64,000 bases of DNA from the NCBI GenBank assembly GCA_017433295.1, contig JAFRHL010000034.1:1-64000 (forward strand), given 5' to 3'. Below, piece by piece: positions 1-64,000 of this stretch. The notes beneath the pieces were generated by a model, which worked only from the letters and a program-made list of their open reading frames with translations, did not search any database and had not been told where the DNA came from. The stretch is from Eubacterium sp. Lineage in GTDB: Bacteria; Bacillota; Clostridia; Lachnospirales; Lachnospiraceae. Made by a program: the position numbers and the translations under genes. Position 1 is the stretch's first letter; the number at the start of each line of letters is the position of its first letter.

Positions 1-1
1 G

Positions 2-210
2 GTCAGCGATGATGAAGTCATTGATCTATATCATGCCCATGGGGAATGTGAACAATATCACAGTGAGATCAAGACCGATATGGATCTGGAACGTCTTCCC
101 TCAGGCAAGTTTGAGACTAATGAACTGATTATGGAACTGGCTATCATCGCATACAACATCCTTCGGATCATCGGAAACCAAAGTCTGAGAAAGAAGGATG
201 CTCCACTGAC
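2..210 (+). pseudogene. IS1380-type transposase, C-terminal remnant
   Basis: The frame is open from the left window edge. It contains the segments YHAHGECEQYHSEIKTD and DLERLPSGKF, which I recognise as the conserved C-terminal part of IS1380-family DDE transposases (catalytic Glu region followed by a helical tail). The similarity stops near position 210. From there another reading frame carries unrelated surface-protein sequence, and the usual basic tail of these transposases is missing. This is therefore the 3' end of a decayed insertion sequence whose upstream part lies outside the window. No terminal inverted repeat could be identified at the junction. Family assignment is from memory of the motif, not a search. 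Confidence 0.7.
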
Positions 211-516
211 AACTATCCTAACACACAGGGCTTCAGGAACACATCAGGTGTGGAAGGGTATCAGGTCATCTGGTCCAACAGCAGGAAGTTCACAAAGAAA
301 AGCAGTAAGTCACTGGAGTTTAAGAGATAAGCAGTTACGAAGAAAACTGTAACAAAGACGATCAGGAAGCTGAAGAAGGGCAGGACATATTATTTTAAGA
401 TCCGTACTTACACAAAGCTCCGCAATCCGGCTTACGGACGGACTTCGAAAGTGTATGGCGTCTGGTCCAGGGTGAAGAAGATTAAAATAAAAAAAATCAC
501 ATTTATTTTACTATAA
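211..516 (+). pseudogene. Fibronectin-III-like surface protein remnant
   Basis: Frame 1 from about 211 reads GVEGYQVIWSNSRKFTKK, then a TAA at 328-330, then continues in the same frame with KKGRTYYFKIRTYTK and SKVYGVWSRVKKIK to a stop at 514-516. This is the usual last Fn3-type domain of Lachnospiraceae extracellular repeat proteins (YQV strand, LKKGKTYYVKVRTY strand, lysine-rich end). The internal stop and the direct abutment on transposase sequence show a broken gene, probably truncated by the IS. It was likely a secreted or wall-associated protein, like the next gene. Confidence 0.6.
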
Positions 517-545
517 TTTAATATCTTTTTTCAGGAAAACTGTGA

Positions 546-551
546 TATAAT
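546..551 (+). promoter_or_regulatory. Probable -10 box for the Ig-like surface protein gene
   Basis: TATAAT preceded by TGTGA lies 72 bases before the start codon. No good -35 box is visible 16-18 bases upstream, so only the -10 element is called. Confidence 0.35.
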
Positions 552-623
552 CAAATATGCAACAAATACCGAATTGTAAGATGCTATTACTAATGCAATA
601 TTACATTAATAGGAGGTAAAAAC

Positions 624-2174
624 ATGAAAAAGACCAGAAAGTTGTTCATTCTAGCTGTTTTCTTATTTGCTTTGTCGTTATGTTTTTCAAAGAAGGCCTT
701 TGCAGACGCAAATGATCCTGTAGATATCGGGACTTTTGGTACGGTGGCCTTTGTTAATCCTCAAGATGCTAACCTGGTTTACACAGGCAATGCCCTTGAG
801 CCCGGGGTAACGGTGACCTGCAAAGGAGTAACCTTAAGTGCCGTCACAGATTACGATCTGGTCTACAGCAATAATATTTATCCGGGTACCGCAACTATCC
901 AGGTCTCGGGAAAAGGGAACTATAAAGGTATCAATAGTATTGCCTTTAATATTGCTAAAGCAGACCAGGCCCTTACAGCAAGTTTAAACCCTGCTAAGCT
1001 GAGATTAAAAGGCAAAACAAAAATAATCGTAACCGGCAATCAGGGAGCGCTTACTTTCAGATCCTCAAAACCTGCTGTTGCATCCGTCACAAAATATGGT
1101 GTGATCACCGGCAGAAAGATAGGAACAACCACCATTGTTGTAAATGCTGTCGGGAATGGTTGTTATAATCCAGCAGTCCTTAAGGTTAATGTTAAGGTAT
1201 TTGGACAGCAAATGACCAGGACAAATACTAAGATAACCCTTTCAAAGAACACATACACTTATGACGGTAAAAAGAAAACTCCTGTAGTTACAGTGAAATT
1301 CAAAGGAAGAAAATTAAAGAAGAACAGGGATTATAAAGTCTATTACCAGGATAATGTGAATGCCGGAAGAGCCATAGCGGTCGTAAAAGGTATTAAACAA
1401 TATGATGGAACAGTTAAAAAGGCTTATAGGATCAATAAGGCAAAGAATGTTCTGAATGCCTCGATCAGCAAGGACTATGTTGATCTGCATAAGAAGATTT
1501 ATGTAAAAGTCAAAAAAGCAAATGGTATTATTACTTTTAAGTCTAATAATTACAAAGTGGCATCTGTTGATGCCGATGGCGTAGTAACCGGTAAGAAAAA
1601 CGGTACCTGTACTATCACTGTTACAGCTGCAGGCGATATCAATCACAATAAGGGAACCAAAACGTTCAAAATCAGGGTTGGAACCAAGGATATCAATGAT
1701 AAGGAATGTAAAGTAACTCTGGCGAAAAAGGAAATCGTTTATGACGGGACCTTTAAGCTTCCTTATGTAAACGCAACCTATGCCGGTCAGACCATGAAGC
1801 TGAACAGGGATTACACCTTGAAGTATTCCAACAATAAAAATGCCGGTCAGGCAATGATTACCATGAAGGGTAAAGGCAACTATAAAGGGACCAGGAAGAT
1901 ACCATTTACGATTAAAAAGGCATATCAGAATAACTTTAAAGCGTCCATACCGGATAATCGTATTCCACTGGGCGGAACTGCCCAGGTAACTGCCTCCGGT
2001 TATAAGGGCAGTCTGTCGTACGGATGCCTTTCTCCTTCCTATGTAAAAAACTATAAGAATGGTATTTTTAAAGGTCTGAAGGAAACCAAGGATGGAATTA
2101 CTGTTACAGTAACGGCTTCCGGTGATGAGAATTACAGATCTAAGACTATTGAATTATGGGTACAGATCAATTAG
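624..2174 (+). CDS. Secreted protein with three Ig-like repeat units
   Basis: 516 residues with an N-terminal signal peptide (MKKTRKL plus hydrophobic core, cleavage probably after KAFA near residue 27). The mature part has three units of about 155 residues. Each begins with a beta module of the form YxGxxxxPxVTVxxxGxxLxxxxDYxxxYxxNxxxG ending in GxGNYKG-type sequence. Each then has a BIG2-like module (SxxxVASVxxxGVVTGxxxGxxxITVTAxG). No LPXTG or membrane anchor is seen, so it is probably secreted or loosely wall-attached. The start is supported by AGGAGG at 611-616. It follows a broken surface-protein gene and ends before a strong terminator. Adhesion or surface-structural roles are inference only. 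Confidence 0.85.
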   Translation: MKKTRKLFILAVFLFALSLCFSKKAFADANDPVDIGTFGTVAFVNPQDANLVYTGNALEPGVTVTCKGVTLSAVTDYDLVYSNNIYPGTATIQVSGKGNYKGINSIAFNIAKADQALTASLNPAKLRLKGKTKIIVTGNQGALTFRSSKPAVASVTKYGVITGRKIGTTTIVVNAVGNGCYNPAVLKVNVKVFGQQMTRTNTKITLSKNTYTYDGKKKTPVVTVKFKGRKLKKNRDYKVYYQDNVNAGRAIAVVKGIKQYDGTVKKAYRINKAKNVLNASISKDYVDLHKKIYVKVKKANGIITFKSNNYKVASVDADGVVTGKKNGTCTITVTAAGDINHNKGTKTFKIRVGTKDINDKECKVTLAKKEIVYDGTFKLPYVNATYAGQTMKLNRDYTLKYSNNKNAGQAMITMKGKGNYKGTRKIPFTIKKAYQNNFKASIPDNRIPLGGTAQVTASGYKGSLSYGCLSPSYVKNYKNGIFKGLKETKDGITVTVTASGDENYRSKTIELWVQIN

Positions 2175-2230
2175 TCAGTTTGTGATCAGTTAACAAGCAG
2201 TAGCAAAACGTTGTGACTTATTTGCATTAT

Positions 2231-2278
2231 AAAGCAGTGGAAACAGGAGCTTATTATCCTGTTTCCACTGCTTTTTTT
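2231..2278. terminator. Bidirectional terminator between convergent genes
   Basis: AAAGCAGTGGAAACAGGA pairs with TCCTGTTTCCACTGCTTT across an 8-base loop and is followed by T7. It separates two convergent genes. The complementary strand also has a short U-rich end, so it may serve both. Confidence 0.9.
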
Positions 2279-2282
2279 GAGA

Positions 2283-3626
2283 TCAATCCGAATCCACCAT
2301 AAAAACCGGGACAGTCCGTTCGTTTTCATGGGCGACAATGATGTTTTCTCCGCAGGCCATCCGCATCAGGAAACCTGTAAATTCCCCATCATAAACATAT
2401 AGACCGGGCATATTGATGTATGGATGCCACAGGCCGTCGCCCCAGGCAAAGTCAATATTGTCTGTCAGATACTGGGGACAGTACTGCTGGCAGATCATGC
2501 CCTTTTCTCCATACAGTCCGGCTGTAAGCTTATTCCAGTCATGTACTGAGTATTCATGTCCGGCGGCATAGATGCCCTTTGAGGCATAGGCATCCATGGG
2601 TTTTAGTATATACTCATCTTTTCTTCTCTGTACATCTTCAAGGGAAATATATTCCGGTGTGAATTCTACTGTCAAGGGGATATGGTCCTCCACAAAGACC
2701 CGCTCTTCCCCGGTGAGAAATGCCTTTGTCCTGTCAAGATGCAGCACATAGAAGAGCCATTTGGTATGGATGATCTGTGTGGCGAAGGATCCGGCCAGGA
2801 ATACAGCGTCATCTTTCACAGCCTGAAGGAAAGGCCTGATCTCTTCATAGTGTTCCATGAGATCAGCGGTTACGGCCCTCCGGTAAATGGCATCGATCCT
2901 GTTGCCGGCAGGAGACCGGAGGACGCCGTCTTCATATACCAGGCTGCGTACGTCACAGATCTCGCAGGGAAAACCGGCTTCCTGGAATCTTCTTGCAAAT
3001 TCTTCGAAGTCCCGCAGTGTGGCATTTTCAAGGATATCAATGATGGCAATGTTCGGCCTGTTTTTTTTCTTTTCGTATCGATCGTATAGCTTAAGAAATG
3101 TCCGGACCCAGCTGTCAAAAAGTTCGAAGGGCTTAAGGTCGTATTTTCTTATAACTGCCTGGTGAGCCGGATTATTTATGAGGGCCTTCCGCATCTCAAG
3201 GTCCCGTAACATGGCTGCGGTCCCGTCGGTATTAATTTCACAGAAATGAAATTTTCCTGTGTCTTCATGGTAAAAAAGATCAAAACGGGCGATGGGAAGA
3301 AGGCCCTCATAGGGGGCGGGCAGAAGAATCAGTTCTTCCAGTTCTTTTGAGAAGGGGAAAAGCTTTCTGTAGTCTTCATGCTCCAGATATTCCCGGATGA
3401 CTTTCTCAAAGATCCGATGGGCAACTGACGCTATATTGCGGAATTCTTCGATGGCTGCTCTGTCATAGACCTTGGGAATATGTACGGTCTTATCCACGCT
3501 CCCGTTCCAGTACAAAGGCGAGTGGATCAGAGCCTCCTTTACTGCCAGAGCGCCCCTGCGGTTTTCCTCCGGATGATTTCTGATATGATTAACGTATGTT
3601 TTATATATTTCCTGCTGAAGTGCCAA
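2283..3626 (-). CDS. ATP-grasp / glutathionylspermidine synthase-like protein
   Basis: 447 residues with no signal peptide or membrane segments. Two stretches suggest an ATP-grasp fold: RFDLFYHEDTGKFHFCEINTDG (about residues 114-135, an acidic E-x-N-x-D metal-site motif) and DEYILKPMDAYASKGIY (about 340-356, the KP..xxxGkG nucleotide-binding segment). This resembles the glutathionylspermidine-synthase-like group, which forms amide bonds at the cost of ATP. The substrate cannot be told. The start is TTG, chosen because AAAGGAG precedes it by 7-8 bases. It is transcribed alone, divergent from the opp operon. Confidence 0.6.
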   Translation of the reverse strand: MALQQEIYKTYVNHIRNHPEENRRGALAVKEALIHSPLYWNGSVDKTVHIPKVYDRAAIEEFRNIASVAHRIFEKVIREYLEHEDYRKLFPFSKELEELILLPAPYEGLLPIARFDLFYHEDTGKFHFCEINTDGTAAMLRDLEMRKALINNPAHQAVIRKYDLKPFELFDSWVRTFLKLYDRYEKKKNRPNIAIIDILENATLRDFEEFARRFQEAGFPCEICDVRSLVYEDGVLRSPAGNRIDAIYRRAVTADLMEHYEEIRPFLQAVKDDAVFLAGSFATQIIHTKWLFYVLHLDRTKAFLTGEERVFVEDHIPLTVEFTPEYISLEDVQRRKDEYILKPMDAYASKGIYAAGHEYSVHDWNKLTAGLYGEKGMICQQYCPQYLTDNIDFAWGDGLWHPYINMPGLYVYDGEFTGFLMRMACGENIIVAHENERTVPVFMVDSD

Positions 3627-3813
3627 AGCTTCGCTCCTTTCTATTCATGAACTGTCCTTTGCAGGCTGGGTGCTATGGAAATTTGTCTTTTGTAATTACC
3701 TGCATGCAGTATATTTGTGTTTCAATTATATAATACCATAAATATAATCTGTATATTTAAACAAAGATTAAAAAACGTAATAGATAAATTTGGGTTCTTT
3801 TAACAATATTCTC

Positions 3814-3842
3814 TTGATTGCTATTAACAGAAAAGGTATAAT
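3814..3842 (+). promoter_or_regulatory. Promoter of the opp operon
   Basis: TTGATT (3814-3819), 17-base spacer, TATAAT (3837-3842). Predicted start of transcription is near 3849, giving a leader of about 130 bases before oppB. Confidence 0.75.
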
Positions 3843-3977
3843 AAACAATAGACTTTTTACCATTTCCCTGTGAATGGGTAATAAATCACATAATGTAATG
3901 ACTCGAAACCGGCTGTTGTTATGTGGATAAGAACCGGCTGTCCTTTCATTGCAAATAAGTATTAGGAGAGAAGAACA
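3843..3977 (+). promoter_or_regulatory. Structured leader of the opp operon with a direct repeat
   Basis: The leader has an imperfect hairpin at 3858-3880, a 7-bp perfect stem (CACATAA 3887-3893 with TTATGTG 3919-3925), and a direct repeat AACCGGCTGT at 3907-3916 and 3932-3941. One repeat is in the loop of the stem and the other follows it. No known riboswitch consensus was recognised. Confidence 0.35.
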
Positions 3978-4895
3978 TTGGGAAAGTACATTACAAAAAG
4001 AATCATTCTCGCGATCGTCACCATCTGGGCGGTTGCATCCATTACCTTCTGTCTGATGAATCTGGTTCCCGGCGGACCGTTTCTATCGGAGAAGGCCATC
4101 AGCCCTGCCGCCACAAAGGCTCTGGAAGCCAAGTACGGACTGGATAAACCATTTTTCGAGCGGTATATCACGTATCTTTCAGATGCAGCCCATGGGGATT
4201 TCGGGGACAGTTTAAAGCAGAGAGGCCGGACCGTCATGGATATCATTTCAGCCAAATTTCCCGTATCCGCCAGAGTAGGCGGTATTGCGGTGCTGGTTTC
4301 ATTATGTCTGGGTGTTCCCCTGGGAGTTCTTACAGCTTACAAAAGAGGCACATGGGTGGACAGCCTGTTTTCGGTGATCGCCACCTGCGGCATTGCCGTG
4401 CCCAGCTTCGTCATCTGTACTTTGCTGATGTATGCTCTGGGTGTAAAGCTGAAGATCCTGCCTACCCTGGGCCTGACCAGCTGGAAGAACTATATTATGC
4501 CGGTCTTCGCCTTGTCTGCCTACCCCACATCCTATATCATGCGGCTGATGCGGTCCTCCATGCTGGATGTGCTGGGACAGGATTATATGAGGACGGCCAG
4601 GGCCAAGGGTGTTTCCCAGAAGGTTGCCCTCTTTAAACATGCCCTCCGTAATGCCATCCTTCCTGTGATCACCTACCTCGGGCCCATGATCGCCTACACG
4701 CTGACGGGAAGCTTCGTTGTGGAGAAGATCTTCACCATCCCCGGCCTGGGCGGCGAGTTTATCAAGGCCATCAACGGGCGTGATTACACTATGATCATGG
4801 GTACCACCATTTTCCTGGCCACCTTCATGATCATCATGAACGTTGTTGTAGATATTGTATATACGATTGTAGACCCGAGAATCAAATTGAAATAG
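3978..4895 (+). CDS. oppB: Oligopeptide ABC transporter permease OppB/DppB
   Basis: 305 residues, the usual length of the family. The N-terminal helix (KRIILAIVTIWAVASITFCLMNLVPGGPF) and the binding-protein-dependent transport signature region (DYMRTARAKGVSQKVALFKHALRNAILPVI, about residues 199-228) identify the OppB/DppB inner-membrane permease. That region includes the EAA-like loop that contacts the ATPase. About six membrane helices are expected. The start is TTG at 3978, preceded by AGGAGA at 3964-3969; no ATG fits better. It is the first gene of a five-gene operon B-C-D-F-A, 18 bases before oppC. Peptide versus nickel or dipeptide specificity cannot be read from the permease. Confidence 0.9.
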   Translation: MGKYITKRIILAIVTIWAVASITFCLMNLVPGGPFLSEKAISPAATKALEAKYGLDKPFFERYITYLSDAAHGDFGDSLKQRGRTVMDIISAKFPVSARVGGIAVLVSLCLGVPLGVLTAYKRGTWVDSLFSVIATCGIAVPSFVICTLLMYALGVKLKILPTLGLTSWKNYIMPVFALSAYPTSYIMRLMRSSMLDVLGQDYMRTARAKGVSQKVALFKHALRNAILPVITYLGPMIAYTLTGSFVVEKIFTIPGLGGEFIKAINGRDYTMIMGTTIFLATFMIIMNVVVDIVYTIVDPRIKLK

Positions 4896-4913
4896 AAATG
4901 CAGGAGAAAAAAC

Positions 4914-5966
4914 ATGGAAACAAAAAAGAATCCGCTCAGCTTCCAGCTTAACCTGAATCCGGAAGATTTTCTCCCGGCTTCCAGGGATGAGAAGGAAAGT
5001 CTGGTTATCATGCGGGACAGCGTCAGCTTCTGGAAGGACGGCTTCCGGAGACTTAAGAAGAATAAAGTTGCAATGGTCTGTATCGTCGTTATTCTGGTGA
5101 TCATGGTCTTTGCTTTTATCGTGCCGAGCTTTTATCCTTACACTTATAAGGACCAGATCATCGGCGCCAATAATCTGAAACCTATGACATACTCAGTGGA
5201 TGAGCAGGCAAGGATGGCTGCGGGGGAGAAGGTCTTTCCGCATTTCCTGGGAACTGACAAGATGGGCCGTGATTACGCCATCCGTGTCATGATGGGAACC
5301 AGGATTTCTCTTCTGGTCGGTCTGATCGCCGCTGCCATCATCCTGGTGATCGGCTCCATTTACGGGTCTGTTGCCGCCTTTGTGGGAGGCTGGGCGGACC
5401 TGATCATGATGCGTATCGTGGATATTATCTATACGATCCCGGATGTTCTCCTGATCGTTCTCTTGTCCTTTGCCCTGAAGGCCCCCCTGGAAAAGCTGGC
5501 TGCCGCGCCGGGCATGGGCTGGGTAAATGTGGTCGGAGAGAATATGATCAGTATCTTCGTTGTGTTTGCCCTTCTTTACTGGGTAGGTATGGCCCGCATG
5601 GTGCGAAGCCAGATCCTGACTTTAAAGGAGAGTGAGTATGTCACGGCAGCCCGGGCCCTGGGTGCGGGCAGCGGCCGTATCATTAAAAAACACCTTCTGA
5701 CCAACTGTATCGGTACTCTGATCGTTACGACGACCCTGCAGATTCCATCTTCAATATTTACAGAGAGTTTCTTAAGCTTCCTGGGTCTCGGTGTTGCGGT
5801 TCCCATGCCGTCACTGGGCAGTCTTGCCAGCGATGCCATCAACGGACTGAATACCAACCCCCACCAGCTGTTTATCCCTGCATTTGTGATCAGTCTGATC
5901 ATCTTAAGCTTCAACCTTCTGGGTGACGGTTTAAGAGACGCATTTGATCCCAAGCTGAAGAACTAA
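4914..5966 (+). CDS. oppC: Oligopeptide ABC transporter permease OppC/DppC
   Basis: 350 residues. The hydrophilic N-terminus of about 50 residues precedes the first helix (VAMVCIVVILVIMVFAFIVPSF), as in OppC. Downstream come HFLGTDKMGRDYAIRVMMGTRISLLVG, typical of OppC/DppC (GTDxxGRDxxSR), and ESEYVTAARALGAGSGRIIKKH, the ATPase-docking loop. It pairs with OppB to form the translocation channel. AGGAGAAAAAAC precedes the ATG. The C-terminus (GDGLRDAFDPKLKN) is the normal family end, so the gene is complete. Confidence 0.92.
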   Translation: METKKNPLSFQLNLNPEDFLPASRDEKESLVIMRDSVSFWKDGFRRLKKNKVAMVCIVVILVIMVFAFIVPSFYPYTYKDQIIGANNLKPMTYSVDEQARMAAGEKVFPHFLGTDKMGRDYAIRVMMGTRISLLVGLIAAAIILVIGSIYGSVAAFVGGWADLIMMRIVDIIYTIPDVLLIVLLSFALKAPLEKLAAAPGMGWVNVVGENMISIFVVFALLYWVGMARMVRSQILTLKESEYVTAARALGAGSGRIIKKHLLTNCIGTLIVTTTLQIPSSIFTESFLSFLGLGVAVPMPSLGSLASDAINGLNTNPHQLFIPAFVISLIILSFNLLGDGLRDAFDPKLKN

Positions 5967-5985
5967 AGAGAGAAAGGAGATAGTT

Positions 5986-6984
5986 ATGAGTGAATATCTT
6001 GTTGACATACAGCATGAGCGCCTTTCCTTCTTTACACCGGCAGGCGAGGTAAAAGCACTGAATGATGTTTCCTTTAAGATCAAACCGGGTGAGGTTCTGG
6101 GCATAGTTGGAGAGTCCGGTTCGGGCAAGTCAGTGACAGCCTACAGCCTGATGGGACTGACCGCCTATCCCGGCAAACTGATCGGAGGAACCATTGATTT
6201 TAACGGACACCGGATCAACGATCTGACAGAAGCAGAATTCCGGAAGATCCGGGGAAATGAAGTATCCATTATTTTCCAGGATCCCATGACCAGTCTGAAT
6301 CCGGTTTATACCATAGGCAACCAGATTATGGAAGCCATCCTCCTCCACACGGGGAAGAATAAAGCCGAGGCTCACGACAGGGCCAGAGAGCTTCTCGAGC
6401 TGGTCGGGATCAATGAGCCCGAGAAGCGGTTAAAGCAGTATCCCCATGAGCTTTCCGGCGGAATGCGCCAGAGAGTCATGATCGCCATGGCCCTGGCCTG
6501 TGAGCCCAGGCTGCTGATTGCGGACGAGCCTACCACAGCTCTGGATGTGACTATTCAGGCACAGATACTGGAGCTGATCATTGAACTGAAAAATAAGCTT
6601 GGCATGGCCATCATCATGATCACTCATGACCTTGGCATTGTTGCCAATATGTGTGAGAAGATTGCTGTCATGTATGCCGGTCATATCATTGAGTACGGTA
6701 CCACGGATGATATCTTCTACCACCCGAAGCATGAATATACCAAGGGACTGATCCGGAGTATCCCAAGACTTGACGCCAAAGAACATGAGCGTCTGGTTCC
6801 CATCGAGGGAACACCCGTGGATATGCTCAATCCTCCGAAGGGCTGTCCCTTCGCACCCAGGTGTGATGCCTGTATGAAGATCTGTCTCAGAGAGAGGCCT
6901 CCTGTGACCCACATCACGGATATACATTATACCCAGTGCTGGATGAACCAGAAGGAAGAGATGGAAAGGGAGGCAGGAAAATGA
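5986..6984 (+). CDS. oppD: Oligopeptide ABC transporter ATP-binding protein OppD
   Basis: 332 residues. Walker A GESGSGKS (about 42-49), Q-loop FQDPMTSLNP (about 97-106), signature LSGGMRQR (about 152-159), Walker B LLIADEPTTALD and H-loop ITHDLG are all intact. The C-terminal extension has the Cys-containing segment typical of OppD/DppD (PPKGCPFAPRCDACMKIC), which in some relatives binds a 4Fe-4S cluster. The stop overlaps the next start (ATGA at 6981-6984), which implies translational coupling with oppF. Confidence 0.93.
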   Translation: MSEYLVDIQHERLSFFTPAGEVKALNDVSFKIKPGEVLGIVGESGSGKSVTAYSLMGLTAYPGKLIGGTIDFNGHRINDLTEAEFRKIRGNEVSIIFQDPMTSLNPVYTIGNQIMEAILLHTGKNKAEAHDRARELLELVGINEPEKRLKQYPHELSGGMRQRVMIAMALACEPRLLIADEPTTALDVTIQAQILELIIELKNKLGMAIIMITHDLGIVANMCEKIAVMYAGHIIEYGTTDDIFYHPKHEYTKGLIRSIPRLDAKEHERLVPIEGTPVDMLNPPKGCPFAPRCDACMKICLRERPPVTHITDIHYTQCWMNQKEEMEREAGK

Positions 6985-7973
6985 GCAGTGATCGATTAGT
7001 TGAAGTACAACATTTACAACAGTATTTCCCGGCCGGCGGCTTTGGAAAGAACAAGAAATACGTGCAGGCGGTGGATGATGTAAATTTCTACATTTATCGT
7101 GGCGAGACATTGGGCCTCGTGGGAGAGTCAGGCTGCGGCAAGACCACCACAGGCCGGACCCTGCTTCGTCTTTATGAACCGACAGACGGCACGATCATTT
7201 ATGACGGCAAGGTGATTTTTGATAAGCAGAAGAAGATTGCGGAAAACATGATGCCTTACCGCAAGAAAATGCAGATCGTGTTCCAGGATCCCTATGCCAG
7301 CCTGGATCCCCGTATGACGGTGGGAGACATCGTGGGGGAACCCATTGACATCCACAAGCTGGCAGAGACCAAGAAGGATAGATATGACAGGATCATCAGC
7401 CTTCTGGAGAAGGTTGGTCTGAATTCCGAACATGCCAACCGTTATCCCCATGAGTTTTCCGGAGGACAGCGCCAGCGTGTGGGAATTGCCAGGGCTCTGG
7501 CCGTTCATCCCGAGTTTATCGTCTGTGATGAGCCCATATCTGCCCTGGACGTATCCATCCAGGCCCAGGTCATCAATATGTTTGAAGATCTCCAGGAGAG
7601 TATGGGCCTGACCTACCTGTTTATTGCCCATGACCTTTCTGTGGTAAAGCATATATCAAACCGGATCGGTGTTATGTACCTGGGCAAGCTGGTGGAGCTG
7701 GCAGACAGCTATGAGCTGACCATGCACAGCATGCACCCCTACACCCAGAGTCTGATCTCCGCGATCCCCATCGCGGATCCCATACAGGCCAGGAAGAACA
7801 AACGTATCGTTCTTGAGGGGGATGTGCCCAGTCCATTAAACCCGCCTTCAGGCTGCCGTTTCAGGACCAGATGTCCCTACGCCACCGAGCAGTGTGCTCA
7901 GGAGGTGCCGGAGTTTAAAGAGGTGAAGCCGGGCCACTTTGCTGCCTGCCATAACCTGGATAAATGTAATTAA
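6981..7973 (+). CDS. oppF: Oligopeptide ABC transporter ATP-binding protein OppF
   Basis: 330 residues from the ATG at 6981. This start is chosen over an in-frame ATG 45 bases upstream because GGGAGG lies just before it and it overlaps the oppD stop by four bases. Walker A GESGCGKT, Q-loop FQDPYASLDP, signature FSGGQRQR, Walker B FIVCDEPISALD and H-loop IAHDLS are present. The C-terminal oligopeptide domain carries PSGCRFRTRCPYATEQC. OppD and OppF form the asymmetric ATPase pair. The start of oppA follows after 145 bases. Confidence 0.93.
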   Translation: MSSDRLVEVQHLQQYFPAGGFGKNKKYVQAVDDVNFYIYRGETLGLVGESGCGKTTTGRTLLRLYEPTDGTIIYDGKVIFDKQKKIAENMMPYRKKMQIVFQDPYASLDPRMTVGDIVGEPIDIHKLAETKKDRYDRIISLLEKVGLNSEHANRYPHEFSGGQRQRVGIARALAVHPEFIVCDEPISALDVSIQAQVINMFEDLQESMGLTYLFIAHDLSVVKHISNRIGVMYLGKLVELADSYELTMHSMHPYTQSLISAIPIADPIQARKNKRIVLEGDVPSPLNPPSGCRFRTRCPYATEQCAQEVPEFKEVKPGHFAACHNLDKCN

Positions 7974-8015
7974 TTCTCTGTTAAGTACCATCCGGTCAAT
8001 CTTATGATTCAATGG

Positions 8016-8083
8016 GAATCGCCTCAGGTGATTCTTCAATGGAGACTGCTTGGTTCTTATAAATGGTACAGGTATCCTGTACC
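8016..8083 (+). promoter_or_regulatory. Two hairpins between oppF and oppA
   Basis: GAATCGCC/GGTGATTC (8016-8034, one G-U pair) and GGTACAGG/CCTGTACC (8065-8083, 3-base loop) lie in the oppF-oppA spacer. Neither has a U-tract. They may protect the 5' end of a processed oppA mRNA, which usually needs higher expression than the permease genes. The function is inferred. Confidence 0.4.
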
Positions 8084-8118
8084 GCAAATCATTTTATCAT
8101 TTTTAAAGGAGGAGAAAA

Positions 8119-9759
8119 ATGAGAAAAAAACTATTGGCACTTGTTTTGGCAGCAGTACTGGTGATCAGCCTGGCTGCTTGCAGCAGTTCTCAGAAGTCTG
8201 AGGACAGCACCGGTTCCCAGGGCGGCGAGAAGGAACTCAAGGTTCAGATCGGCCCGAACCCGGAGACCATTGACCCGGCACTTAACAGTGCTGTTGACGG
8301 CGGCAACATGATTCTTCATGCATTTGAGTGTCTGCTGACAGTTGGTCAGGACGGAACTCTTCAGCCCGGTTCTGCCGAAACATGGGAGACATCGGAAGAT
8401 GGTCTTAAATGGACCTTCCACTTAAGAGACGGCCTGAAATGGTCTGACGGTACAGACCTTACCGCAGAGGATTTCGTATACAGCTGGAAACGTGTCTGCG
8501 ATCCGGCAGTAGCCGCTCCTTATGCTGAGACAGTACTTGGCATGGTCAAGGGATATGAAGAAGCTGCCGGCGGAAATCTGGATGCTCTGGCTGTATCCGC
8601 ACCGGATGCATCTACCCTGGAAGTTGAGCTGAGTGCTCCCTGTCCATATTTTGGAAGCCTTGCCGCATTTGCTACCTTAAGCCCGGTTCAGAAGGCCACC
8701 ATCGAGGCCAACGGTGATGCATGGGCTACAGCCCCTGAGTCCTATGTGAGCAACGGACCATTCTACATGACAGATTGGGAGCAGGGTTCCCATATCACAT
8801 TCAGCAAGAACCCCAATTACTGGAATGCTGACGCAATCAAGCTCGACAAGCTGACCTTCGCTCTGATCGAGGATTCCAATGCTGCCTACAGCGCTTATCA
8901 GACAGATGAGTTATCCTTCATCAAAGATGTTCCCACAGAAGAGATCCCCAGCCTTGAGGGCAACGAAGAGTATCATGTTGATACCCTCATGGGAACCTAT
9001 TATCTGAACCTGAACTGCCAGAAGGATATGTTCAAGGATCCGAAAGTCCGTAAGGCACTGAGTCTGGCCATCGACCGTAAGTATGTTGCCGAGACCATCA
9101 TGCAGGGCACCTATACAGCTGCTCCTAACTTTATCGGACCCGGCTGGATCGATCCTGTCGGTGGTGAGTTTATGGATAACTCCAATGGTGGAAAACCATA
9201 CATTGACGTAGAGAATTATGAAGCCAACCTGGCAGAAGCCAAGAAGCTTCTTGCCGAGGCCGGATATCCTGATGGAAAGGGCTTCCCGAAATTCACATAC
9301 AACACCAACGATACCGGTTATCACAAAGCTGTGGCCGAGTACCTGCAGCAGGTATGGGGAGAGCAGCTGGGCATTCAGATGGAAGTTAAGATCGTTGAGT
9401 GGGGTTCCTTTACTCCTCTTCGTCGTGACGGCCAGTATGAGGCAGCCCGAAATGGCTGGGCAGCTGATTACTCCGATCCTTCCAACCAGCTTGACATCTT
9501 CTATTCCAGCAATGGTAACAACGACGGTAAGTACGTCAGTGAAGCCTATGATAAGGCCATGGACGAGTCCAGATCCACAATGGATCCTGCCGTTCGTTCC
9601 GCTGCCCTTCATAAAGCAGAGGATGTTATGATGGAAGATGCCGCCTGTATCCCGCTGGCATACTACAATGACTTCTGGCTGCAGAAGACAAATGTAAGCG
9701 GTATCTGGCATTCCGCTTATGGATACTGGTACTTCATGAACGCTGACATCGAAGGGTAA
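8119..9759 (+). CDS. oppA: Oligopeptide-binding lipoprotein OppA
   Basis: 546 residues. The lipoprotein signal peptide has lipobox LAAC (Cys about residue 21) followed by a Ser-rich linker. The body belongs to the SBP_bac_5 family: PETIDPALNSAVDGGNMI near the N-terminus, WTFHLRDGLKWSDGTDLTAEDFVYSWKR (about 93-120), and DPKVRKALSLAIDRKYV. It captures peptides outside the membrane and delivers them to OppBC. AAAGGAGGAG precedes the ATG. The gene is last in the operon and ends at a long terminator hairpin. The family also includes dipeptide, nickel and murein-peptide binders, so the ligand is not certain. Confidence 0.92.
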   Translation: MRKKLLALVLAAVLVISLAACSSSQKSEDSTGSQGGEKELKVQIGPNPETIDPALNSAVDGGNMILHAFECLLTVGQDGTLQPGSAETWETSEDGLKWTFHLRDGLKWSDGTDLTAEDFVYSWKRVCDPAVAAPYAETVLGMVKGYEEAAGGNLDALAVSAPDASTLEVELSAPCPYFGSLAAFATLSPVQKATIEANGDAWATAPESYVSNGPFYMTDWEQGSHITFSKNPNYWNADAIKLDKLTFALIEDSNAAYSAYQTDELSFIKDVPTEEIPSLEGNEEYHVDTLMGTYYLNLNCQKDMFKDPKVRKALSLAIDRKYVAETIMQGTYTAAPNFIGPGWIDPVGGEFMDNSNGGKPYIDVENYEANLAEAKKLLAEAGYPDGKGFPKFTYNTNDTGYHKAVAEYLQQVWGEQLGIQMEVKIVEWGSFTPLRRDGQYEAARNGWAADYSDPSNQLDIFYSSNGNNDGKYVSEAYDKAMDESRSTMDPAVRSAALHKAEDVMMEDAACIPLAYYNDFWLQKTNVSGIWHSAYGYWYFMNADIEG

Positions 9760-9807
9760 TCTTCGAGGGTTTCTCAATGGGACCCCTGGATGACAAATGA
9801 TGAACAG

Positions 9808-9873
9808 ACTGCCGTACCGATGGTTTACGGAGAACAATAACAGTTCCCGTAAGCTGCGGTGCGGCAGTTTTTT
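9808..9873 (+). terminator. Terminator of the opp operon
   Basis: Outer stem ACTGCCGTACCG with CGGTGCGGCAGT (12 pairs, one G-U), an inner stem TTTACGG/CCGTAAG, then T6 at 9868-9873. Confidence 0.9.
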
Positions 9874-10691
9874 CATTTTGGTAAGCATCTGGAAAGAATT
9901 AACTTGCAAATATATCTGCTCACATCCGGAATTTTACGAACCACACATTTCCCGGTCACCAGCTTAAGTACCCGTGTATGATGTACCACAAAGATAGCCA
10001 GATCCATGAAGAGGTGGGCAATCAAAGTACAGACGATCACACCGGTGGATTTCAGCAGAAACTGCACTTTGAATCCGTACCAGCAGACGATGCCGGAATA
10101 GACGATGATGATGGCCAGTAAGGGTAGATGACGGATAACCCCCTCCACCATACTGCCGAATTCGCTCCAGGTAAAATCAAAATAAACAAAACGTCCCAGG
10201 GCCAGTGTAATAAAATAAATGATCAGAGTGTTATAATTCGTATTCTCATAGATGAACCGGATATATAACAGGATCAGTATTATATAGAAGGAACTGACAA
10301 GACGGATGGAGGCCTTGCGTGAATCGTCCAGGGAAGAGAGCTTCACCAGGAATCTGTCCAGCCAGTTGGTCATGAAGACAGAGGCAATGATAAATGCCAG
10401 AAGGAACACATCGTGGTATTTTTCCCAGTAGGGCATGATGCTCTGGATCCTTGAGTCCGCCATATAATATAATGAAAGGAAAAAAAGGATGGATGTGCTG
10501 GAAAAAACCATCTCATAAAAGCTTTCTATAAACAGGTGGGCATGGGGAAGCCCTTCTTCAGCCCGGTCTTTAATAATTGAAGTAATCAATATGATGGCCA
10601 GGGTCAGGAAAAGACCTCCAAAGGCCACAAGAAAAAATCTTCCGCTGTTGCTGAAATCAAAGTAATGTTCTATGTATCCTTCTCGTGTCAT
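9873..10691 (-). CDS. Polytopic membrane protein of unknown function
   Basis: 272 residues. Roughly seven hydrophobic segments are visible, for example FFLVAFGGLFLTLAIILITSII, VFSSTSILFFLSLYY, VFLLAFIIASVFMTNWL, FYIILILLYIRFIY, LLAIIIVYSGIVCWYGF and STGVIVCTLIAHLFMDLAIFVV. No catalytic motif was recognised. The basic C-terminal tail (KCVVRKIPDVSRYICKLILSRCLPK) should be cytoplasmic if helix counting is right. ATG at 10691 is preceded on its strand by AAGGAGA. It is a single-gene unit, convergent with oppA. I do not recognise the family. Confidence 0.7.
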   Translation of the reverse strand: MTREGYIEHYFDFSNSGRFFLVAFGGLFLTLAIILITSIIKDRAEEGLPHAHLFIESFYEMVFSSTSILFFLSLYYMADSRIQSIMPYWEKYHDVFLLAFIIASVFMTNWLDRFLVKLSSLDDSRKASIRLVSSFYIILILLYIRFIYENTNYNTLIIYFITLALGRFVYFDFTWSEFGSMVEGVIRHLPLLAIIIVYSGIVCWYGFKVQFLLKSTGVIVCTLIAHLFMDLAIFVVHHTRVLKLVTGKCVVRKIPDVSRYICKLILSRCLPK

Positions 10692-10736
10692 CTGAAATAT
10701 ATCTCCTTAATCTTGTTTTCTTAATAAAATAGCCAA

Positions 10737-10764
10737 AGTATAGCACAGATAAATTGAAATGCAA
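10737..10764 (-). promoter_or_regulatory. Promoter of the membrane protein gene
   Basis: On the minus strand TTGCAT (10764-10759), 16-base spacer, TATACT (10742-10737), about 45 bases before the start codon. Confidence 0.5.
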
Positions 10765-10869
10765 GCTGAAATAGAGGGATGTAATGATTTAGAAAGGTTG
10801 GCTTAATTATTTTGCAGTAATGGGGGTTAAAAATTTCATTTTTTTCTAGTCTTCTTTTGAGTTTTGTGA

Positions 10870-10956
10870 TATGATAGCTACTGTACGATTGCCTGATGGC
10901 AGGAGGCCCCTGAGCGGGTCCTGAAAGATATTCTTTTTTAGAGAGGAGATTTATTA
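10870..10956 (+). promoter_or_regulatory. -10 box and folded leader of the amino-acid transporter operon
   Basis: TATGAT at 10870-10875 is a likely -10 box with no clear -35 partner. The leader can form TGCC/GGCA (10890-10901) or the longer CAGGA/TCCTG stem (10900-10923). The two compete for the same bases. A T-rich stretch (10931-10938) lies about eight bases after the second stem, too far for a standard terminator. Confidence 0.3.
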
Positions 10957-11835
10957 ATGAAAAAGAAATTATTATGTATGTTAATGACTGCAGCAATGGT
11001 TCTGGCGCTGGCTGCATGCGGCGGCGGTTCGGGTTCTGCCGAGAAGTCCACAGAGGCGGGCGGACAGGCCACCAGCGACGGCAAGACCTTAAAGGTTGCC
11101 ATGGAGTGTGCTTATGCACCTTATAACTGGACTCAGCCGGATGATGCCAACGGCGCTGTTCAGATCAAGGACAGTTCTGACTATGCATACGGATACGACG
11201 TTATGATGGCCAAGAAGATCGCCGAGGAGCTGGGCTATGATCTTGAGATCATCAAGTCCGACTGGAACTCCCTGATCCCGGCAGTTCAGTCAGGAACCAT
11301 CGACTGTGTTATCGCGGGTCAGTCCATCACTTCGGAGAGACTGGAGATGGTTGACTTTTCAGAGCCCTACTATTATGCCTCTATTGTCACACTGGTAAAG
11401 AATGACGGCAAGTATGCCGACGCAAAGGGTCTGTCTGACCTTGAAGGAGCAAAATGTACTTCCCAGCTGTCTACGGTATGGTATGATAAATGTCTTCCCC
11501 AGATCAAGACAGACAAAAAGAATATTCTGGCCGGCAAGGAGGATGCTACGGCTATGATCAATTCTTTAAAGAGCGGTGAGGTTGACCTTATTGTTACCGA
11601 TATGCCCACAGCACAGGGCGCCCTGGTTACGAATCCTGATTTCAAGCTCCTTGACTTTAACGGAACAGATGATAATTTCCAGGTATCCGATGAAGATATC
11701 AACATCGGTATTTCTGTAAGAAAAGGAAATAAAGAGCTGGTAGACCAGATTAATTCTGTATTGAGCAAGATGACAGCGGATGATTACAATAACATGATGA
11801 ATGAGGCTATCAAGGTTCAGCCTTTAGCCCAGTAA
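10957..11835 (+). CDS. Polar amino-acid ABC transporter, substrate-binding lipoprotein
   Basis: 292 residues with lipobox LAAC (Cys about residue 21). The SBP_bac_3 fold is shown by LKVAMECAYAPYNW near the N-terminus, YGYDVMMAKKIAEELG, and SGTIDCVIAGQSITSERLEMVDFSEPYY (the hinge/ligand-site block). IGISVRKGNKELVDQINSVL closes the domain. It binds an amino acid outside the membrane for the permease and ATPase encoded next (20-base gap, then a 4-base overlap). Because ddh follows in the same operon, a lysine- or diaminopimelate-like ligand is possible; this is inference. Confidence 0.9.
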   Translation: MKKKLLCMLMTAAMVLALAACGGGSGSAEKSTEAGGQATSDGKTLKVAMECAYAPYNWTQPDDANGAVQIKDSSDYAYGYDVMMAKKIAEELGYDLEIIKSDWNSLIPAVQSGTIDCVIAGQSITSERLEMVDFSEPYYYASIVTLVKNDGKYADAKGLSDLEGAKCTSQLSTVWYDKCLPQIKTDKKNILAGKEDATAMINSLKSGEVDLIVTDMPTAQGALVTNPDFKLLDFNGTDDNFQVSDEDINIGISVRKGNKELVDQINSVLSKMTADDYNNMMNEAIKVQPLAQ

Positions 11836-11855
11836 ATCAGAAGGGATAACAGCTT

Positions 11856-12650
11856 ATGCCATCTATATCAGAAATGAATTTCTGGCAGAGAATCATATAT
11901 CTTTTACAGCAATATGGGTCGTCCTATCTTAAAGGAGCCGGAACTACTCTGATCATTGCGCTGGTTTCTACCTTTATCGGCTGCCTGATCGGTTTTGCAG
12001 TGGGAATCGTCCAGACGATTCCCCTGGATCCCAAAAGGGACAGCAAGCCAAAGCGTATTTTGATTCAGCTGTCAAAGGTCTTTCTTAAGGCTTATGTTGA
12101 GCTGTTCCGCGGAACGCCCATGATCGTTCAGGCGGTATTTATCTACTACGGCGCGGCACAGTTGTTTGATATTCATCTGGGCATGTGGCAGTCTGCCTTT
12201 CTGGTTGTATCCATCAACACAGGCGCCTATATGGCAGAGTCTGTAAGAGGCGGAATCATTTCCGTAGATCCCGGCCAGATGGAAGGGTCCAAGGCCATCG
12301 GCATGACTCATTTCCAGGCTATGGTCAATGTGATCCTGCCCCAGGCATTCAGGAATATTATTCCTCAGATCGGGAATAACTTCATTATCAATATTAAGGA
12401 CACATCTGTCCTTTCCATTATCAGTATCGTGGACCTGTTCTTCGTACATAAAAGTGTGGCAGGCGCATATTACACTTATTTTGAGTCGGCCACCATCGTT
12501 ATGACCATCTATCTGACCATGACCCTGGTTTCATCCAGACTTCTCAATTTGTGGGAGCGTTATCTGGACGGCAATGATAATTATGAGCTGGTGGATAAAA
12601 TGGATATCGGAAACCAGATGCATGACGCGGGAAGGAGTGCTGTAAGATGA
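11856..12650 (+). CDS. Polar amino-acid ABC transporter permease (HisM/GlnP type)
   Basis: 264 residues. The first membrane segment contains [28 protein letters not shown], typical of the HisMQ family. [18 protein letters not shown] and [37 protein letters not shown] (about residues 141-177, the ATPase-contact loop) confirm it. About five membrane helices are expected, and it probably acts as a homodimer because only one permease gene is present. The hydrophilic tail of about 25 residues is longer than minimal family members. Its stop overlaps the ATPase start. Confidence 0.92.
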
Positions 12651-13393
12651 GTGAGAAAAAACGCATTTTAGAGATTACCCATCTCGTGAAAAGCTTTGGA
12701 AATCATGAAGTACTTAAAGATATCCATTTCAGTGTAGATAAGGGTGATGTGATATCCATTATCGGTGCTTCGGGTTCCGGCAAGTCCACACTGCTGCGCT
12801 GCGTGAATCTTCTTGAGACTCCCACCAGCGGCAGTATTCTCTACCATGGAGAGGATATCACCGACGCCAAGATGAATATCTATTCCTACCGGGAAAAGGT
12901 GGGTATGGTTTTTCAGAGCTTTAACCTTTTTCAGAATATGACGGTTCTTGAGAACTGTATGGTGGGTCCCATAAAGGTCAAGGGAACAAAAAAGGAGAAA
13001 GCCAGAGAGCTGGCCATGACATTTCTCACCAAGGTAGACATGGATCAGTTCATCAATGCCAAGCCCCGGCAGCTTTCCGGCGGCCAGCAGCAGAGGGTGG
13101 CCATCGCCAGAGCCCTGGCCATGGAACCTGAGATTCTGCTCTTTGATGAACCCACTTCCGCTCTTGACCCCCAGATGGTCGGAGAGGTTTTAAATGTTAT
13201 TACTGCTTTGGCCGAAGAAGGAATGACCATGCTCATTGTGACCCACGAGATGGCCTTTGCCAGGGATGTTTCCAGTCATGTGGTATTCATGGCCGATGGG
13301 GTCATCGAAGAGGAAGGAAGCAGCGAAGATATTTTCGGGCATCCACAGAAGGAAAAGACAAAAGACTTTTTAAGCCGGTTTAGAAACCTTTAA
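12647..13393 (+). CDS. Polar amino-acid ABC transporter ATP-binding protein
   Basis: 248 residues, standard GlnQ/HisP length. Walker [10 protein letters not shown] (about 37-45), Q-loop VFQSFNLF, signature LSGGQQQR (about 143-150), Walker [14 protein letters not shown] and H-loop VTHEM are intact. The start overlaps the permease stop by four bases (12647-12650), so translation is coupled. It powers the importer encoded by the two preceding genes. Confidence 0.94.
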
Positions 13394-13412
13394 AGAAAGG
13401 ATTATTTGAATC

Positions 13413-14393
13413 ATGAGAATTGGTATTTTAGGTTATGGTAATCTGGGACGTGGTATTGAGGCAGGCATCCGCCAGAATGACGATATGGAGCTTGCAGCAG
13501 TATTTACCAGAAGAGATCCCGCAAGGGTAAAGCTGGCCACTGAAGGCGTTCCGGTTTACCATGTTGATAAAGCGAAGGAAATGAAGGATGAAATCGATGT
13601 GCTGGTCATCTGCGGCGGAAGCGCCACCGATCTCCCGGTCCAGACCCCGGAATACGTTAAGTATTTCAATGTCATCGACAGCTTTGATACCCACGCCAAT
13701 ATCCCTCAGCACTTTGCCAATGTGGATGCAGCGGCGAAAGAGAGCGGCCATGTGGCTCTGATCTCCTGCGGCTGGGATCCGGGCATGTTCTCATTAAACC
13801 GGCTCTATGCCAATGCCATCCTTCCTGAAGGTAACGATTATACTTTCTGGGGGAAGGGCGTCAGCCAGGGACATTCCGATGCCATTCGCCGGGTAGAAGG
13901 TGTGAAGGACGGTAAGCAGTACACCATTCCGGTGGAATCTGCCCTGGAAGCCGTAAGAAGCGGCAGCAATCCGGATCTTACCACCAGACAGAAACACACC
14001 AGAGAGTGCTTTGTGGTTCCGGAAGAAGGGGCGGACCTGGCCCGCATTGAAGAGACAATCAAGAATATGCCCAATTATTTCTCCGATTATGACACCACAG
14101 TGCATTTCATCACGGAAGAAGAACTGAAGAAGAATCACAGCGGGATCCCCCATGGCGGATTCGTTTTCAGAACAGGCGTGACCGGACTGAATAAAGAACA
14201 TAAGCATGTCATTGAGTATTCCCTGAAGCTGGACTCCAATCCGGAGTTTACCTCCTCTGTTCTCCTGGCCTACGCCAGAGCCATAAACCGCCTTTATGCG
14301 GAAGGACAAAGGGGATGTAAGACCGTATTTGATATTGCTCCGGCATATTTAAGCCCCCTGTCAGGAGAAGAACTCAGGGCACATCTTCTGTAA
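13413..14393 (+). CDS. ddh: meso-Diaminopimelate D-dehydrogenase
   Basis: 326 residues, the usual Ddh length. The enzyme makes meso-diaminopimelate from L-tetrahydrodipicolinate, ammonia and NADPH in one step, for lysine and peptidoglycan. The N-terminus MRIGILGYGNLGRGIE is the Rossmann motif. SCGWDPGMFSLNRLYANAILP, FWGKGVSQGHSDAIRR and HGGFVFRTG are characteristic Ddh blocks around the substrate site. A spaced AAAGGA precedes the ATG. It lies 19 bases after the amino-acid ABC ATPase gene and appears co-transcribed with it, an informative context. Confidence 0.93.
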   Translation: MRIGILGYGNLGRGIEAGIRQNDDMELAAVFTRRDPARVKLATEGVPVYHVDKAKEMKDEIDVLVICGGSATDLPVQTPEYVKYFNVIDSFDTHANIPQHFANVDAAAKESGHVALISCGWDPGMFSLNRLYANAILPEGNDYTFWGKGVSQGHSDAIRRVEGVKDGKQYTIPVESALEAVRSGSNPDLTTRQKHTRECFVVPEEGADLARIEETIKNMPNYFSDYDTTVHFITEEELKKNHSGIPHGGFVFRTGVTGLNKEHKHVIEYSLKLDSNPEFTSSVLLAYARAINRLYAEGQRGCKTVFDIAPAYLSPLSGEELRAHLL

Positions 14394-14441
14394 ATTCCAG
14401 CTGGCAAATAGCTCTTCCGGCGCCGCCGGGCAAAACATAAA

Positions 14442-14480
14442 AGAACGGAGCATTTTTATATATTGCTCCGTTCTCTATTT
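14442..14480. terminator. Bidirectional terminator between ddh and the lipoprotein gene
   Basis: Perfect 11-bp stem AGAACGGAGCA/TGCTCCGTTCT (14442-14474). The U-tract is better on the minus strand (TTTATGTTTTG) than on the plus strand (CTATTTC), so it may serve mainly the convergent minus-strand gene. Confidence 0.75.
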
Positions 14481-14531
14481 CACCAAATATTTTGGAAAGT
14501 TGATGCTTTTACCCTTTCCGCCGCTTGGCCA

Positions 14532-14993
14532 TCAAACTTTCTTCTGAGTTGTATTGTTTTGTTTCTCTGTTGTTCCTTCTTGAGTAGAATCATCCTGCTG
14601 CTGACCCGGGTTCTGGTTCTTGCCGGAATCGTCCTGCTGCTGGCCGGGAGTCTGGTTCTGATTGCCATCAGACTGTCCGTTCGAACCACCGGGGAATCCG
14701 CCTCGAGGACCGCGGCCTCTGAAGCCACCCTGGGGTCCCTTGCCATCAGGCTGTCCCTGGGATCCGGATCCATCCTGTCCATTTCCCGGGCCCTGTCCAT
14801 TTCCAGGACATTGTCCGTTTCCGGGACCGGACTGATCCGGTGGCATTCCATTGTCTGCTTTTTGTTCAATTCTTTTGCCGGCGTTAACATTGCCGGCCAG
14901 AGTGGAATCACTGAATACGCAGCCAAGGGCGAAGGACAGCATCCCGATCATGATTCCTCCAACAATTATTTCTTTTTTAAACTGTTTCCACAT
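14532..14993 (-). CDS. Gly/Gln/Pro-rich low-complexity lipoprotein
   Basis: 153 residues. A basic start and hydrophobic core end in the lipobox FALGC (Cys about residue 25), so the protein should be lipid-anchored outside the membrane. The rest is low complexity: PGNGQ repeats, a GGFRGRGPRGGF patch, then GQQQDDS repeats and a Thr/Gln tail. No fold is recognised. The minus strand is chosen because AAAGGAGG lies seven bases before the ATG and because of the lipobox. The competing plus-strand frame has neither. It lies downstream of the SNF transporter gene behind a weak terminator, so partial read-through is possible. Confidence 0.7.
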   Translation of the reverse strand: MWKQFKKEIIVGGIMIGMLSFALGCVFSDSTLAGNVNAGKRIEQKADNGMPPDQSGPGNGQCPGNGQGPGNGQDGSGSQGQPDGKGPQGGFRGRGPRGGFPGGSNGQSDGNQNQTPGQQQDDSGKNQNPGQQQDDSTQEGTTEKQNNTTQKKV

Positions 14994-15100
14994 AATTAGT
15001 TCCTCCTTTAATAATCTGAATGATTGTTAAGTGATGTGCTTCATTCTGCCAGAAAAAAGTGAAGAAAACGTGGAAAAAATGAGTTTAAAATGTGACTGGA

Positions 15101-15137
15101 GTTAAAAATCTTTTCACCGGCATGATTTGGCCGGCAC
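15101..15137 (-). terminator. Weak terminator after the SNF transporter gene
   Basis: On the minus strand CCGGC/GCCGG extended by two G-U pairs (15115-15137), followed by AAAAGATTTTT. It separates the symporter gene from the lipoprotein gene. Confidence 0.5.
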
Positions 15138-15172
15138 TATCTTACAGAGCAAAATATGGTCCGTGGATAACA

Positions 15173-16531
15173 TCATATCAGTCCCTGCACCAGGATGATG
15201 AGGATCAGGAGAGGAAGTACGATTCTCAGATACCATTTCAGCGCCTTAGGCATTTTCATGCCTGATCCCGTATTCACTTCATCAAGATAATTGTCAAATC
15301 CCCACCCGGCCTTTGTCACACAGAATAAAAGAAAGATCAGGGAACCCAGAGGAAGAAGCAGGTTGCTGACGATAAAGTCCTCGCTGTCCAGGATATCCCG
15401 TCCGCCGATAAGGTGGACATGGCTTAAAATATTATAACCCAGAACGCAGGGAATGCTGGTCACCAGGACGATCAGGCAGCTGATAATGGCGGATTTCTTT
15501 CTGCTCCACCCGAAATTATCGATCCAGCCGGCCATCAGATTTTCAAAAACGGCTATAACTGTGGAAAAACTGGCAAAGGTCATAAACAGAAAGAAGAGGG
15601 CACCCCAGATCCTGCCGCCGGGCATATTAACAAATACATTGGGCAGTGTCACAAAGATAAGGGCAGGTCCTGCATCGGGACGGATCCCATAGGAAAAGCA
15701 GGCGGGAAAGATAATGATTCCGGCCATCAGGGCCACAAAGGTATCCAGTCCTGCAATCCGCATGGATTCACCGGTCAGGGAGTGATCCTTTTCAATATAA
15801 CTGCCAAATATTTCCATAGATCCGATGCCCAGGCTTAAGGTAAAAAAAGCCTGGTTCATTGCTGAAATAATGACAGTCCTTATACCGATCTCCCTTGCCT
15901 TTGCAATATCAGGATACAGATAAAAACGCAGGCCTTCTCCGGCACCACTTAATAGTAAACTGTGGGCGGCCAGAATGAGGATCAGGGAAAGGAGGGCAGC
16001 CATCATGATCTTTGTGATCTTCTCCAGACCGTTCTGCAGGCCAAAGCTGTTGATAGCAAAGCCTGCCACCACTGTGAGTATCATCCAGAACATCATTTCC
16101 GCCGGATTTGCCAGAAGACTTTCGTAAACACCGGATATGGCATCGCTTTCCATGCCGGACCGGAAGGTTCCTGTGGCAAACTTGAAAAAATAACTGATCA
16201 TCCAGCCGGAGACGGTGGTATAATACATCATCAGCACATAGCATCCTATCAGGCAGATCCAGCCGTGGATATGCCATTTGTGCCCGGGCTTTTCCAGGGC
16301 TTTGTAGGCAGGGACGGCACTTGATTTTCCGGCCCGCCCGATGGCAAGCTCCATGGTAAGTACAGGTATTCCCATACAAATAAGGAAGAGCAGGTAAAAC
16401 AGGACAAATATACCGCCTCCGTTTTCACCGGTGACAAAAGGAAATCGCCACACATTTCCTATTCCAATGGCACAGCCGGCGCTGACAAGAAGAAATCCAA
16501 GTCTTGATTGAAAATTCTCTCTTTTACTCAT
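15173..16531 (-). CDS. Neurotransmitter:sodium symporter (SNF) family transporter
   Basis: 452 residues with about 11-12 hydrophobic helices. The N-terminus RLGFLLVSAGCAIGIGNVWRFPFVTGENGGG is the signature of the family; helix 1 is unwound at the Na+ and substrate sites. It is followed by FLICMGIPVLTMELAIGR. This type imports amino acids such as tryptophan, tyrosine or branched-chain residues with Na+. The substrate cannot be read. The length matches bacterial members that lack the last helix. AAGGAG precedes the ATG. The gene is transcribed on the minus strand, divergent from the HD-domain gene. Confidence 0.92.
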   Translation of the reverse strand: MSKRENFQSRLGFLLVSAGCAIGIGNVWRFPFVTGENGGGIFVLFYLLFLICMGIPVLTMELAIGRAGKSSAVPAYKALEKPGHKWHIHGWICLIGCYVLMMYYTTVSGWMISYFFKFATGTFRSGMESDAISGVYESLLANPAEMMFWMILTVVAGFAINSFGLQNGLEKITKIMMAALLSLILILAAHSLLLSGAGEGLRFYLYPDIAKAREIGIRTVIISAMNQAFFTLSLGIGSMEIFGSYIEKDHSLTGESMRIAGLDTFVALMAGIIIFPACFSYGIRPDAGPALIFVTLPNVFVNMPGGRIWGALFFLFMTFASFSTVIAVFENLMAGWIDNFGWSRKKSAIISCLIVLVTSIPCVLGYNILSHVHLIGGRDILDSEDFIVSNLLLPLGSLIFLLFCVTKAGWGFDNYLDEVNTGSGMKMPKALKWYLRIVLPLLILIILVQGLI

Positions 16532-16608
16532 AACAACTCCTTCAGCAATTATCTGATTTCATATACTCACCCATCATACTCTTTCACCAGGTCAAATGCA
16601 AGATAATG

Positions 16609-16637
16609 TTGAAAGAACATGTTATTTCGGTTATACT
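16609..16637 (+). promoter_or_regulatory. Promoter of the HD-domain gene
   Basis: TTGAAA (16609-16614), 17-base spacer, TATACT (16632-16637). The predicted transcript starts near 16644, which places a folded leader of about 100 bases before the start codon. Confidence 0.75.
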
Positions 16638-16655
16638 TAAAATCAGTAAAAGATG

Positions 16656-16725
16656 AATCTCAGACTCAGGAATCATGTGGCTGCCTTTGAGGCCCTGCCT
16701 TATGCGCAGCTTTGCGTCCGAGATT
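16656..16725 (+). ncRNA. Predicted three-way-junction leader RNA
   Basis: P1: AATCTC (16656-16661) with GAGATT (16720-16725). P2: CAGG (16667-16670) with CCTG (16694-16697), holding an inner hairpin GCCT/AGGC (16683-16693). P3: GCGCA (16704-16708) with TGCGT (16713-16717, one G-U pair). All helices nest into one three-way junction between the promoter and the ribosome binding site. It matches no riboswitch consensus I know. It may be a cis-regulatory RNA for the HD-domain operon. Confidence 0.4.
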
Positions 16726-16745
16726 AATTTGTGAGGTGAAAGGAT

Positions 16746-17315
16746 ATGTTAACATTAGAAAGAGCAACAGAGCTGAATAATACCATGGTTACGGAAGAAG
16801 GTCTTATCCTTCACGCCAGGAACGTCTGTTATGCCATGGGCGCCATGGCCAGGCATTTTGGCGAGGATGAGGAGCACTGGAAGGCTATCGGCATGCTCCA
16901 TGACTATGATTATGAGAAGTACCCGGAGGAACATCTTGCCCATACGGAGGAACCTTTAAGGGAAGCCGGCCTGGAGGAGGAAGAGATCCGGGCTATCCTT
17001 TCCCACGGTTATGGGATATGCACCGATGTGAAGCCGGAGACAAATATGGAAAAAAGCTTGTTTACGGTGGATGAACTGACCGGGATCGTACAGGCCTGCG
17101 CCAGGATGCGTCCCAACGGGATCACCGACCTGGGGGTAAAGAGCTTTATGAAAAAGTTTAAGGATAAAAGATTTGCGGCCAAATGTGACCGGGATCTTAT
17201 CAAAAAAGGCTGCGGGATGCTGGACATGGATGTAAAGGAAGTGGCGGCCATCGTCATCGAAGGCATGAAGGAGCACGCAGAAGAGCTGGGACTGGCGCCG
17301 ACTTCAGAAGGGTAA
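16746..17315 (+). CDS. HD-domain phosphohydrolase-like protein
   Basis: 189 residues. The HD metal-binding pattern is visible: His23, then MLHDYDYEKYP with His52-Asp53, His66, a later SHGYG with His about 86, and Asp in the TVDELTG helix. HD-domain enzymes hydrolyse phosphate esters of nucleotides or act as hydratases. This short subgroup is usually annotated only as 'HDIG domain protein' and the substrate is unknown. GAGGTG lies before the ATG. The next gene follows after 24 bases and is probably co-transcribed. The long folded leader suggests post-initiation control. Confidence 0.75.
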   Translation: MLTLERATELNNTMVTEEGLILHARNVCYAMGAMARHFGEDEEHWKAIGMLHDYDYEKYPEEHLAHTEEPLREAGLEEEEIRAILSHGYGICTDVKPETNMEKSLFTVDELTGIVQACARMRPNGITDLGVKSFMKKFKDKRFAAKCDRDLIKKGCGMLDMDVKEVAAIVIEGMKEHAEELGLAPTSEG

Positions 17316-17339
17316 AGAAGCAATGAAAAGGAGGTAATT

Positions 17340-17618
17340 ATGGATCAGAGTGCAAAAGTATTAACAAAGTATTGTAATGGATGTGCCAACCGTTGTCCAA
17401 TCACTGCCATGCAATGTGCCAAGGGCCTTAAGCTTATGGGACTTCTCAAGGAGGATGATCAGACAGATAATAAGGCCGGGGAGAGTCTGGGGACCCTGCT
17501 GAGGGCATGCAGCAACAAGTTATTTGTCGGCGGAGCGGGAGAATCCTTTTTTGATGTGCTGACGGTAAAAGAAAAGGAGAAGCTCCGGGAATATCTGAGC
17601 AGACTTTCTAATCAGTAA
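17340..17618 (+). CDS. Small cysteine-rich protein, possibly metal- or Fe-S-binding
   Basis: 92 residues starting MDQSAKVLTKYC. The cysteine cluster C12-x2-C15-x3-C19-x6-C26 (YCNGCANRCP) is spaced like a metal or Fe-S site, and one further Cys lies near residue 57. The C-terminal third is a charged helix (VKEKEKLREYLSRL). AAAAGGAGG precedes the ATG with good spacing. It probably shares an operon with the HD-domain gene. I do not recognise the family, and the metal-binding role is inference from Cys spacing. Confidence 0.6.
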   Translation: MDQSAKVLTKYCNGCANRCPITAMQCAKGLKLMGLLKEDDQTDNKAGESLGTLLRACSNKLFVGGAGESFFDVLTVKEKEKLREYLSRLSNQ

Positions 17619-17688
17619 AAATGGCTGGATACCTTCGCTGTATCCGGTCCCGCTGATATAAAATGACTGTTTTGGAAAGGAGATTGCC

Positions 17689-18285
17689 ATGAAGAAAAGA
17701 AACCACCTACTATTAATTATCTTTTTCCTGACTGTTCCCCTGCTTTTATCGGTGCAGACCAATGCAAAGGAACCGGAGATCATGGCGTCTTTAAGGAGTG
17801 ATATTCAGGTATATGGTCCGATTGCCAACTTTCGTCGGTATGGTTCGGATAAATATATGTCAAAGATTGCATATCAGAAGAAATATAAGAGATTTCTGTT
17901 CTATTGCACCTATACAAATGGAAGATCCCAGACCAGTATAAAGATGTATATGCCGGTCTCAAAAAAGAAGGCCAGCTATACAGTTTATTTCAATGAGACT
18001 GTCCGGGCTTCCGGGAAGACAGGAAAGATTTCCGGTAAGGCAATTCTTAAGAGAAAGACCTATAATAATCGGACAACTAACATTAAGTTCTCCCGCAAGA
18101 ACAAAACATCAGCAGCAAAAAAGATTAAAAACGGGGCTTATCAGGGGGCAGCAAACAGTTCGCTGAAAGTAGCTTTCTCGTTGTGGGAGGAAAGTATGGA
18201 AAAAAGAACAACCCTTTGCTTCCCCAATTTCGGCTTTAACAGGATCTATGTTTTTAACAAGTCTTTGTATACATATGAATGGTAA
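17689..18285 (+). CDS. Secreted protein of unknown function
   Basis: 198 residues. The signal peptide is MKKRNHLLLIIFFLTVPLLLSVQTNAK, with probable cleavage after NA near residue 26. The mature part is basic and rich in Tyr, Lys and Ser, with alternating strands (FLFYCTYTNGRSQTSIKMYMP, ASYTVYFNETVRASGKTGKISGKAILKRKTY) that suggest a beta fold. No anchor is seen. AAAGGAG precedes the ATG. It ends at a strong terminator. The family is not recognised. Confidence 0.7.
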   Translation: MKKRNHLLLIIFFLTVPLLLSVQTNAKEPEIMASLRSDIQVYGPIANFRRYGSDKYMSKIAYQKKYKRFLFYCTYTNGRSQTSIKMYMPVSKKKASYTVYFNETVRASGKTGKISGKAILKRKTYNNRTTNIKFSRKNKTSAAKKIKNGAYQGAANSSLKVAFSLWEESMEKRTTLCFPNFGFNRIYVFNKSLYTYEW

Positions 18286-18290
18286 TTACA

Positions 18291-18322
18291 AAAGGGGCAT
18301 CGCAATATGCGACAGCCCCTTT
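18291..18322. terminator. Bidirectional terminator
   Basis: AAAGGGGC (18291-18298) pairs with GCCCCTTT (18315-18322), with an inner TCGCA/TGCGA hairpin. It lies between convergent genes, with A/T runs on both sides. Confidence 0.8.
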
Positions 18323-18327
18323 ACAGT

Positions 18328-19140
18328 TTACTTCAGGATAATATCCCCGTTAATGGATGAAAGCTTCACATTCTGATAGGGCTTTTCGCCCAGAATCCCG
18401 GATATGCAGGAGACATTACCGGGTTTAATCCGTATTTCAAGTCCCTCGATCTCACTGCGGATCTGTCCCCGCTTGCTGACCCCGTCCACCTTGATTCCGG
18501 TGGTCTTTGGAAGGATAAGGCTGGTGACCCCGTTTAAAGTAGTACATTCGATAATATTATTCAGTGCCTCAAAGGAAGCAAAGATGGGGGCGTCTGATGT
18601 GGCAAGCTTTGCGCCGCCATGAATTGATTTGGCGCATATGGTTCCGGAGACGGTGTGGATGTCCACAAAGCCCACAGCCCGCTCTAAAAGGACCGGACTG
18701 ACGGCGGTCACGATGCGGATCCGGGGAGCCTCAACGGATTTGAGGGAAACCGAACCTTCATTTGCCTGGATCTCCAGTCTGTCCAGTGACCAGTCTTCCT
18801 CGGTGCTTACATCGCCGTAGAGGCTGGACAGCTGGAGCTGGCCGTGCCATGAAACCGGAAGAAATACTTCCACAAAAGTATTCTGGTTCACTTCCTCCCT
18901 TCGGCCGTAGCGGATGGTCGTCTTGAAGCGGTTGGCCGCAATTTTGGCATAGTACTCCGTTCCCGACAGACCGTTTATGTACTCCTTTATCACAAGCTGC
19001 TCGTCTTGTGAGGCCTTAAGGAAGATCGATTCCGCCTGGTATCCGATCTGAAGATTTGTAACTGAGCTTATATCAAGGCTGATACTGTTATCAGGCCTGG
19101 TCTGTGTAAACTGTTTTTGTCCCATGTTTGTTATACTCAT
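18328..19140 (-). CDS. DUF4097-like beta-solenoid protein
   Basis: 270 residues from the ATG at 19140, preceded by GGGAGA; an upstream in-frame start 27 codons earlier lacks a ribosome site. The sequence is made of short beta-strand repeats of the DUF4097/adhesin-like type: LQLSSLYGDVSTEEDWSLDRLEIQANEGSVSLKSVEAPRIRIVTAVSPVLLE, then VDIHTVSGTICAKSIHGGAKLATSDAPI. The C-terminus repeats the motif (YQNVKLSSINGDIILK). No signal peptide or membrane segment is visible in this start, so it may be cytoplasmic. Function unknown. Confidence 0.7.
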   Translation of the reverse strand: MSITNMGQKQFTQTRPDNSISLDISSVTNLQIGYQAESIFLKASQDEQLVIKEYINGLSGTEYYAKIAANRFKTTIRYGRREEVNQNTFVEVFLPVSWHGQLQLSSLYGDVSTEEDWSLDRLEIQANEGSVSLKSVEAPRIRIVTAVSPVLLERAVGFVDIHTVSGTICAKSIHGGAKLATSDAPIFASFEALNNIIECTTLNGVTSLILPKTTGIKVDGVSKRGQIRSEIEGLEIRIKPGNVSCISGILGEKPYQNVKLSSINGDIILK

Positions 19141-19345
19141 AGTATTCTCCCGTCTGATTTTGATATCCTTTAACATTATAAGAGAAGAAAGCCCGAATGG
19201 CAAGGAAAGAAAATACCACATTTTAATAATAAAGGATACTTTTTTGGAAGTATTTTTCTATAAAACAGCTGAAAAATATCGTAGAATATGCTAAGATGAT
19301 AATGAATATCCACAATCGGGATATTCTGGAATGAGGAGCATATTT

Positions 19346-20179
19346 ATGAAGAACAGTATCAATTATAAATATGACGAGAGCAAAATAGCCAACCAGCTGC
19401 TTGAGATGATGGGAGCCGGTCTGTTCTCCACGGAAGAAATGAAGAAGACAGAGCGGAAGATCAAGAGGATGCTGTGCTATTACCAATGTGCCCTGATGGA
19501 AACCGAGACAAAGTTCAGGGTATTGAATGAAGAGTTCTCGTTGAGACATGAGCGTAATCCCATCAGCACCATTCAGACCAGGCTGAAGGATCCCAGGAGT
19601 ATTATAGAAAAGATGCGGCGGCGGGGATTTCCCCTGACTCTGGAGTCCATGGAGGAAAATGTATTTGACATTGCCGGAATCAGAGCGGTATGTTCCTTTG
19701 TGGATGACGTTTACTTCGTGGCCAACTGCCTTAGAAACCAGGATGACATCAGGATCCTGCAGATCAAGGATTATATTTCTGATCCCAAGGATAACGGCTA
19801 CAGAAGCCTTCATATGATCATAGAGATCCCTATTTTTCTGGCTGCTGAAAAGAGAGTCATGAAGGTGGAGGTGCAGCTTCGGACCATCGCCATGGAGTTC
19901 TGGGCCAATCTGGATCATAAGATGAGATATAAGAAGAATATTGATCCGGAAGTGGAGAAAAAGATCGAAAATGAATTACTGGAATGTGCTTTATTAAGCG
20001 CCAATCTGGACCAGAGGATGCAGAGGGTCAGGAATATCATCGAGAGTGGATTGATGCCGGCTTCCAGTCAGATTCCGGGCCAGGAGAGCTTTGAGAAGAT
20101 CACTCTGGATACAGATATGAAAGAAGTGGATATTCCGGATGAAGATATTCCGGATGAGGATGATGCTTCCTGGGAATAA
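19346..20179 (+). CDS. Small alarmone (p)ppGpp synthetase, RelQ/YjbM type
   Basis: 277 residues from the ATG at 19346, chosen because GAGGAG lies seven bases before it. It has only the RelA/SpoT synthetase domain, no HD hydrolase and no TGS/ACT region. Motifs: RLKDPRSIIEKMRRRG, VFDIAGIRAVCSFVDDVY, IKDYISDPKDNGYRSLHMII and VEVQLRTIAMEFWANLDHKMRYK (about residues 85-210). These bind ATP and GDP/GTP and transfer pyrophosphate. The C-terminal 50 residues (RMQRVRNIIESGL, then an Asp/Glu-rich tail) probably mediate oligomerisation. It is a single-gene unit. A hydrolase-like partner is encoded at 32874-33446. Confidence 0.9.
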   Translation: MKNSINYKYDESKIANQLLEMMGAGLFSTEEMKKTERKIKRMLCYYQCALMETETKFRVLNEEFSLRHERNPISTIQTRLKDPRSIIEKMRRRGFPLTLESMEENVFDIAGIRAVCSFVDDVYFVANCLRNQDDIRILQIKDYISDPKDNGYRSLHMIIEIPIFLAAEKRVMKVEVQLRTIAMEFWANLDHKMRYKKNIDPEVEKKIENELLECALLSANLDQRMQRVRNIIESGLMPASSQIPGQESFEKITLDTDMKEVDIPDEDIPDEDDASWE

Positions 20180-20221
20180 GAATCCTTATAGAATATAGTC
20201 TGAGGGCCAAAGAGAAACTAA

Positions 20222-20250
20222 TTGAAGTTTTAATAAAATACATTTAAAAT
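20222..20250 (+). promoter_or_regulatory. Promoter of the hypothetical gene at 20280
   Basis: TTGAAG (20222-20227), 17-base spacer, TAAAAT (20245-20250), 29 bases before the ATG. Confidence 0.55.
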
Positions 20251-20279
20251 AAAACAGTAAAAATATAGGAGAGAGAATT

Positions 20280-21194
20280 ATGGGAATCGGATTACTTTTT
20301 TCGTCACTTTTTAAGAAGGAGGAAGACAAGGGCAAAAAGATCAGGGAGCTGGATGTTGAACCCGTTCAGATGAAAAGCAGAACTGAACCCCTTACAGGGG
20401 CTGAATTTGTGGAGCCTGCAAAAAAAGAACAATCGAAGGCTCCGGAAAGTGTACAGCCTGAGGGTTTTGAAAAAGAACAATCAAAGGCTTCTGAAAGAGT
20501 ACGGCCCGAGGGCTTTGAAAAAGGACAGGCCAGGGATCCGGAGAAGGTTGCAGCGGCCGATGAAAAGAAAGCTTATTTTCAGGCAAAGAAGGATCTGTAT
20601 CAATATCTGAACCAGTGGATGAAGGTCCTGTATCAGGCTGACCGGGACGACAGCTGGGAGACAGTGGAGGTCCCGGACAGGATGACAAAAGGAGCGGCCG
20701 AATCGCTGGAACGTATCAAAGAGGAGCTTCCCGCCAACCTTCGCCGGCTGATGGAACCCTTTACAGAAGAGGCAAATATCAATGCCCCCGCCGGGCTTAA
20801 GCAGGCATTTGTTTCCATGCTTCTTCCCTTTTATCCGGCCTATAAGGACCAGTTCGGAGAGTTCCGTTACAATACCTTTTTAAACAGGGACGCCCTGGAA
20901 TTATTCCGCCGGCTGACGGGAAGAAAGTTCCGTCCGGGCTTTAAGAACCGGTATGCCACAGGACAGCCGGCCTTTGAGTGGAAGGGAGAGCAATACAGGA
21001 TTTACGATAAAGAAGGTACCCTGCTTTGCGATGCTGTATTTAAAGACGGTGTCATCTATGACGGTTATGCCGTGGTGGCAGGGGAAGGGCAGGAGGACGG
21101 TGAGTGGACTGTCCTTCGTAAAGGTCATTATAAAGAAGGGATATTCACGGAGGATACTGTGGAGTATCTGTACCGGAAGCCCATTGATATCTGA
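20280..21194 (+). CDS. Hypothetical protein with N-terminal KEQSK repeats
   Basis: 304 residues, cytoplasmic by appearance. Residues 1-90 are charged and low complexity, with three imperfect copies of a unit like EFVEPAKKEQSKAPESVQPEGFEK. Residues 90-210 are helical (AYFQAKKDLYQYLNQWMKVLYQADRDD; NLRRLMEPFTEEANINAP). Residues 220-304 look like a beta module (YRIYDKEGTLLCDAVFKDGVIYDGYAVV). GGAGAGA precedes the ATG. It has its own promoter and may continue into pta. No known family is recognised. Confidence 0.6.
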   Translation: MGIGLLFSSLFKKEEDKGKKIRELDVEPVQMKSRTEPLTGAEFVEPAKKEQSKAPESVQPEGFEKEQSKASERVRPEGFEKGQARDPEKVAAADEKKAYFQAKKDLYQYLNQWMKVLYQADRDDSWETVEVPDRMTKGAAESLERIKEELPANLRRLMEPFTEEANINAPAGLKQAFVSMLLPFYPAYKDQFGEFRYNTFLNRDALELFRRLTGRKFRPGFKNRYATGQPAFEWKGEQYRIYDKEGTLLCDAVFKDGVIYDGYAVVAGEGQEDGEWTVLRKGHYKEGIFTEDTVEYLYRKPIDI

Positions 21195-21253
21195 ACTTTT
21201 CCGGGAAACCGGATGAAATATAATAAACACAACGAGAAATTTTGGAGGGAATC

Positions 21254-22213
21254 ATGCTGGCAAAATTTGAAAAGAAACTCAGAAAAGAGAAAAGAACAAT
21301 TGTTTTTACCGAAGGAAATGATTACAGGATCCAGGAGTCGGCGGAGCGGCTGACAAAAGCACATCTTCTTGATGTCATTCTTCTGGGTAATGAATATGAT
21401 GTAAAATCTTCGGCTGAGAGGTATCACTGTGATATTTCCGCATGTACAATCATCGATCCGATGAATTATGACGAGATTGACGCCATGGTGGAGAAGATGG
21501 TTGAGCTGAGAAAGGGCAAGATGACAGAAGAGCAGGTTCGCAAGGCCTTAGAAGGAGCCAACTATTTCGGAACCATGCTGGTAAAGATGGGTAAGGCCGA
21601 CTGCCTGCTGGGAGGTGCCACCTACTCAACGGCTGATACAGTACGTCCGGCCCTCCAGCTGATCAAGACCAAACCGGGGAACAAGATCGTAAGCTCCAGT
21701 TTCGTTATGATAAAGGGAGACGATATCAAGCTGTTTTCAGACTGTTCTATTAATATTGATCCCAATGAAGAGGAACTGGCAGAGATCGCCGTAGAAAGTG
21801 CAAAAACAGCGGAAGTGTTCGGCCTTGACCCCAGAGTGGCCATGCTGTCCTACTCCACCTACGGATCCGGAAAGGGAGACAGCGTGACAAAGATGGCCAA
21901 TGCCACTGCCAGGGCCAAGGAACTGGCTCCGTTCCTGAAGATTGATGGAGAACTCCAGTTTGATGCGGCAGTATCCGATGCCGTAGCCAAAATCAAGTGT
22001 CCCAAATCCCAGGTGGCAGGTAAGGCCAACGTATTTGTATTCCCGGACATCAATGCCGGTAATATCGGATATAAGATCGCGGCCCGTCTGGGCGGCTATG
22101 AAGCCATCGGCCCCATCCTTCAGGGGATGAACGCACCCATCAATGATTTAAGCCGTGGCTGCGTTGCCGGGGAAGTATATAAGATGGCAATCATTACTGC
22201 AGCTTTAAGCTGA
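21254..22213 (+). CDS. pta: Phosphate acetyltransferase
   Basis: 319 residues, typical of the short Pta form. It interconverts acetyl-CoA and acetyl phosphate. The N-terminus KLRKEKRTIVFTEGNDYRIQESAERL, the mid block GGATYSTADTVRPALQLIKTKPG and the C-terminal FPDINAGNIGYKIAARLGGYEAIGPILQGMNAPINDLSRGC are diagnostic. The ATG at 21254 is preceded by GGAGGG. An in-frame TTG 12 bases upstream overlaps that site and is rejected. Acetate kinase is not adjacent, unlike in many clostridia. Confidence 0.95.
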   Translation: MLAKFEKKLRKEKRTIVFTEGNDYRIQESAERLTKAHLLDVILLGNEYDVKSSAERYHCDISACTIIDPMNYDEIDAMVEKMVELRKGKMTEEQVRKALEGANYFGTMLVKMGKADCLLGGATYSTADTVRPALQLIKTKPGNKIVSSSFVMIKGDDIKLFSDCSINIDPNEEELAEIAVESAKTAEVFGLDPRVAMLSYSTYGSGKGDSVTKMANATARAKELAPFLKIDGELQFDAAVSDAVAKIKCPKSQVAGKANVFVFPDINAGNIGYKIAARLGGYEAIGPILQGMNAPINDLSRGCVAGEVYKMAIITAALS

Positions 22214-22356
22214 TGGCGGCAAAGTCCGGCAGGGCTGATGCCAAGCCCGGCGAGGGGTCGTTCCTGCGATCCTGTTGAAGGCCGGAATCAACGGAACAGT
22301 TCTGTTTTCAGATCACAGTTCCGATTGAAATCATAAGAAAGAGAAGGTGAAGAAAA

Positions 22357-22908
22357 ATGTCAAAAAAAGTATTGGTGATCACAGGCAGCTTCCGTAAGGA
22401 AGGAAACACCAACAGCCTGGCCAAGGCCTTTGTGGCCGGAGCCCTGGCAGCTGGTCATGAGGTGGAGGTATTTGACGCCTGTCAGGTGAACATGGACGGA
22501 TGTCACGGTGACGGCTCCTGCCACCAGCGGGGGCGGTGTGGACTGAAGGATGACGGACAGAAGATGTTTGATCTGATGTGCTGGGCAGACACCCTGGTCC
22601 TGGTTTCTCCGGTCTACTGGGGAGGTTTTACATCCTACATAAAGAAGGCCATTGACCGCTTTTATCCCTTCTTTGGTGAGAAGGCAAGACAGAAATGTAC
22701 CATAAAGGAAACCGTCCTGATCGCCGCGGCCATGTCGCCGGATCAAAGTGCCTTTGATGCCATGAGAATGGAATTTGATCAGATTAATGCCGTTCTGGGC
22801 TTTGAAAAGAAGGCCGAGCTCCTGGCTCCGGGCCTTGGCAAACCGGATGAGGCCGGAAAGGATGAGGCCCTTCTCTTTAAGGCAGCCATGCTGGGGTCCA
22901 ACCTCTGA
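22357..22908 (+). CDS. Flavodoxin-fold NADPH-dependent FMN reductase / iron-sulfur flavoprotein-like
   Basis: 183 residues. The first strand and phosphate loop are VLVITGSFRKEGNTNSLAKAF (FMN phosphate site S-x-R-x-x-x-T-x). Next come the Cys-containing insert CHGDGSCHQRGRCGLKDDGQ and the isoalloxazine loop LVSPVYWGGFTSYIKKAIDRFYPFF. The Cys insert resembles that of iron-sulfur flavoproteins, but the spacing (C49, C55, C60) is not the full canonical set. It is therefore probably a general flavin or quinone reductase. AGAAGGTGA precedes the ATG. It is transcribed with or after pta and ends at a strong terminator. Confidence 0.8.
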   Translation: MSKKVLVITGSFRKEGNTNSLAKAFVAGALAAGHEVEVFDACQVNMDGCHGDGSCHQRGRCGLKDDGQKMFDLMCWADTLVLVSPVYWGGFTSYIKKAIDRFYPFFGEKARQKCTIKETVLIAAAMSPDQSAFDAMRMEFDQINAVLGFEKKAELLAPGLGKPDEAGKDEALLFKAAMLGSNL

Positions 22909-22932
22909 TGAGCAGATTAATCTAAAGAAAAT

Positions 22933-22977
22933 AAAAAATGGCCGGAAGGGCTTATTCAGCCCATCCAGCCATTTTTT
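22933..22977. terminator. Bidirectional terminator
   Basis: AAAAAATGGC (22933-22942) with GCCATTTTTT (22968-22977), with partial inner pairing. It serves the FMN reductase gene and overlaps the 3' end of the convergent CYTH gene. Confidence 0.8.
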
Positions 22978-23519
22978 CTCTGCAGCATGTACAGATATGA
23001 ATACCGGGTTGTTTCTGACAGACTATAACCGAGGCCATCCAATATGGTCTCGAATTTTTTTAAAGCCGCCGGCCGGGAATCCTCGTTCTCAGCCAGGATC
23101 TCAAGCTCAAGAAATGAACCCAGCTTTTCCACCTGGTCCACACAGGCATGTACGTCCTTAAACTGGTAATACTGACGCAGCTTATTTACCGGGGTCAGTT
23201 CTCTGTATCCGAGGGCAATAAATATATTTCTGCCGATATCCGGGTCCTCTATTCCTGTTTCCAGTTCCTTTCTTGTCATGGAGACAGAATCTATTTTTGG
23301 TCCTTTATAAGTAATGGCGTAAGAACACGTTCCACGGGTCAGATTCTCACTGCTGCGGATTCTCAGGGCTTCATCTCTCACCATAAAATCATGAAAATCA
23401 CTGGTAAAATAAATATCCGATTCTCTGATCAGGTCAAGAGGAGAAAAACCCATCTCCCGGAGAGCTTTTTCCGTGGTGGAGCGGCGATATATGGGTAATT
23501 TTACTTCTACCTCTATCAT
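22956..23519 (-). CDS. CYTH-domain protein (class IV adenylate cyclase-like)
   Basis: 187 residues. The N-terminal MIEVEVKLPI is the ExExK signature of the CYTH/triphosphate-tunnel superfamily. Later tunnel residues appear in ALRIRSSE, YAITYKGPKID, RKELETGIED and FLELEILAENE. The family uses divalent metal to act on triphosphates. Members close to CyaB are called class IV adenylate cyclases, though many are thiamine triphosphatases or inorganic triphosphatases, so the substrate is open. It is a single-gene unit and its end overlaps the shared terminator. Confidence 0.85.
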   Translation of the reverse strand: MIEVEVKLPIYRRSTTEKALREMGFSPLDLIRESDIYFTSDFHDFMVRDEALRIRSSENLTRGTCSYAITYKGPKIDSVSMTRKELETGIEDPDIGRNIFIALGYRELTPVNKLRQYYQFKDVHACVDQVEKLGSFLELEILAENEDSRPAALKKFETILDGLGYSLSETTRYSYLYMLQRKNGWMG

Positions 23520-23744
23520 ATGTATGAACTCCTTTCTCGCTCAGACATGGGATATATACCTTTTTTAAGTATACCACAGTTTTTTATCTTTTCCTGATAA
23601 AAAGACGATTATATATTACAAAAAAATGGCCTTTTTATCCCTGATATGATATTATTTTATATCCGATTTTTACATTTTGTGGTAGAATAGAAACAGCCGG
23701 GAGTCCGGGATTTAATACCGAGGGGATAATGTCGGGAGGATACC

Positions 23745-24698
23745 ATGAAACAAAGGAAGCTTAACAGATTTTTTATTTATCTTTTCTTTCTGCTTATCAT
23801 TGCTGCCAGTGCAGGGACGATAGTGTGTGATTTTAAAGAGATTAAATATTCAAATTATGTTCTGCCGGGAGTCACTATTCTGATCGCCCTGCTGGCCATG
23901 CGGTTTTTCAGCATAGACGGCGGTCATTATAAGCGGAAGATGAACAAGGCCAGAGAAAAGAACAGGATGCTCTTTGCCATGATACCGGAGCTGTTTACCG
24001 AGGAGCATCCGGACGAATTCAAGATGCAGGTGGACGGTGATTCAGATGGAGAGTTCGGTATCGAAAAGGGAAAGATAAAGAAGAATGCTTTTATTTCCCA
24101 TATCCATCCGGCCCATCTTGAGCAGTATAACAAGGCCTACCGGCAGATGCTGGCCGGGGCCGCCATGACCACAGCCAATATCCAGTGGCTCAATGCCCGG
24201 GATGAATATATCTGGTGCGATTATCATATGACGGCAGCCTACAATGATGAGGGTCAGATCGAGAGGATCATCGGAGTCCTGGTCAGCGTAGACCGCAAGA
24301 TCAGTTCTGACCGGAAGAGTGAGCAGATCATCCAGAGTGTGAAGAATGTCTATTCCAGGATGATCTATCTGGACCTGGTCAGCGATCAGTATGAATATCT
24401 TCTGAGCGACGATCTGGTATATTATAATTACGACAAGACCGGTTCTTTTAAGTCTATCAATGCGGATTATATCAGACGCTATGTGAAAGAGGAGTATCGT
24501 CCCAGACTGAGGGAACTTCTTGACCCGGACTATATCTGCAGCCACCTGGATGCAGATCATGCCAGTTACCTGTATGAGTACAGGAAGGATACTGAGGAAG
24601 AACAGTGGGAAGTGATTGAAGTGATCCTGATCTGCATGGAGGATGACAGGGCATCCCAGGTACTCATCACGGTCAGGGACAAAATGGAGTCCCAATGA
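23745..24698 (+). CDS. Membrane-anchored PAS-like protein
   Basis: 317 residues. Two N-terminal membrane helices (FFIYLFFLLIIAASAGTIVCDF and YVLPGVTILIALLAMRFF) are followed by a cytoplasmic coiled linker. A PAS-fold-like part follows (FISHIHPAHLEQYNKAYRQMLAG, then IQWLNARDEYIWCDYHMTAAYNDEGQIERIIGVLVSVD). A second, similar half follows from about residue 190 (MIYLDLVSDQYEYLLSDD). No GGDEF, EAL or kinase domain follows, so the sensor has no visible output. GGGAGGA precedes the ATG. The function may be sensing through partners, which is inference. Confidence 0.65.
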   Translation: MKQRKLNRFFIYLFFLLIIAASAGTIVCDFKEIKYSNYVLPGVTILIALLAMRFFSIDGGHYKRKMNKAREKNRMLFAMIPELFTEEHPDEFKMQVDGDSDGEFGIEKGKIKKNAFISHIHPAHLEQYNKAYRQMLAGAAMTTANIQWLNARDEYIWCDYHMTAAYNDEGQIERIIGVLVSVDRKISSDRKSEQIIQSVKNVYSRMIYLDLVSDQYEYLLSDDLVYYNYDKTGSFKSINADYIRRYVKEEYRPRLRELLDPDYICSHLDADHASYLYEYRKDTEEEQWEVIEVILICMEDDRASQVLITVRDKMESQ

Positions 24699-24709
24699 TT
24701 TTTCCACCG

Positions 24710-24739
24710 TTGACCAGACACGGGTGTTCATTGTATACT
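24710..24739 (+). promoter_or_regulatory. Promoter of the purO-purH operon
   Basis: TTGACC (24710-24715), 18-base spacer, TATACT (24734-24739). A palindrome begins at the last base of the -10 box. Confidence 0.7.
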
Positions 24740-24752
24740 TGGTGTACACCAA
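24739..24752. promoter_or_regulatory. Perfect 14-bp palindrome at the transcription start, probable operator
   Basis: TTGGTGTACACCAA is a perfect inverted repeat covering the predicted +1 of the purine operon. It is not a PurBox of the Bacillus PurR type. A repressor dimer bound here would block transcription. The regulator is unknown. Confidence 0.55.
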
Positions 24753-24776
24753 AGCAAATATTCAGGAGGATTATGT

Positions 24777-25490
24777 ATGCAGAAGATTTCTATTGAACAG
24801 GAACTGAAGAGTAATTCATATCCCGGCAGAGGTATTATTGCAGGAAGATCGGCGGACGGAAAACATGCCGTTACCGCATATTTTATCATGGGACGAAGCT
24901 CCAACAGCCGCAACCGTATCTTTGTGGAGGATGGAGAAGGTATCCGCACCCAGGCATTTGATCCTTCTAAGCTGGAGGATCCCAGCCTGATCATTTACGC
25001 GCCGGTGCGTGTCCTGGGCAATAAGACCATTGTCACCAACGGCGACCAGACAGACACTATCTATGAAGGAATGGACAGACAGCTCACCTTTGAGCAGAGT
25101 CTTCGCAGCCGGGAGTTTGAACCGGACGCACCCAATTACACCCCCCGTATTTCTGCCATTATGCATGTGGAGGGAGGCAAATACAGCTATGCCATGTCTA
25201 TCTTAAAGAGCAACAACGGTGACCCGTCAAGCTGTAACCGTTTCACATTTGCCTATAATGACTGTCCGGCGGGAGAAGGACATTTTATATCAACGTATCT
25301 TCATGACGGCAATCCCCTGCCCAGCTTTGAAGGAGAGCCGAAGCTTCTGGACATCCCGGATGACATGGATACTTTTGCTGACCTGCTTTGGGAGAGCCTC
25401 AATGAAGATAATAAGGTTTCCCTCTTTGTCCGTTATATTGACATTTCCACCGGAGAATACACATCAAAAATCATCAATAAGAATCAGTGA
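24777..25490 (+). CDS. IMP cyclohydrolase, PurO-like
   Basis: 237 residues. The protein resembles the PurO-type IMP cyclohydrolase domain first known from archaea. The N-terminal block NSYPGRGIIAGRSADGKHAVTAYFIMGRSSNSRNRIF (about residues 12-48) and the following LIIYAPVRVLGNKTIVTNGDQT match my memory of the family. The enzyme closes the ring of FAICAR to give IMP, the last step of purine synthesis. The next gene encodes the preceding step, which strongly supports the call. AGGAGG precedes the ATG. It is the first gene of a promoter-operator unit. Confidence 0.85.
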   Translation: MQKISIEQELKSNSYPGRGIIAGRSADGKHAVTAYFIMGRSSNSRNRIFVEDGEGIRTQAFDPSKLEDPSLIIYAPVRVLGNKTIVTNGDQTDTIYEGMDRQLTFEQSLRSREFEPDAPNYTPRISAIMHVEGGKYSYAMSILKSNNGDPSSCNRFTFAYNDCPAGEGHFISTYLHDGNPLPSFEGEPKLLDIPDDMDTFADLLWESLNEDNKVSLFVRYIDISTGEYTSKIINKNQ

Positions 25491-25520
25491 AATAAAAATC
25501 AGTAAAGAAAGGATAGTATC

Positions 25521-26696
25521 ATGAAAGAACTTGAACTGAAATACGGTTGTAATCCCAACCAGAAGCCTTCACGTATTTACATGGAGGAGGGAGAACTGCC
25601 TATCACCGTGTTAAACGGCAGACCCGGTTATATCAATTTTTTAGATGCTTTTAACGGATGGCAGCTGGTCAGTGAACTGAAAAAGGCCACAGGCCTCCCG
25701 GCAGCCACATCCTTTAAGCATGTATCACCGGCGGGTGCTGCGGTGGGACTGCCCTTGTCTGATACTCTGGCGAAGATCTACTGGGTGGATGATCTTAAGG
25801 ATCTTTCTCCCCTGGCCTGCGCCTATGCAAGAGCCAGAGGCGCCGACCGCATGTCCTCCTATGGAGACTTTATCTCCCTGTCTGACGTCTGCGATGTGCC
25901 CACTGCCAACATGATCAAGAGGGAGGTATCCGACGGCGTGATTGCCCCGGGATACGAGCCGGAAGCTCTGGAGATCTTAAAGTCCAAGAAGAAAGGCAAT
26001 TACAATGTTATCCAGATTGATCCCGATTATGTTCCGGACCCAATCGAGAAGAAGCAGGTATTCGGCATCACCTTTGAACAGGGAAGAAATGAACTGAATA
26101 TCAACGATGATTTCTTCGCAAATATCGTTACTGATAACAAGGCTCTGACAGACCAGGCAAAGATCGACCTGGCTATCTCCATGATCACCCTGAAATATAC
26201 CCAGTCCAATTCTGTCTGCTATGTAAAGGATGGACAGGCCATCGGCATCGGTGCAGGACAGCAGTCCAGGATCCACTGTACCCGTCTGGCAGGACAGAAA
26301 GCAGACAACTGGTGGCTCCGTCAGTCACCTCAGGTCATGGGTCTTAAGTTTAAGGACGAGATCGGCCGGGCCAACAGGGACAATGCCATTGACGTTTACA
26401 TGGGCGATGAATACATGGATATACTGGCAGACGGCGAGTGGGAGAAGATTTTTACAGAAAAACCGCAGGTATTTACCAGAGAAGAGAAACGGCAGTGGCT
26501 CGACAAGCTTACAGATGTGGCATTAGGCTCTGACGCTTTCTTCCCCTTTGGAGACAATATCGAGAGGGCCCACAAGAGCGGCGTGAAATACGTTGCCCAG
26601 CCCGGCGGTTCCATAAGGGACGATAATGTAATTGAAACCTGCAATAAATACGGCATGGTGATGTCCTTTACCGGACTCCGTCTGTTCCACCACTGA
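25521..26696 (+). CDS. purH: AICAR transformylase (stand-alone PurH formyltransferase domain)
   Basis: 391 residues. It transfers a formyl group from 10-formyl-THF to AICAR. KYGCNPNQKPSRIY, TSFKHVSPAGAAVG (the conserved K-H-x-x-P-x-G active-site block, about residues 65-78), SNSVCYVKDGQAIGIGAGQQSRIHCTRLA and VALGSDAFFPFGDNIERAHKSGVKYVAQPGGSIRDD are the diagnostic AICARFT motifs. The N-terminal MGS-like IMP cyclohydrolase domain of standard PurH is absent. That role is apparently taken by the gene 30 bases upstream. AAAGGAT precedes the ATG. Confidence 0.93.
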   Translation: MKELELKYGCNPNQKPSRIYMEEGELPITVLNGRPGYINFLDAFNGWQLVSELKKATGLPAATSFKHVSPAGAAVGLPLSDTLAKIYWVDDLKDLSPLACAYARARGADRMSSYGDFISLSDVCDVPTANMIKREVSDGVIAPGYEPEALEILKSKKKGNYNVIQIDPDYVPDPIEKKQVFGITFEQGRNELNINDDFFANIVTDNKALTDQAKIDLAISMITLKYTQSNSVCYVKDGQAIGIGAGQQSRIHCTRLAGQKADNWWLRQSPQVMGLKFKDEIGRANRDNAIDVYMGDEYMDILADGEWEKIFTEKPQVFTREEKRQWLDKLTDVALGSDAFFPFGDNIERAHKSGVKYVAQPGGSIRDDNVIETCNKYGMVMSFTGLRLFHH

Positions 26697-26702
26697 TGCC
26701 GG

Positions 26703-27785
26703 ATGAGAACCATGAGAATCAGAAAACTACCAAAGACCTGTTCTCTTTATATGGCGTTTTTGCTCCTGTTGGCTTTAACGGGCTGCGGCATGTCTGACCG
26801 CATTGAACAGATCGCTCCAAAAAGGGAGAAAGATAAGAAGGAGTCTGTCACGACCTATAAAGTGGCAATCGTACAATACGATGATCACGCCTCCTCCAAT
26901 CAGATCATCTCTAATATTGAGGGGGAGCTGGACAAAAAAAGTGATGAACTGGGAGTAGTCTTTGATTATGCCGGCTATACCTTTAACAGCCAGGCAGATC
27001 CATCCACCCTCGACCAGATCGCCGATGAGATTTCGTCGGAGAAGGTGGACGTGATCATTCCCATCAGCACCCCGGTGGCCCAGGTAATGCAGTCCGTGAC
27101 GGAAGAAAGCGGGACACCTGTGATCTTTTCCTCGGTGTCAGACCCGGTGGGAGCAGGTCTGGTGACCAGCCTTGAGTCTCCGGGCGGAAATATTACGGGA
27201 GTCAGTGATGCCCTGGATACGGTAACGGTGATGAATTTGATGCTGGCAGCCCGGCCGGATATCCGAAAGGTCGGCCTGCTCTATGACACTGACCAGGAGG
27301 CTTCCACCCTGTCCATAAAGACAGCCAAAAGTATTTTAGATGAGAAGGGCATCGCCTGGGAGGAAGAAACCGGTCATGACCCGGAGACCATTGGAAAGGC
27401 AGCGGATACTTTGCTGGCAAATAAGGTGGAGGCAGTCTTTACCCCAACGGACAATACCGTCATGTCAGCGGAACTGGAACTCTACCAGAAATTCATACAG
27501 GCCCGGGTGCCCCATTTTGCCGGGGCAGATTCCTTTGCATTAAACGGAGCCTTCTGCGGCTACGGGGTCAATTACCGGGAAGCCGGAAAGGACACAGCCG
27601 ATATGGCGGTGGAGGTACTGGTGAATAAAAAAGATCCTGCCAATATACCGGTCAAGACCCTTGAAAACGGCATTGCCACCATCAATATAGAGACGGCGGA
27701 AGCCCTGGGGATCGACTACAGCAGCTTTTCGAAAATCTGCAGTGAAGTGGTGGAGACCACCACCAGGCAGGAGTTTGATGACTGA
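26703..27785 (+). CDS. TrpX-family ABC substrate-binding lipoprotein (orphan)
   Basis: 360 residues. Signal peptide with lipobox LTGC (Cys about residue 28). The two-lobe periplasmic-binding fold of the TrpX/DUF534 family is seen in YKVAIVQYDDHASSNQII, DVIIPISTPVAQVMQSV, TPVIFSSVSDPVGAGLVTSLESPGGNITGVSDALD and VEAVFTPTDNTVMSAELELYQK. Such proteins usually feed a permease and ATPase encoded beside them, but none is here. The start lies seven bases after purH with no good ribosome site; an alternative ATG is at 26712. Tryptophan or another aromatic ligand is possible but not shown. Confidence 0.8.
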   Translation: MRTMRIRKLPKTCSLYMAFLLLLALTGCGMSDRIEQIAPKREKDKKESVTTYKVAIVQYDDHASSNQIISNIEGELDKKSDELGVVFDYAGYTFNSQADPSTLDQIADEISSEKVDVIIPISTPVAQVMQSVTEESGTPVIFSSVSDPVGAGLVTSLESPGGNITGVSDALDTVTVMNLMLAARPDIRKVGLLYDTDQEASTLSIKTAKSILDEKGIAWEEETGHDPETIGKAADTLLANKVEAVFTPTDNTVMSAELELYQKFIQARVPHFAGADSFALNGAFCGYGVNYREAGKDTADMAVEVLVNKKDPANIPVKTLENGIATINIETAEALGIDYSSFSKICSEVVETTTRQEFDD

Positions 27786-27856
27786 TCAGGCGTCAGGCCG
27801 GCAGCCCGGGGAAAATTGATAGTATAAAGTTAATTATAGAAAGGATTACAATCAAA

Positions 27857-29014
27857 ATGTTTATTACAGATGACATCAGATATATCGGCGTAAATGACCA
27901 CAAGAAGGATCTCTTTGAAGGACAGTACATCGTGCCCAACGGCATGGCCTATAATTCCTATGTGATCATGGATGAAAAGATCGCGGTGATGGATTCCGTT
28001 GACGCGGATTTCGGTGAGGAATGGCTTGCAAATCTTGAAGGTGAGTTGGCAGGACGTAAGCCGGATTATCTGGTGGTACAGCATATGGAGCCCGACCACT
28101 CCGCAAATATTTCTCTGTTTATGGAGAAGTATCCTGAAGCCAGTGTGGTTGCCAGCGCCAGGGCATTTACAATGATGAAACAGTTCTTCGGCACAGACTT
28201 TGCTGACCGGAAGATCGTAGTAAAGGAGGGTGCGCAGATTGAACTGGGATCCCATGTCCTGAATATTATAGAAGCTCCTCTGGTACACTGGCCGGAGGTT
28301 ATCATGACCTATGACAGCAAGGACAAGGTCCTCTTCTCGGCAGACGGATTCGGCAAGTTCGGAGCTCTGGATGTGGAAGAAGACTGGGCCTGCGAAGCAC
28401 GCCGCTACTACATGGGTATTGTAGGAAAATACGGCATTCAGGTCCAGAAGGTGCTTAAAAAGGCGGCAGCCCTTGATATCGCCATCATCTGCCCCCTTCA
28501 CGGCCCGGTCCTGAACGAGAATCTTTCATATTATATTAATCTCTATGACACCTGGTCCTCCTACCGTCCCGAGGGAGAAGGCGTTGTGATCTGCGTTTCC
28601 TCCATCTACGGCCACACCATGGATGCAGCAAAGGCTCTGGCTGAAAAGCTTAAAGAAAAGGGCTGCCCCAAGGTTTCCGTATTTGACCTGGCCAGGGACG
28701 ACATGGCAGAGGCTGTGGAAGACGCATTCCGTTATGACAGACTGGTCCTGGCATCCGTGACCTATAACGGAACCATCTTCCCGGACATGAATACATTCAT
28801 TGCCCATCTGACAGAGAGAAACTACCAGAACCGTACCATCGCCTTTGTGGAGAACGGAAGCTGGGCTCCGGCAGCCGCCAGGATCATGGGCAAGCTCTTT
28901 GAGAAGTCTAAAAATATCACCATTGCAGAGAATACGGTAACAATCCGTTCCGCCATGAACGAGGATACCGCTGCCCAGATAGAGGCGCTGGCAGAAGAAC
29001 TCTGCGGGAAATAA
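27857..29014 (+). CDS. Flavodiiron protein (FprA-type A flavoprotein)
   Basis: 385 residues. The N-terminal metallo-beta-lactamase-like diiron domain has His76-x-Glu78-x-Asp80-His81 (QHMEPDHSAN) and a later His in APLVHWPEVIMTYD, and CPLHGPVL supplies another ligand. The C-terminal flavodoxin domain from about residue 240 has the FMN phosphate loop SSIYGHTMDAA and the ASVTYNGTIFPDM loop. These enzymes reduce O2 to water, or NO to N2O, and protect anaerobes. No rubredoxin domain is fused. GAAAGGA precedes the ATG. A large hairpin follows the gene. Confidence 0.93.
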   Translation: MFITDDIRYIGVNDHKKDLFEGQYIVPNGMAYNSYVIMDEKIAVMDSVDADFGEEWLANLEGELAGRKPDYLVVQHMEPDHSANISLFMEKYPEASVVASARAFTMMKQFFGTDFADRKIVVKEGAQIELGSHVLNIIEAPLVHWPEVIMTYDSKDKVLFSADGFGKFGALDVEEDWACEARRYYMGIVGKYGIQVQKVLKKAAALDIAIICPLHGPVLNENLSYYINLYDTWSSYRPEGEGVVICVSSIYGHTMDAAKALAEKLKEKGCPKVSVFDLARDDMAEAVEDAFRYDRLVLASVTYNGTIFPDMNTFIAHLTERNYQNRTIAFVENGSWAPAAARIMGKLFEKSKNITIAENTVTIRSAMNEDTAAQIEALAEELCGK

Positions 29015-29045
29015 TATTCGATTGATCTAATTCGATTGTATGATT

Positions 29046-29078
29046 CCTCAAATCCCGGCTGTTTGCCGGGATTTGAGG
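29046..29078. terminator. Strong hairpin between convergent genes
   Basis: Perfect 14-bp stem CCTCAAATCCCGGC/GCCGGGATTTGAGG with a 5-base loop. The U-tract is poor on both strands, so termination is likely but not textbook. Confidence 0.65.
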
Positions 29079-29097
29079 GAAATATACTATAATATGC

Positions 29098-30414
29098 TCA
29101 GAAAATATGCAGGTTCTCCAGCTGCCTGAAGAAATCCGGGTAGGATACTTCCACACAGTCGCTGTCTGTAATTACAGTTTCCTCATCTGCGTTGACCCCG
29201 GCGATGGCGAAGGTCATGGCGATGCGGTGGTCTCCGGCACAGTCGATCCGGTTTCCGTGGAGCACCGGAGTGTAACCGGGATCCTGGCGGCTGTTGATGA
29301 TAAAACCATCCTCTGTGGGAATTACATCGGCCCCCATGGCCTTAAGGTTCCGGCTTACGATCTCGATGCGGTCTGATTCTTTTACCCGCAGCTCATGGGC
29401 ATCCTTTATCACGGTTTCTCCTTCGGCGAAACAGGACATCAGGGCAATGACCGGGAGCTCGTCGATTAGGGTTGGTATGATATCGCCTTCTATGACTGTT
29501 CCCTTGAGGAAGGAAGAACGGATGATAAGGTCAGCCACCGGCTCTCCGCCGGCTTCCCGCAGGTTCTTATAAGTGATGTCACCTCCCATGGCCCGGCATA
29601 CTTTCAGGATGCCTGCCCTTGTTTCGTTGATCCCCACGTTTTTAATCTCAATTTCAGAATTCGGAGTGATGAGGCCTGCCACAATAAAGTAGGCGGCTGA
29701 GGAAATGTCTCCGGGCACGTTGATCTCCTGTCCCTTTAAGGCATCAGGTGGAGTGATGGTACAGGTGGTGCCGGAAGACCGGACGTCAGCGCCAAAAGAA
29801 CGGAGCATTTTCTCGGTATGGTCCCGGGAGAGGGCCGGCTCCGTCAGGCTGGTCTGTCCATCGGCATATAAACCTGCCAGGAGGATGCAGGACTTTACCT
29901 GGGCGGAAGCCACCGGGGAGTCGTAGTGGATTGCTTTCAGGGGATGGCCCTTGATCAGAAGGGGAGCGCACCCGTTCTCCTTGATGCTGTTGATTTCCGC
30001 TCCCATCAGGGAGAGGGGAGTCATGATCCTCTTCATGGGCCTGGAATTCAGGGAGGCGTCCCCGCTCAGTATACTGGTAAAATTCTGGCCGGCCAGGATG
30101 CCGGAGATCAGGCGGGTGGTGGTTCCACTGTTGCCCACATCCAGTATCACCGCCGGTTCCTTAAGGCCGTGGAGCCCTTTGCCATGTACGATGATGACCG
30201 GTTCTTTATCCGGCCCGGTCAGTTCTTCTATTTCAATTCCCATCCTGCGAAAACAATTTATGGTGGAAAGACAGTCTGCTCCTTTAAGGAAGCCCCTGAT
30301 CCTGGTCTCGCCCTCCGCCAGGGCTCCGAACATGACAGCCCTGTGGCTGATGGATTTGTCCCCGGGGACTGTCAAGGTACCCCTTAAACCGGCGGTTCTG
30401 GTTAATTTGATCAT
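29098..30414 (-). CDS. aroA: 3-Phosphoshikimate 1-carboxyvinyltransferase (EPSP synthase)
   Basis: 438 residues. It joins PEP to shikimate-3-phosphate on the way to chorismate. PGDKSISHRAVMFGALAEGETRIRGFLKGADCLSTI (about residues 17-52) and DVGNSGTTTRLISGILAGQ (about 91-109) are the two classic motifs. EGDIIPTLIDELPVIALMSCFAEGETVIKDAHELRVKESDRIE contains the catalytic Asp and Glu region. No other shikimate gene is adjacent. It has its own strong promoter at 30515-30543 and a leader of about 95 bases. Confidence 0.95.
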   Translation of the reverse strand: MIKLTRTAGLRGTLTVPGDKSISHRAVMFGALAEGETRIRGFLKGADCLSTINCFRRMGIEIEELTGPDKEPVIIVHGKGLHGLKEPAVILDVGNSGTTTRLISGILAGQNFTSILSGDASLNSRPMKRIMTPLSLMGAEINSIKENGCAPLLIKGHPLKAIHYDSPVASAQVKSCILLAGLYADGQTSLTEPALSRDHTEKMLRSFGADVRSSGTTCTITPPDALKGQEINVPGDISSAAYFIVAGLITPNSEIEIKNVGINETRAGILKVCRAMGGDITYKNLREAGGEPVADLIIRSSFLKGTVIEGDIIPTLIDELPVIALMSCFAEGETVIKDAHELRVKESDRIEIVSRNLKAMGADVIPTEDGFIINSRQDPGYTPVLHGNRIDCAGDHRIAMTFAIAGVNADEETVITDSDCVEVSYPDFFRQLENLHIF

Positions 30415-30514
30415 ATATTTATTCTCCTTTTCCTTAAAATCTCAGACCCAGGGATCTCATGATCTCAAGTCATGAGAGGAATACGTAAGATTTCCCTTCG
30501 ATTGATTCAATCAT

Positions 30515-30543
30515 AGTATACCTTTAAAACATTAATGTGTCAA
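30515..30543 (-). promoter_or_regulatory. Promoter of aroA
   Basis: On the minus strand TTGACA (30543-30538), 17-base spacer, TATACT (30520-30515). The -35 box matches consensus fully. The leader contains a CTCATGA/TCATGAG hairpin near 30457-30477. Confidence 0.8.
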
Positions 30544-30595
30544 AGCGTTTTGGGTGTTCTACATAAATATCCTGTTTTAAATCACTAAATCACCC

Positions 30596-30624
30596 TTGTA
30601 TTAGAGAGTGATTTTTGGTAAAAT
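30596..30624 (+). promoter_or_regulatory. Promoter of the EF-G-like gene
   Basis: TTGTAT (30596-30601), 17-base spacer, TAAAAT (30619-30624). The 363-base divergent region holds this and the aroA promoter. The remaining 150-base leader shows no recognised riboswitch. Confidence 0.65.
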
Positions 30625-30777
30625 AGAAACGTGGCTTTTTCGGGCTTTGTTTTTATGCCTATATTTGATGGACGTCCCGGGAAATGTATGTAATGATTTG
30701 ACGTATGTTCCTGAGGAGCGAGTCTTGAATACAACCGGAGAAGCTCTGATTTATTACAATATGGGAGGAACTGATTT

Positions 30778-32871
30778 ATGAAAGTTTATGCAACCGAGAA
30801 CATTAGAAACGTTGTGTTACTTGGACACGGTGGTTGTGGTAAGACATCTTTGATTGAATCCATGGCATTTTCCACAGGAATTATCAAGAGAGTAAGAACT
30901 GTAGCAGAGGGTGGAACTGTCAGCGATTATGATAAAGAAGAGATTAAGAGAAAATTTTCTATCCAGGCATCTGTTATTCCACTGGAGAAGGACGGTGTCA
31001 AGGTTAATATTTTAGATACACCGGGTCTGTTTGACTTTGCCGGAGAGGTTTATGAAGCGTTAAGCGTGGCAGATGCCGCGGTTATCGTGATCAACGGTAA
31101 GTCAGGTGTTCAGGTGGGTACCAGAAAGAGCTTCGATTTCTGCGAGAAGAGAGGCATTCCGGTAATCGTTTACATTTCCAATGTTGAGGACGAGCATGTT
31201 GATGCCAACGCCATCGTGGAAGAACTCCGTGAAGCATACGGCAACAAGATCGTTCCCTTCCATATGCCCATGAAAGAGAATCATGAGTTTAAGGGTTTTA
31301 TCAATATTGTTAAGATGCTTGAGTGCCGCCTGCAGCCCAACGGAAGCTATGATGAAGTGACAGTGGAAGAGGGAGAGAACGATGATCTTGATACCTTCCG
31401 CATGGAACTCATGGAAGGCGTGGCCGAGACAGACGAAGAGCTCATGGAGAAGTTCTTTGCTGAAGAACCGTTTACAGATGAAGAGATCAAGAACGCCATT
31501 GTTTCATCCGTTGCCAGCCGCGACCTTATGCCGGTGATCTGCGGTGCCATCAGCACTGACTACGGCGCAAAGGTTCTTCTGAATGACATGGTGAAGTATT
31601 TCTCAGCACCCGGAAAGATCGAGGGACAGTTTACAGGAATCAAGACCAAGTCTGAGGAAGAGGTAACTGCTACTTATGATGCAGGCAAGCCCGTAAGCGC
31701 GTATGTATTCAAGACCATCGCAGATCCATTCGTGGGACGGTTCTCCCTGGTTAAGGTTACAGACGGTGTCCTCAAGGCTGACACTTCTTTATATAATGCG
31801 GATAAAGGAACAGAAGAGCGTATCGGTAAGCTCTATGTTTTAAGAGGAAAAGAGCAGATCGAGATTGGTGAGCTTCAGGCAGGTGATATCGGCGCCATCG
31901 CAAAGCTTTCCGATACCAAGACAGGCGATACCCTTTCTCCCAAGGCTGATCCCATCGCATTTAAGAAGGCAGCTATGCCCGAACCATTTACATTTATGCG
32001 CTATGTCACCAAGGCAAAGGGTGATGAGGATAAGGTTTCCACAGCACTGAAGAAGCTGATGGACGAAGACCTTACTTTAAGAGAAGAAAATGACAAGGCC
32101 AACCGCCAGATGCTCCTCTATGGTCTGGGTGACCAGCATCTGGAGATCGTAAGAAGCAAGCTGGCCGACAGATATAAAGTAGAGATCGACCTGGTTAAAC
32201 CGAAGGTTGCTTTCAAGGAGACTATCCGGGGCAACTTCGAGGTACAGGGTAAGTATAAGAAGCAGTCCGGCGGACATGGTCAGTATGGTGATGTCAAGAT
32301 GATCTTCGAGCCCTCGGGAGACCTGGAGACACCTTACGTATTTGAAGAGAAGATCTTCGGCGGAGCTGTTCCCAAGAACTACTTCCCGGCTGTTGAGAAG
32401 GGTATCAACGAGTCCTGCCAGAAGGGTCTCCTTGCCGGATATCCGGTAGTTGGTGTGAAGGCTACCCTGATCGACGGATCCTACCATCCGGTAGACTCCT
32501 CCGAGATGGCATTCAAGATGGCTGCCATCACAGCCTTCAAGAATGGTATTCCCAACTGTAAGCCGGTTCTCCTTGAGCCCATCGTTAACCTGAAGGTAGA
32601 CGTATTGGATGCCAACACCGGTGATGTTATGGGCGACCTGAACAAGCGCCGCGGACGTATCCTGGGCATGAATCCGTTACCGGGCGGAAGACAGGAACTG
32701 GTGGCAGACATTCCGCTGGCAAGCCTTGTGGGATATTCCACAGACCTGCGCTCCATGACAGGTGGAAGCGGAGAGTTCTCCTATGAATTCAGCAGATATG
32801 AACAGATGCCGGCAGACGCACAGGAAAAGGTGCTTAAAGAGGCAGAGGCTGAAAAGGAGAATGAAAAATAA
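30778..32871 (+). CDS. Elongation factor G-like GTPase (EF-G2 type)
   Basis: 697 residues with the domain order of EF-G. G1 is GHGGCGKT (about 18-25) and G3 DTPG (about 81-84). The G4 motif NKxD is replaced by SNVEDE after VIVYI, so guanine recognition is unusual. EF-G domains II-V follow: GRFSLVKVTDGVLKADT, then LLYGLGDQHLEIVRSKL, then GGAVPKNYFPAVEKGINE. This matches the FusA2-like paralogues of Firmicutes, whose role is unclear (stress or ribosome recycling), rather than the main EF-G. GGGAGGA precedes the ATG. The next gene starts two bases after its stop. Confidence 0.88.
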   Translation: MKVYATENIRNVVLLGHGGCGKTSLIESMAFSTGIIKRVRTVAEGGTVSDYDKEEIKRKFSIQASVIPLEKDGVKVNILDTPGLFDFAGEVYEALSVADAAVIVINGKSGVQVGTRKSFDFCEKRGIPVIVYISNVEDEHVDANAIVEELREAYGNKIVPFHMPMKENHEFKGFINIVKMLECRLQPNGSYDEVTVEEGENDDLDTFRMELMEGVAETDEELMEKFFAEEPFTDEEIKNAIVSSVASRDLMPVICGAISTDYGAKVLLNDMVKYFSAPGKIEGQFTGIKTKSEEEVTATYDAGKPVSAYVFKTIADPFVGRFSLVKVTDGVLKADTSLYNADKGTEERIGKLYVLRGKEQIEIGELQAGDIGAIAKLSDTKTGDTLSPKADPIAFKKAAMPEPFTFMRYVTKAKGDEDKVSTALKKLMDEDLTLREENDKANRQMLLYGLGDQHLEIVRSKLADRYKVEIDLVKPKVAFKETIRGNFEVQGKYKKQSGGHGQYGDVKMIFEPSGDLETPYVFEEKIFGGAVPKNYFPAVEKGINESCQKGLLAGYPVVGVKATLIDGSYHPVDSSEMAFKMAAITAFKNGIPNCKPVLLEPIVNLKVDVLDANTGDVMGDLNKRRGRILGMNPLPGGRQELVADIPLASLVGYSTDLRSMTGGSGEFSYEFSRYEQMPADAQEKVLKEAEAEKENEK

Positions 32872-32873
32872 TC

Positions 32874-33446
32874 ATGATCAACAAAGCGATAGCATTTGCG
32901 ACAAAGGCTCACGACGGCCAGTTTCGTAAAGGAACCAGGCTGCCATACATTTTTCATCCGATGGAAGTCGGTGTGATCGTTTCAAGAATGACAGATGACC
33001 CTGAAATCATTGCAGCAGCAATTCTTCATGATACGGTGGAGGATTGTCCTGGAGTTACACTTGATCTGATCCGGGAGGAGTTTGGAGAGAGAGTCGCCTC
33101 CATGGTCTATGCGGAGAGTGAGGATAAGACGAAATCCTGGAACGAGCGTAAGGCTCACACTCTGCATGCTCTGAAAGAGGAGACCGTTGAGGGCATAAAG
33201 CTGATTGCGCTGGGAGATAAGCTTTCCAATGTCCGTTCCCTTCACCACGATTATGAGTATCTGGGGGAGGAACTCTGGGAAAGATTCAACATGAAGGATA
33301 AGAGAATGCAGGGCTGGTATTACACCGGTCTGTGTGAATCCCTGAAAAGCCTGGAGAGATTTCCGGAGTATGAGGAGTTCTGCATCATGGTGAATCATGT
33401 TTTCGCAGATGTGATCGCTGAGAATCAGATTGTTACAGAAGAATAA
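32874..33446 (+). CDS. HD-domain protein, small alarmone hydrolase-like
   Basis: 190 residues. The N-terminal half matches the hydrolase domain of SpoT/Mesh1: AIAFATKAHDGQFRKGTRLPYIFHPMEVG (His31-type HP), AAAILHDTVEDCPGVTLD (His-Asp pair plus ED) and IALGDKLSNVRSL (Asp-K-L-x-N). These residues bind Mn2+ and the alarmone 3'-pyrophosphate. No synthetase domain is present. The translation start is two bases after the EF-G-like stop, so the two proteins are made together. Nucleotide substrates other than (p)ppGpp are possible. Confidence 0.82.
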   Translation: MINKAIAFATKAHDGQFRKGTRLPYIFHPMEVGVIVSRMTDDPEIIAAAILHDTVEDCPGVTLDLIREEFGERVASMVYAESEDKTKSWNERKAHTLHALKEETVEGIKLIALGDKLSNVRSLHHDYEYLGEELWERFNMKDKRMQGWYYTGLCESLKSLERFPEYEEFCIMVNHVFADVIAENQIVTEE

Positions 33447-33462
33447 TAAGCAAATTATTGCG

Positions 33463-33498
33463 GGGCAGGAGACTGTAGGGTTTTCCTGCCCTGTTTTT
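33463..33498 (+). terminator. Terminator of the EF-G-like operon
   Basis: GGGCAGGA (33463-33470) pairs with TCCTGCCC (33484-33491), followed by TGTTTTT. Confidence 0.85.
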
Positions 33499-33594
33499 GT
33501 AAAATTAAGTTGCATCGGATTGGATATTGTGGTAATATCTTTCCTGTGCAAACAAATGTGTTTGACTGGCATACTTTTCAAGCCGAGGTTTGTT

Positions 33595-34038
33595 ATGGAG
33601 AGTGAATTCAGTTATTATATGGTCAAAAAAAGGGCGCTCCCGGAGGTGCTCCGCAAGGTGGTGGAGGTTAATACCCTGCTGGACTCAGGCAGGGCAGCCA
33701 AGATTCAGGAAGCCATCGACCGGGTGGGGATCAGCAGGAGTTCCTATTATAAGTATAAGGATGATGTTTTCCCACTTCATGAGAAAATGGAAGGGAAGAC
33801 CATCACCTTTGTAATGGAAATGGAAGACAGGCCGGGACTGCTCTCGGAACTTTTGAAGATCGTTGCGGACAGTAAAGCTAACGTCCTGTCCATCCACCAG
33901 AGCATACCGGTAAACCACCTGGCTCTGGTTACCCTGAGTGTCATGGTGCTGCCCATCACGGATGATATCTCAGAGTTATTTGAGAAAATGGGACAGGCCC
34001 GGGGAATCCGTCAGTTAAAGATCATCTCCGGAGAATAG
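33595..34038 (+). CDS. ACT-domain protein (PheB/UPF0735-like)
   Basis: 147 residues from the ATG at 33595, preceded by GAGG; the frame is open further upstream but crosses the terminator. The N-terminal part (YYMVKKRALPEVLRKVVEVNTLL, then AIDRVGISRSSYYKYKDDVFP) looks like a helix-turn-helix. The C-terminal part is an ACT domain (ITFVMEMEDRPGLLSELLKIVADSKANVLSIHQSIP, about 70-105), which usually binds an amino acid. It precedes hom and lysC, so an amino-acid-sensing regulatory role for this pathway is likely (inference). Confidence 0.85.
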   Translation: MESEFSYYMVKKRALPEVLRKVVEVNTLLDSGRAAKIQEAIDRVGISRSSYYKYKDDVFPLHEKMEGKTITFVMEMEDRPGLLSELLKIVADSKANVLSIHQSIPVNHLALVTLSVMVLPITDDISELFEKMGQARGIRQLKIISGE

Positions 34039-34115
34039 GGGAAGCAGACTTATATAATAAATTCACATGCCAGGTCTTCTGGCGCCACATAGAAAGGAAA
34101 AGCAGGAGGAAAGTT

Positions 34116-35318
34116 ATGGTAAAGGTAGCAGTGCTGGGATATGGTACGATCGGCAGAGGCGTCGTTACGGTGTTACAGGGCAACGCGGACACGATCGAGA
34201 AGAAAGCAGGTAAGAGGGTAGAGGTGAAGAAGATTCTTGACCTGCGGGATTTCCCGGGAGACCCCAATGCCGATAAAGTGGTTCATGATTATGAGGAGAT
34301 CCGGACCGACGGGGAGATACAGATCGTAGTAGAATGCATGGGCGGTCTGGAGCCGGCATATACATTTGTAAAAACAGCGCTGCAGCAGGGCAGAAGTGTG
34401 GCTACTTCCAATAAGGAGCTGGTGGCCAAGTATGGCGCGGAGCTTATTGAAATTGCCAAAGAGAATACATGCAACTTCCTGTTTGAGGCCAGCGTCGGAG
34501 GAGCCATCCCAATTATCCGGCCTCTGCTTTCCTGCCTGACTGCCGATAAAATAGAGGAAATAGCCGGTATCCTGAACGGCACCACTAACTATATGCTCTC
34601 GAAGATGGAAAGAGAGGGAGCTGACTTTCATGAAGTCTTAAAGGAAGCCCAGGCAAAGGGTTATGCGGAACTCCATCCGGAAGCGGATATAGAAGGCTGG
34701 GATGCCTGCCGCAAGATTGCCATCCTCACCTCCCTGGCCTATGAGAAGCAGGTGGACTTTGAGGATATACCCACGGAAGGAATCACCAATATTACAGCAG
34801 AAGATATCATGTACGCAAAAAAGATGGAGCGTACCATCAAGCTCATCGGCCAGAGCTGGATTTCCGAAGGAAAGGTCTATGCCATGGTCAGCCCCATGCT
34901 GATAGAAATGGACCATCCTCTGGCACCGGTAAAAGGTGTATTTAACGCCATTTTTGTCCATGGAAATATGGTGGACGATGTGATGTTTTACGGCCAGGGG
35001 GCAGGCAGCCTGCCCACAGCCAGCGCTGTGGCCGCTGATGTGGTGGACTGCGTCAAACATATCGGAAAAACAGTGAAGATCAACTGGAGCAAAGAGAAGC
35101 TGGCATTAGGCGACATAGGCGGATTTGAGAGGAAGTTCTTTGTACGTCTTCCCGGAGATACCCCGGAGGATAAGATCAGGGATCTTTTCGGAGAAGTGGA
35201 AATGATCACGGTACCGGGGCTTGATGAGAAGGCATTTGTCACGAAAGCCATAAAAGAGAACGATTTTGACAAAGCAGCAGCCGCCGTAAATGTGATCAAC
35301 CGCATCCGGCTTCATTAA
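34116..35318 (+). CDS. hom: Homoserine dehydrogenase
   Basis: 400 residues. It reduces aspartate semialdehyde to homoserine. The Rossmann start is VAVLGYGTIGRGVVTVL. VATSNKELVAKYGAELIEIA, FEASVGGAIPIIRPL, ILNGTTNYMLSKM and AKGYAELHPEADIEGWDACRKIAILTSLAY (about 170-210, substrate and metal site) identify it. The C-terminal part, about 80 residues, is ACT-like (FVRLPGDTPEDKIRDLFGEVEMI), which suggests feedback control. AGGAGG precedes the ATG. The order ACT protein-hom-lysC implies one unit. Confidence 0.95.
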   Translation: MVKVAVLGYGTIGRGVVTVLQGNADTIEKKAGKRVEVKKILDLRDFPGDPNADKVVHDYEEIRTDGEIQIVVECMGGLEPAYTFVKTALQQGRSVATSNKELVAKYGAELIEIAKENTCNFLFEASVGGAIPIIRPLLSCLTADKIEEIAGILNGTTNYMLSKMEREGADFHEVLKEAQAKGYAELHPEADIEGWDACRKIAILTSLAYEKQVDFEDIPTEGITNITAEDIMYAKKMERTIKLIGQSWISEGKVYAMVSPMLIEMDHPLAPVKGVFNAIFVHGNMVDDVMFYGQGAGSLPTASAVAADVVDCVKHIGKTVKINWSKEKLALGDIGGFERKFFVRLPGDTPEDKIRDLFGEVEMITVPGLDEKAFVTKAIKENDFDKAAAAVNVINRIRLH

Positions 35319-35398
35319 ACGGGATAAAAACCGGGCCGGACCAGACCAGTATAGAAGAAGCCCTGTTTACAGGTACAGATAAACCAGGAGGAACATGA

Positions 35399-36607
35399 AT
35401 GTTAATCGTAAAGAAGTTTGGCGGCACATCCGTAGGTAACAAAGAAAGAATTCTGAATGTTGCCCGGCGCTGTATCAAGGATTACAATAAAGGACATGAT
35501 ATTGTGGTGGTACTGTCCGCCATGGGCAAATCAACAGATGAGCTGATATTTAAGGCAAAGGATATTAACCCCAATCCTTCAAAGAGGGAGATGGATATGC
35601 TGCTGACCACCGGGGAGCAGGTTTCGGTTGCCCTGATGGCCCTGGCCATAGGGTCCATGGGAGTTCCCTGCGTATCCTTAAATGCATTTCAGGTGGCCAT
35701 GCACACCACCCACCGGTATGGAAACGCCAGATTGAAAAGAATCGACAGCGACCGCATAAGAAATGAACTGGAGCAGCGCAAGATCGTGATCGTAACCGGC
35801 TTCCAGGGCATCGATAAATATGACAATCTGACCACCCTGGGAAGAGGCGGGTCCGACACCACGGCAGTCGCCCTGGCGGCAGCCCTGCACGCAGACGCCT
35901 GCGAGATTTATACCGATGTGGACGGAGTATATACGGCTGACCCCAGAAAGGTGAAGAACGCCAGGAAGCTGGACGTCATCACCTATGACGAGATGCTGGA
36001 GCTTTCCACCCTGGGCGCCGGCGTCCTGCATAACCGGTCTGTGGAACTGGCAAAGAAATACGGAGTACAGCTGGTGGTAAGATCCAGTCTCAACGAGAAC
36101 GAGGGAACAATTGTTAAGGAGGATACAGGCATGGAGAAAATGCTGGTCAGCGGAGTCGCTGTTGATAAAAACGCAACAAGGATCGCAGTAATCGGATTAA
36201 AGGATGAACCGGGAGTGGCTTTCCGCCTTTTTGACGCCCTGGCAAGATTCAAGATCAATGTGGATATGATCCTGCAGTCCGTGGGCAGGGACGGGACAAA
36301 GGACATTTCCTTCACCGTGGATGAAGAGTTCGCCGATGACGCCGTGGCTGTTTTAAAACAGCATTTCCCAAAAAGTAATTATTCGGAGATCAATGTCCGC
36401 CGGGAAGTTGCCAAGCTGTCCATCGTGGGCGCCGGCATGCAGACCAATCCGGGTGTAGCCGCCTCCATGTTCGAAGCCCTTTACAATGTAGGAGTCAACA
36501 TCCGTATGATCTCCACCTCCGAGATCCGGGTAACGGTCCTCATCGACGAGAAATACGTGGATATAGCCATGAACGCTGTCCATGACAAGTTCTCTCTGGC
36601 GGAATAA
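35399..36607 (+). CDS. lysC: Aspartate kinase
   Basis: 402 residues, a monofunctional aspartokinase. The N-terminus KKFGGTSVGNKERI is the kinase signature. TTGEQVSVALMALAI, VTGFQGI, LGRGGSDTTAVALAAALHADACEIYTDVDGVYTADPR (about 145-182) and two C-terminal ACT domains (VIGLKDEPGVAFRLFDALARFKINVDMILQ; LSIVGAGMQTNPGVAASMFEALYNVGVNIRMISTSE) are complete. It makes aspartyl phosphate, the entry to Lys, Thr, Met and DAP. GGAGGAAC precedes the ATG. A repeat-hairpin region follows. Confidence 0.95.
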   Translation: MLIVKKFGGTSVGNKERILNVARRCIKDYNKGHDIVVVLSAMGKSTDELIFKAKDINPNPSKREMDMLLTTGEQVSVALMALAIGSMGVPCVSLNAFQVAMHTTHRYGNARLKRIDSDRIRNELEQRKIVIVTGFQGIDKYDNLTTLGRGGSDTTAVALAAALHADACEIYTDVDGVYTADPRKVKNARKLDVITYDEMLELSTLGAGVLHNRSVELAKKYGVQLVVRSSLNENEGTIVKEDTGMEKMLVSGVAVDKNATRIAVIGLKDEPGVAFRLFDALARFKINVDMILQSVGRDGTKDISFTVDEEFADDAVAVLKQHFPKSNYSEINVRREVAKLSIVGAGMQTNPGVAASMFEALYNVGVNIRMISTSEIRVTVLIDEKYVDIAMNAVHDKFSLAE

Positions 36608-36614
36608 ACTATAA

Positions 36615-36702
36615 GAATCAACTATTTCACCCCGTAAGGGAACAGGCCCCGGGATGAATCAACCATTTCACCCCGGGAAGGGAACAGGCCTCCCGGGGTG
36701 AA
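36615..36702 (+). repeat. Two 41-bp tandem copies with a hairpin after lysC
   Basis: Copy 1 is 36615-36655 and copy 2 starts at 36656; both contain ATCAAC/ATCAACC, ATTTCACCCCG and AAGGGAACAGGCC. In copy 2 TTCACCCCGGG (36667-36677) pairs perfectly with CCCGGGGTGAA (36692-36702). No U-tract follows, so it is not a standard terminator. Confidence 0.7.
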
Positions 36703-36736
36703 GCCACTTACAACTCATATCAGAAGGAAGACATCA

Positions 36737-38185
36737 ATGAGAGTTTTAGCAGGATATCAGCCGGAAAAGGTTTTTAAATATTTTGAAGAGATTTGCGCCA
36801 TCCCCCACGGGTCCGGCAATGTCAAAGAGATCAGTGATTATCTCGTGACATTTGCTAAAGAGAGGGGGCTTCAATACCGGCAGGATGAAAAATACAATGT
36901 GATCATCCGGAAGTACGGTTCAAAGGGTTATGAGGATTCAGTTCCCGTGATCCTGCAGGGACATATGGATATGGTGGCCGTAAAGGATCCGGGTGTGGAT
37001 AAGGATATGGAAAAAGACGGCCTGGATTTGGCCCTTGAAGGCGACATGATCTATGCCCGGGGAACTTCCCTTGGAGGCGATGACGGGATCGCAGTGGCCT
37101 ATATGCTGGCAGTCCTTGATGAGGAAAGCCTGGCCCATCCCCCGGTGGAAGCTGTATTTACCACCGATGAGGAAGTAGGTATGCTGGGGGCGGCTTTTTT
37201 AGACTGTTCAGATCTTAAAGGAAGGACATTACTCAATATAGATTCAGAAGATGAAGGTGTTTTTACGGTAAGCTGCGCGGGAGGAGCCACTATAAAATGT
37301 ATTTTTCCCGTTCAGAGAGAAAAGAAGAAACTGTGCCGGCTGACCTTCGAGATTGACGGCCTTAAGGGAGGCCATTCCGGAGCGGATATTGATAAGGGTA
37401 CATTAAATGCCAACCTGGCTCTGGGCAGGATCCTTTATGGCCTGGCAAAAGAGACCGGCCTGGGAATCATTGATATCAGCGGCGGGGAGAAGGATAATGC
37501 TATCCCGGTATGGTGCCGGGCCGACCTGGCAATTTCAAAGGAGGATGTCCGGGAGACTGCCGACAGGGCCCGCGAGATTTTTGATACGATAAAAGAAGAA
37601 TACAAGACTGTGGAACCCGGCATAAAGCTCAGCCTTTCTGTCAAAGAGCCTGAGCTGGTGGAGCTTTTAAGGCCTGTTTGTGCAGAAAAAGTGACTACAG
37701 CCCTTATGAATATGCCCTGCGGGATCCAGAGAATGAATCCGGACATGAAGGATATGGTTCAGACCTCTTTAAATCTCGGTGTTGTACGCACCGAAAAAGA
37801 TGCGGTGACCATGACCTTTTGTGTACGCAGCTCCAGTGAGACAGAGAAGAGACACCTGATCGACCGGATCTTATGCCTGTGCGGGGCACTGGGAGGAAGC
37901 ATGGAAGTTGCCGGAGACTACCCCGGCTGGGAATACCAGCCCCGGTCAAGAGTAAGAGACGTTATGGTGGAGACTTTTCAGGAGCTGTACAGACAGACGC
38001 CCGTAGTGGAGGGTATCCATGCGGGACTTGAATGCGGTCTCTTTTCCGCAAAGCTTCCGGGGCTGGACGCCATATCCTTCGGTCCCCAGATCAACGACAT
38101 TCACACAAGCCGGGAGAGGCTGAGCATGGAAAGCGTGAAAAGGACATGGGAGCTTCTGCTGAAAACCCTGGAGAAACTACAGTAA
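36737..38185 (+). CDS. pepD: Aminoacyl-histidine dipeptidase (PepD, M20 family)
   Basis: 482 residues from the ATG at 36737 (GAAGGA upstream); a GTG 39 bases earlier lies within the repeat region and is rejected. PEKVFKYFEEICAIPHGSGN is the usual PepD start. Zinc-site blocks are LQGHMDMV (His, Asp), GTSLGGDDGIAVAYMLAVL, FTTDEEVGMLGA (catalytic Glu) and LNIDSEDEG. The C-terminus has EGIHAGLECGLFSAKLPGLDAISFGPQINDIHTSRER. It cleaves dipeptides such as Xaa-His in the cytosol, which fits peptide import by the opp system encoded upstream. Confidence 0.93.
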   Translation: MRVLAGYQPEKVFKYFEEICAIPHGSGNVKEISDYLVTFAKERGLQYRQDEKYNVIIRKYGSKGYEDSVPVILQGHMDMVAVKDPGVDKDMEKDGLDLALEGDMIYARGTSLGGDDGIAVAYMLAVLDEESLAHPPVEAVFTTDEEVGMLGAAFLDCSDLKGRTLLNIDSEDEGVFTVSCAGGATIKCIFPVQREKKKLCRLTFEIDGLKGGHSGADIDKGTLNANLALGRILYGLAKETGLGIIDISGGEKDNAIPVWCRADLAISKEDVRETADRAREIFDTIKEEYKTVEPGIKLSLSVKEPELVELLRPVCAEKVTTALMNMPCGIQRMNPDMKDMVQTSLNLGVVRTEKDAVTMTFCVRSSSETEKRHLIDRILCLCGALGGSMEVAGDYPGWEYQPRSRVRDVMVETFQELYRQTPVVEGIHAGLECGLFSAKLPGLDAISFGPQINDIHTSRERLSMESVKRTWELLLKTLEKLQ

Positions 38186-38250
38186 AGATTTTAGTAGAAA
38201 AAATTTAATTATTTTGTAATAAAACTGTTTCTTTTTTTGAAATTTTGTGT

Positions 38251-38256
38251 TATAAT
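38251..38256 (+). promoter_or_regulatory. Probable -10 box for the deaminase gene
   Basis: TATAAT at 38251-38256 in a T-rich region, with only a weak -35 candidate. It lies 92 bases before the chosen start codon. Confidence 0.4.
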
Positions 38257-38347
38257 TTAACTCCACCTTTAGATGGATCAATGGGTTTATCCTGATTTGT
38301 TACAAGATCTTTACAGATCGTGGCTGCCGGAAAGGAGCGGACTGCTG

Positions 38348-38827
38348 ATGAAGAGACAAGATTATTTATCCTGGGATGCCTATTTTATGGGGATAGCCCT
38401 CCTGTCGGCAGAGAGGAGCAAGGATAACAATACCCAGGTAGGCGCATGTATCGTAAGTCCTGATAATAAGATCCTTTCCATGGGATATAACGGGATGCCC
38501 ACAGGATGTGACGATGACCGCATGCCCTGGGAGAGGACCGGGACACCGCTGGATACCAAGTATATGTATGTATGCCATGCGGAGCTCAACGCCATTTTGA
38601 ACTACAGCGGCGGTTCTTTAAAGGGCGCCAGGATCTATACGACTCTTTTCCCCTGTAATGAGTGTACCAAGGCCATTATACAGTCGGGAATCAGGGAAGT
38701 TATTTACTATTCGGATAAGTACGCTGATACGGATTCCACCATCGCATCCAAGAGGATGTACGATATGGTGGGGGTTAAGTACAGACAGTATCAGAAGGAA
38801 GGGAAAACCCTATCACTGGATGTCTGA
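38348..38827 (+). CDS. dCMP deaminase family protein (ComEB-like)
   Basis: 159 residues. Zinc-site motifs of the deoxycytidylate deaminase family are CHAELNAILNYSG (H-A-E) and PCNECTKAIIQSGIREVIYYSDKY (PCxxC). The N-terminal SWDAYFMGIALLSAERSKDNNTQVGACIV is typical. The enzyme makes dUMP from dCMP for thymidylate synthesis. The ATG at 38348 has AAAGGAG upstream. An in-frame ATG at 38273 has no ribosome site and is too close to the promoter. It is a single-gene unit. Confidence 0.9.
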   Translation: MKRQDYLSWDAYFMGIALLSAERSKDNNTQVGACIVSPDNKILSMGYNGMPTGCDDDRMPWERTGTPLDTKYMYVCHAELNAILNYSGGSLKGARIYTTLFPCNECTKAIIQSGIREVIYYSDKYADTDSTIASKRMYDMVGVKYRQYQKEGKTLSLDV

Positions 38828-38864
38828 CCGTATCCGGCGATAGAGCCGGTCCGGATCCGGCCGG

Positions 38865-38882
38865 GGAACGCCGGGGCGTTCC
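38865..38882 (+). terminator. Weak hairpin after the deaminase gene
   Basis: GGAACGC/GCGTTCC with a 4-base loop. T residues downstream are scattered (TGATATTAATAAATTTT), so termination strength is uncertain. Confidence 0.4.
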
Positions 38883-38903
38883 TGATATTAATAAATTTTC
38901 CAC

Positions 38904-38933
38904 TTGACAAATACTCATAGAAGATGGTATATT
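38904..38933 (+). promoter_or_regulatory. Promoter of infC-rpmI-rplT
   Basis: TTGACA (38904-38909), 18-base spacer, TATATT (38928-38933). It starts a leader of about 185 bases. Confidence 0.8.
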
Positions 38934-38939
38934 AGGCAA

Positions 38940-39088
38940 GGTTATTTTATAACTGATGAAGAAGCAGAGTGTCCACTCTCACCTCAGCACATACGGTGAC
39001 TCGGGTTTATATCAGGTAATAGTAACGGTAGTGGTATATCGGATATTATTATGAGATCAGGTGGATAGTCATGCGACTGTCTTTTTTT
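38940..39088 (+). ncRNA. L20 leader with attenuator terminator
   Basis: The leader contains AGCAGAGTGTCCACTCTCACC followed by CTCAGCAC/GGTGACTCGGG pairing. I recognise this arrangement as the Firmicutes L20 leader in front of infC-rpmI-rplT. Ribosomal protein L20 binds it and favours the terminator GATAGTC/GACTGTC plus T7 (39064-39088), limiting its own operon. Assignment is from position and remembered consensus. An Rfam covariance search would settle it. Confidence 0.8.
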
Positions 39089-39122
39089 GTGTTTCTAAAT
39101 TTATTTATGGAGGTGTACTGCT

Positions 39123-39629
39123 ATCAACGATTTGATGATTAATGAACAGGTAAGGGACAGAGAGGTTCGTCTGATCAGTGAGAAGGGAGAGCAGCTCGGA
39201 ATCATGTCAGCCCGGGAAGCGATGAAGATCGCCCGGGAAGCAGAGCTTGACCTGGTGAAGATTGCGCCTAATGCCAAGCCCCCTGTATGTAAGATAATTG
39301 ATTACGGTAAGTACCGTTATGAGCTTGCCCGCAAGGAGAAGGAAGCCCGGAAGAAGCAGAAGACCATCGATGTGAAGGAAGTCAGGCTTTCCCCCAATAT
39401 CGATAAGAATGATCTCAATACCAAGATTAATCAGGCCCGCAAGTTCCTGACCAAGGGTGACAAGGTAAAGGTGACCTTAAGGTTCAGGGGAAGAGAGCTG
39501 GCCCATGTGAACTCCAGCAAGGTGATCCTTGACGAGTTTGCCGGACAGCTTTCAGATATCGCGGTGGTAGACAGGAAGCCGAAGTTCGAAGGACGAAGCA
39601 TGATAATGTTTTTAACAGAAAAACGTTAA
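39123..39629 (+). CDS. infC: Translation initiation factor IF-3, probable AUC start
   Basis: 168 residues if read from ATC at 39123. IF-3 blocks premature subunit joining and proofreads the start codon. LMINEQVRDREVRLISEKGEQLGIMSAREAMKIAREAELDLVKIAPNAKPPVCKIIDYGKYRYE is the conserved N-domain, and LKFRGRELAH-like TLRFRGRELAHVNSSK the C-domain. GGAGG (39109-39113) is nine bases from ATC, but 18 from TTG (39132) and 21 from ATG (39135). A non-AUG start is normal for infC in other bacteria and lets IF-3 control itself. The alternative starts remain possible. Confidence 0.92.
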   Translation: MNDLMINEQVRDREVRLISEKGEQLGIMSAREAMKIAREAELDLVKIAPNAKPPVCKIIDYGKYRYELARKEKEARKKQKTIDVKEVRLSPNIDKNDLNTKINQARKFLTKGDKVKVTLRFRGRELAHVNSSKVILDEFAGQLSDIAVVDRKPKFEGRSMIMFLTEKR

Positions 39630-39669
39630 AGAATGTTTATAGAACAACAGGATTAGGAGGACTTAAGTT

Positions 39670-39867
39670 ATGCCGAAAATGAAAACAAGCAGATCAGCCG
39701 CTAAGCGTTTCAAGAAGACCGGAAGCGGTCAGTTAAAGAGAAATAAAGCTTACAAGAGCCACATTTTGACCAAAAAGACCACAAAGAGAAAGAGAAACTT
39801 ACGCAAGTCTACCCTGGTAGATGAGTCCAACGTAAAGAACATGAAGAAGATTTTACCATATCTTTAA
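39670..39867 (+). CDS. rpmI: 50S ribosomal protein L35
   Basis: 65 residues, the normal length. [51 protein letters not shown] is a typical L35 sequence, very basic, as an rRNA-binding protein of the large subunit. AGGAGG precedes the ATG. It lies 40 bases after infC and 23 before rplT, the standard order in Firmicutes. Confidence 0.97.
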
Positions 39868-39890
39868 TCGTATAGAGGAGGAAGCAGACT

Positions 39891-40247
39891 ATGGCCAGAG
39901 TAAAAGGCGCCCTGAGCGCAAGGAAAAGACATAACAGAACACTGAAGCTCGCGAAGGGTTACAGAGGCGCGAGATCAAAGCAGTACAGAGTAGCCAAGCA
40001 GTCCGTGATGAGAGCGCTGGCAACTTCTTACGCAGGAAGAAAACAAAGAAAGAGACAGTTCAGACAGTTATGGATTGCCCGTATCAATGCGGCAGCAAGA
40101 ATGAATGGTATATCCTACAGCAAGCTGATGTACGGCTTAAAGCTGGCAGGAGTTGAAGTGAATAGAAAGATGCTCTCAGAGATGGCGATTAGCGATCCGG
40201 ACGGATTTGCAGCCCTCGTTGAGTTAGCGAAAGGAAAGATAGCCTGA
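39891..40247 (+). CDS. rplT: 50S ribosomal protein L20
   Basis: 118 residues. [62 protein letters not shown] is diagnostic. It is an early assembly protein of the 50S subunit and the expected repressor of this operon through the L20 leader. GAGGAGG precedes the ATG. A textbook terminator follows. Confidence 0.98.
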
Positions 40248-40254
40248 TGAAAGA

Positions 40255-40286
40255 GACCGGCAAGCGAATGCTTGCCGGTCTTTTTT
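40255..40286 (+). terminator. Terminator of infC-rpmI-rplT
   Basis: Perfect 11-bp stem GACCGGCAAGC/GCTTGCCGGTC with loop GAAT, then T6. Confidence 0.95.
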
Positions 40287-40353
40287 AATACAAAAAACCC
40301 AGTCCATTCTTTAAATAACATTAAAAAAATATTTCATTAGAGAGGAGAGTTTT

Positions 40354-41472
40354 ATGAGTTACTTAACAAAATGTAAAAAAGCCTTAACTATTATCATGGC
40401 AGCTTTTATTTTAGCTGGTTCAATTACCGCTCCGACTTCTGCAGCCACCCTTTTAAGTGTCTCCGGAACACGAAAAAAAGTTTACACCGGAAGAAAGTCC
40501 AACGTATACTTTGAGGGAAAGAATTTAAGCACGGCAGTAAGATACGGTATCTATTATAATGATAATTTCATGGTTCCCTACAGTTATATGCTCGTAAAAA
40601 AGGGTCCCCGGATTAAATCTTCCTATAACAGCAAGCGTAAAATAATAAAGCTTGCCTATGGGGGAAAAACCGTTAAAATGAAATTAAACAGCAAGGTGAT
40701 ATATGTTAACGGAATCAGAAAGAGTAACTTAAATACTCCTCCCATCAAAGTAAAAATGGAAGGCAGCAACCTGATCGTTGTGCCGATCAAGAGAATCTGC
40801 GCTGAACTCGGACTGGGTTACTCCTATGGATCTTCCACCAGAAAGATTTACATTTCGAAGAAAGCCGTACAGGCCGCTCCTGCAGCCCCGGCTCAGACTG
40901 AGACACCGGCTGTAGATACACAGAATCTTTCTTCTGCTTTAAACAGTATTGTTCAGGCAACATCCTTTAAAAACCTTACCACTGCCGCATTTATCGGAGT
41001 TCTCGGACCTCTGGCCCAGAACGATTACCATAAGAGCGGTGTGCTGGCCTCCGTAACTCTGGCTCAGGCCATCAATGAAAGTGGCTGGGGTAAAACTGAT
41101 CTTGCCCAGAGGGGTAACAACATTTTCGGTATGAAGATAAATCTTTCCGGCAACACCTGGTCCGGTTCCGTCTGGGATGGAAAGAGCAATGTAAGTATCA
41201 TCACGACAGAAGAGTATGGTGGAAAGAAGGTAAAGATCAGAGCCAGCTTCCGTAAGTACAATTCCGTAGCAGAATCCATTGCCGATCATTCCGCGTACCT
41301 GTGCAATGCCATGAACGGTTCCAGGAGACGCTATAGCGGACTCACTGCCACAAAGAGCTATGCCGAACAGTTAAGGATCATTCAGAAGGGCGGATACTGC
41401 ACATGGAGCAGTTATATATCGGAACTTACAGGCCTGATAAAGAAGTATGATCTCACAAAGTACGATAGCTGA
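40354..41472 (+). CDS. Secreted endo-beta-N-acetylglucosaminidase with stalk domain
   Basis: 372 residues. A signal peptide (cleavage about after TSA near residue 30) is followed by a copper-amine-oxidase-N-like stalk domain (KTVKMKLNSKVIYVNGIRK, then VVPIKRICAELGLGYSY). After a Pro/Ala linker comes a glucosaminidase domain: SVTLAQAINESGWGKTDLAQRGNNIFGMK (catalytic Glu in INESGWG, about 245), KYNSVAESIADHSAYL and YAEQLRIIQKGGYCTWSSYI. It should cut peptidoglycan glycan strands outside the cell. GAGAGGAG precedes the ATG. The next gene begins right after its stop. Confidence 0.88.
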   Translation: MSYLTKCKKALTIIMAAFILAGSITAPTSAATLLSVSGTRKKVYTGRKSNVYFEGKNLSTAVRYGIYYNDNFMVPYSYMLVKKGPRIKSSYNSKRKIIKLAYGGKTVKMKLNSKVIYVNGIRKSNLNTPPIKVKMEGSNLIVVPIKRICAELGLGYSYGSSTRKIYISKKAVQAAPAAPAQTETPAVDTQNLSSALNSIVQATSFKNLTTAAFIGVLGPLAQNDYHKSGVLASVTLAQAINESGWGKTDLAQRGNNIFGMKINLSGNTWSGSVWDGKSNVSIITTEEYGGKKVKIRASFRKYNSVAESIADHSAYLCNAMNGSRRRYSGLTATKSYAEQLRIIQKGGYCTWSSYISELTGLIKKYDLTKYDS

Positions 41473-41473
41473 T

Positions 41474-42205
41474 ATGACTGATAAAGAAAAGAAAGAGTCC
41501 CATGAAACTGTCGAGTCATCCATAGGCTCCATACTATTTTCCATAATACTGGTGGCAGCTGCCATGGGATTTGTATTCGGTTTCAAATATTTTCTTGCCG
41601 GCAGGACCTACAGGGGACCTGAGATACCTGAGGTTCTGGAGGAAGAAAAGTCGAACAGGCAAGAAGGCAGGACGGCTCTGGAAGAAGATACTGATTTCAA
41701 GTATGAATACATAGTAATCCAGGGACTATCCGGCAAAGAACTCAGGGCTTCCGAAAAACCGGATGAAAACAGCTACACCGGCAGCAAACTGGAGGAAGGA
41801 CAGATCCTCAAGGTAAGCGGCAGAGGAATAGTGGATGGAAAATTCTACTACATCCTTCCCGGTGATCTCTACCTGAGGGACAGTAAGAGTATCATGCCCC
41901 TTAAGGAGTACATCCTGCTTGATGGTTATGTTACTATAACTTATATCAATTCCACAGGGGTCCGTCTGCGGAGATGGCCGGACTTTGACGCGGATAATAT
42001 CGTCAGCTCTGCCTATGTGGGTGACAAGGTCGATATCAAGGGACGGGTGACAACTGTGACAAACACTACGGCCTTCGTCACCAAAAGCGGCTGTTACATG
42101 ACCACCAACAGCAGGTACCTGAATGACCACACCACTGTGGTGCCGGATAAAGAGTCCGTGACGGAGTCAAAAAAGGAATCTGAACCGGAAAAAATAAAAA
42201 AATAA
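41474..42205 (+). CDS. Single-pass membrane protein with SH3-like extracellular region
   Basis: 243 residues from the ATG at 41474, one base after the preceding stop; a longer start at 41447 overlaps that gene. One membrane helix (SIGSILFSIILVAAAMGFVFGFKYFL, about 17-42) follows a short charged cytoplasmic end. The outside part has two SH3-like stretches (IQGLSGKELRASEKPDENSYTGSKLEEGQILKVSGRG, then STGVRLRRWPDFDADNIVSSAYVGDKVDIKGRV) and a charged tail. No clear ribosome site is seen, so it is probably translated by coupling to the glucosaminidase gene. It may help anchor or target wall enzymes (inference). Confidence 0.65.
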   Translation: MTDKEKKESHETVESSIGSILFSIILVAAAMGFVFGFKYFLAGRTYRGPEIPEVLEEEKSNRQEGRTALEEDTDFKYEYIVIQGLSGKELRASEKPDENSYTGSKLEEGQILKVSGRGIVDGKFYYILPGDLYLRDSKSIMPLKEYILLDGYVTITYINSTGVRLRRWPDFDADNIVSSAYVGDKVDIKGRVTTVTNTTAFVTKSGCYMTTNSRYLNDHTTVVPDKESVTESKKESEPEKIKK

Positions 42206-42217
42206 TTTAAAAAGTGC

Positions 42218-42246
42218 TTGCATTCTGCTGAGAGCTGTGTTATAAT
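42218..42246 (+). promoter_or_regulatory. Promoter of tRNA-Leu
   Basis: TTGCAT (42218-42223), 17-base spacer, TATAAT (42241-42246), 31 bases before the mature 5' end. Confidence 0.85.
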
Positions 42247-42277
42247 ATTGCTTGTCGGTAAGAAAGAGACCGGCTGC

Positions 42278-42362
42278 GCAGTCTTGGCGGAATTGGCATA
42301 CGCGCTAGACTAAGGATCTAGTCCGGGCTAACTGGGTGTGGGTTCAAGTCCCACAGACTGCA
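42278..42362 (+). tRNA. tRNA-Leu, anticodon AAG
   Basis: Acceptor stem GCAGTCT/AGACTGC, D-arm starting TGGCGGAATTGGCATACGCG, anticodon stem CTAGA/TCTAG with loop CTAAGGA (anticodon AAG at 42312-42314 by loop position), a long class II variable arm, T-arm GTGGG-TTCAAGT-CCCAC, and discriminator A. CCA is not encoded. The tRNA reads CUU and, if A34 is deaminated to inosine, also CUC and CUA. Confidence 0.93.
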
Positions 42363-42369
42363 TGATAAG

Positions 42370-42401
42370 GGAATCGCTTTCATTAGCGGTTCTCTTTTTT
42401 T
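42370..42401 (+). terminator. Terminator after tRNA-Leu
   Basis: GAATCGCT/AGCGGTTC stem with a 6-base loop, then a T-rich run. Confidence 0.85.
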
Positions 42402-42505
42402 AATAATGTGTTGTTGTATTTGACTGGAAATAGATGAATGTGGCAGTATACTTGCTTTGTGGTCTGTAAATGATAAGAACAGCATACTTGAAAAAGGAGA
42501 TAACA

Positions 42506-43312
42506 ATGAGAAATAAAATATACTTATATTTAATGGCAGCAGCGATAGGGGTTATGACAGTGCTGACACCGGCAGAAACCATGGCGGCAGGCAGAATAGC
42601 CACCCCCCGTGAGATGATACCAAAGAATTCCAACACTGCCTCCTATAATATGACGGTAAAATCCGATATTGGTGAAAGAACATACACCATATTTGCCCAG
42701 AGGGCATCTGGGATTTCGAAGAAGTCTTTTATATGGCAGCATGGATGTGCGGTCAGCTCACTGACTACGGTCTTATCTGCCCATACGGTAAGATATAGTC
42801 AGTATACACCTGAAAAGACCTTCAGGATCCTGGAGAAGAAGGCTTTGGGAGCCAGGATCTGGAATTCCAATTATCATAAATCTGTAAAAAAACAGAGGCC
42901 TTTGTCATTATATGGTATTTCCAGAGTGCTGAATTATTGCAGAGTGAAAAATCGTTATGTAAGACGCTTCAGGGACAAGGCTGCCGTGGCGGCAATTAAA
43001 AACCATTTATATAAAGGAAAGCCCGTAATTATTGAAGTGAATAATCATACCCAGAAAAATGGAAAATTCTCTTCAAAATATAATAAAACATGGTCTCTTT
43101 CCAAGCATACAATGGTACTGATCGGTATGACAGATGATGATAGAGTGATCGTCGCTGATTCGGCGACCCGGCCCTGGTCCCGCCAGAGACAGCGGGTGAA
43201 GCTTACGAGAATGGAATCCCTGGTTAAGTTCATGATCCCCTGCAGCGGGAGTTCAAAAAGTTGTTATTATACATCTTACAGATATTGCGGAGGATATATA
43301 TTAGTACAATAA
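42506..43312 (+). CDS. Secreted C39-like papain-fold cysteine peptidase
   Basis: 268 residues from the ATG at 42506 (AAGGAG upstream); an in-frame codon 12 residues earlier has no ribosome site. Signal peptide with cleavage near AMAAG. Catalytic-type residues are Cys in WQHGCAVSSLTTVLSAH (about 79), His in WSLSKHTMVLIGM (about 210) and Asp in VIVADSATRPW. This is the order of peptidase C39-like domains. No leader-peptide transporter is nearby, so it is more likely a secreted hydrolase acting at the wall than a bacteriocin-processing protease. Confidence 0.75.
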   Translation: MRNKIYLYLMAAAIGVMTVLTPAETMAAGRIATPREMIPKNSNTASYNMTVKSDIGERTYTIFAQRASGISKKSFIWQHGCAVSSLTTVLSAHTVRYSQYTPEKTFRILEKKALGARIWNSNYHKSVKKQRPLSLYGISRVLNYCRVKNRYVRRFRDKAAVAAIKNHLYKGKPVIIEVNNHTQKNGKFSSKYNKTWSLSKHTMVLIGMTDDDRVIVADSATRPWSRQRQRVKLTRMESLVKFMIPCSGSSKSCYYTSYRYCGGYILVQ

Positions 43313-43390
43313 ATCCCCTTATGTCAGGTTTTCTGGTGCCATAAAGCTTGACCAATTGAGAAATAATCCGGAGAATAGACCGGACTTTCC

Positions 43391-43419
43391 TTGCTCTGTG
43401 ATTGGGGTCATGATATAAT
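43391..43419 (+). promoter_or_regulatory. Promoter of the SH3b protein gene
   Basis: TTGCTC (43391-43396), 17-base spacer, TATAAT (43414-43419). Confidence 0.7.
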
Positions 43420-43485
43420 GATAATAACTTTTGTACTTAAGTTCTTATCAGCGTGCCTCAATGGGGACGGGAAAGGAGTGAAACT

Positions 43486-43965
43486 ATGAAAAGATCAGTA
43501 AAAGTTTTAATTGTAGTGCTGGCTTTATTGTTGCTTGCTGCTCCGGTATATGCCGCAAAAAGAGTTGTAATAACGGCAGATTTAAATGTCCGTAAGGGCC
43601 CCGGAAAAGGGTACAGGGTGATGGGTTCGGTAAGCGAAGGGACCTCTTTGCCTTATAAGAATAAAAGTGCCAAGGATGACCGGGGAGTAAGATGGTATAA
43701 GGTAAAATATAAGAATAAAACCGGCTGGGTTTCTTCCAGATATTCTTACTTAACATCAACGTCAAGGAAGGTAGTAACAACAGGAAATGTGAACCTGCGC
43801 TGGGGCCCCGCCCGCTACTATGATGAGTATACTTCTGTAAGAAAGGGTAAATCATTGACTTATCTGGGTAAGTACAGTTATGATGACCGGGGAGTTAAGT
43901 GGTACAAGGTTTCTTACAATGGCTACGGTGTCTGGGTATCCTCCAGATACTCTAAATTGAAGTAA
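43486..43965 (+). CDS. Secreted protein with two bacterial SH3 domains
   Basis: 159 residues from the ATG at 43486 (AAAGGAG upstream). Signal peptide MKRSVKVLIVVLALLLLAAPVYAA. Two SH3b repeats follow: LNVRKGPGKGYRVMGSVSEGTSLPY...DDRGVRWYKVKYKNKTGWVSSRYS, and VNLRWGPARYYDEYTSVRKGKSLTYLGKYSYDDRGVKWYKVSYNGYGVWVSSRYS. SH3b domains bind peptidoglycan peptides. No catalytic domain is present, so it is probably a wall-binding or sensing protein. It sits among other wall-acting secreted proteins. Confidence 0.85.
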   Translation: MKRSVKVLIVVLALLLLAAPVYAAKRVVITADLNVRKGPGKGYRVMGSVSEGTSLPYKNKSAKDDRGVRWYKVKYKNKTGWVSSRYSYLTSTSRKVVTTGNVNLRWGPARYYDEYTSVRKGKSLTYLGKYSYDDRGVKWYKVSYNGYGVWVSSRYSKLK

Positions 43966-43990
43966 TATGTCTGTTACAACAGGTATGATT

Positions 43991-44034
43991 CGGCAGCTGG
44001 CAGACCGGACAGGGCTGCCGGCTCTTCTTTTTTA
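43991..44034 (+). terminator. Terminator of the SH3b gene
   Basis: CGGCAGC (43991-43997) pairs with GCTGCCG (44014-44020), followed by GCTCTTCTTTTTT. Confidence 0.75.
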
Positions 44035-44148
44035 TCTATAACACCAGTAAAGCGGGAAGTATGCCGGTCCAATTTATTTAAAAGCAAAGTCCGGCAAAAG
44101 CCGGATTTGAACTGACATAAGAACTATACATATAAGGAGATTAAAAAG

Positions 44149-45264
44149 ATGCATTACGATTATCTTGTGGTAGGTGCCGGCCTTTTTGGAGCGGTTTTCG
44201 CCCGGCAGGCGGTGGAAGCCGGAAAAAAGGTTCTGGTGATCGATAAAAGACCTTCTATCGGAGGAAATGTCTTCACAGAAGAGGTGGAAGGGATTCAGGT
44301 CCATAAATATGGCGCCCATATTTTCCACACCAATAATAAGGAGGTCTGGGAATATGTGAACCGGTTTGCGGAATTTAACCGTTTCACCAATTCACCGGTG
44401 GCCAATTATAAGGGGGAGCTTTACTCTCTGCCCTTTAATATGTACACCTTCAATAAGATGTGGGGTGTGGTCACACCTGAAGAGGCGGCGGCTGAGATTG
44501 AGAGACAGCGGGAGGCCGCCGGGATCACAGAGCCGGCCAACCTGGAAGAGCAGGCCATCAGCCTGGTGGGAACGGATATTTATGAGAAGCTTATCAAAGG
44601 CTATACCCAGAAACAGTGGGGGCGGCCCTGCACAGAGCTTCCTTCCTTCATCATCAAAAGGCTTCCGGTCCGCCTGACCTTTGATAATAATTATTTCAAT
44701 GCTGCCTATCAGGGAATCCCCATGGGCGGTTATACAAAGATGGTTGCCGGTATGCTTGAGGGCATCGAGGTCCGTCTCAATTGTGATTACTTTAAGAACA
44801 GGGATGAGCTTGACGGACTGGCAGACAAGGTGATCTATACCGGTCCTGTGGATGCCTACTTTGACTATAAGCTGGGTTATCTGGAGTACCGTTCCGTCAG
44901 GTTCGAGACGGAGCTTCTGGATATGCCTAATTATCAGGGGAATGCAGCGGTGAACTATACGGATGCCGAGACACCCTGGACCCGGATCATAGAGCACAAG
45001 TGGTTTGAGTTTGGCAAGGACGCCCAGGGAAATGATCTCCCCAAAACAGTCATCAGCCGGGAGTACAGTTCTGAGTGGAAGCCCGGGGATGAGCCTTATT
45101 ATCCGGTCAATAATGAACGGAATAATTCTTTGTATCTTAAATACAAGGAGATGGCGGACGCGGAAGAAGGAGTCGCCTTTGGAGGACGTCTGGCAGAGTA
45201 TAAATATTATGACATGGATGCGGTGATCGCATCAGCGCTGGATTTCAGTCGAAAAGAATTATAA
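44149..45264 (+). CDS. glf: UDP-galactopyranose mutase
   Basis: 371 residues. It converts UDP-Galp to UDP-Galf, the donor for galactofuranose in surface glycans, using reduced FAD. YDYLVVGAGLFGAVFARQA is the FAD-binding fold, with SIGGNVFTE, VHKYGAHIFHTNNKEVWEYVN, LPFNMYTFNKMWG and YTQKQWGRPCTELPSFIIKRLPVRLTFDNNYF (about 152-183) being Glf hallmarks. AGGAGA precedes the ATG. No glycosyltransferase genes are adjacent, so it is a lone supply gene for surface polysaccharide made elsewhere. Confidence 0.95.
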   Translation: MHYDYLVVGAGLFGAVFARQAVEAGKKVLVIDKRPSIGGNVFTEEVEGIQVHKYGAHIFHTNNKEVWEYVNRFAEFNRFTNSPVANYKGELYSLPFNMYTFNKMWGVVTPEEAAAEIERQREAAGITEPANLEEQAISLVGTDIYEKLIKGYTQKQWGRPCTELPSFIIKRLPVRLTFDNNYFNAAYQGIPMGGYTKMVAGMLEGIEVRLNCDYFKNRDELDGLADKVIYTGPVDAYFDYKLGYLEYRSVRFETELLDMPNYQGNAAVNYTDAETPWTRIIEHKWFEFGKDAQGNDLPKTVISREYSSEWKPGDEPYYPVNNERNNSLYLKYKEMADAEEGVAFGGRLAEYKYYDMDAVIASALDFSRKEL

Positions 45265-45271
45265 ACTAAAA

Positions 45272-45315
45272 GCCGGGAGGGAGCCGTTATCTGGCTCCCT
45301 CCCGGCGTCTGTTTT
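45272..45315. terminator. Terminator between convergent glf and glmM
   Basis: Perfect 14-bp stem GCCGGGAGGGAGCC/GGCTCCCTCCCGGC with a 7-base loop. T-rich sequence follows on the plus strand after four bases. Confidence 0.85.
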
Positions 45316-45326
45316 CAAAAAAGTAC

Positions 45327-46676
45327 TTACTCTTCTATATGCCCTTTCTTTTTGATCACTTCGATAACGGAATCCACATATTTCTCACAGATCTCGTCTG
45401 TGTCTGCTTCCACCATGACGCGGATCACGGGCTCGGTGCCGGATTCGCGAACCAGGATGCGGCCGCTGTCGCCTAAGTCATCGGCAACCTTCTGTACCGA
45501 ATCCTGAACATCAGGATCGTTCTGGGCCTCGGGTTTGCTCTTTACCCGGACATTCTTAAGCACCTGGGGATAGAAGACCACAGGAGCTGCCAGCTCGCTC
45601 ATGGGCTTTTCCTTAGCCAGCATGACTTCCATAAGCTTTAAGGAGGTCAGAATACCGTCGCCGGTGGTGGCGTACTTGGTGAAGATGATATGGCCTGACT
45701 GCTCGCCGCCTATCCGGTGTCCGTTCTGGACCATATTCTCATAAACGTATTTATCGCCTACCTTGGTCTTCTCATACTCGATCCCGACTTTATCAAATGC
45801 CTTGTAAAGGCCGAAATTGCTCATTACAGTGGTGACAACCTTATTATTGATCAGCTTGCCGCGCTCCTTCATGTACAGACCGTAAATGTAAAGGATGTGG
45901 TCGCCGGTTACCAGGTTGCCCTTTTCATCCACGCAAAGACAACGGTCCGCATCTCCGTCGTAGGCGAAGCCGATATCCAGGCCCTTGTCCACTACAAATT
46001 TCTGCAGATGCTCGATATGTGTGCTGCCGCAGTCGGTATTGATATTGTAGCCGTCCGGTGAATCGTTGATCACATAGGTCTTAGCGCCCAGGGCGTCAAA
46101 GACGCCTTTGGCGATCTGCCATGCGGCGCCGTTGGCCACATCAAGGCCCACTTTTACGTCCTTAAAGCTGTACTTGGACATGGAAATGAGATAGCCGATA
46201 TAACGGTTCCTTCCTGCCACGTAGTCAACTGTCCTGCCGATATTTTCCCGTTCGGCCACCGGGATCTCAAGCTTGTCATCTATGTATTCTTCGACTTTGA
46301 GGATGGTTTCCTCATCCATTTTCTCCCCGTCCCCGTTTAACAGTTTGATGCCGTTATCGTAATAGGGGTTGTGGGATGCGGAGATCATGATACCGCAGTC
46401 GAAATCATCTACTCGGGTGATATATGCCACCGAGGGAGTGGTGGTAACGTGCATGATGTAGGCATCTGCGCCGCTGGCCATGAGGCCGGTACAAAGGGCG
46501 TATTCAAACATGTAGCTGGAACGCCTGGTATCCTTTCCAATGACGATCTTTGCCTTCTTTCCTTCCCTGGCGCCATAATACCAGCCCAGGAAACGGCCGA
46601 TCTTTACGGCATGCTCAAAGGTCAGGTTCTTGTTGGCTTCTCCCCGGAAGCCGTCTGTACCGAAATATTTACCCAT
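45327..46676 (-). CDS. glmM: Phosphoglucosamine mutase
   Basis: 449 residues. It interconverts glucosamine-6-phosphate and glucosamine-1-phosphate for UDP-GlcNAc. GKYFGTDGFRGEANKNLT is the GlmM start. GIMISASHNPYYDNGIKL holds the catalytic Ser (about residue 100). FAYDGDADRCLCVDEKG is the metal loop, GEQSGHIIF the sugar loop, and RILVRESGTEPVIRVMVEA the phosphate loop. The start lies one base after the nagB stop, so the two are translated together. Downstream it meets a convergent terminator. Confidence 0.95.
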   Translation of the reverse strand: MGKYFGTDGFRGEANKNLTFEHAVKIGRFLGWYYGAREGKKAKIVIGKDTRRSSYMFEYALCTGLMASGADAYIMHVTTTPSVAYITRVDDFDCGIMISASHNPYYDNGIKLLNGDGEKMDEETILKVEEYIDDKLEIPVAERENIGRTVDYVAGRNRYIGYLISMSKYSFKDVKVGLDVANGAAWQIAKGVFDALGAKTYVINDSPDGYNINTDCGSTHIEHLQKFVVDKGLDIGFAYDGDADRCLCVDEKGNLVTGDHILYIYGLYMKERGKLINNKVVTTVMSNFGLYKAFDKVGIEYEKTKVGDKYVYENMVQNGHRIGGEQSGHIIFTKYATTGDGILTSLKLMEVMLAKEKPMSELAAPVVFYPQVLKNVRVKSKPEAQNDPDVQDSVQKVADDLGDSGRILVRESGTEPVIRVMVEADTDEICEKYVDSVIEVIKKKGHIEE

Positions 46677-46677
46677 C

Positions 46678-47469
46678 TTATAATCTCTCCTTCTTCTCTA
46701 TATCCAGGAAATACTTATAGGTATCTACTGTCAGCTCGCCGCAGGCATCCTCGTCACAGGCGATGATGGCTCCGTTGTGCATCTGCAGTGCAGAGCAGGT
46801 CCACTTCTGGCTTACGCTGCCTTCAACTGTGGCGGCCAGGGCCCGGGCTTTGTTATGGCCGGAGATCAGGACCAGGACTTCTTTGGAATCTGTCACGGTA
46901 CCGATGCCCACGGAAAGTGCCTGGGCGGGAACCTTTTCCGGATCATTGTCAAAGAAACGGGAGTTGACGATCCTGGTATCTGTGGTAAGATCTCTGACAC
47001 CGGTGCGGGATGTGAGGCTGGTGAATGGCTCATTGAAGGCCAGGTGGCCGTCAACGCCGATGCCGCCCATGAAGAGGTCGATGCCGCCGTAGGAAGCGAT
47101 CTTTTCTTCATATTTTCTGCATTCTTCCTCGGGATCCTCTGTCATGCCGTCTAAGATGTTGATGTTTTCTGCCTTCATGTCCACCAGGTGGTCGAACAGG
47201 TACTCATGCATGAAATACCAGTAGCTCTGGTCGTGGTCCTTGGGAAGGCCGAGGTATTCGTCCATATTGAAGGTAACTACATTCTTAAAGGAAACTTCTC
47301 CGGCCTTGTTCTTCCGGATCAGCTCCTTGTAAACGCCGATGGGGCTTGAGCCGGTGGGGAGACCAAGGATAAAGGGTCTGTCTTCCTTGTGTCCGTTGAT
47401 CTTATCTGCGATGTAGTCAGCGGCCCATTTGCACATTTTCTCGTAGTTATCCTGAATTACAACTCTCAT
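46678..47469 (-). CDS. nagB: Glucosamine-6-phosphate deaminase
   Basis: 263 residues. It converts glucosamine-6-phosphate to fructose-6-phosphate and ammonia. [49 protein letters not shown] (about 66-97, catalytic Asp in NMDEY) and [18 protein letters not shown] (about 134-151, catalytic His) are diagnostic. AAAGGAG precedes the ATG. Coupling with glmM lets the cell switch glucosamine-6-phosphate between breakdown and wall synthesis. A promoter and a 13-bp tandem repeat lie just upstream. Confidence 0.95.
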
Positions 47470-47500
47470 GGTATTTATTCTCCTTTATTTTATGTCGTTA

Positions 47501-47539
47501 ATACTTGTGATCGAGTCCTGTGATCGATACTTGTGATCG
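47501..47539 (-). repeat. Three 13-bp tandem repeats, probable nagB operator
   Basis: On the minus strand the units are CGATCACAAGTAT, CGATCACAGGACT and CGATCACAAGTAT, exactly adjacent. They lie just downstream of the predicted nagB promoter, in the first 50 bases of the transcript. This position fits a repressor array. Confidence 0.6.
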
Positions 47540-47549
47540 GGTTTTGAGG

Positions 47550-47579
47550 TTTATACCGGTAATTGATACAAGAGATCAA
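47550..47579 (-). promoter_or_regulatory. Promoter of nagB-glmM
   Basis: On the minus strand TTGATC (47579-47574), 18-base spacer, TATAAA (47555-47550). The -35 box overlaps the stop codon of the upstream gene. Confidence 0.55.
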
Positions 47580-48232
47580 TTCTTGGAGATGACCTCACCG
47601 GTGTTTTTATGGATGCTGTTTTCCGGTATCACGCCCCTGACGCAGGAGGTGGGATAGACGTTGCTGTGCCTTCCTATGACAGTGCCCGGATTGCACACGG
47701 CATTGCAGCCGACTTCTACATAATCTCCAAGCATGGCTCCGAACTTCTTAATGCCGGTTTCCAGGTGTTCGTCTCCATTGTGGACAATAACCAGCTTCTT
47801 GTCGCTTTTAACATTGGAAGTAATGGAGCCGGCACCCATATGGCTGTAATAACCCAGAATGGAATCTCCCACATAATTATAATGGGGTGTATGGACATGG
47901 TCAAATAAAATGACATTTTTAAGCTCAACGGAGTTGCCCACTACGCAGTTGGCACCGACCAGGGCGCTGCTGCGGATAAAGGCGCAGTGACGGACTTCTG
48001 TCTCCGGTCCGATGATGCAGGGGGCTCCCAGATAAGCAGAGGGGAATACCTTTGCCGTTTTGTGTACCCAGACCTGAGGCTGTATTTCTTCGTAGTCGGG
48101 TCCCAGAGTCGGTCCCAGAGTGAGGATAAAATCTTTGATACCCTTGAGAGCCTCCCAGGGATATGTAAACTGAGATAGGTAATCCTTTGCAAGGGTGTGG
48201 TCAAGATCATAAAGATCGACTATCTTATACAT
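47576..48232 (-). CDS. Left-handed beta-helix protein, GlmU C-terminal-like
   Basis: 218 residues. Hexapeptide repeats form a left-handed beta-helix: VWVHKTAKVFPSAYLGAPCIIGPETEVRHCAFIRSSALVGANCVVGNSVELKNVILF, and further GAMLGDYVEVGCNAVCNPGTVIGRHSNVYPTSCV. The stretch HTPHYNYVGDSILGYYSHMGAGSITSNVKSD resembles the acetyltransferase half of GlmU. The uridylyltransferase domain is absent. It is encoded upstream of nagB-glmM, so it probably acts on a hexosamine phosphate or UDP-sugar. Catalytic His residues are plausible but not proven. Confidence 0.8.
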   Translation of the reverse strand: MYKIVDLYDLDHTLAKDYLSQFTYPWEALKGIKDFILTLGPTLGPDYEEIQPQVWVHKTAKVFPSAYLGAPCIIGPETEVRHCAFIRSSALVGANCVVGNSVELKNVILFDHVHTPHYNYVGDSILGYYSHMGAGSITSNVKSDKKLVIVHNGDEHLETGIKKFGAMLGDYVEVGCNAVCNPGTVIGRHSNVYPTSCVRGVIPENSIHKNTGEVISKN

Positions 48233-48428
48233 ATATCATGCTCCTGTTCAGAATATTTGCCCCTTTTTTCGGACCGGGGAAATCTGCCTTTTAGATCTGT
48301 ATAAATGTCAGATAAAGTGGACAAATATGCAAGATCCGTCTAAATGGCAGAACATCAGGGCGATTTATGATCCGGTCACCGGCATGGGGCATCTCCTTGC
48401 CTGAAAAAACCCTGAAAATCTATGATAA

Positions 48429-48458
48429 ATTATAAAACAAAATCCTGCAAATTGTCAA
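48429..48458 (-). promoter_or_regulatory. Promoter of the beta-helix protein gene
   Basis: On the minus strand TTGACA (48458-48453), 18-base spacer, TATAAT (48434-48429). Both boxes match consensus. The leader to the ATG is about 190 bases and shows no glmS ribozyme or other element I know. Confidence 0.85.
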
Positions 48459-48509
48459 TATGAATATGATGAATTCATCAATATATCAAGATAATATGCA
48501 GGATTTGAT
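48441..48509 (-). terminator. Long hairpin after yvcK
   Basis: AAATCCTGCA (48440-48449) pairs with TGCAGGATTT (48499-48508), with an inner GATGAATTCATC palindrome. Its 3' arm overlaps the spacer of the next promoter. Minus-strand sequence after the stem is TTGTTTTATAATTT. Confidence 0.5.
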
Positions 48510-48515
48510 TTATAA

Positions 48516-49469
48516 TTATTCCTTCATGAGGTAGGAGAAGATCAGGAAGGCTGTTTTCAGAGCGTTATGCCGGATTCTTCCTTCATCGATACTGAAAATA
48601 TCATCTTCTATGATCTCTGCTCCCAGAGCTTTTATCTTGTCACGGTCCAGTTCTACCAGAGATTTGTTCTCGGTAAGAAGATACTTTTCTATGATAGCCT
48701 TGTCGATGCTGGCATTATTGCCGATGACCACATCCACCTTCCGGTGCTTTAAGTAGCGGTTTAGAATAGAAAGGTGATCGCTGACATCATAATTGTCCGT
48801 CTCCCCGGGCTGGGTCACCAGATTGGATACATACATGATGGGAGCTTTTGACTCCATCATGGCATCCACGATACCCTCCGCCAGAAGATGAGGCAGGATA
48901 CTGGTATAAAGGCTGCCGGGACTGAATATAATGAGATCACTGTTCAGGATCTTGTTTTTAACTGCGTTGCTGATATGGATATCGTGGTCATAGGAAAGAC
49001 TGGATATGTTTCTGACATTCTGGCTGACGCTTTCCTCGCCGAAAAACTCCAGGTGCTTGTCGGCATTTCTTCCCACCAGGTCCACCCTTTCTTCTGTCAG
49101 GGGAAGTACTTCTCCCTTAATATCCAGCAATTTGCACATGTAACGGGTGGCTTCTGTCAGATTGCCCTTTAAGTCGATGAGGGCGGTAAGGAGAATGTTC
49201 CTGATCGGATGGTTATAAAGGGTAGAGCCTTCATTTTTAAAACGATATCTCAGCAGCCGGATCATATCTTCTTCTGCGTCGGCCATGGCCAGCAATACCT
49301 TGCCCACGTCGCCCACTGCCGGAATGTCAAATTCTTCTTTTAATACGCCGGTGCTGCTGCCGTTATCACTTACCGTGATGACCGTGGTCACTTCCACCGG
49401 AAAAAGCTTCAAGCCTGACAGGAGGCAGGACAGTCCGGTTCCTCCTCCGAATACGATTACTTTCTTCAT
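48516..49469 (-). CDS. yvcK: YvcK/CofD-like gluconeogenesis factor
   Basis: 317 residues. VIVFGGGTGLSCLLSGLKLFPVEVTTVITVSDNGSSTGVLKEEFDIPAVGDVGKVLLAMAD (about 3-65) is the hallmark of the YvcK family; NHPIRNILLTALIDLKGN and LIIFSPGSLYTSILPHLLAEGI also match. In Bacillus it binds UDP-GlcNAc and is needed for growth on gluconeogenic carbon and normal wall synthesis. The neighbouring amino-sugar genes fit this. It is a single gene here, without rapZ or whiA beside it. ATG is preceded by GGAGATATT. Confidence 0.93.
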   Translation of the reverse strand: MKKVIVFGGGTGLSCLLSGLKLFPVEVTTVITVSDNGSSTGVLKEEFDIPAVGDVGKVLLAMADAEEDMIRLLRYRFKNEGSTLYNHPIRNILLTALIDLKGNLTEATRYMCKLLDIKGEVLPLTEERVDLVGRNADKHLEFFGEESVSQNVRNISSLSYDHDIHISNAVKNKILNSDLIIFSPGSLYTSILPHLLAEGIVDAMMESKAPIMYVSNLVTQPGETDNYDVSDHLSILNRYLKHRKVDVVIGNNASIDKAIIEKYLLTENKSLVELDRDKIKALGAEIIEDDIFSIDEGRIRHNALKTAFLIFSYLMKE

Positions 49470-49510
49470 AATATCTCCATTTCACAGTCTCTGGCCGGTT
49501 TTACCCTGCT

Positions 49511-49539
49511 ATTATAATTTATTTCATGGTAAATGACAA
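49511..49539 (-). promoter_or_regulatory. Promoter of yvcK
   Basis: On the minus strand TTGTCA (49539-49534), 17-base spacer, TATAAT (49516-49511). The 332-base divergent region to thrH holds this and a thrH -10 box; no other feature is seen. Confidence 0.75.
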
Positions 49540-49681
49540 TAGAAGTTATTGCTTTATTTGTGATCAGGAGGTTCTGATATAATCGTTTCGATATAGCAGA
49601 AATATTCAGATAGTAATGCCTTTATGCAAATAGACAAATTATGCAGCTCCCGGGGAAAGTTTTGATTTCCCTAAAGAGATA

Positions 49682-49710
49682 GTGCATGTTCTGATAATCT
49701 GTGATATAAT
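49682..49710 (+). promoter_or_regulatory. Probable thrH promoter
   Basis: TATAAT at 49705-49710 preceded by TGTGA, with a poor -35 match (GTGCAT, 49682-49687) at 17 bases. The leader is about 85 bases. Confidence 0.45.
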
Positions 49711-49801
49711 CTCGAAGGAATAGTCCTTAAACAGTTTTTCAGAGTGAGAAAACCGGCAAACATACATGCAGTATTGAGCCTGTGATATTAAGGAGGAGAA
49801 A

Positions 49802-50413
49802 ATGACCAACGATATGAATGTAGTATGCCTGGATCTGGAAGGTGTCCTGGTGCCTGAGATCTGGATCGCATTTGCAGAAGCGACCGGAATACCCGAACTG
49901 AAAAGAACCACCAGAGATGAGCCTGATTATGATAAGCTGATGAATTTCAGATTAGATATACTGAATGAGCGTGGACTGGGTTTAAAGGAGATCCAGGAGA
50001 CCATCGCCACCATTGACCCCCTGCCGGGTGCTTTGGAATTCCTTGATGAACTTCGTTCCATCACTCAGGTCCTCATACTGAGCGATACTTTTACACAGTT
50101 CGCCCAGCCCCTTATGAAAAAGCTGGGCTGGCCCACTTTATTCTGCAACACCCTGGAAGTGGCAGAGAATGGAAAGATCACCGGTTACAGGATGAGGGTA
50201 ACCAATTCCAAGCTCTCAACGGTAAAGGCGCTCCAGTCTGTCGGTTTTGAGACCATTGCCTGCGGTGACAGTCATAATGATCTGGGTATGATCCTGAATG
50301 GCAAGGCAGGCTTCCTGTTTAAGAGTACGGATCAGATCAAAAAAGATTATCCCCAGCTGCCGGCATACGAAGAGTATGATGAGCTGCTGGCGGCTATTAA
50401 AGAAGTGCTGTGA
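49802..50413 (+). CDS. thrH: Phosphoserine phosphatase / homoserine phosphotransferase ThrH
   Basis: 203 residues, the normal ThrH length. HAD motifs: VVCLDLEGVLVPEIWIAFAEATGI (motif I DxEG with the nucleophile Asp, about 10), LILSDTFTQFAQPLMKKLG (motif II), and CGDSHNDLGMIL (motif IV). The enzyme removes phosphate from phosphoserine and can transfer it to homoserine. It links with the hom and lysC genes of the same pathway encoded 14 kb away. AAGGAGGAG precedes the ATG. It is a single-gene unit. Confidence 0.92.
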   Translation: MTNDMNVVCLDLEGVLVPEIWIAFAEATGIPELKRTTRDEPDYDKLMNFRLDILNERGLGLKEIQETIATIDPLPGALEFLDELRSITQVLILSDTFTQFAQPLMKKLGWPTLFCNTLEVAENGKITGYRMRVTNSKLSTVKALQSVGFETIACGDSHNDLGMILNGKAGFLFKSTDQIKKDYPQLPAYEEYDELLAAIKEVL

Positions 50414-50488
50414 TCAGCTGTGACCAGATAAGACCGGCGGGTATGAGCAGCAGGTATTCACTGCCCGGAATGGCCTGCCGGAGATGGT

Positions 50489-51088
50489 TTACTGAGTGTA
50501 CATCATAAAGATCCGGTGGATCCCTTCCCTAAGCCAGGGACGGTATTCTTCCATGCTCACCGGCTGTTTCAGAAGGATGCAGTTGTAGCAGGTGGAACCC
50601 ACCAGCTCCACAATCGTAAAGAGCATCAATTCCGGTTCCCGGCAATGGATATTGCTTTGTTCCATCTGTGACATGTAGTATTCGTAGAATTGCTGGGATT
50701 CCTCAGGGACCGGCTGGGCCAGGGCGCTTCTAAACACCCCCCAGGAAAGATTTTTGGCGATGAAGGCTAAAAGCTTGGGTTCCTTCTCCAGCCTGTCGAT
50801 GATATAGTCCATGATAAAGAGCATCTGATTCTCAAATCCGTCCACCGGTGATCTCAGCAGGGCGGCATGGGCTTCTACAAAAAGCTGGGATGCCTTGTGA
50901 GCCGTCAGCTTGTTCCTGAGATCGTATTTATCCTTGAAATACAGATAAAAAGTGCCTTTTGCCAGGCCCGACTGACTGGCTATATCTGAAATTGTGGTTT
51001 TGGCAAAGCCTTTATTGGTAAACAGATCAAAGGCCGCCTGCAGGAGGGTGGCCTGTTTTTGTTGTTTATTTACTTCTACTTTACCCAT
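50489..51088 (-). CDS. TetR/AcrR family transcriptional regulator
   Basis: 199 residues from the ATG at 51088, preceded by AAGGTG; a GTG four codons earlier overlaps that site. The N-terminal TetR helix-turn-helix is TLLQAAFDLFTNKGFAKTTISDIASQSGLAKGTFYLYFKDKYDL (about 15-58). The ligand domain is not specific. It is divergent from an MMPL transporter gene. Palindromic TGACC-type boxes in the shared region, one over the transporter -35, suggest it represses that operon. Confidence 0.9.
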   Translation of the reverse strand: MGKVEVNKQQKQATLLQAAFDLFTNKGFAKTTISDIASQSGLAKGTFYLYFKDKYDLRNKLTAHKASQLFVEAHAALLRSPVDGFENQMLFIMDYIIDRLEKEPKLLAFIAKNLSWGVFRSALAQPVPEESQQFYEYYMSQMEQSNIHCREPELMLFTIVELVGSTCYNCILLKQPVSMEEYRPWLREGIHRIFMMYTQ

Positions 51089-51257
51089 TGTAGATAACAC
51101 CTTCTCTTCTTTTATGACCCGGATTCCGCACCTTTTGCGCGTATCAATTCAGAGTACGAATGATACGCCGCACCGGAACATCGGGGCATTCTTGATTATC
51201 TGGTTTTATTATTATTATTATTATTATGATCTGTGCTTACGCAGGAAAAGTCAATGG

Positions 51258-51280
51258 GTCAAAAATGACCAAAATTCATT
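51258..51280. promoter_or_regulatory. TetR-type operator, upstream site
   Basis: Overlapping palindromes: GGTCA-AAAA-TGACC (51258-51271) and AATGACCAAAATTCATT (51264-51280). They lie in the 291-base divergent region, which also has an (ATT)7 run at 51206-51227. Confidence 0.5.
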
Positions 51281-51314
51281 TTTTTATTTCCTATAAAATT
51301 GTGAAATAATATTA

Positions 51315-51343
51315 TTGACCAAAAGTCATTTTTTGAGTATTAT
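51315..51343 (+). promoter_or_regulatory. MMPL operon promoter with embedded operator
   Basis: TTGACC (51315-51320), 17-base spacer, TATTAT (51338-51343). TGAC-CAAAA-GTCA (51316-51328) overlaps the -35 box and repeats the TGACCAAAA core of the upstream site 50 bases away. Confidence 0.65.
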
Positions 51344-51379
51344 ATAGAGTGAATTAGATATAAGATAGGAGATGATCTT

Positions 51380-53452
51380 TTGATTAGCGTCGGTAAGTGG
51401 ATTGCCAGACATAAATATCTGATCCTGCTGGTGGGCTTTGCTTTGTTGATTCCGGCGGCCATCGGTATGATCACCACCAGAGTAAATTATGACCTGTTAA
51501 GCTATCTTCCGGAGTCCCTGGAGACAGTGAAGGGCCAGAATATCATGGTGGAGGAGTTTGGAACAGGCGGTTTTTCCATGGCCATCACGGAGGGTATGGA
51601 ATTAAAGGATGTAAGAAAACTGAAGAAGGATATCAGCCAGGTCCCCCATGTTAAAAGCGTTCTCTGGTATGATGATGTGGCCGGACTTTCCATACCGGTA
51701 GAGATGCTTCCGGGCAGGATAAGGAAGACATTTTTCAGGGATGACGCCACCATGATGTTGATTCTGTTTGATGATACCACATCCTCGGATGCCTCCATGG
51801 ATGCCATCGTGAAGATCCGGAAGATGGTCGGAAAGCAGTGCTTTTTAAGCGGTATGACCGGCGTGGTCAATGATATAAAGGATATTGCGCTGAAGGAGCT
51901 TCCTGTTTATGTTGTGATTGCATCGATTTTATCCATCATCATACTGGAACTGGCCACTACCTCTTATATAGTACCCTTCTTCTTTCTGGTCAGTATTGGA
52001 GTCAGTATCCTTTATAACCTGGGTACCAACTTTTTCTTCGGGCAGATATCATACATAACCAAGGCCCTGACGGCGGTACTCCAGCTGGCGGTAACCATTG
52101 ATTACTCGATCTTCCTGCTGAACAGTTATGAGGAGAACAAGAAGGAATATGAAGACAGAAATGACGCCATGGGGCATGCCATAGCAGCCACCTTCCGGTC
52201 CATCGTGGGAAGCTCGGTTACAACTGTGGCAGGTTTTATTGCCCTCTGTTTTATGACATTTGCCCTGGGCCGGGACCTGGGAATCGTTATGGCCAAGGGA
52301 GTACTTTTCGGGGTGGTTGCCTGTGTAACGGTACTGCCGGCCATGATTCTGGTCTTTGATAATCTGATCGATAAGACCCAGCACCGCCCGTTGGTGAAAA
52401 CCATGGAGAGACCGTCACATTTTATCATAAAGCATTATAAGGTGTGGATCGTGATCTTTCTTCTGATGCTGGGGCCGGCTCTTTACGGCAACAGCCATTA
52501 CAAGATATATTATGACATTGCCAGAGGTCTTCCTTCCACCATGCCCTCCAATGTGGCCAACAAGAAGCTGAAGGACACCTTTGACATGAGCACCATGCAT
52601 GTTATCATGCTGGACCGGAATCTGGAGAATAAGGAAAAACGGAAGATGCTCCAGGAGGTGGAAAAGGTGGATGGCGTTAAGCGGACCATCGGCATATCAA
52701 CCCTGCTGGGACCCCTGGTGCCGGATTCCATGATCCCGGATAAACTTCAGTCCATGCTCCGAAGCGATGAATACGAGCTGGCCTTTGTAAGCTCTCATTA
52801 TTCGGACGCCACTCCCCAGGTAAACAAGCAGGTGGGCGAGATCGACAAGATCATAAAGAGATATGATAAAACTGCCATGGTCATCGGGGAAGCTCCCCTG
52901 ATGAAGGACCTGCAGGATGTAACGGACATCGATTTAAAGATGGTTAATATCGTTTCCATGGGAGCAATTTTCGTTATTATATTACTGGTATTTAAGTCCA
53001 TATCCCTGCCGGTCCTCCTGGTGGCGGTCATAGAATTTGCCATTACGGTAAATATGTCCTTTGCCTGTTATATGGGAACGGAGCTGGCCTTTGTGGCCAG
53101 TATCGTTATCGGGACTATTCAGCTGGGGGCAACCGTAGATTATGCCATTCTGATGACCAGCCGTTATGTATCGGAGCGCCAGAGCGGGAAGAGTAAGAGA
53201 GAGTCCGTGGAGATTGCCCATCAGACCAGTATGCTCTCTGTCATTACCAGCGGTTTAAGCTTCTTTGCGGCCACCTTCGGTGTGGCTGCCTACACCCAGG
53301 CGGACATGATCGGTTCCATATGTACTTTGCTGGCCAGAGGAGCGGTGATCAGCATGATGGCGGTACTCTTTGTACTTCCTGCCATGTTTATGATCTTTGA
53401 CCGGATCATCTGCATGACGACCATGGGATTTGGAAAGCGGACACAACGATAA
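51380..53452 (+). CDS. MMPL/RND-family transporter
   Basis: 690 residues with about 12 membrane helices in two MMPL halves. First half: VVIASILSIIILELATTSYIVPFFFLVSIGVSILYNLGTNFFFG, then AVLQLAVTIDYSIFLLNSYEENK and MGHAIAATFRSIVGSSVTTVAGFIALCFMTFALGRDLG. Second half: VAVIEFAITVNMSF, LGATVDYAILMTSRYVSERQSGKSKRESVEIAHQTS. The conserved TIDYSIFL and TVDYAILM Asp residues probably carry protons. Large extracellular loops lie after helices 1 and 7. Such proteins export lipids or hydrophobic compounds. The start is TTG with AGGAGA upstream. The heptad-repeat gene follows after 79 bases. Confidence 0.92.
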   Translation: MISVGKWIARHKYLILLVGFALLIPAAIGMITTRVNYDLLSYLPESLETVKGQNIMVEEFGTGGFSMAITEGMELKDVRKLKKDISQVPHVKSVLWYDDVAGLSIPVEMLPGRIRKTFFRDDATMMLILFDDTTSSDASMDAIVKIRKMVGKQCFLSGMTGVVNDIKDIALKELPVYVVIASILSIIILELATTSYIVPFFFLVSIGVSILYNLGTNFFFGQISYITKALTAVLQLAVTIDYSIFLLNSYEENKKEYEDRNDAMGHAIAATFRSIVGSSVTTVAGFIALCFMTFALGRDLGIVMAKGVLFGVVACVTVLPAMILVFDNLIDKTQHRPLVKTMERPSHFIIKHYKVWIVIFLLMLGPALYGNSHYKIYYDIARGLPSTMPSNVANKKLKDTFDMSTMHVIMLDRNLENKEKRKMLQEVEKVDGVKRTIGISTLLGPLVPDSMIPDKLQSMLRSDEYELAFVSSHYSDATPQVNKQVGEIDKIIKRYDKTAMVIGEAPLMKDLQDVTDIDLKMVNIVSMGAIFVIILLVFKSISLPVLLVAVIEFAITVNMSFACYMGTELAFVASIVIGTIQLGATVDYAILMTSRYVSERQSGKSKRESVEIAHQTSMLSVITSGLSFFAATFGVAAYTQADMIGSICTLLARGAVISMMAVLFVLPAMFMIFDRIICMTTMGFGKRTQR

Positions 53453-53467
53453 ATATTATATAGTTAG

Positions 53468-53496
53468 TTGCATAAAACTAAAGTTTGGTGTATAAA
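53468..53496 (+). promoter_or_regulatory. Internal promoter of the heptad-repeat protein gene
   Basis: TTGCAT (53468-53473), 17-base spacer, TATAAA (53491-53496), between the MMPL gene and its neighbour. The neighbour may therefore be expressed independently of the TetR-controlled promoter. Confidence 0.6.
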
Positions 53497-53531
53497 TAGA
53501 TTATAACATTTTTTAGGAAGGGGTAATCAGA

Positions 53532-56057
53532 GTGAGAAAAACAGGATTAAGCAGATATATTACAAGACTGACGGCATTTCTCCTCAGCGGTTCCATGATC
53601 ATTTCCAATGTGGTTCCGGTTGCGGCCGCATCGAAGAAGAAGGACAACAAAGATAAAGTGGAAACTGTCTACGTGAATGCCAATGCCGAGGGTGATACAG
53701 ACAAGATCACTGTCAGCGAACAGCTGAAAAGTCATGGGGAAGGTTCCATTGAGGATTACAGTACCCTTAAGAATATTAAGAATGTAAAGGGCGATGAAGA
53801 GTTTACCCGGAATGCGGACTGCAGCATCACCTGGTCCGGCACCGGAGAAGATATTTTCTATCAGGGTGAATCTGACGCAGCCCTTCCGGTTTCCGTAAAG
53901 GTAACCTACTTTCTGGACGGGAAGAAGATATCGCCGGAAAAACTGGCAGGAAAAAGCGGTAAGGTTAAGATCCGTTTTGACTATACCAATAATACCAGCA
54001 ACACGGTAAAGGTTAACAAGAAGGATGTCTCCGTGCAGACTCCCTTTACCATCGTGTCCGCCATGATCCTCCCCTCTGAGAATTTCTCCAATGTCGAAGT
54101 GGAAAACGGCAGAGTTGTCAACGACGGAGACCGGAATATTGTGATCGGCATGGCCATGCCGGGACTCCGCAAGAGCCTGAAGCTTGATGATTACGAGAAG
54201 CTCAGCGATGTTGACATTCCTGACCACGTGGAGGTAACAGCCGACGCCACCGATTTCGAGCTTTCCATGACTGCCACCATGGCCACCACAGGAACCATTA
54301 ATGAGTTTGATCTGGACGGGTTAGACGATCTTGATGATCTGAAGAAGGATATGGATAAGCTGACGGACGCTTCCTCAGAACTGATCGAGGGAAGCGGAAA
54401 GCTTCTTGACGGCCTCAATACCCTGGACAGCTCCATGAAAACCTATACCAAAGGGGTCTCCAAGGCTGATGAAGGAGCCGGCCAGCTGCGTGACGGCCTG
54501 AAGAAGGTAGCCGGCAAGAAGGCGGAGTTCGAAAAGGGAGCGGAGGATCTCACCAAGGGTCTCTCCACCCTGAAAAACGGTACAAAAACCTTAAAGAAGG
54601 GCGTAAATGATTACACCAGCGGCGCTTCCACCCTGGAGAAGGGAATTGAGAATGCGGCCTCCGGGTCATCCGCACTGAAGAGTGGAGCAGGCTCTTTATC
54701 AAAGGGGCTGAAGGATTACACGGATGGAGCTGAGCAGATCCAGCAGGGGGTACATAAGATTAATTCGGAGGTATCCTCCATTAAGATTCCCCAGGACGCC
54801 AGTGAGGCAGCCAAAAAGCTGGCGGCAGATGCCAAACAGCTTAAGGCAAAGGAAGCTGAGATCAATGCCATGATGAAAAAGCTTTCTACGCTGGAGAAGG
54901 ATCTTAATGATTACAAAACAGATGTTCAGTCCTGGATGGGTAAAGTGGTGGAAAAGGCCAATGCAACTGACGAAAAGGCTAAAACTGAGACTAAAAGTAA
55001 GCTTCAGGATATGGCTTCCAGCGCAAATAGTAAAGCTCTGGAGAAGGTGAATGATAAGGCAGAAAAAGGTCGTGACGCATCAAAGAAAAGCCATGATAAT
55101 GCTGCCTCAGCGGCTGCCTCAGCAGTTAATGAAGCAAAAAGTCAGATCGATGGGATGAATCTTACAGATGAACAGAAAAGTGCAATAAAAAACAAATTGG
55201 ACAGCATAAGTAATAGTGTAAGTAATGCCAATGTTGCTTCTGTGGAAAATGAGACCAGTGTTGACCTTGGCCTCAGTACCGAAGTATCAGATATGAATAT
55301 TTCTGGTGAACTGAAATCTGAGCTTGGGAAATTCCCCACGATGGAGCTGGATGTTAAGGACGCAGACACCGGTCAGATCATTGCTATCATTGAGGATATG
55401 AAGAGCCAGGCCAAGGTCCTGGAAAAATACGGTTCTACAGTTGAAGGATTGAAGGAAAAAATCCCTGAATTGAGAGAGGGACTGAATAAGATTGATAAAG
55501 GTGCTTCGCGGCTTGCTGAAAACAGCGACAAACTCATCAAGGGTATGAAACAATTGTCTTCAGGTATTGACTCTCTTAACAGCGGTCTGAATGCCCTGGA
55601 AGACGGTGCAAAGAAGCTTACAGCCAATAACAATAGCCTGACCGGAGGAACTTCCTCGCTGGATGATGGCGCAGGTAAACTTCTTTCCGGCAGCAAGAAG
55701 CTGGAGCTGGCTGTAAAGAAGGTCACCAAAGCAGCAGATCTTCTGGCAACCGGATCTGTTCAGCTGAAGAACGGAACCGGTAAGCTTGATTCCGCAGGCG
55801 ACCAGATCAACAGCGGCGTGGGCAAGCTGGTCGGCGGTATGCAGACCCTTAATGACGGATTTGTCAAATTCGATGAAGAGGGTATCAAGAAGCTGGCTGA
55901 CCTGGCCGGAGATGACCTTGATTCCATGACCACCCAGCTGAAAGCCATCAAGGAAGCGGATAAGAGTTACCAGTCCTATGGTGGAATCAAAGAGGGATCA
56001 AAGGGTAGTGTGAAGTTCATTATCGAGACGGCTGCCATTGAGAAGGATGATGAGTAG
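53532..56057 (+). CDS. Secreted X-X-X-Leu-X-X-Gly heptad-repeat protein
   Basis: 841 residues. The signal peptide covers about residues 1-33. A beta-rich N-terminal part (ALPVSVKVTYFLDGKKISPEKLAGKSGKVKIRFDYTNNT) is followed by long Leu-x-x-Gly heptads (GLKKVAGKKAEFEKGAEDLTKGLSTLKNGTKTLKKGVNDY..., about 280-400) and again from 600 to 770. Between them is an Ala/Lys-rich coiled coil. This pattern is seen in YhgE/Pip-like proteins encoded beside MMPL transporters. Unlike those, no C-terminal membrane domain is present, so it should be outside the membrane as a partner of the transporter. The start is GTG with AGGAAGGGG upstream. Confidence 0.8.
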   Translation: MRKTGLSRYITRLTAFLLSGSMIISNVVPVAAASKKKDNKDKVETVYVNANAEGDTDKITVSEQLKSHGEGSIEDYSTLKNIKNVKGDEEFTRNADCSITWSGTGEDIFYQGESDAALPVSVKVTYFLDGKKISPEKLAGKSGKVKIRFDYTNNTSNTVKVNKKDVSVQTPFTIVSAMILPSENFSNVEVENGRVVNDGDRNIVIGMAMPGLRKSLKLDDYEKLSDVDIPDHVEVTADATDFELSMTATMATTGTINEFDLDGLDDLDDLKKDMDKLTDASSELIEGSGKLLDGLNTLDSSMKTYTKGVSKADEGAGQLRDGLKKVAGKKAEFEKGAEDLTKGLSTLKNGTKTLKKGVNDYTSGASTLEKGIENAASGSSALKSGAGSLSKGLKDYTDGAEQIQQGVHKINSEVSSIKIPQDASEAAKKLAADAKQLKAKEAEINAMMKKLSTLEKDLNDYKTDVQSWMGKVVEKANATDEKAKTETKSKLQDMASSANSKALEKVNDKAEKGRDASKKSHDNAASAAASAVNEAKSQIDGMNLTDEQKSAIKNKLDSISNSVSNANVASVENETSVDLGLSTEVSDMNISGELKSELGKFPTMELDVKDADTGQIIAIIEDMKSQAKVLEKYGSTVEGLKEKIPELREGLNKIDKGASRLAENSDKLIKGMKQLSSGIDSLNSGLNALEDGAKKLTANNNSLTGGTSSLDDGAGKLLSGSKKLELAVKKVTKAADLLATGSVQLKNGTGKLDSAGDQINSGVGKLVGGMQTLNDGFVKFDEEGIKKLADLAGDDLDSMTTQLKAIKEADKSYQSYGGIKEGSKGSVKFIIETAAIEKDDE

Positions 56058-56101
56058 AATTCAGATGGGCCAGGTGTAGGCCTGTTTAATAAACAGATTT
56101 C

Positions 56102-56244
56102 ACAGACGCCGTAAGGGGTGTATAGTTCTCCCCGGGTTCCCTTGCTCCTCGGAAAATCAATCGAAATCGCTTCAGCGGTTCCTGCATTTTGATTTCCTGC
56201 GGTGCAAAGTCACCCGGGGAGAAACTGTACACCCCTTCCGGCTG
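56102..56244 (+). repeat. Inverted-repeat element, copy A
   Basis: Left arm 56108-56137 and right arm 56212-56242 are inverted complements with few mismatches (arm text begins GCCGTAAGGGGTGTA). Between them lies the shared core: GTTCC..TT.CTCCTCGGAAA at its left end and TGATTTCCTGCGGTGCAAAG at its right end, with a 34-base variable middle. ACAGACGCC precedes the left arm. It lies directly after the heptad-repeat gene, next to element B. No open frame is shared with the other copies. Confidence 0.8.
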
Positions 56245-56246
56245 CC

Positions 56247-56407
56247 AGTATAACGGTTCTTAAATAACTGGACCGAATGCTTGCTTGCTCATCCCGATAG
56301 CACACACCTGAAAGCCTCATCGTAGCCCGCTACGACTTCGTTTTCAGGTGCGCACTCTCGGGCAAGCATTCGGCGCATTAGTCCAGTTATTTTGCGAACG
56401 TTATACT
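56247..56407. repeat. 161-bp near-perfect palindrome (element B)
   Basis: The whole stretch is one giant inverted repeat centred at 56327. Outer arms start AGTATAACG and end CGTTATACT. An inner ACCTGAAA pairs with TTTCAGGT, and the tip is TCGTAG-CCCG-CTACGA (56320-56335). Sequence is unrelated to elements A, C and D. It abuts element A. It could fold as a very long hairpin in RNA or single-stranded DNA. Confidence 0.8.
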
Positions 56408-56442
56408 AGTTGTCTGTAGAAGTACGGGAGAGATACCCTTCT

Positions 56443-57302
56443 TTAAGATGTGAGAGTATTTTGTAACTTCAGCAGTTCTTTTTCTAACCTTTTTGCTTTT
56501 TCTTCAGCCTGTTTAGCCCTGATCTCAGCCTGCTGAAGATCAGCTTTGGCTCTGGCCTTGGCCTGCTCAAGATCAACTTTGGTTTGCTCAAGATCAACTT
56601 TGGTTTGCTCAAGTTCAGCTTTTGTTCTGGCAAGTTCTTCATTAGCCCCTCTCCAGTCAAAGGTCTGAAAATTTTCAAAGAGCACACCCATGTCCTTTCC
56701 CTCCTTAACATTTTTAAGTATCTATACTCCCTTAAAGGTACGATTTTATAGGTGAAATCAGGAATACACTCCATAATCAGATGCGCGTGAGATATTCGAT
56801 CTGAAAGGTTTGGCCCTGCAGTCCATTTTTCTGCTCCTTCATAATAAACAATAGGAATGATAAGGGGATAACGGAAGCTCTTAGCTTTGTTGGAGTCTCT
56901 TTTTTGTTCATTACATTTTCTTGCGTAATCTTTCCAGATGACGGACATATAATGGAGAAGCTGCATTGCCACATCGTAATCGACCTGGGATTTGTGCTCG
57001 ATCAGGGAGATCACGTAAACTTCCTCCTGTCTGTCACCGATCCTGACCTGTATCTTTTTTATTGTATCCCCTTCTACCTCAATCCCCAGAAGAAATCGGA
57101 ATCTGCTGGTCTGGTCTTCGATGTCCTCCGGTTTGACATCTGAAAAAAAGCTGATACCGGAATAGTCTTTCAGGAACTGGCTGGTCAGGACATTGTTTTT
57201 AAATATGTCCTTGCTGTTTACATCCCTGATATGTGATAATTCCCCGGGACTTTCTGTAGTTTTATTGTTGTTAGTATATTTTACTATGTATTTCAATATC
57301 AA
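56443..57302 (-). pseudogene. Rpn/YhgA-family PD-(D/E)XK nuclease (transposase_31), frameshifted
   Basis: The N-terminal frame (57302 to about 56710) has SLIEHKSQVDYDVAMQLLHYMSVIWKDYA, the E-x-K nuclease core of the Rpn/YhgA family, and YPLIIPIVYYEGAEKW, also typical. It then runs into a wrong frame. The minus-strand frame 56691-56443, reading MGVLFENFQTFDWRG then repeated LEQTKVD heptads, is the natural continuation. The two join if one base is added in the T5 run at 56711-56715 (A5 on the coding strand), restoring KNVKEGKDMG. The coiled-coil tail is coded by 21-bp repeats. The N-terminus is TTG-started and may be shortened. Either a decayed gene or one needing slippage. Confidence 0.75.
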
Positions 57303-57336
57303 ATGTTGAGTTGTGGGGGTGTTTTTGTTTGACCGG

Positions 57337-57472
57337 ACAGACGCAGAGAAGGAGGGGGACTATGTCTGCAAGTTCCGTTCCTCCTCGGAAATTGAAGTCA
57401 TTTGGCGCCTTTTGTCCATGATTTCCTGCGGTGCAAAGTCACTTGCAGACATGGTCCATCTCCTTCTCTGTT
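57337..57472 (+). repeat. Inverted-repeat element, copy C
   Basis: Arms 57344-57373 and 57441-57470 are near-perfect inverted complements (arm text starts CAGAGAAGGAGG). The core has the same left block (TTCCGTTCCTCCTCGGAAA) and right block (TGATTTCCTGCGGTGCAAAG) as copies A and D, with a 27-base middle. ACAGAC precedes the left arm. GGAAAT and ATTTCC at the inner ends of the core can pair, leaving two conserved internal-loop strands. Confidence 0.85.
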
Positions 57473-57536
57473 GTTTATTGGCCGGTAAAGGTAAATTCAT
57501 CTGATTTTTATCATTTATATAGGCAAGGAACCAGAT

Positions 57537-57671
57537 ATGATATGTGCGGTTTGTAAAAATCCAGATGAAAGTATATATATTAACAAATTAACTGATTTTT
57601 TCTATCAGAATATACCCATGGAACTGGTCTCAGGCAGAAAAAAATATACTTTCTGTTCTTATCTGCCCTGA
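57537..57671 (+). CDS. Possible 44-residue Cys-containing small protein
   Basis: ATG at 57537 with AAGG eight to nine bases upstream opens a frame to TGA at 57669-57671. It begins MICAVCKNPDESIY with a C-x-x-C pair and ends YTFCSYLP. It lies between elements C and D. The 3' end overlaps a hairpin (CTCAGGCAGA 57629-57638 with TCTGCCCTGAG 57662-57672). It may be the start of a truncated zinc-ribbon protein or chance. No family is recognised. Confidence 0.25.
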   Translation: MICAVCKNPDESIYINKLTDFFYQNIPMELVSGRKKYTFCSYLP

Positions 57672-57736
57672 GCTAATGATAGGACGAATTCAGAGAAAGA
57701 TATGACCGGGGTTTATGCTTTTTTGTCCAGCACTCA

Positions 57737-57939
57737 GCCGGAAGGGTGCCTACTCCTACATCCGGTATATAGTAGTGGGGGAAGGGTATATGTCTGAAAG
57801 TGACTTTGCACCGCAGGAAATCACAGACAAAAACTGCCAAATAACTCCAATTTCCGAGGAGGAACGGAACTTTCAGACATATACCCTTCCCCCGCAACGT
57901 CAAACCTGGGGAGATTTATAGGTCCCTTCCGGCGTCTGT
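57737..57939 (-). repeat. Inverted-repeat element, copy D (opposite orientation)
   Basis: Inner arms 57777-57801 and 57869-57893 are perfect 25-bp inverted complements (arm text starts GGGGGAAGGGTATATG). The enclosed core, read on the minus strand, matches copy C except for seven positions in the 27-base middle. A second outer pair, GCCGGAAGGG (57737-57746) with CCCTTCCGGC (57924-57933), encloses about 30 unpaired bases on each side. GTCTGT follows, the complement of the ACAGAC seen at copies A and C. Confidence 0.85.
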
Positions 57940-57974
57940 ACGTAGAATAATAAAACACCCCTGCAACTCAACAT

Positions 57975-58892
57975 TTACCTCATAATAATATACGCCGTAT
58001 ACCCCACATACAAAGCTGCCAGAACTGCACCCTCCAGCCTGGTGACTTTATGCCCGGTTCTGCAGAAGATAAAGATCAGGATGTTGATGATGATCAGCAG
58101 TACCATATCCACCAGCAGATTCATGTCAACGGTGATGGGAGCCAGTGTGGATGCGATACCTACAATAAAGAAGAAGTTAAAGATACAGCTTCCGATGGCG
58201 TTGCCCAGGGCGATGCCGGATTCTCCCTTGCGGGCGGCCATAACGGAGGTGACCAGCTCGGGGAGGGAGGTTCCGATGGCGACTATGGTAAGTCCCACCA
58301 GGGTATCGCTCATGCCGAAGTGCTTGGCTATGATGGTGGCATTATTGACAACAAGCTGTCCGCCCAGGACGATAGCGGCAAGTCCCAGTACAACATAGAC
58401 AAGGCTTAAGGGGATGGGGAGTATCTTTTCCTCCGTTTCCTCAGTTCTATTCTTGAGAGCTCCCTTTACCAGAATGATCATGTAAACAAGGATGGCGGCC
58501 AGCAGGAAAATGCCTTCCGGCCGGCTGATGTGCCCGTCCAGCATCATAAGAAAAAGTACAATGGTGCTTAAAATACTAACCGGCAGGTCTCTGGTCAGTA
58601 TGCCTTTTTGCATGGGGATGTCTGCGACCAGGGCGGCGCAGCCGATAACGGCCAGAAGATTGAAGATATTAGATCCGATGACATTTCCCAGGGAAATGTC
58701 GCTGCTGCCCCGAAGACCGGCGGTGATGCTGACTGCGGCTTCCGGCGCGCTGGTTCCCATAGAGACCAGGGTCAGTCCGATGACGATGGAAGGAACCTTC
58801 AGAGCCCTTGCGATGGAAGAGGAGCCCTCCACAAAGAAATCTGCCCCCTTGATCAATAATACAAAACCTGCAATTAATAAAATGTACTCCAT
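57975..58892 (-). CDS. Calcium/sodium antiporter (CaCA family, YrbG-like)
   Basis: 305 residues from the ATG at 58892 (AGGAGG upstream); a longer frame starts 28 codons earlier within the promoter. Two alpha repeats carry the ion-site motifs GLTLVSMGTSAPEAAVSITAGLRG...GNVIGSNIFNLL (about 38-80) and GLTIVAIGTSLPELVTSVMAARKGESGIALGNAIGSCIFNFFFIVG (about 200-245). About ten membrane helices. It exchanges Na+ or H+ for Ca2+ across the membrane. It is a single-gene unit with its own promoter. Confidence 0.93.
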   Translation of the reverse strand: MEYILLIAGFVLLIKGADFFVEGSSSIARALKVPSIVIGLTLVSMGTSAPEAAVSITAGLRGSSDISLGNVIGSNIFNLLAVIGCAALVADIPMQKGILTRDLPVSILSTIVLFLMMLDGHISRPEGIFLLAAILVYMIILVKGALKNRTEETEEKILPIPLSLVYVVLGLAAIVLGGQLVVNNATIIAKHFGMSDTLVGLTIVAIGTSLPELVTSVMAARKGESGIALGNAIGSCIFNFFFIVGIASTLAPITVDMNLLVDMVLLIIINILIFIFCRTGHKVTRLEGAVLAALYVGYTAYIIMR

Positions 58893-58926
58893 AGTATCCT
58901 CCTGACAGATCGGGATAATAATTAAT

Positions 58927-58972
58927 GAGGCTTTTACCGCACGATTATAGTACGATAAAAGCCTCGCTGCAA
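58927..58972 (-). promoter_or_regulatory. Antiporter promoter within a 10-bp inverted repeat
   Basis: On the minus strand TTGCAG (58972-58967), 17-base spacer, TATAAT (58949-58944). GAGGCTTTTA (58927-58936) and TAAAAGCCTC (58956-58965) form a perfect inverted repeat that encloses the -10 box. Confidence 0.65.
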
Positions 58973-59112
58973 ACAACTTATAAAAGTGGGTAAATACAAG
59001 ACCTACTATATCTTATGCAGAATAATCTTGTCAAGAACTCTCCTGTAAAATGAATGTAAAAATGTGTCATTTAAGGGGCCGTAAATAGCAGCCATCTTAA
59101 TTGGGGTAATAT

Positions 59113-60528
59113 TTAAAGACTTTCCCCGTTTTCCGCTATCACATCTCTGTACCAGAAGGCACTGTCCTTTGCTATCCTGGTGCCGTCTCTGTAATCAATG
59201 TAGATCAGGCCGAAACGGTCATCATAGCCGCTGTGCCATTCATAGTTGTCTGTAAGGGCCCAGTGAAGGTAGGCGATCACGGGAATATCATCCTCGCAGG
59301 CCTTTTTAAGCTGGCCCAGGTAACGGGCCAGGAAATCGATCCGGTCCGGATCGTGAACTTTTCCGTCCAGGAATATACGGTCGTTACAGCTCTGGCCGTT
59401 TTCCGCTATGACAATGGGAAGGCCGTAGCGCTCGTAGATCAGGCGGGGACCCCAGTAAAGGACGCCGGGGGTGATGGGCCATTTCAGGGCAGTTCTGGGG
59501 TAGCCGGGATATTTCTCCGCAAATACGTATTTAGCGGATTCGTTTTCTTTTGCTGCGGTTTTTCCCGGCACAGATGGGTCTTTTTCTAACTGGGCGGGGA
59601 CCATCTCGCTGCCGTTATAAATGTTTAGGCCGATAAAATCCAGAGGCTGACAGATGATCGCAAGATCTGCAGGATCAACCTCTCCTTTAAAAGCGGTCCA
59701 GGGATTCTCCGGATCCTCCGGATAGTACCCGAGGACTACCGGGTCCAGAAACCACTGGTGGTTAAAATACCAGCCTTCGTTCTGCTCTTTTGGAAGAGAG
59801 AGGAAGCTTGCTTCCACCAGGTCCTTAGGGGTCGGGATATCCTTTTGCTCCGTATATGCCAGGGCACCGGTGGAGGCCAGGCCGATTATGGAATCGGGGA
59901 TTATGTCACGGATGACCCGGACTGCCAGGCCATGGGCCAGCATCACATGGTGCCAGGAAAGGAACATTTCTTTTTCCGAGAGAAGGGTGCCGGGGGCATG
60001 GAATCCGTTTCCGTGTCCCAGCCCGATGATGCACTGGGGTTCATTGATGGTCATAAAACGGCGGACCCGTCCTTTGAAATGTGATGCGATGACTTTGGCA
60101 TATTCCTCAAAGGCGTAAGCGGTTTCCCGGTTCAGCCAGCCGCCTTTATAATAAAGGGCCAGGGGCAGGTCCCAGTGGTAGAGGGTGATCCAGGGTTCGA
60201 TTCCCCTTTTCAGGCAGCCGTCTACAACTTTGTCATAATAGGCCAGACCCTTCTGATTTACATCACCGATACCCTCCGGGATCACCCGGGGCCAGCTGAT
60301 GCTGAACCTGTAATGCCGGATGCCCAGTGACTGCATCAGGTCAAGATCTTCTTCAAAACGGTGGTAGGAATCGCAGGCCACGTCGCCGGTGTGACCGTTA
60401 AAGGTTTTGCCCGGCTGATGGCTGAAGGCATCCCAGATGGAGAGACCTTTTCCGTCTTCCCGGGCCCCGCCTTCTATCTGGTAGGAGGCGCTGGCAGCGC
60501 CCCACATGAAATTCTTTGGAAAACTCAT
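59113..60528 (-). CDS. GH1 beta-glucosidase / 6-phospho-beta-glucosidase
   Basis: 471 residues. GH1 hallmarks: FPKNFMWGAASASYQIEGG at the start, RFSISWPRVIPEG, the acid/base Glu in FMTINEPQCI (about 168), and the nucleophile Glu in LPIVIAENGQS (about 373). It cleaves beta-glucosides in the cytosol. The aglycone-side loop that distinguishes 6-phospho substrates is not decisive by eye; pairing with a cellobiose phosphorylase favours unphosphorylated sugars. It follows the GH94 gene by 36 bases in the same operon. AGGAG precedes the ATG. Confidence 0.93.
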   Translation of the reverse strand: MSFPKNFMWGAASASYQIEGGAREDGKGLSIWDAFSHQPGKTFNGHTGDVACDSYHRFEEDLDLMQSLGIRHYRFSISWPRVIPEGIGDVNQKGLAYYDKVVDGCLKRGIEPWITLYHWDLPLALYYKGGWLNRETAYAFEEYAKVIASHFKGRVRRFMTINEPQCIIGLGHGNGFHAPGTLLSEKEMFLSWHHVMLAHGLAVRVIRDIIPDSIIGLASTGALAYTEQKDIPTPKDLVEASFLSLPKEQNEGWYFNHQWFLDPVVLGYYPEDPENPWTAFKGEVDPADLAIICQPLDFIGLNIYNGSEMVPAQLEKDPSVPGKTAAKENESAKYVFAEKYPGYPRTALKWPITPGVLYWGPRLIYERYGLPIVIAENGQSCNDRIFLDGKVHDPDRIDFLARYLGQLKKACEDDIPVIAYLHWALTDNYEWHSGYDDRFGLIYIDYRDGTRIAKDSAFWYRDVIAENGESL

Positions 60529-60564
60529 AATAATACTCCTGAAAATTTATTAATAATAACTGTT

Positions 60565-62997
60565 TTACATGATTACGACTACATCGACATCCTTTGTGTC
60601 ATCCGGCAGCGGGATTGTGTTGCCCTCTATTTCCTGTCCATTCACCTTGAAGGAACGGATACCCTTTTGTGCTCCCGAAGAATTGTCCACTGTGATATGG
60701 TATTTTACCCCCCGGAAGGTCCGGTCGCAGGTGAAATGCTTCAGGGTGTCCGGAATACAGGGATCCACCTTAAGTCCGTCGAGTGTGGGCTGTATACCCA
60801 GGATATACTGGCTCATGCAGGTGAAGGTCCAGGCGGCAGTTCCGGTGAGCCAGCTGTTTTTGCCTTCACCATGATTGACCGCATCTTTTCCGGCTACCAT
60901 TTGACAGTAGGCATAGGGCTCGGTACGGTGGATCTCGCTGATATCCTCCAGATAGACCGGGCAGGTCTTTTTAAATACATCAAAAGCGCGGTTTCCGTGT
61001 CCCAGGACTGTCTCTGCACAGGCGATCCAGGGATTGTTGTGGCAGAAGATACCGGCATTTTCTTTATATCCCGGCGGATAGGAGCTGATCTCGCCCAGCT
61101 CCACGTGATATCTGGTGTAGGCCGGCTGGTTTAATACAATACCAAACTCTGTTTCCAGATGATCTTTTACGCTTTTCAGGGCAGTGGCAGCCTGGCCGGA
61201 TTCTACTCCGATACCTGCCATGATACACATACCCTGGGGCTCGATGAAGATCTTTCCTTCCTCACAGACATGGCTTCCCACCGGATTGGAGAAGGCGTCG
61301 TATGCTCTTACGAACCATTCCCCGTCCCAGCCGGCATCCAGGACAGCGGCTTCCATCTTATGCACTTCTTCGATGGCGGCATCCGCTTCTTCATTGAGTC
61401 CCTGGTGGCGGCAGATCTCTGCGTATTCGTAGCCGTATTTTACAAACATGCCGGCGATAAATACACTTTCTGCCACCGGGCCTTCACTGGGGCCGGTGAT
61501 CTGGAAGCTCTCGCCCGGCACCTCGGAGAAGCAGTTTAAGTTCAGACAGTCATTCCAGTCTGCCCGGCCGATGAGGGGAAGGGCGTGGGGACCCTTGTGG
61601 GTCACGGTATAGTTAAAGCTGCGGCGCAGATGCTCCATCAGGGGACGTGCCTTGCTTTCGTCATTATCGAAGGCGCAGGGTTCGTCAAGAATGGAAAAAT
61701 CACCGGTTTCCCTTAAGTAGGCCGCTGTTCCTGCGATAAGCCAGAGGGGGTCGTCATTAAAACCGCTGCCCACAGCCATGTTTCCCCGCTTGGTGAGAGG
61801 CTGGTACTGGTGGTAGGCGCTGCCGTCCTCAAACTGGGTATTGGCGATGTCGATGATCCTTTCCCGGGCCCGCTCCGGAATCAGGTGGACGAAGCCTAAA
61901 AGATCCTGGCAGGAATCCCTGAAGCCCATGCCCCGGCCCATTCCGCTCTCAAAATAGCTGGCAGACCGGCTCATATTAAAGGTGACCATGCACTGATACT
62001 GGTTCCATACATTTACTATGCGGTTGAGCTTCTCGTCATCGCTGGTGATGGTATAGGTGGAAAGCAGCTTGTCCCAGTAGTCCTTTAACTCTTTGAGGGC
62101 CTGGTCTACCTGCTCATTGGTCTGATATTTTGCCAGCAGGGCATCTGCCGGTTTCTTATTGATAATGCCCGGGGCTTCAAACTTCTGGTCTGTGGGATTC
62201 TCGCAGTAGCCCAGTACAAATATGTAAGAAACAGATTCTCCGGCCGTCAGGGTAGCCTTCAGGTGGTGGCTGCCCACCGGAGCCCAGCCATGGGCTATGC
62301 TGTTACGGCTTTCCCCGGCAAATACGGCCTGCGGGTTATGGGGTCCGTTGTAGAGGCCGACGAAATCGTCTCTGCTGGTATCGAAACCGGCGATTTCGCT
62401 GTTTACGGAGAATACAGCATAATGGTTTCGTCTTTCCCTGTATTCTGTCTTGTGATAAATGGTACTGCCGATGACTTCCACTTCACCGGTGGAGAAGTTT
62501 CTCTGGAAATTGGTGGAGTCGTCCTCGGCGTTCCAGAGACAGAACTCTACGTAGCTGAAAAGATCTACGTCTTTGGCCCGGTCTGACTCATTGGTCAGGG
62601 TGATCCTGGTGATCTCGCAGGAATCGTTGACCGGAACAAAGACTTCCTGTCTGGCGGCAAGATGATTTTTCTTTCCTTCTATAATAGTATAGCCGAGACC
62701 GTGACGGCAGCTGTAATCATCAAGCTCTGTCTGGACCGGCTGCCATCCGGGATTCCAGACGGTATCCTTCTCTTTAATATAGAAGTAATGGCCTCCGCAG
62801 TCCATGGGACTGTTGTTGTAGCGGTAACGGGTCATGCGGAGCAATTTCGCATCTTTATAAAAACAGTATCCTCCGGCTGTGTTGGAGATAAGACGGAAGA
62901 AGTCCCGGGATCCAAGGTAATTGATCCAGGGAAGGGGAGTCCTGGGGGTTGTTATTACATATTCTTTGTTCTGGTCATCAAAGTGTCCGAATTTCAT
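60565..62997 (-). CDS. Cellobiose phosphorylase (GH94)
   Basis: 810 residues from the ATG at 62997 (AAAGGAG upstream), the length of known cellobiose phosphorylases; the frame is open 44 codons further but crosses the operator region. It splits cellobiose with phosphate into glucose-1-phosphate and glucose. [29 protein letters not shown] is the usual start. [21 protein letters not shown] (substrate site), [13 protein letters not shown] (contains the expected general-acid Asp) and [19 protein letters not shown] match GH94. Other GH94 specificities (cellodextrin) are possible but the full-length match favours cellobiose. Confidence 0.92.
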
Positions 62998-63033
62998 AGG
63001 GTGCTTACTCCTTTCCTTTCTTATTAATGAATA

Positions 63034-63049
63034 CGAAAATGCGGTTTCG
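63034..63049. promoter_or_regulatory. LacI-type operator in the phosphorylase leader
   Basis: CGAAAATGCGGTTTCG, palindromic at both ends, about 40 bases before the phosphorylase start codon. It may act as an auxiliary site. Confidence 0.5.
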
Positions 63050-63067
63050 GAATGATGATCAAAACGG

Positions 63068-63081
63068 CGAAACCGATTTCG
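63068..63081. promoter_or_regulatory. LacI-type operator just downstream of the phosphorylase promoter
   Basis: CGAAACCGATTTCG has a near-perfect dyad and sits about 14 bases after the -10 box, over the predicted transcription start, the classic repressor position. Confidence 0.65.
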
Positions 63082-63094
63082 CAGATTTGACTCT

Positions 63095-63124
63095 ATTATA
63101 AATGTATTCAGCCTGAAATGTAAA
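63095..63124 (-). promoter_or_regulatory. Promoter of the cellobiose operon
   Basis: On the minus strand TTTACA (63124-63119), 18-base spacer, TATAAT (63100-63095). Confidence 0.75.
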
Positions 63125-63199
63125 TACACAAATCAATAAGAAAGGGATATTTGTTAATAGTGAACAAAAAATATGAAAAATTATTGTGAAAATTGGTGA

Positions 63200-63228
63200 T
63201 TGACGAATGGCAAAAAAGGATTTAGAAT
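63200..63228 (+). promoter_or_regulatory. Promoter of the LacI regulator gene
   Basis: TTGACG (63200-63205), 17-base spacer, TAGAAT (63223-63228). Confidence 0.7.
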
Positions 63229-63235
63229 ACAGGTA

Positions 63236-63249
63236 CGAAAACGTATTCG
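63236..63249. promoter_or_regulatory. LacI-type operator for autoregulation
   Basis: CGAAAACGTATTCG, the same half-site as the two cellobiose-side boxes, lies just after the regulator's own -10 box. Confidence 0.6.
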
Positions 63250-63292
63250 GAAGGTAGCTTACTGATGAAACCTGTGAAGGAGGGATCTGAAA

Positions 63293-64000
63293 ATGGTTAC
63301 AATCAGAGATATCTCTCGTAAATGCGGCGTTTCTCCTGCTACCGTCAGCAAGGCACTGAATGGCTATGAAGACATCAGCGCCGAAACCATGGAGCTTGTC
63401 AGGCGGACGGCAGCAGAGATGAATTATCTGCCCAATGCCGCGGCCAGACAGCTTAAGACGAACAGCTCCCATAATATCGGAGTGGTTTTTGTCGATGATA
63501 CCATGAGCGGTCTGACACACGAGTATTTTTCTACGATCCTCAACAGCGTGAAGGAGGAGGCGGAGAGCCGGGGATATGACATAACCTTCTTAAGCCAGAA
63601 CATGGGAGAGAGGAAGATGTCATTTCTGGAGCATTGCCGCTACCGCAAATGTGACGGCGTTGTAGTGGCCAACGTGAATTTTGAGAGTGATGCGGTGCTG
63701 GAACTTATCCGCAGCGAAGTGCCGGTGATTACCATCGATTATTCCTATGATAATACCAGCTGTGTTTTATCGGACAATGTGGAAGGGGCCTATGAGCTTA
63801 CATCCCATCTGATCCGGTCCGGCCACAGGAAGATCGCATTTATTCACGGCCAGAAAACCTCCGTCACCATAAAGAGGCTTCTGGGTTTTCACCGGGCCCT
63901 GGAGGATAACGGAATCACGGTTCCTGATTCTTATGTTATTGAAGGAAGATTCCATGATCCCGATCAGGGACGGAAGATCACCAGACAGCTTCTGGATCTT
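63293..64000 (+). CDS. LacI-family transcriptional regulator (partial, runs off the window)
   Basis: The first 236 codons are present and the frame is open at the right edge. The LacI helix-turn-helix is VTIRDISRKCGVSPATVSKALNGYEDISAETMELV (about 2-36), followed by the hinge helix PNAAARQLKTNSSHNIGVVF. The sugar-binding fold continues with EYFSTILNSVKEEAESRGYDITFLSQN and VEGAYELTSHLIRSGHRKIAFIHGQ. GAAGGAGGG precedes the ATG. It is divergent from the cellobiose phosphorylase and beta-glucosidase genes, and operators with one half-site flank both promoters, so it is the probable repressor. A transporter may follow beyond the window. Confidence 0.92.
   Translation, partial: MVTIRDISRKCGVSPATVSKALNGYEDISAETMELVRRTAAEMNYLPNAAARQLKTNSSHNIGVVFVDDTMSGLTHEYFSTILNSVKEEAESRGYDITFLSQNMGERKMSFLEHCRYRKCDGVVVANVNFESDAVLELIRSEVPVITIDYSYDNTSCVLSDNVEGAYELTSHLIRSGHRKIAFIHGQKTSVTIKRLLGFHRALEDNGITVPDSYVIEGRFHDPDQGRKITRQLLDL

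Follow-up and report, generated by a model that had tools for sequence, protein, structure and literature searches.

Hairpins and genes at the locus

The 64,000-nucleotide stretch of Eubacterium DNA analysed here (the window) carries three related long hairpins, A, C and D, set among ORFs and the pieces of a broken gene. Copy A (56102..56244, plus strand) is free-standing and sits behind an ORF at 53532-56057 (+). It has a GACG foot at 56105-56108, and its arms, which we call type 1, run from about 56108 to 56136 and from about 56213 to 56242, with a 5' core block at 56136-56155 and a 3' core block at 56193-56213. Copy C (57337..57472, plus strand) has its GACG foot at 57340-57343, arms of type 2 at about 57344-57372 and about 57442-57470, and core blocks at 57372-57391 and 57422-57442. 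Copy D lies on the minus strand; its inner hairpin (about 57772-57898), again with type 2 arms, contains core blocks at 57800-57820 and 57851-57870. A sequence-only reading of the window had described all three copies and their shared core blocks, and our searches found them at the same places. The span that it had assigned to D, 57737..57939, does hold the core hairpin; it also takes in, on the outside, what is left of a foot and arm of type 1 (57903-57939 and about 57737-57754), and so mixes the two arm types.

The pairing of arms within each copy, also proposed in that reading, is borne out by folding. As RNA, copy A reaches -78.2 kcal/mol (z -9.35), copy C -66.8 kcal/mol (z -6.63) and copy D, taken as 57765-57903 on the minus strand, -62.1 kcal/mol (z -9.56), and for none of the three did any of 200 shuffles fold as well. 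The accompanying claim of three arm types holds in part: arms do vary between copies, but the window contains two types rather than three. C and D match as inverted repeats of each other over 97 nt at 89% identity and are therefore not independent; since they have a common arm type, the window trio provides less independent covariation than had been assumed. The two copies form the halves of a larger MITE-like unit, at whose ends lies an inverted repeat of 25 nt and 92% identity; both its left (57301..57325, plus) and its right member (57952..57976, minus) have related repeats elsewhere in the genome. The right repeat overlaps the stop codon of an Na/Ca exchanger ORF (57975-58976, minus).

Copy A is abutted by a further hairpin, B (56247..56407, plus), which is a member of a separate dispersed family and has an inner core of another kind. 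This second family also has variable arms, with another copy in the host genome (99%), one full-length relative in genome G011 of the genus (75%) and partial ones in G008 and G011. Then come pieces, in two frames, of a YhgA-like gene (56443..57302, minus) matching PF04754 (YhgA-like Transposase_31). The idea of a link between the hairpins and this Rpn/YhgA gene did not hold up, as no relative of it was found near the other copies fetched: with the window protein as query against loci L009-L032 and L081-L111, the next best E was only 0.31. Places matching PF12784 in the host genome fall on contigs without a listed hairpin copy, in a search whose list does not include the window's own PF04754 gene. 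A tRNA at 42278-42362 is the sole Rfam match at gathering score in the window.

Family size, variable arms and the core

In the host genome (G000), a 24-base core allowed up to 3 mismatches occurs at 33 places and a 21-base core allowed up to 2 mismatches at 34, against 0 for the backwards control in both cases. A covariance model adds 6 further sense places, for a total of about 40 copies, and also finds the element elsewhere in the genus. The expected large family with many different yet self-complementary arms is supported. At E ≤0.05 the model has matches in 8 of the 24 genomes of the genus that served as our comparison set. We accept the element in six genomes, G000, G016 (9 copies, one partial), G018 (6), G017 (5), G006 (5) and G015 (1); relatives of the hairpin are accordingly present in five other species of the genus besides the host. 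The two matches in G011 are weak or truncated remnants. The match in G020, a second match in G015 (L109) and L111 were rejected as members, since they look like plain palindromes without the core.

Outside this set, the exact core pattern occurs in 7 stretches of a GTDB collection from which the window's own or very near genomes may be missing. Six of these come from two MAGs of Lachnospiraceae, which correspond in sequence to G017 and G018; the seventh, from an Anaerolineae, has no arms and is therefore judged a chance occurrence, and a wide distribution was rejected. A family-wide model search of 397 genomes returned only G000 among the matches listed and is weak as a negative, 9 candidates having been scored per genome and 9 of the roughly 40 G000 copies listed. 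Collections of viral contigs, plasmids and phages contain no core match. In Rfam, the hairpins of the window have no match at the gathering score, and a relaxed search gave 12 matches below it (best E 0.00082), which we read as generic hairpins; microRNA precursor families account for 11. The earlier remark that no named element of this design was known thus stands for Rfam at gathering score and for the viral, plasmid and phage collections. Our literature search found no paper that names the element in its title or the start of its abstract; an unnamed entry is possible in the supplements of a survey that reportedly lists candidate structured RNAs by the thousand from human microbiomes (PMC8040213).

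The structure was tested on 34 pairs, set by hand, in 31 sequences (25 from G000 and 6 from G017 and G018). Across these sequences 92.2% of cells are paired, compared with 72.3% in shuffles; 24 of the 34 pairs have changed on both sides (17.1 in shuffles), and cells with both-sided changes number 215 (67.8 in shuffles), values that none of 500 shuffles reached. When partners are slid, pairing falls to at most 54.6% and the covariation score drops from 0.520 to at most 0.164. The arms measure 23-30 bp and the whole unit about 120-145 nt.

The core is almost constant and consists of short helices interrupted by conserved mismatches. We read it on 62 copies from six genomes (37 from G000 and 25 from the others), having removed repeats of the same place (L086, L088, L026 minus and L091 plus) and left out copies with an incomplete core, namely L022 at 21, which the contig start cuts, the truncated L028, the diverged L093, the partial L104, L084 and L110. 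Several core pairs are swapped for other pairs: 27-112 is G-C in 52 copies and C-G in 8, 28-111 is T-A in 47 and C-G in 10, 36-103 is C-G in 39 and T-A in 23, 38-101 is C-G in 55 and G-C in 5, and 39-100 is C-G in 61 and T-A in 1. The mismatches persist, with T.C at 29-110 kept in 60 of the 62 copies, G.A at 32-107 in 61 and T.T at 37-102 in 59. Position 30-109 is C.T in 53 copies, T.G in 8 and C.A in 1, and pair 35-104 is not kept (G-C in 37, C.C in 25). The helix used here derives from comparison rather than from energy folding, which for single copies with C at the variable core base often pairs the core in another way (TTCCG with CGGAA). The conserved non-Watson-Crick positions fit the suggestion, made from the window alone, that the element is recognised through its internal loop. 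The GACG foot (reverse complement CGTC), whose last G is paired, is found in A, C and other G000 copies and in G006 copies, and is absent from the G016 copies.

Placement behind genes and a sister family

Placement was read on the same 62 copies, with genes taken as ORFs of at least 100 codons rather than from annotation; the gene upstream of L083, L096 and L097, where the ORF caller favoured a longer antisense frame, was set by hand as truA. The inverted repeat of the MITE lies near 18 of the 62 copies and is lacking in 44. Among these 44 free-standing copies the upstream gene is known for 41; 38 of these copies share its strand, and in 36 no more than 120 nt separate its stop from the core. 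None of the 35 free-standing copies for which both neighbours are known falls between divergent genes. In convergent gaps 19 of 23 copies are nearer the upstream stop (p=0.0026), and in tandem gaps 9 of 12 are in sense (p=0.15). The GACG foot of free-standing copies faces the gene. The sequence-only reading had expected mostly intergenic copies; the free-standing ones lie directly behind genes. By comparison, just 8 of the 18 MITE-borne copies have the upstream gene on the same strand. Close pairs in G000 have their feet outward in 8 cases out of 8.

Some gene ends are occupied in more than one species. The element lies behind truA in G015, G017 and G018, and the last two also carry it behind a DUF4097 gene; at the end of this DUF4097 gene, about half or more of 19 other genomes carry, as judged by eye, a compact hairpin with a T run. 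Other repeats are seen in similar settings. Inverted repeats of the form GGGGTCAGACCCC or GGGGTCAGA...TCTGACCCC flank or replace the element behind genes at L035, L094 (G018) and L138 (G008). At L010 the element is immediately followed by an inverted repeat, TTAGCACTC...GAGTGCTAA, which resembles a CIRCE heat-shock operator.

Behind truA and the DUF4097 gene, G003 has another long hairpin, with the foot AGACG...CTGTTT. Its core has the words GTGACTTT and TCCGAGG in common with the reverse complement of the window-family core; judged by eye, the two cores are probably homologous, the sister core being inverted relative to its foot when compared with the window family. An exact pattern for this sister family finds 131 copies in G003 and 2 in G004; the remaining 22 genomes have 0, and viral contigs gave none either. 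Where longer pieces of G003 and G004 DNA were compared, identity is about 81-83%, with a lower value in one stretch. A gene ends 32-67 nt from the core on the foot side in 20 of the 26 sister copies read (24 from G003 and 2 from G004). Sister pairs less than 600 nt apart, counted among the 100 places listed of the 131 in G003, have feet outward in 11 of 11 cases. The G003 copies lie at loci L187-L276.

Copying or selection, and a proposed mobility

Covariation usually counts as proof that an RNA fold is under selection, and on these grounds the arms of the window copies had been read as a sign of a folded RNA or a single-stranded-DNA hairpin. If arm pairs were selected as RNA, G.U would be expected to outnumber A.C. 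Arm mismatches are instead close to strand-symmetric: G.T and A.C number 38 and 32 over all positions of the 62 copies, 33 and 26 at positions 6-25, 25 and 23 in the sister family, counted on 78 distinct copies from G003 whose flanks are complete, and 6 and 9 in a first count on 26 sister copies. The sister family also allows changes to be followed in young copies. We sorted pairs of sister copies, which are not independent of one another, by the divergence of the 22 nt outside each arm, bases that may not be neutral. Per 24 pairs, both-sided changes amount to 1.25 (8 non-independent copy pairs, one of which gives 8 of the 10 both-sided changes; 0.29 without that pair), 1.18 and 4.07 at outer divergences of 2.0, 5.4 and 10.6%, against 0.003, 0.023 and 0.089 expected under independence, and one-sided changes stay at 0.25-1.21 across the bins. 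In young copies, both-sided changes are roughly as frequent as changes at single sites. In one comparison (L199 minus with L206 minus) all 44 outer bases are identical, and a single loop base and a single both-sided change set the copies apart. A single event seems to alter both arms, and such concerted change in young sister copies suggests that arms are copied from each other in DNA rather than restored by selection in two steps. Exchange of whole hairpins between copies would look similar, since it would likewise change both arms at once.

The closest copies of the window family differ by 0-1 loop changes and 1-2 both-sided changes, with no one-sided change; because their outer flanks are 15-33% different, the concerted-change test is clean in the sister family only. 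With no G-U excess and with concerted arm change in young sister copies, we rejected covariation as proof of RNA, and the step from covarying arms to a folded RNA is left unsupported. Since the core mismatches persist, we infer that copying does not erase the core, and that selection or recognition operates there. The family could serve as a natural test case for copying versus selection, in that young copies change both arms at once and arm mismatches lack a G-U preference. Template switching is reported to homogenise the arms of inverted repeats and to invert their spacers (PMC8604942).

We give an even chance to the view that the family consists of long, REP-like, non-autonomous mobile hairpins recognised through their core. 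One could envision that a putative enzyme acting in trans recognises the core as a folded DNA strand or cruciform, that the arms need only present it, and that arm complementarity is kept by fold-back synthesis or template switching, one arm being copied from the other. The accumulation of copies behind genes might then reflect tolerance of, or preference for, gene ends, and an effect on mRNA 3' ends would be possible but secondary. The gap between 131 and 2 sister copies in two species of the genus was counted for mobility, and in the window species the hairpin is also carried inside an inverted-repeat MITE. Folded single-stranded DNA or a cruciform is slightly favoured over RNA as the form that is recognised; the inversion of the sister core relative to its foot fits recognition in DNA better than recognition in one transcript. 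More tentatively, this could be a mobile hairpin of a new kind, whose internal loops, nearly invariant in sequence, would be read by a putative folded-DNA-reading enzyme, and whose arms would be rewritten at each fold-back copying and so owe their complementarity to copying and not to selection. A search for Y1 genes in the 24 genomes, several of which are incomplete drafts, found no transposase for the element. RAYT/Y1 (PF01797) was rejected as the mover: it has no match in G015 and G016, both of which bear the element, and no correlation with the element over the 24 genomes, and in G000 the only match is partial, covering 61 positions at the edge of a contig.

Given how strictly free-standing copies follow stop codons, the element may also act as RNA. 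A 3'-UTR element transcribed in sense with the upstream gene could, through its stem and core, stabilise, process or terminate the mRNA, with arms covarying because the RNA fold is selected. Such an element is favoured by the strand of the upstream gene, the closeness of its stop, the avoidance of divergent gaps and the bias within convergent ones, as well as by the orientation of the sister foot toward gene ends and the swaps of core pairs; the occupation of identical gene ends in related species, together with the stop-codon position, is also compatible with it. We nevertheless hold it to be a possibility well short of an even chance, for neither family has a G.U excess, young sister copies change both arms together, the sister core is (by eye) inverted relative to its foot, tandem contexts taken alone give a modest sense bias (9/12, p=0.15), and a simple scan for terminators finds none on the arms of the three window copies. 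That scan gave three sites, one of them in the apical loop of A. It bears equally on whether the elements are long terminators, intrinsic or bidirectional, that serve convergent genes and have spread by recombination, an explanation that we find improbable. Their placement is terminator-like, and at the DUF4097 gene end G017 and G018 have the element where, by eye, many other genomes have the compact hairpin with its T run; yet the T run is weak or absent at the foot of A, C and D, none of which has a GC-rich stem leading directly into a T run, and a terminator has no need for a conserved core deep within its stem.

A plain MITE family, in which a transposase acts on the outer inverted repeats (AAATGTTGA...) and the inner hairpin is a passenger, would account for the 18 copies with the repeat nearby and for C and D of the window, which form one such unit; the outer-repeat pattern, allowed up to 2 mismatches, occurs at 27 places in the genome against 3 for the backwards control. 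Against this, the other 44 of the 62 copies are without the outer repeat, conservation is central rather than terminal, and inspection by eye showed no target duplication, either next to the unit in the window or in the copies examined. As an account of the family as a whole, the plain-MITE reading is unlikely, to the point that we give it very little weight.

The family looks like a mobile relative of known bacterial palindromic repeats, without a name of its own, that settles behind genes. Passages of one study describe REPs and BIMEs of the GTAG and CGTC superfamilies as dispersed palindromes near gene 3' ends, lying between ORFs that converge or run in one direction and frequently paired head to head; one foot bears a short conserved motif, and stems change in complementary fashion between subfamilies (PMC3733652). 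As far as these passages go, the likeness extends to the niche behind genes, the head-to-head pairs and the complementary stem changes, and perhaps to the foot motif. Size sets the family apart: REPs are given there as 20-40 bp, with CGTC stems of 8-9 bp and short loops, whereas the present elements measure at least 130 nt or about 120-145 nt, with arms of 23-30 bp and a conserved inner core. Also, the frequent G.T pairs that the same passages attribute to REP stems are not in excess here. CGTC REPs are reported there without a dedicated transposase, and the question raised in those passages, of how REPs lacking their own transposase are moved, is one on which the present family would bear (PMC3733652). 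With it, REP-like repeats would come to include, in a Lachnospiraceae genus, hairpins that are far longer and are recognised through an inner core.

RAYT-mobilised REPs would share the logic of a hairpin recognised in trans; however, across the 24 genomes the presence of Y1_Tnp genes does not follow that of the element. With regard to the GTAG/CGTC tag, the GACG foot (reverse complement CGTC) is present and its last G pairs, and its polarity relative to the stem seems opposite to that of dRS3. Small bacterial repeats and MITEs, such as RUP, BOX and ERIC, are likewise short, non-coding, dispersed and strongly folding, and some of our copies have outer inverted repeats. But MITEs conserve their ends, and the present elements conserve their centre and vary in their arms; terminal inverted repeats, expected of all copies of a MITE, accompany 18 of the 62. 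Integron attC sites are recognised by structure, as a folded single strand, while their sequence varies, and they lie in fixed orientation behind a gene, two features that recall the present family. Their outer boxes are conserved and their inside varies, which is the reverse of the arrangement found here.

Some copies have a composite make-up. L019, L024 and L027 are hybrids with arms from different subtypes that match in part, as if recombined through the core. At L083, L089, L026, L020 and L023, the 5' foot and arm are partly duplicated in tandem directly before the element, and the duplicated units start at ACGC or ACGN.
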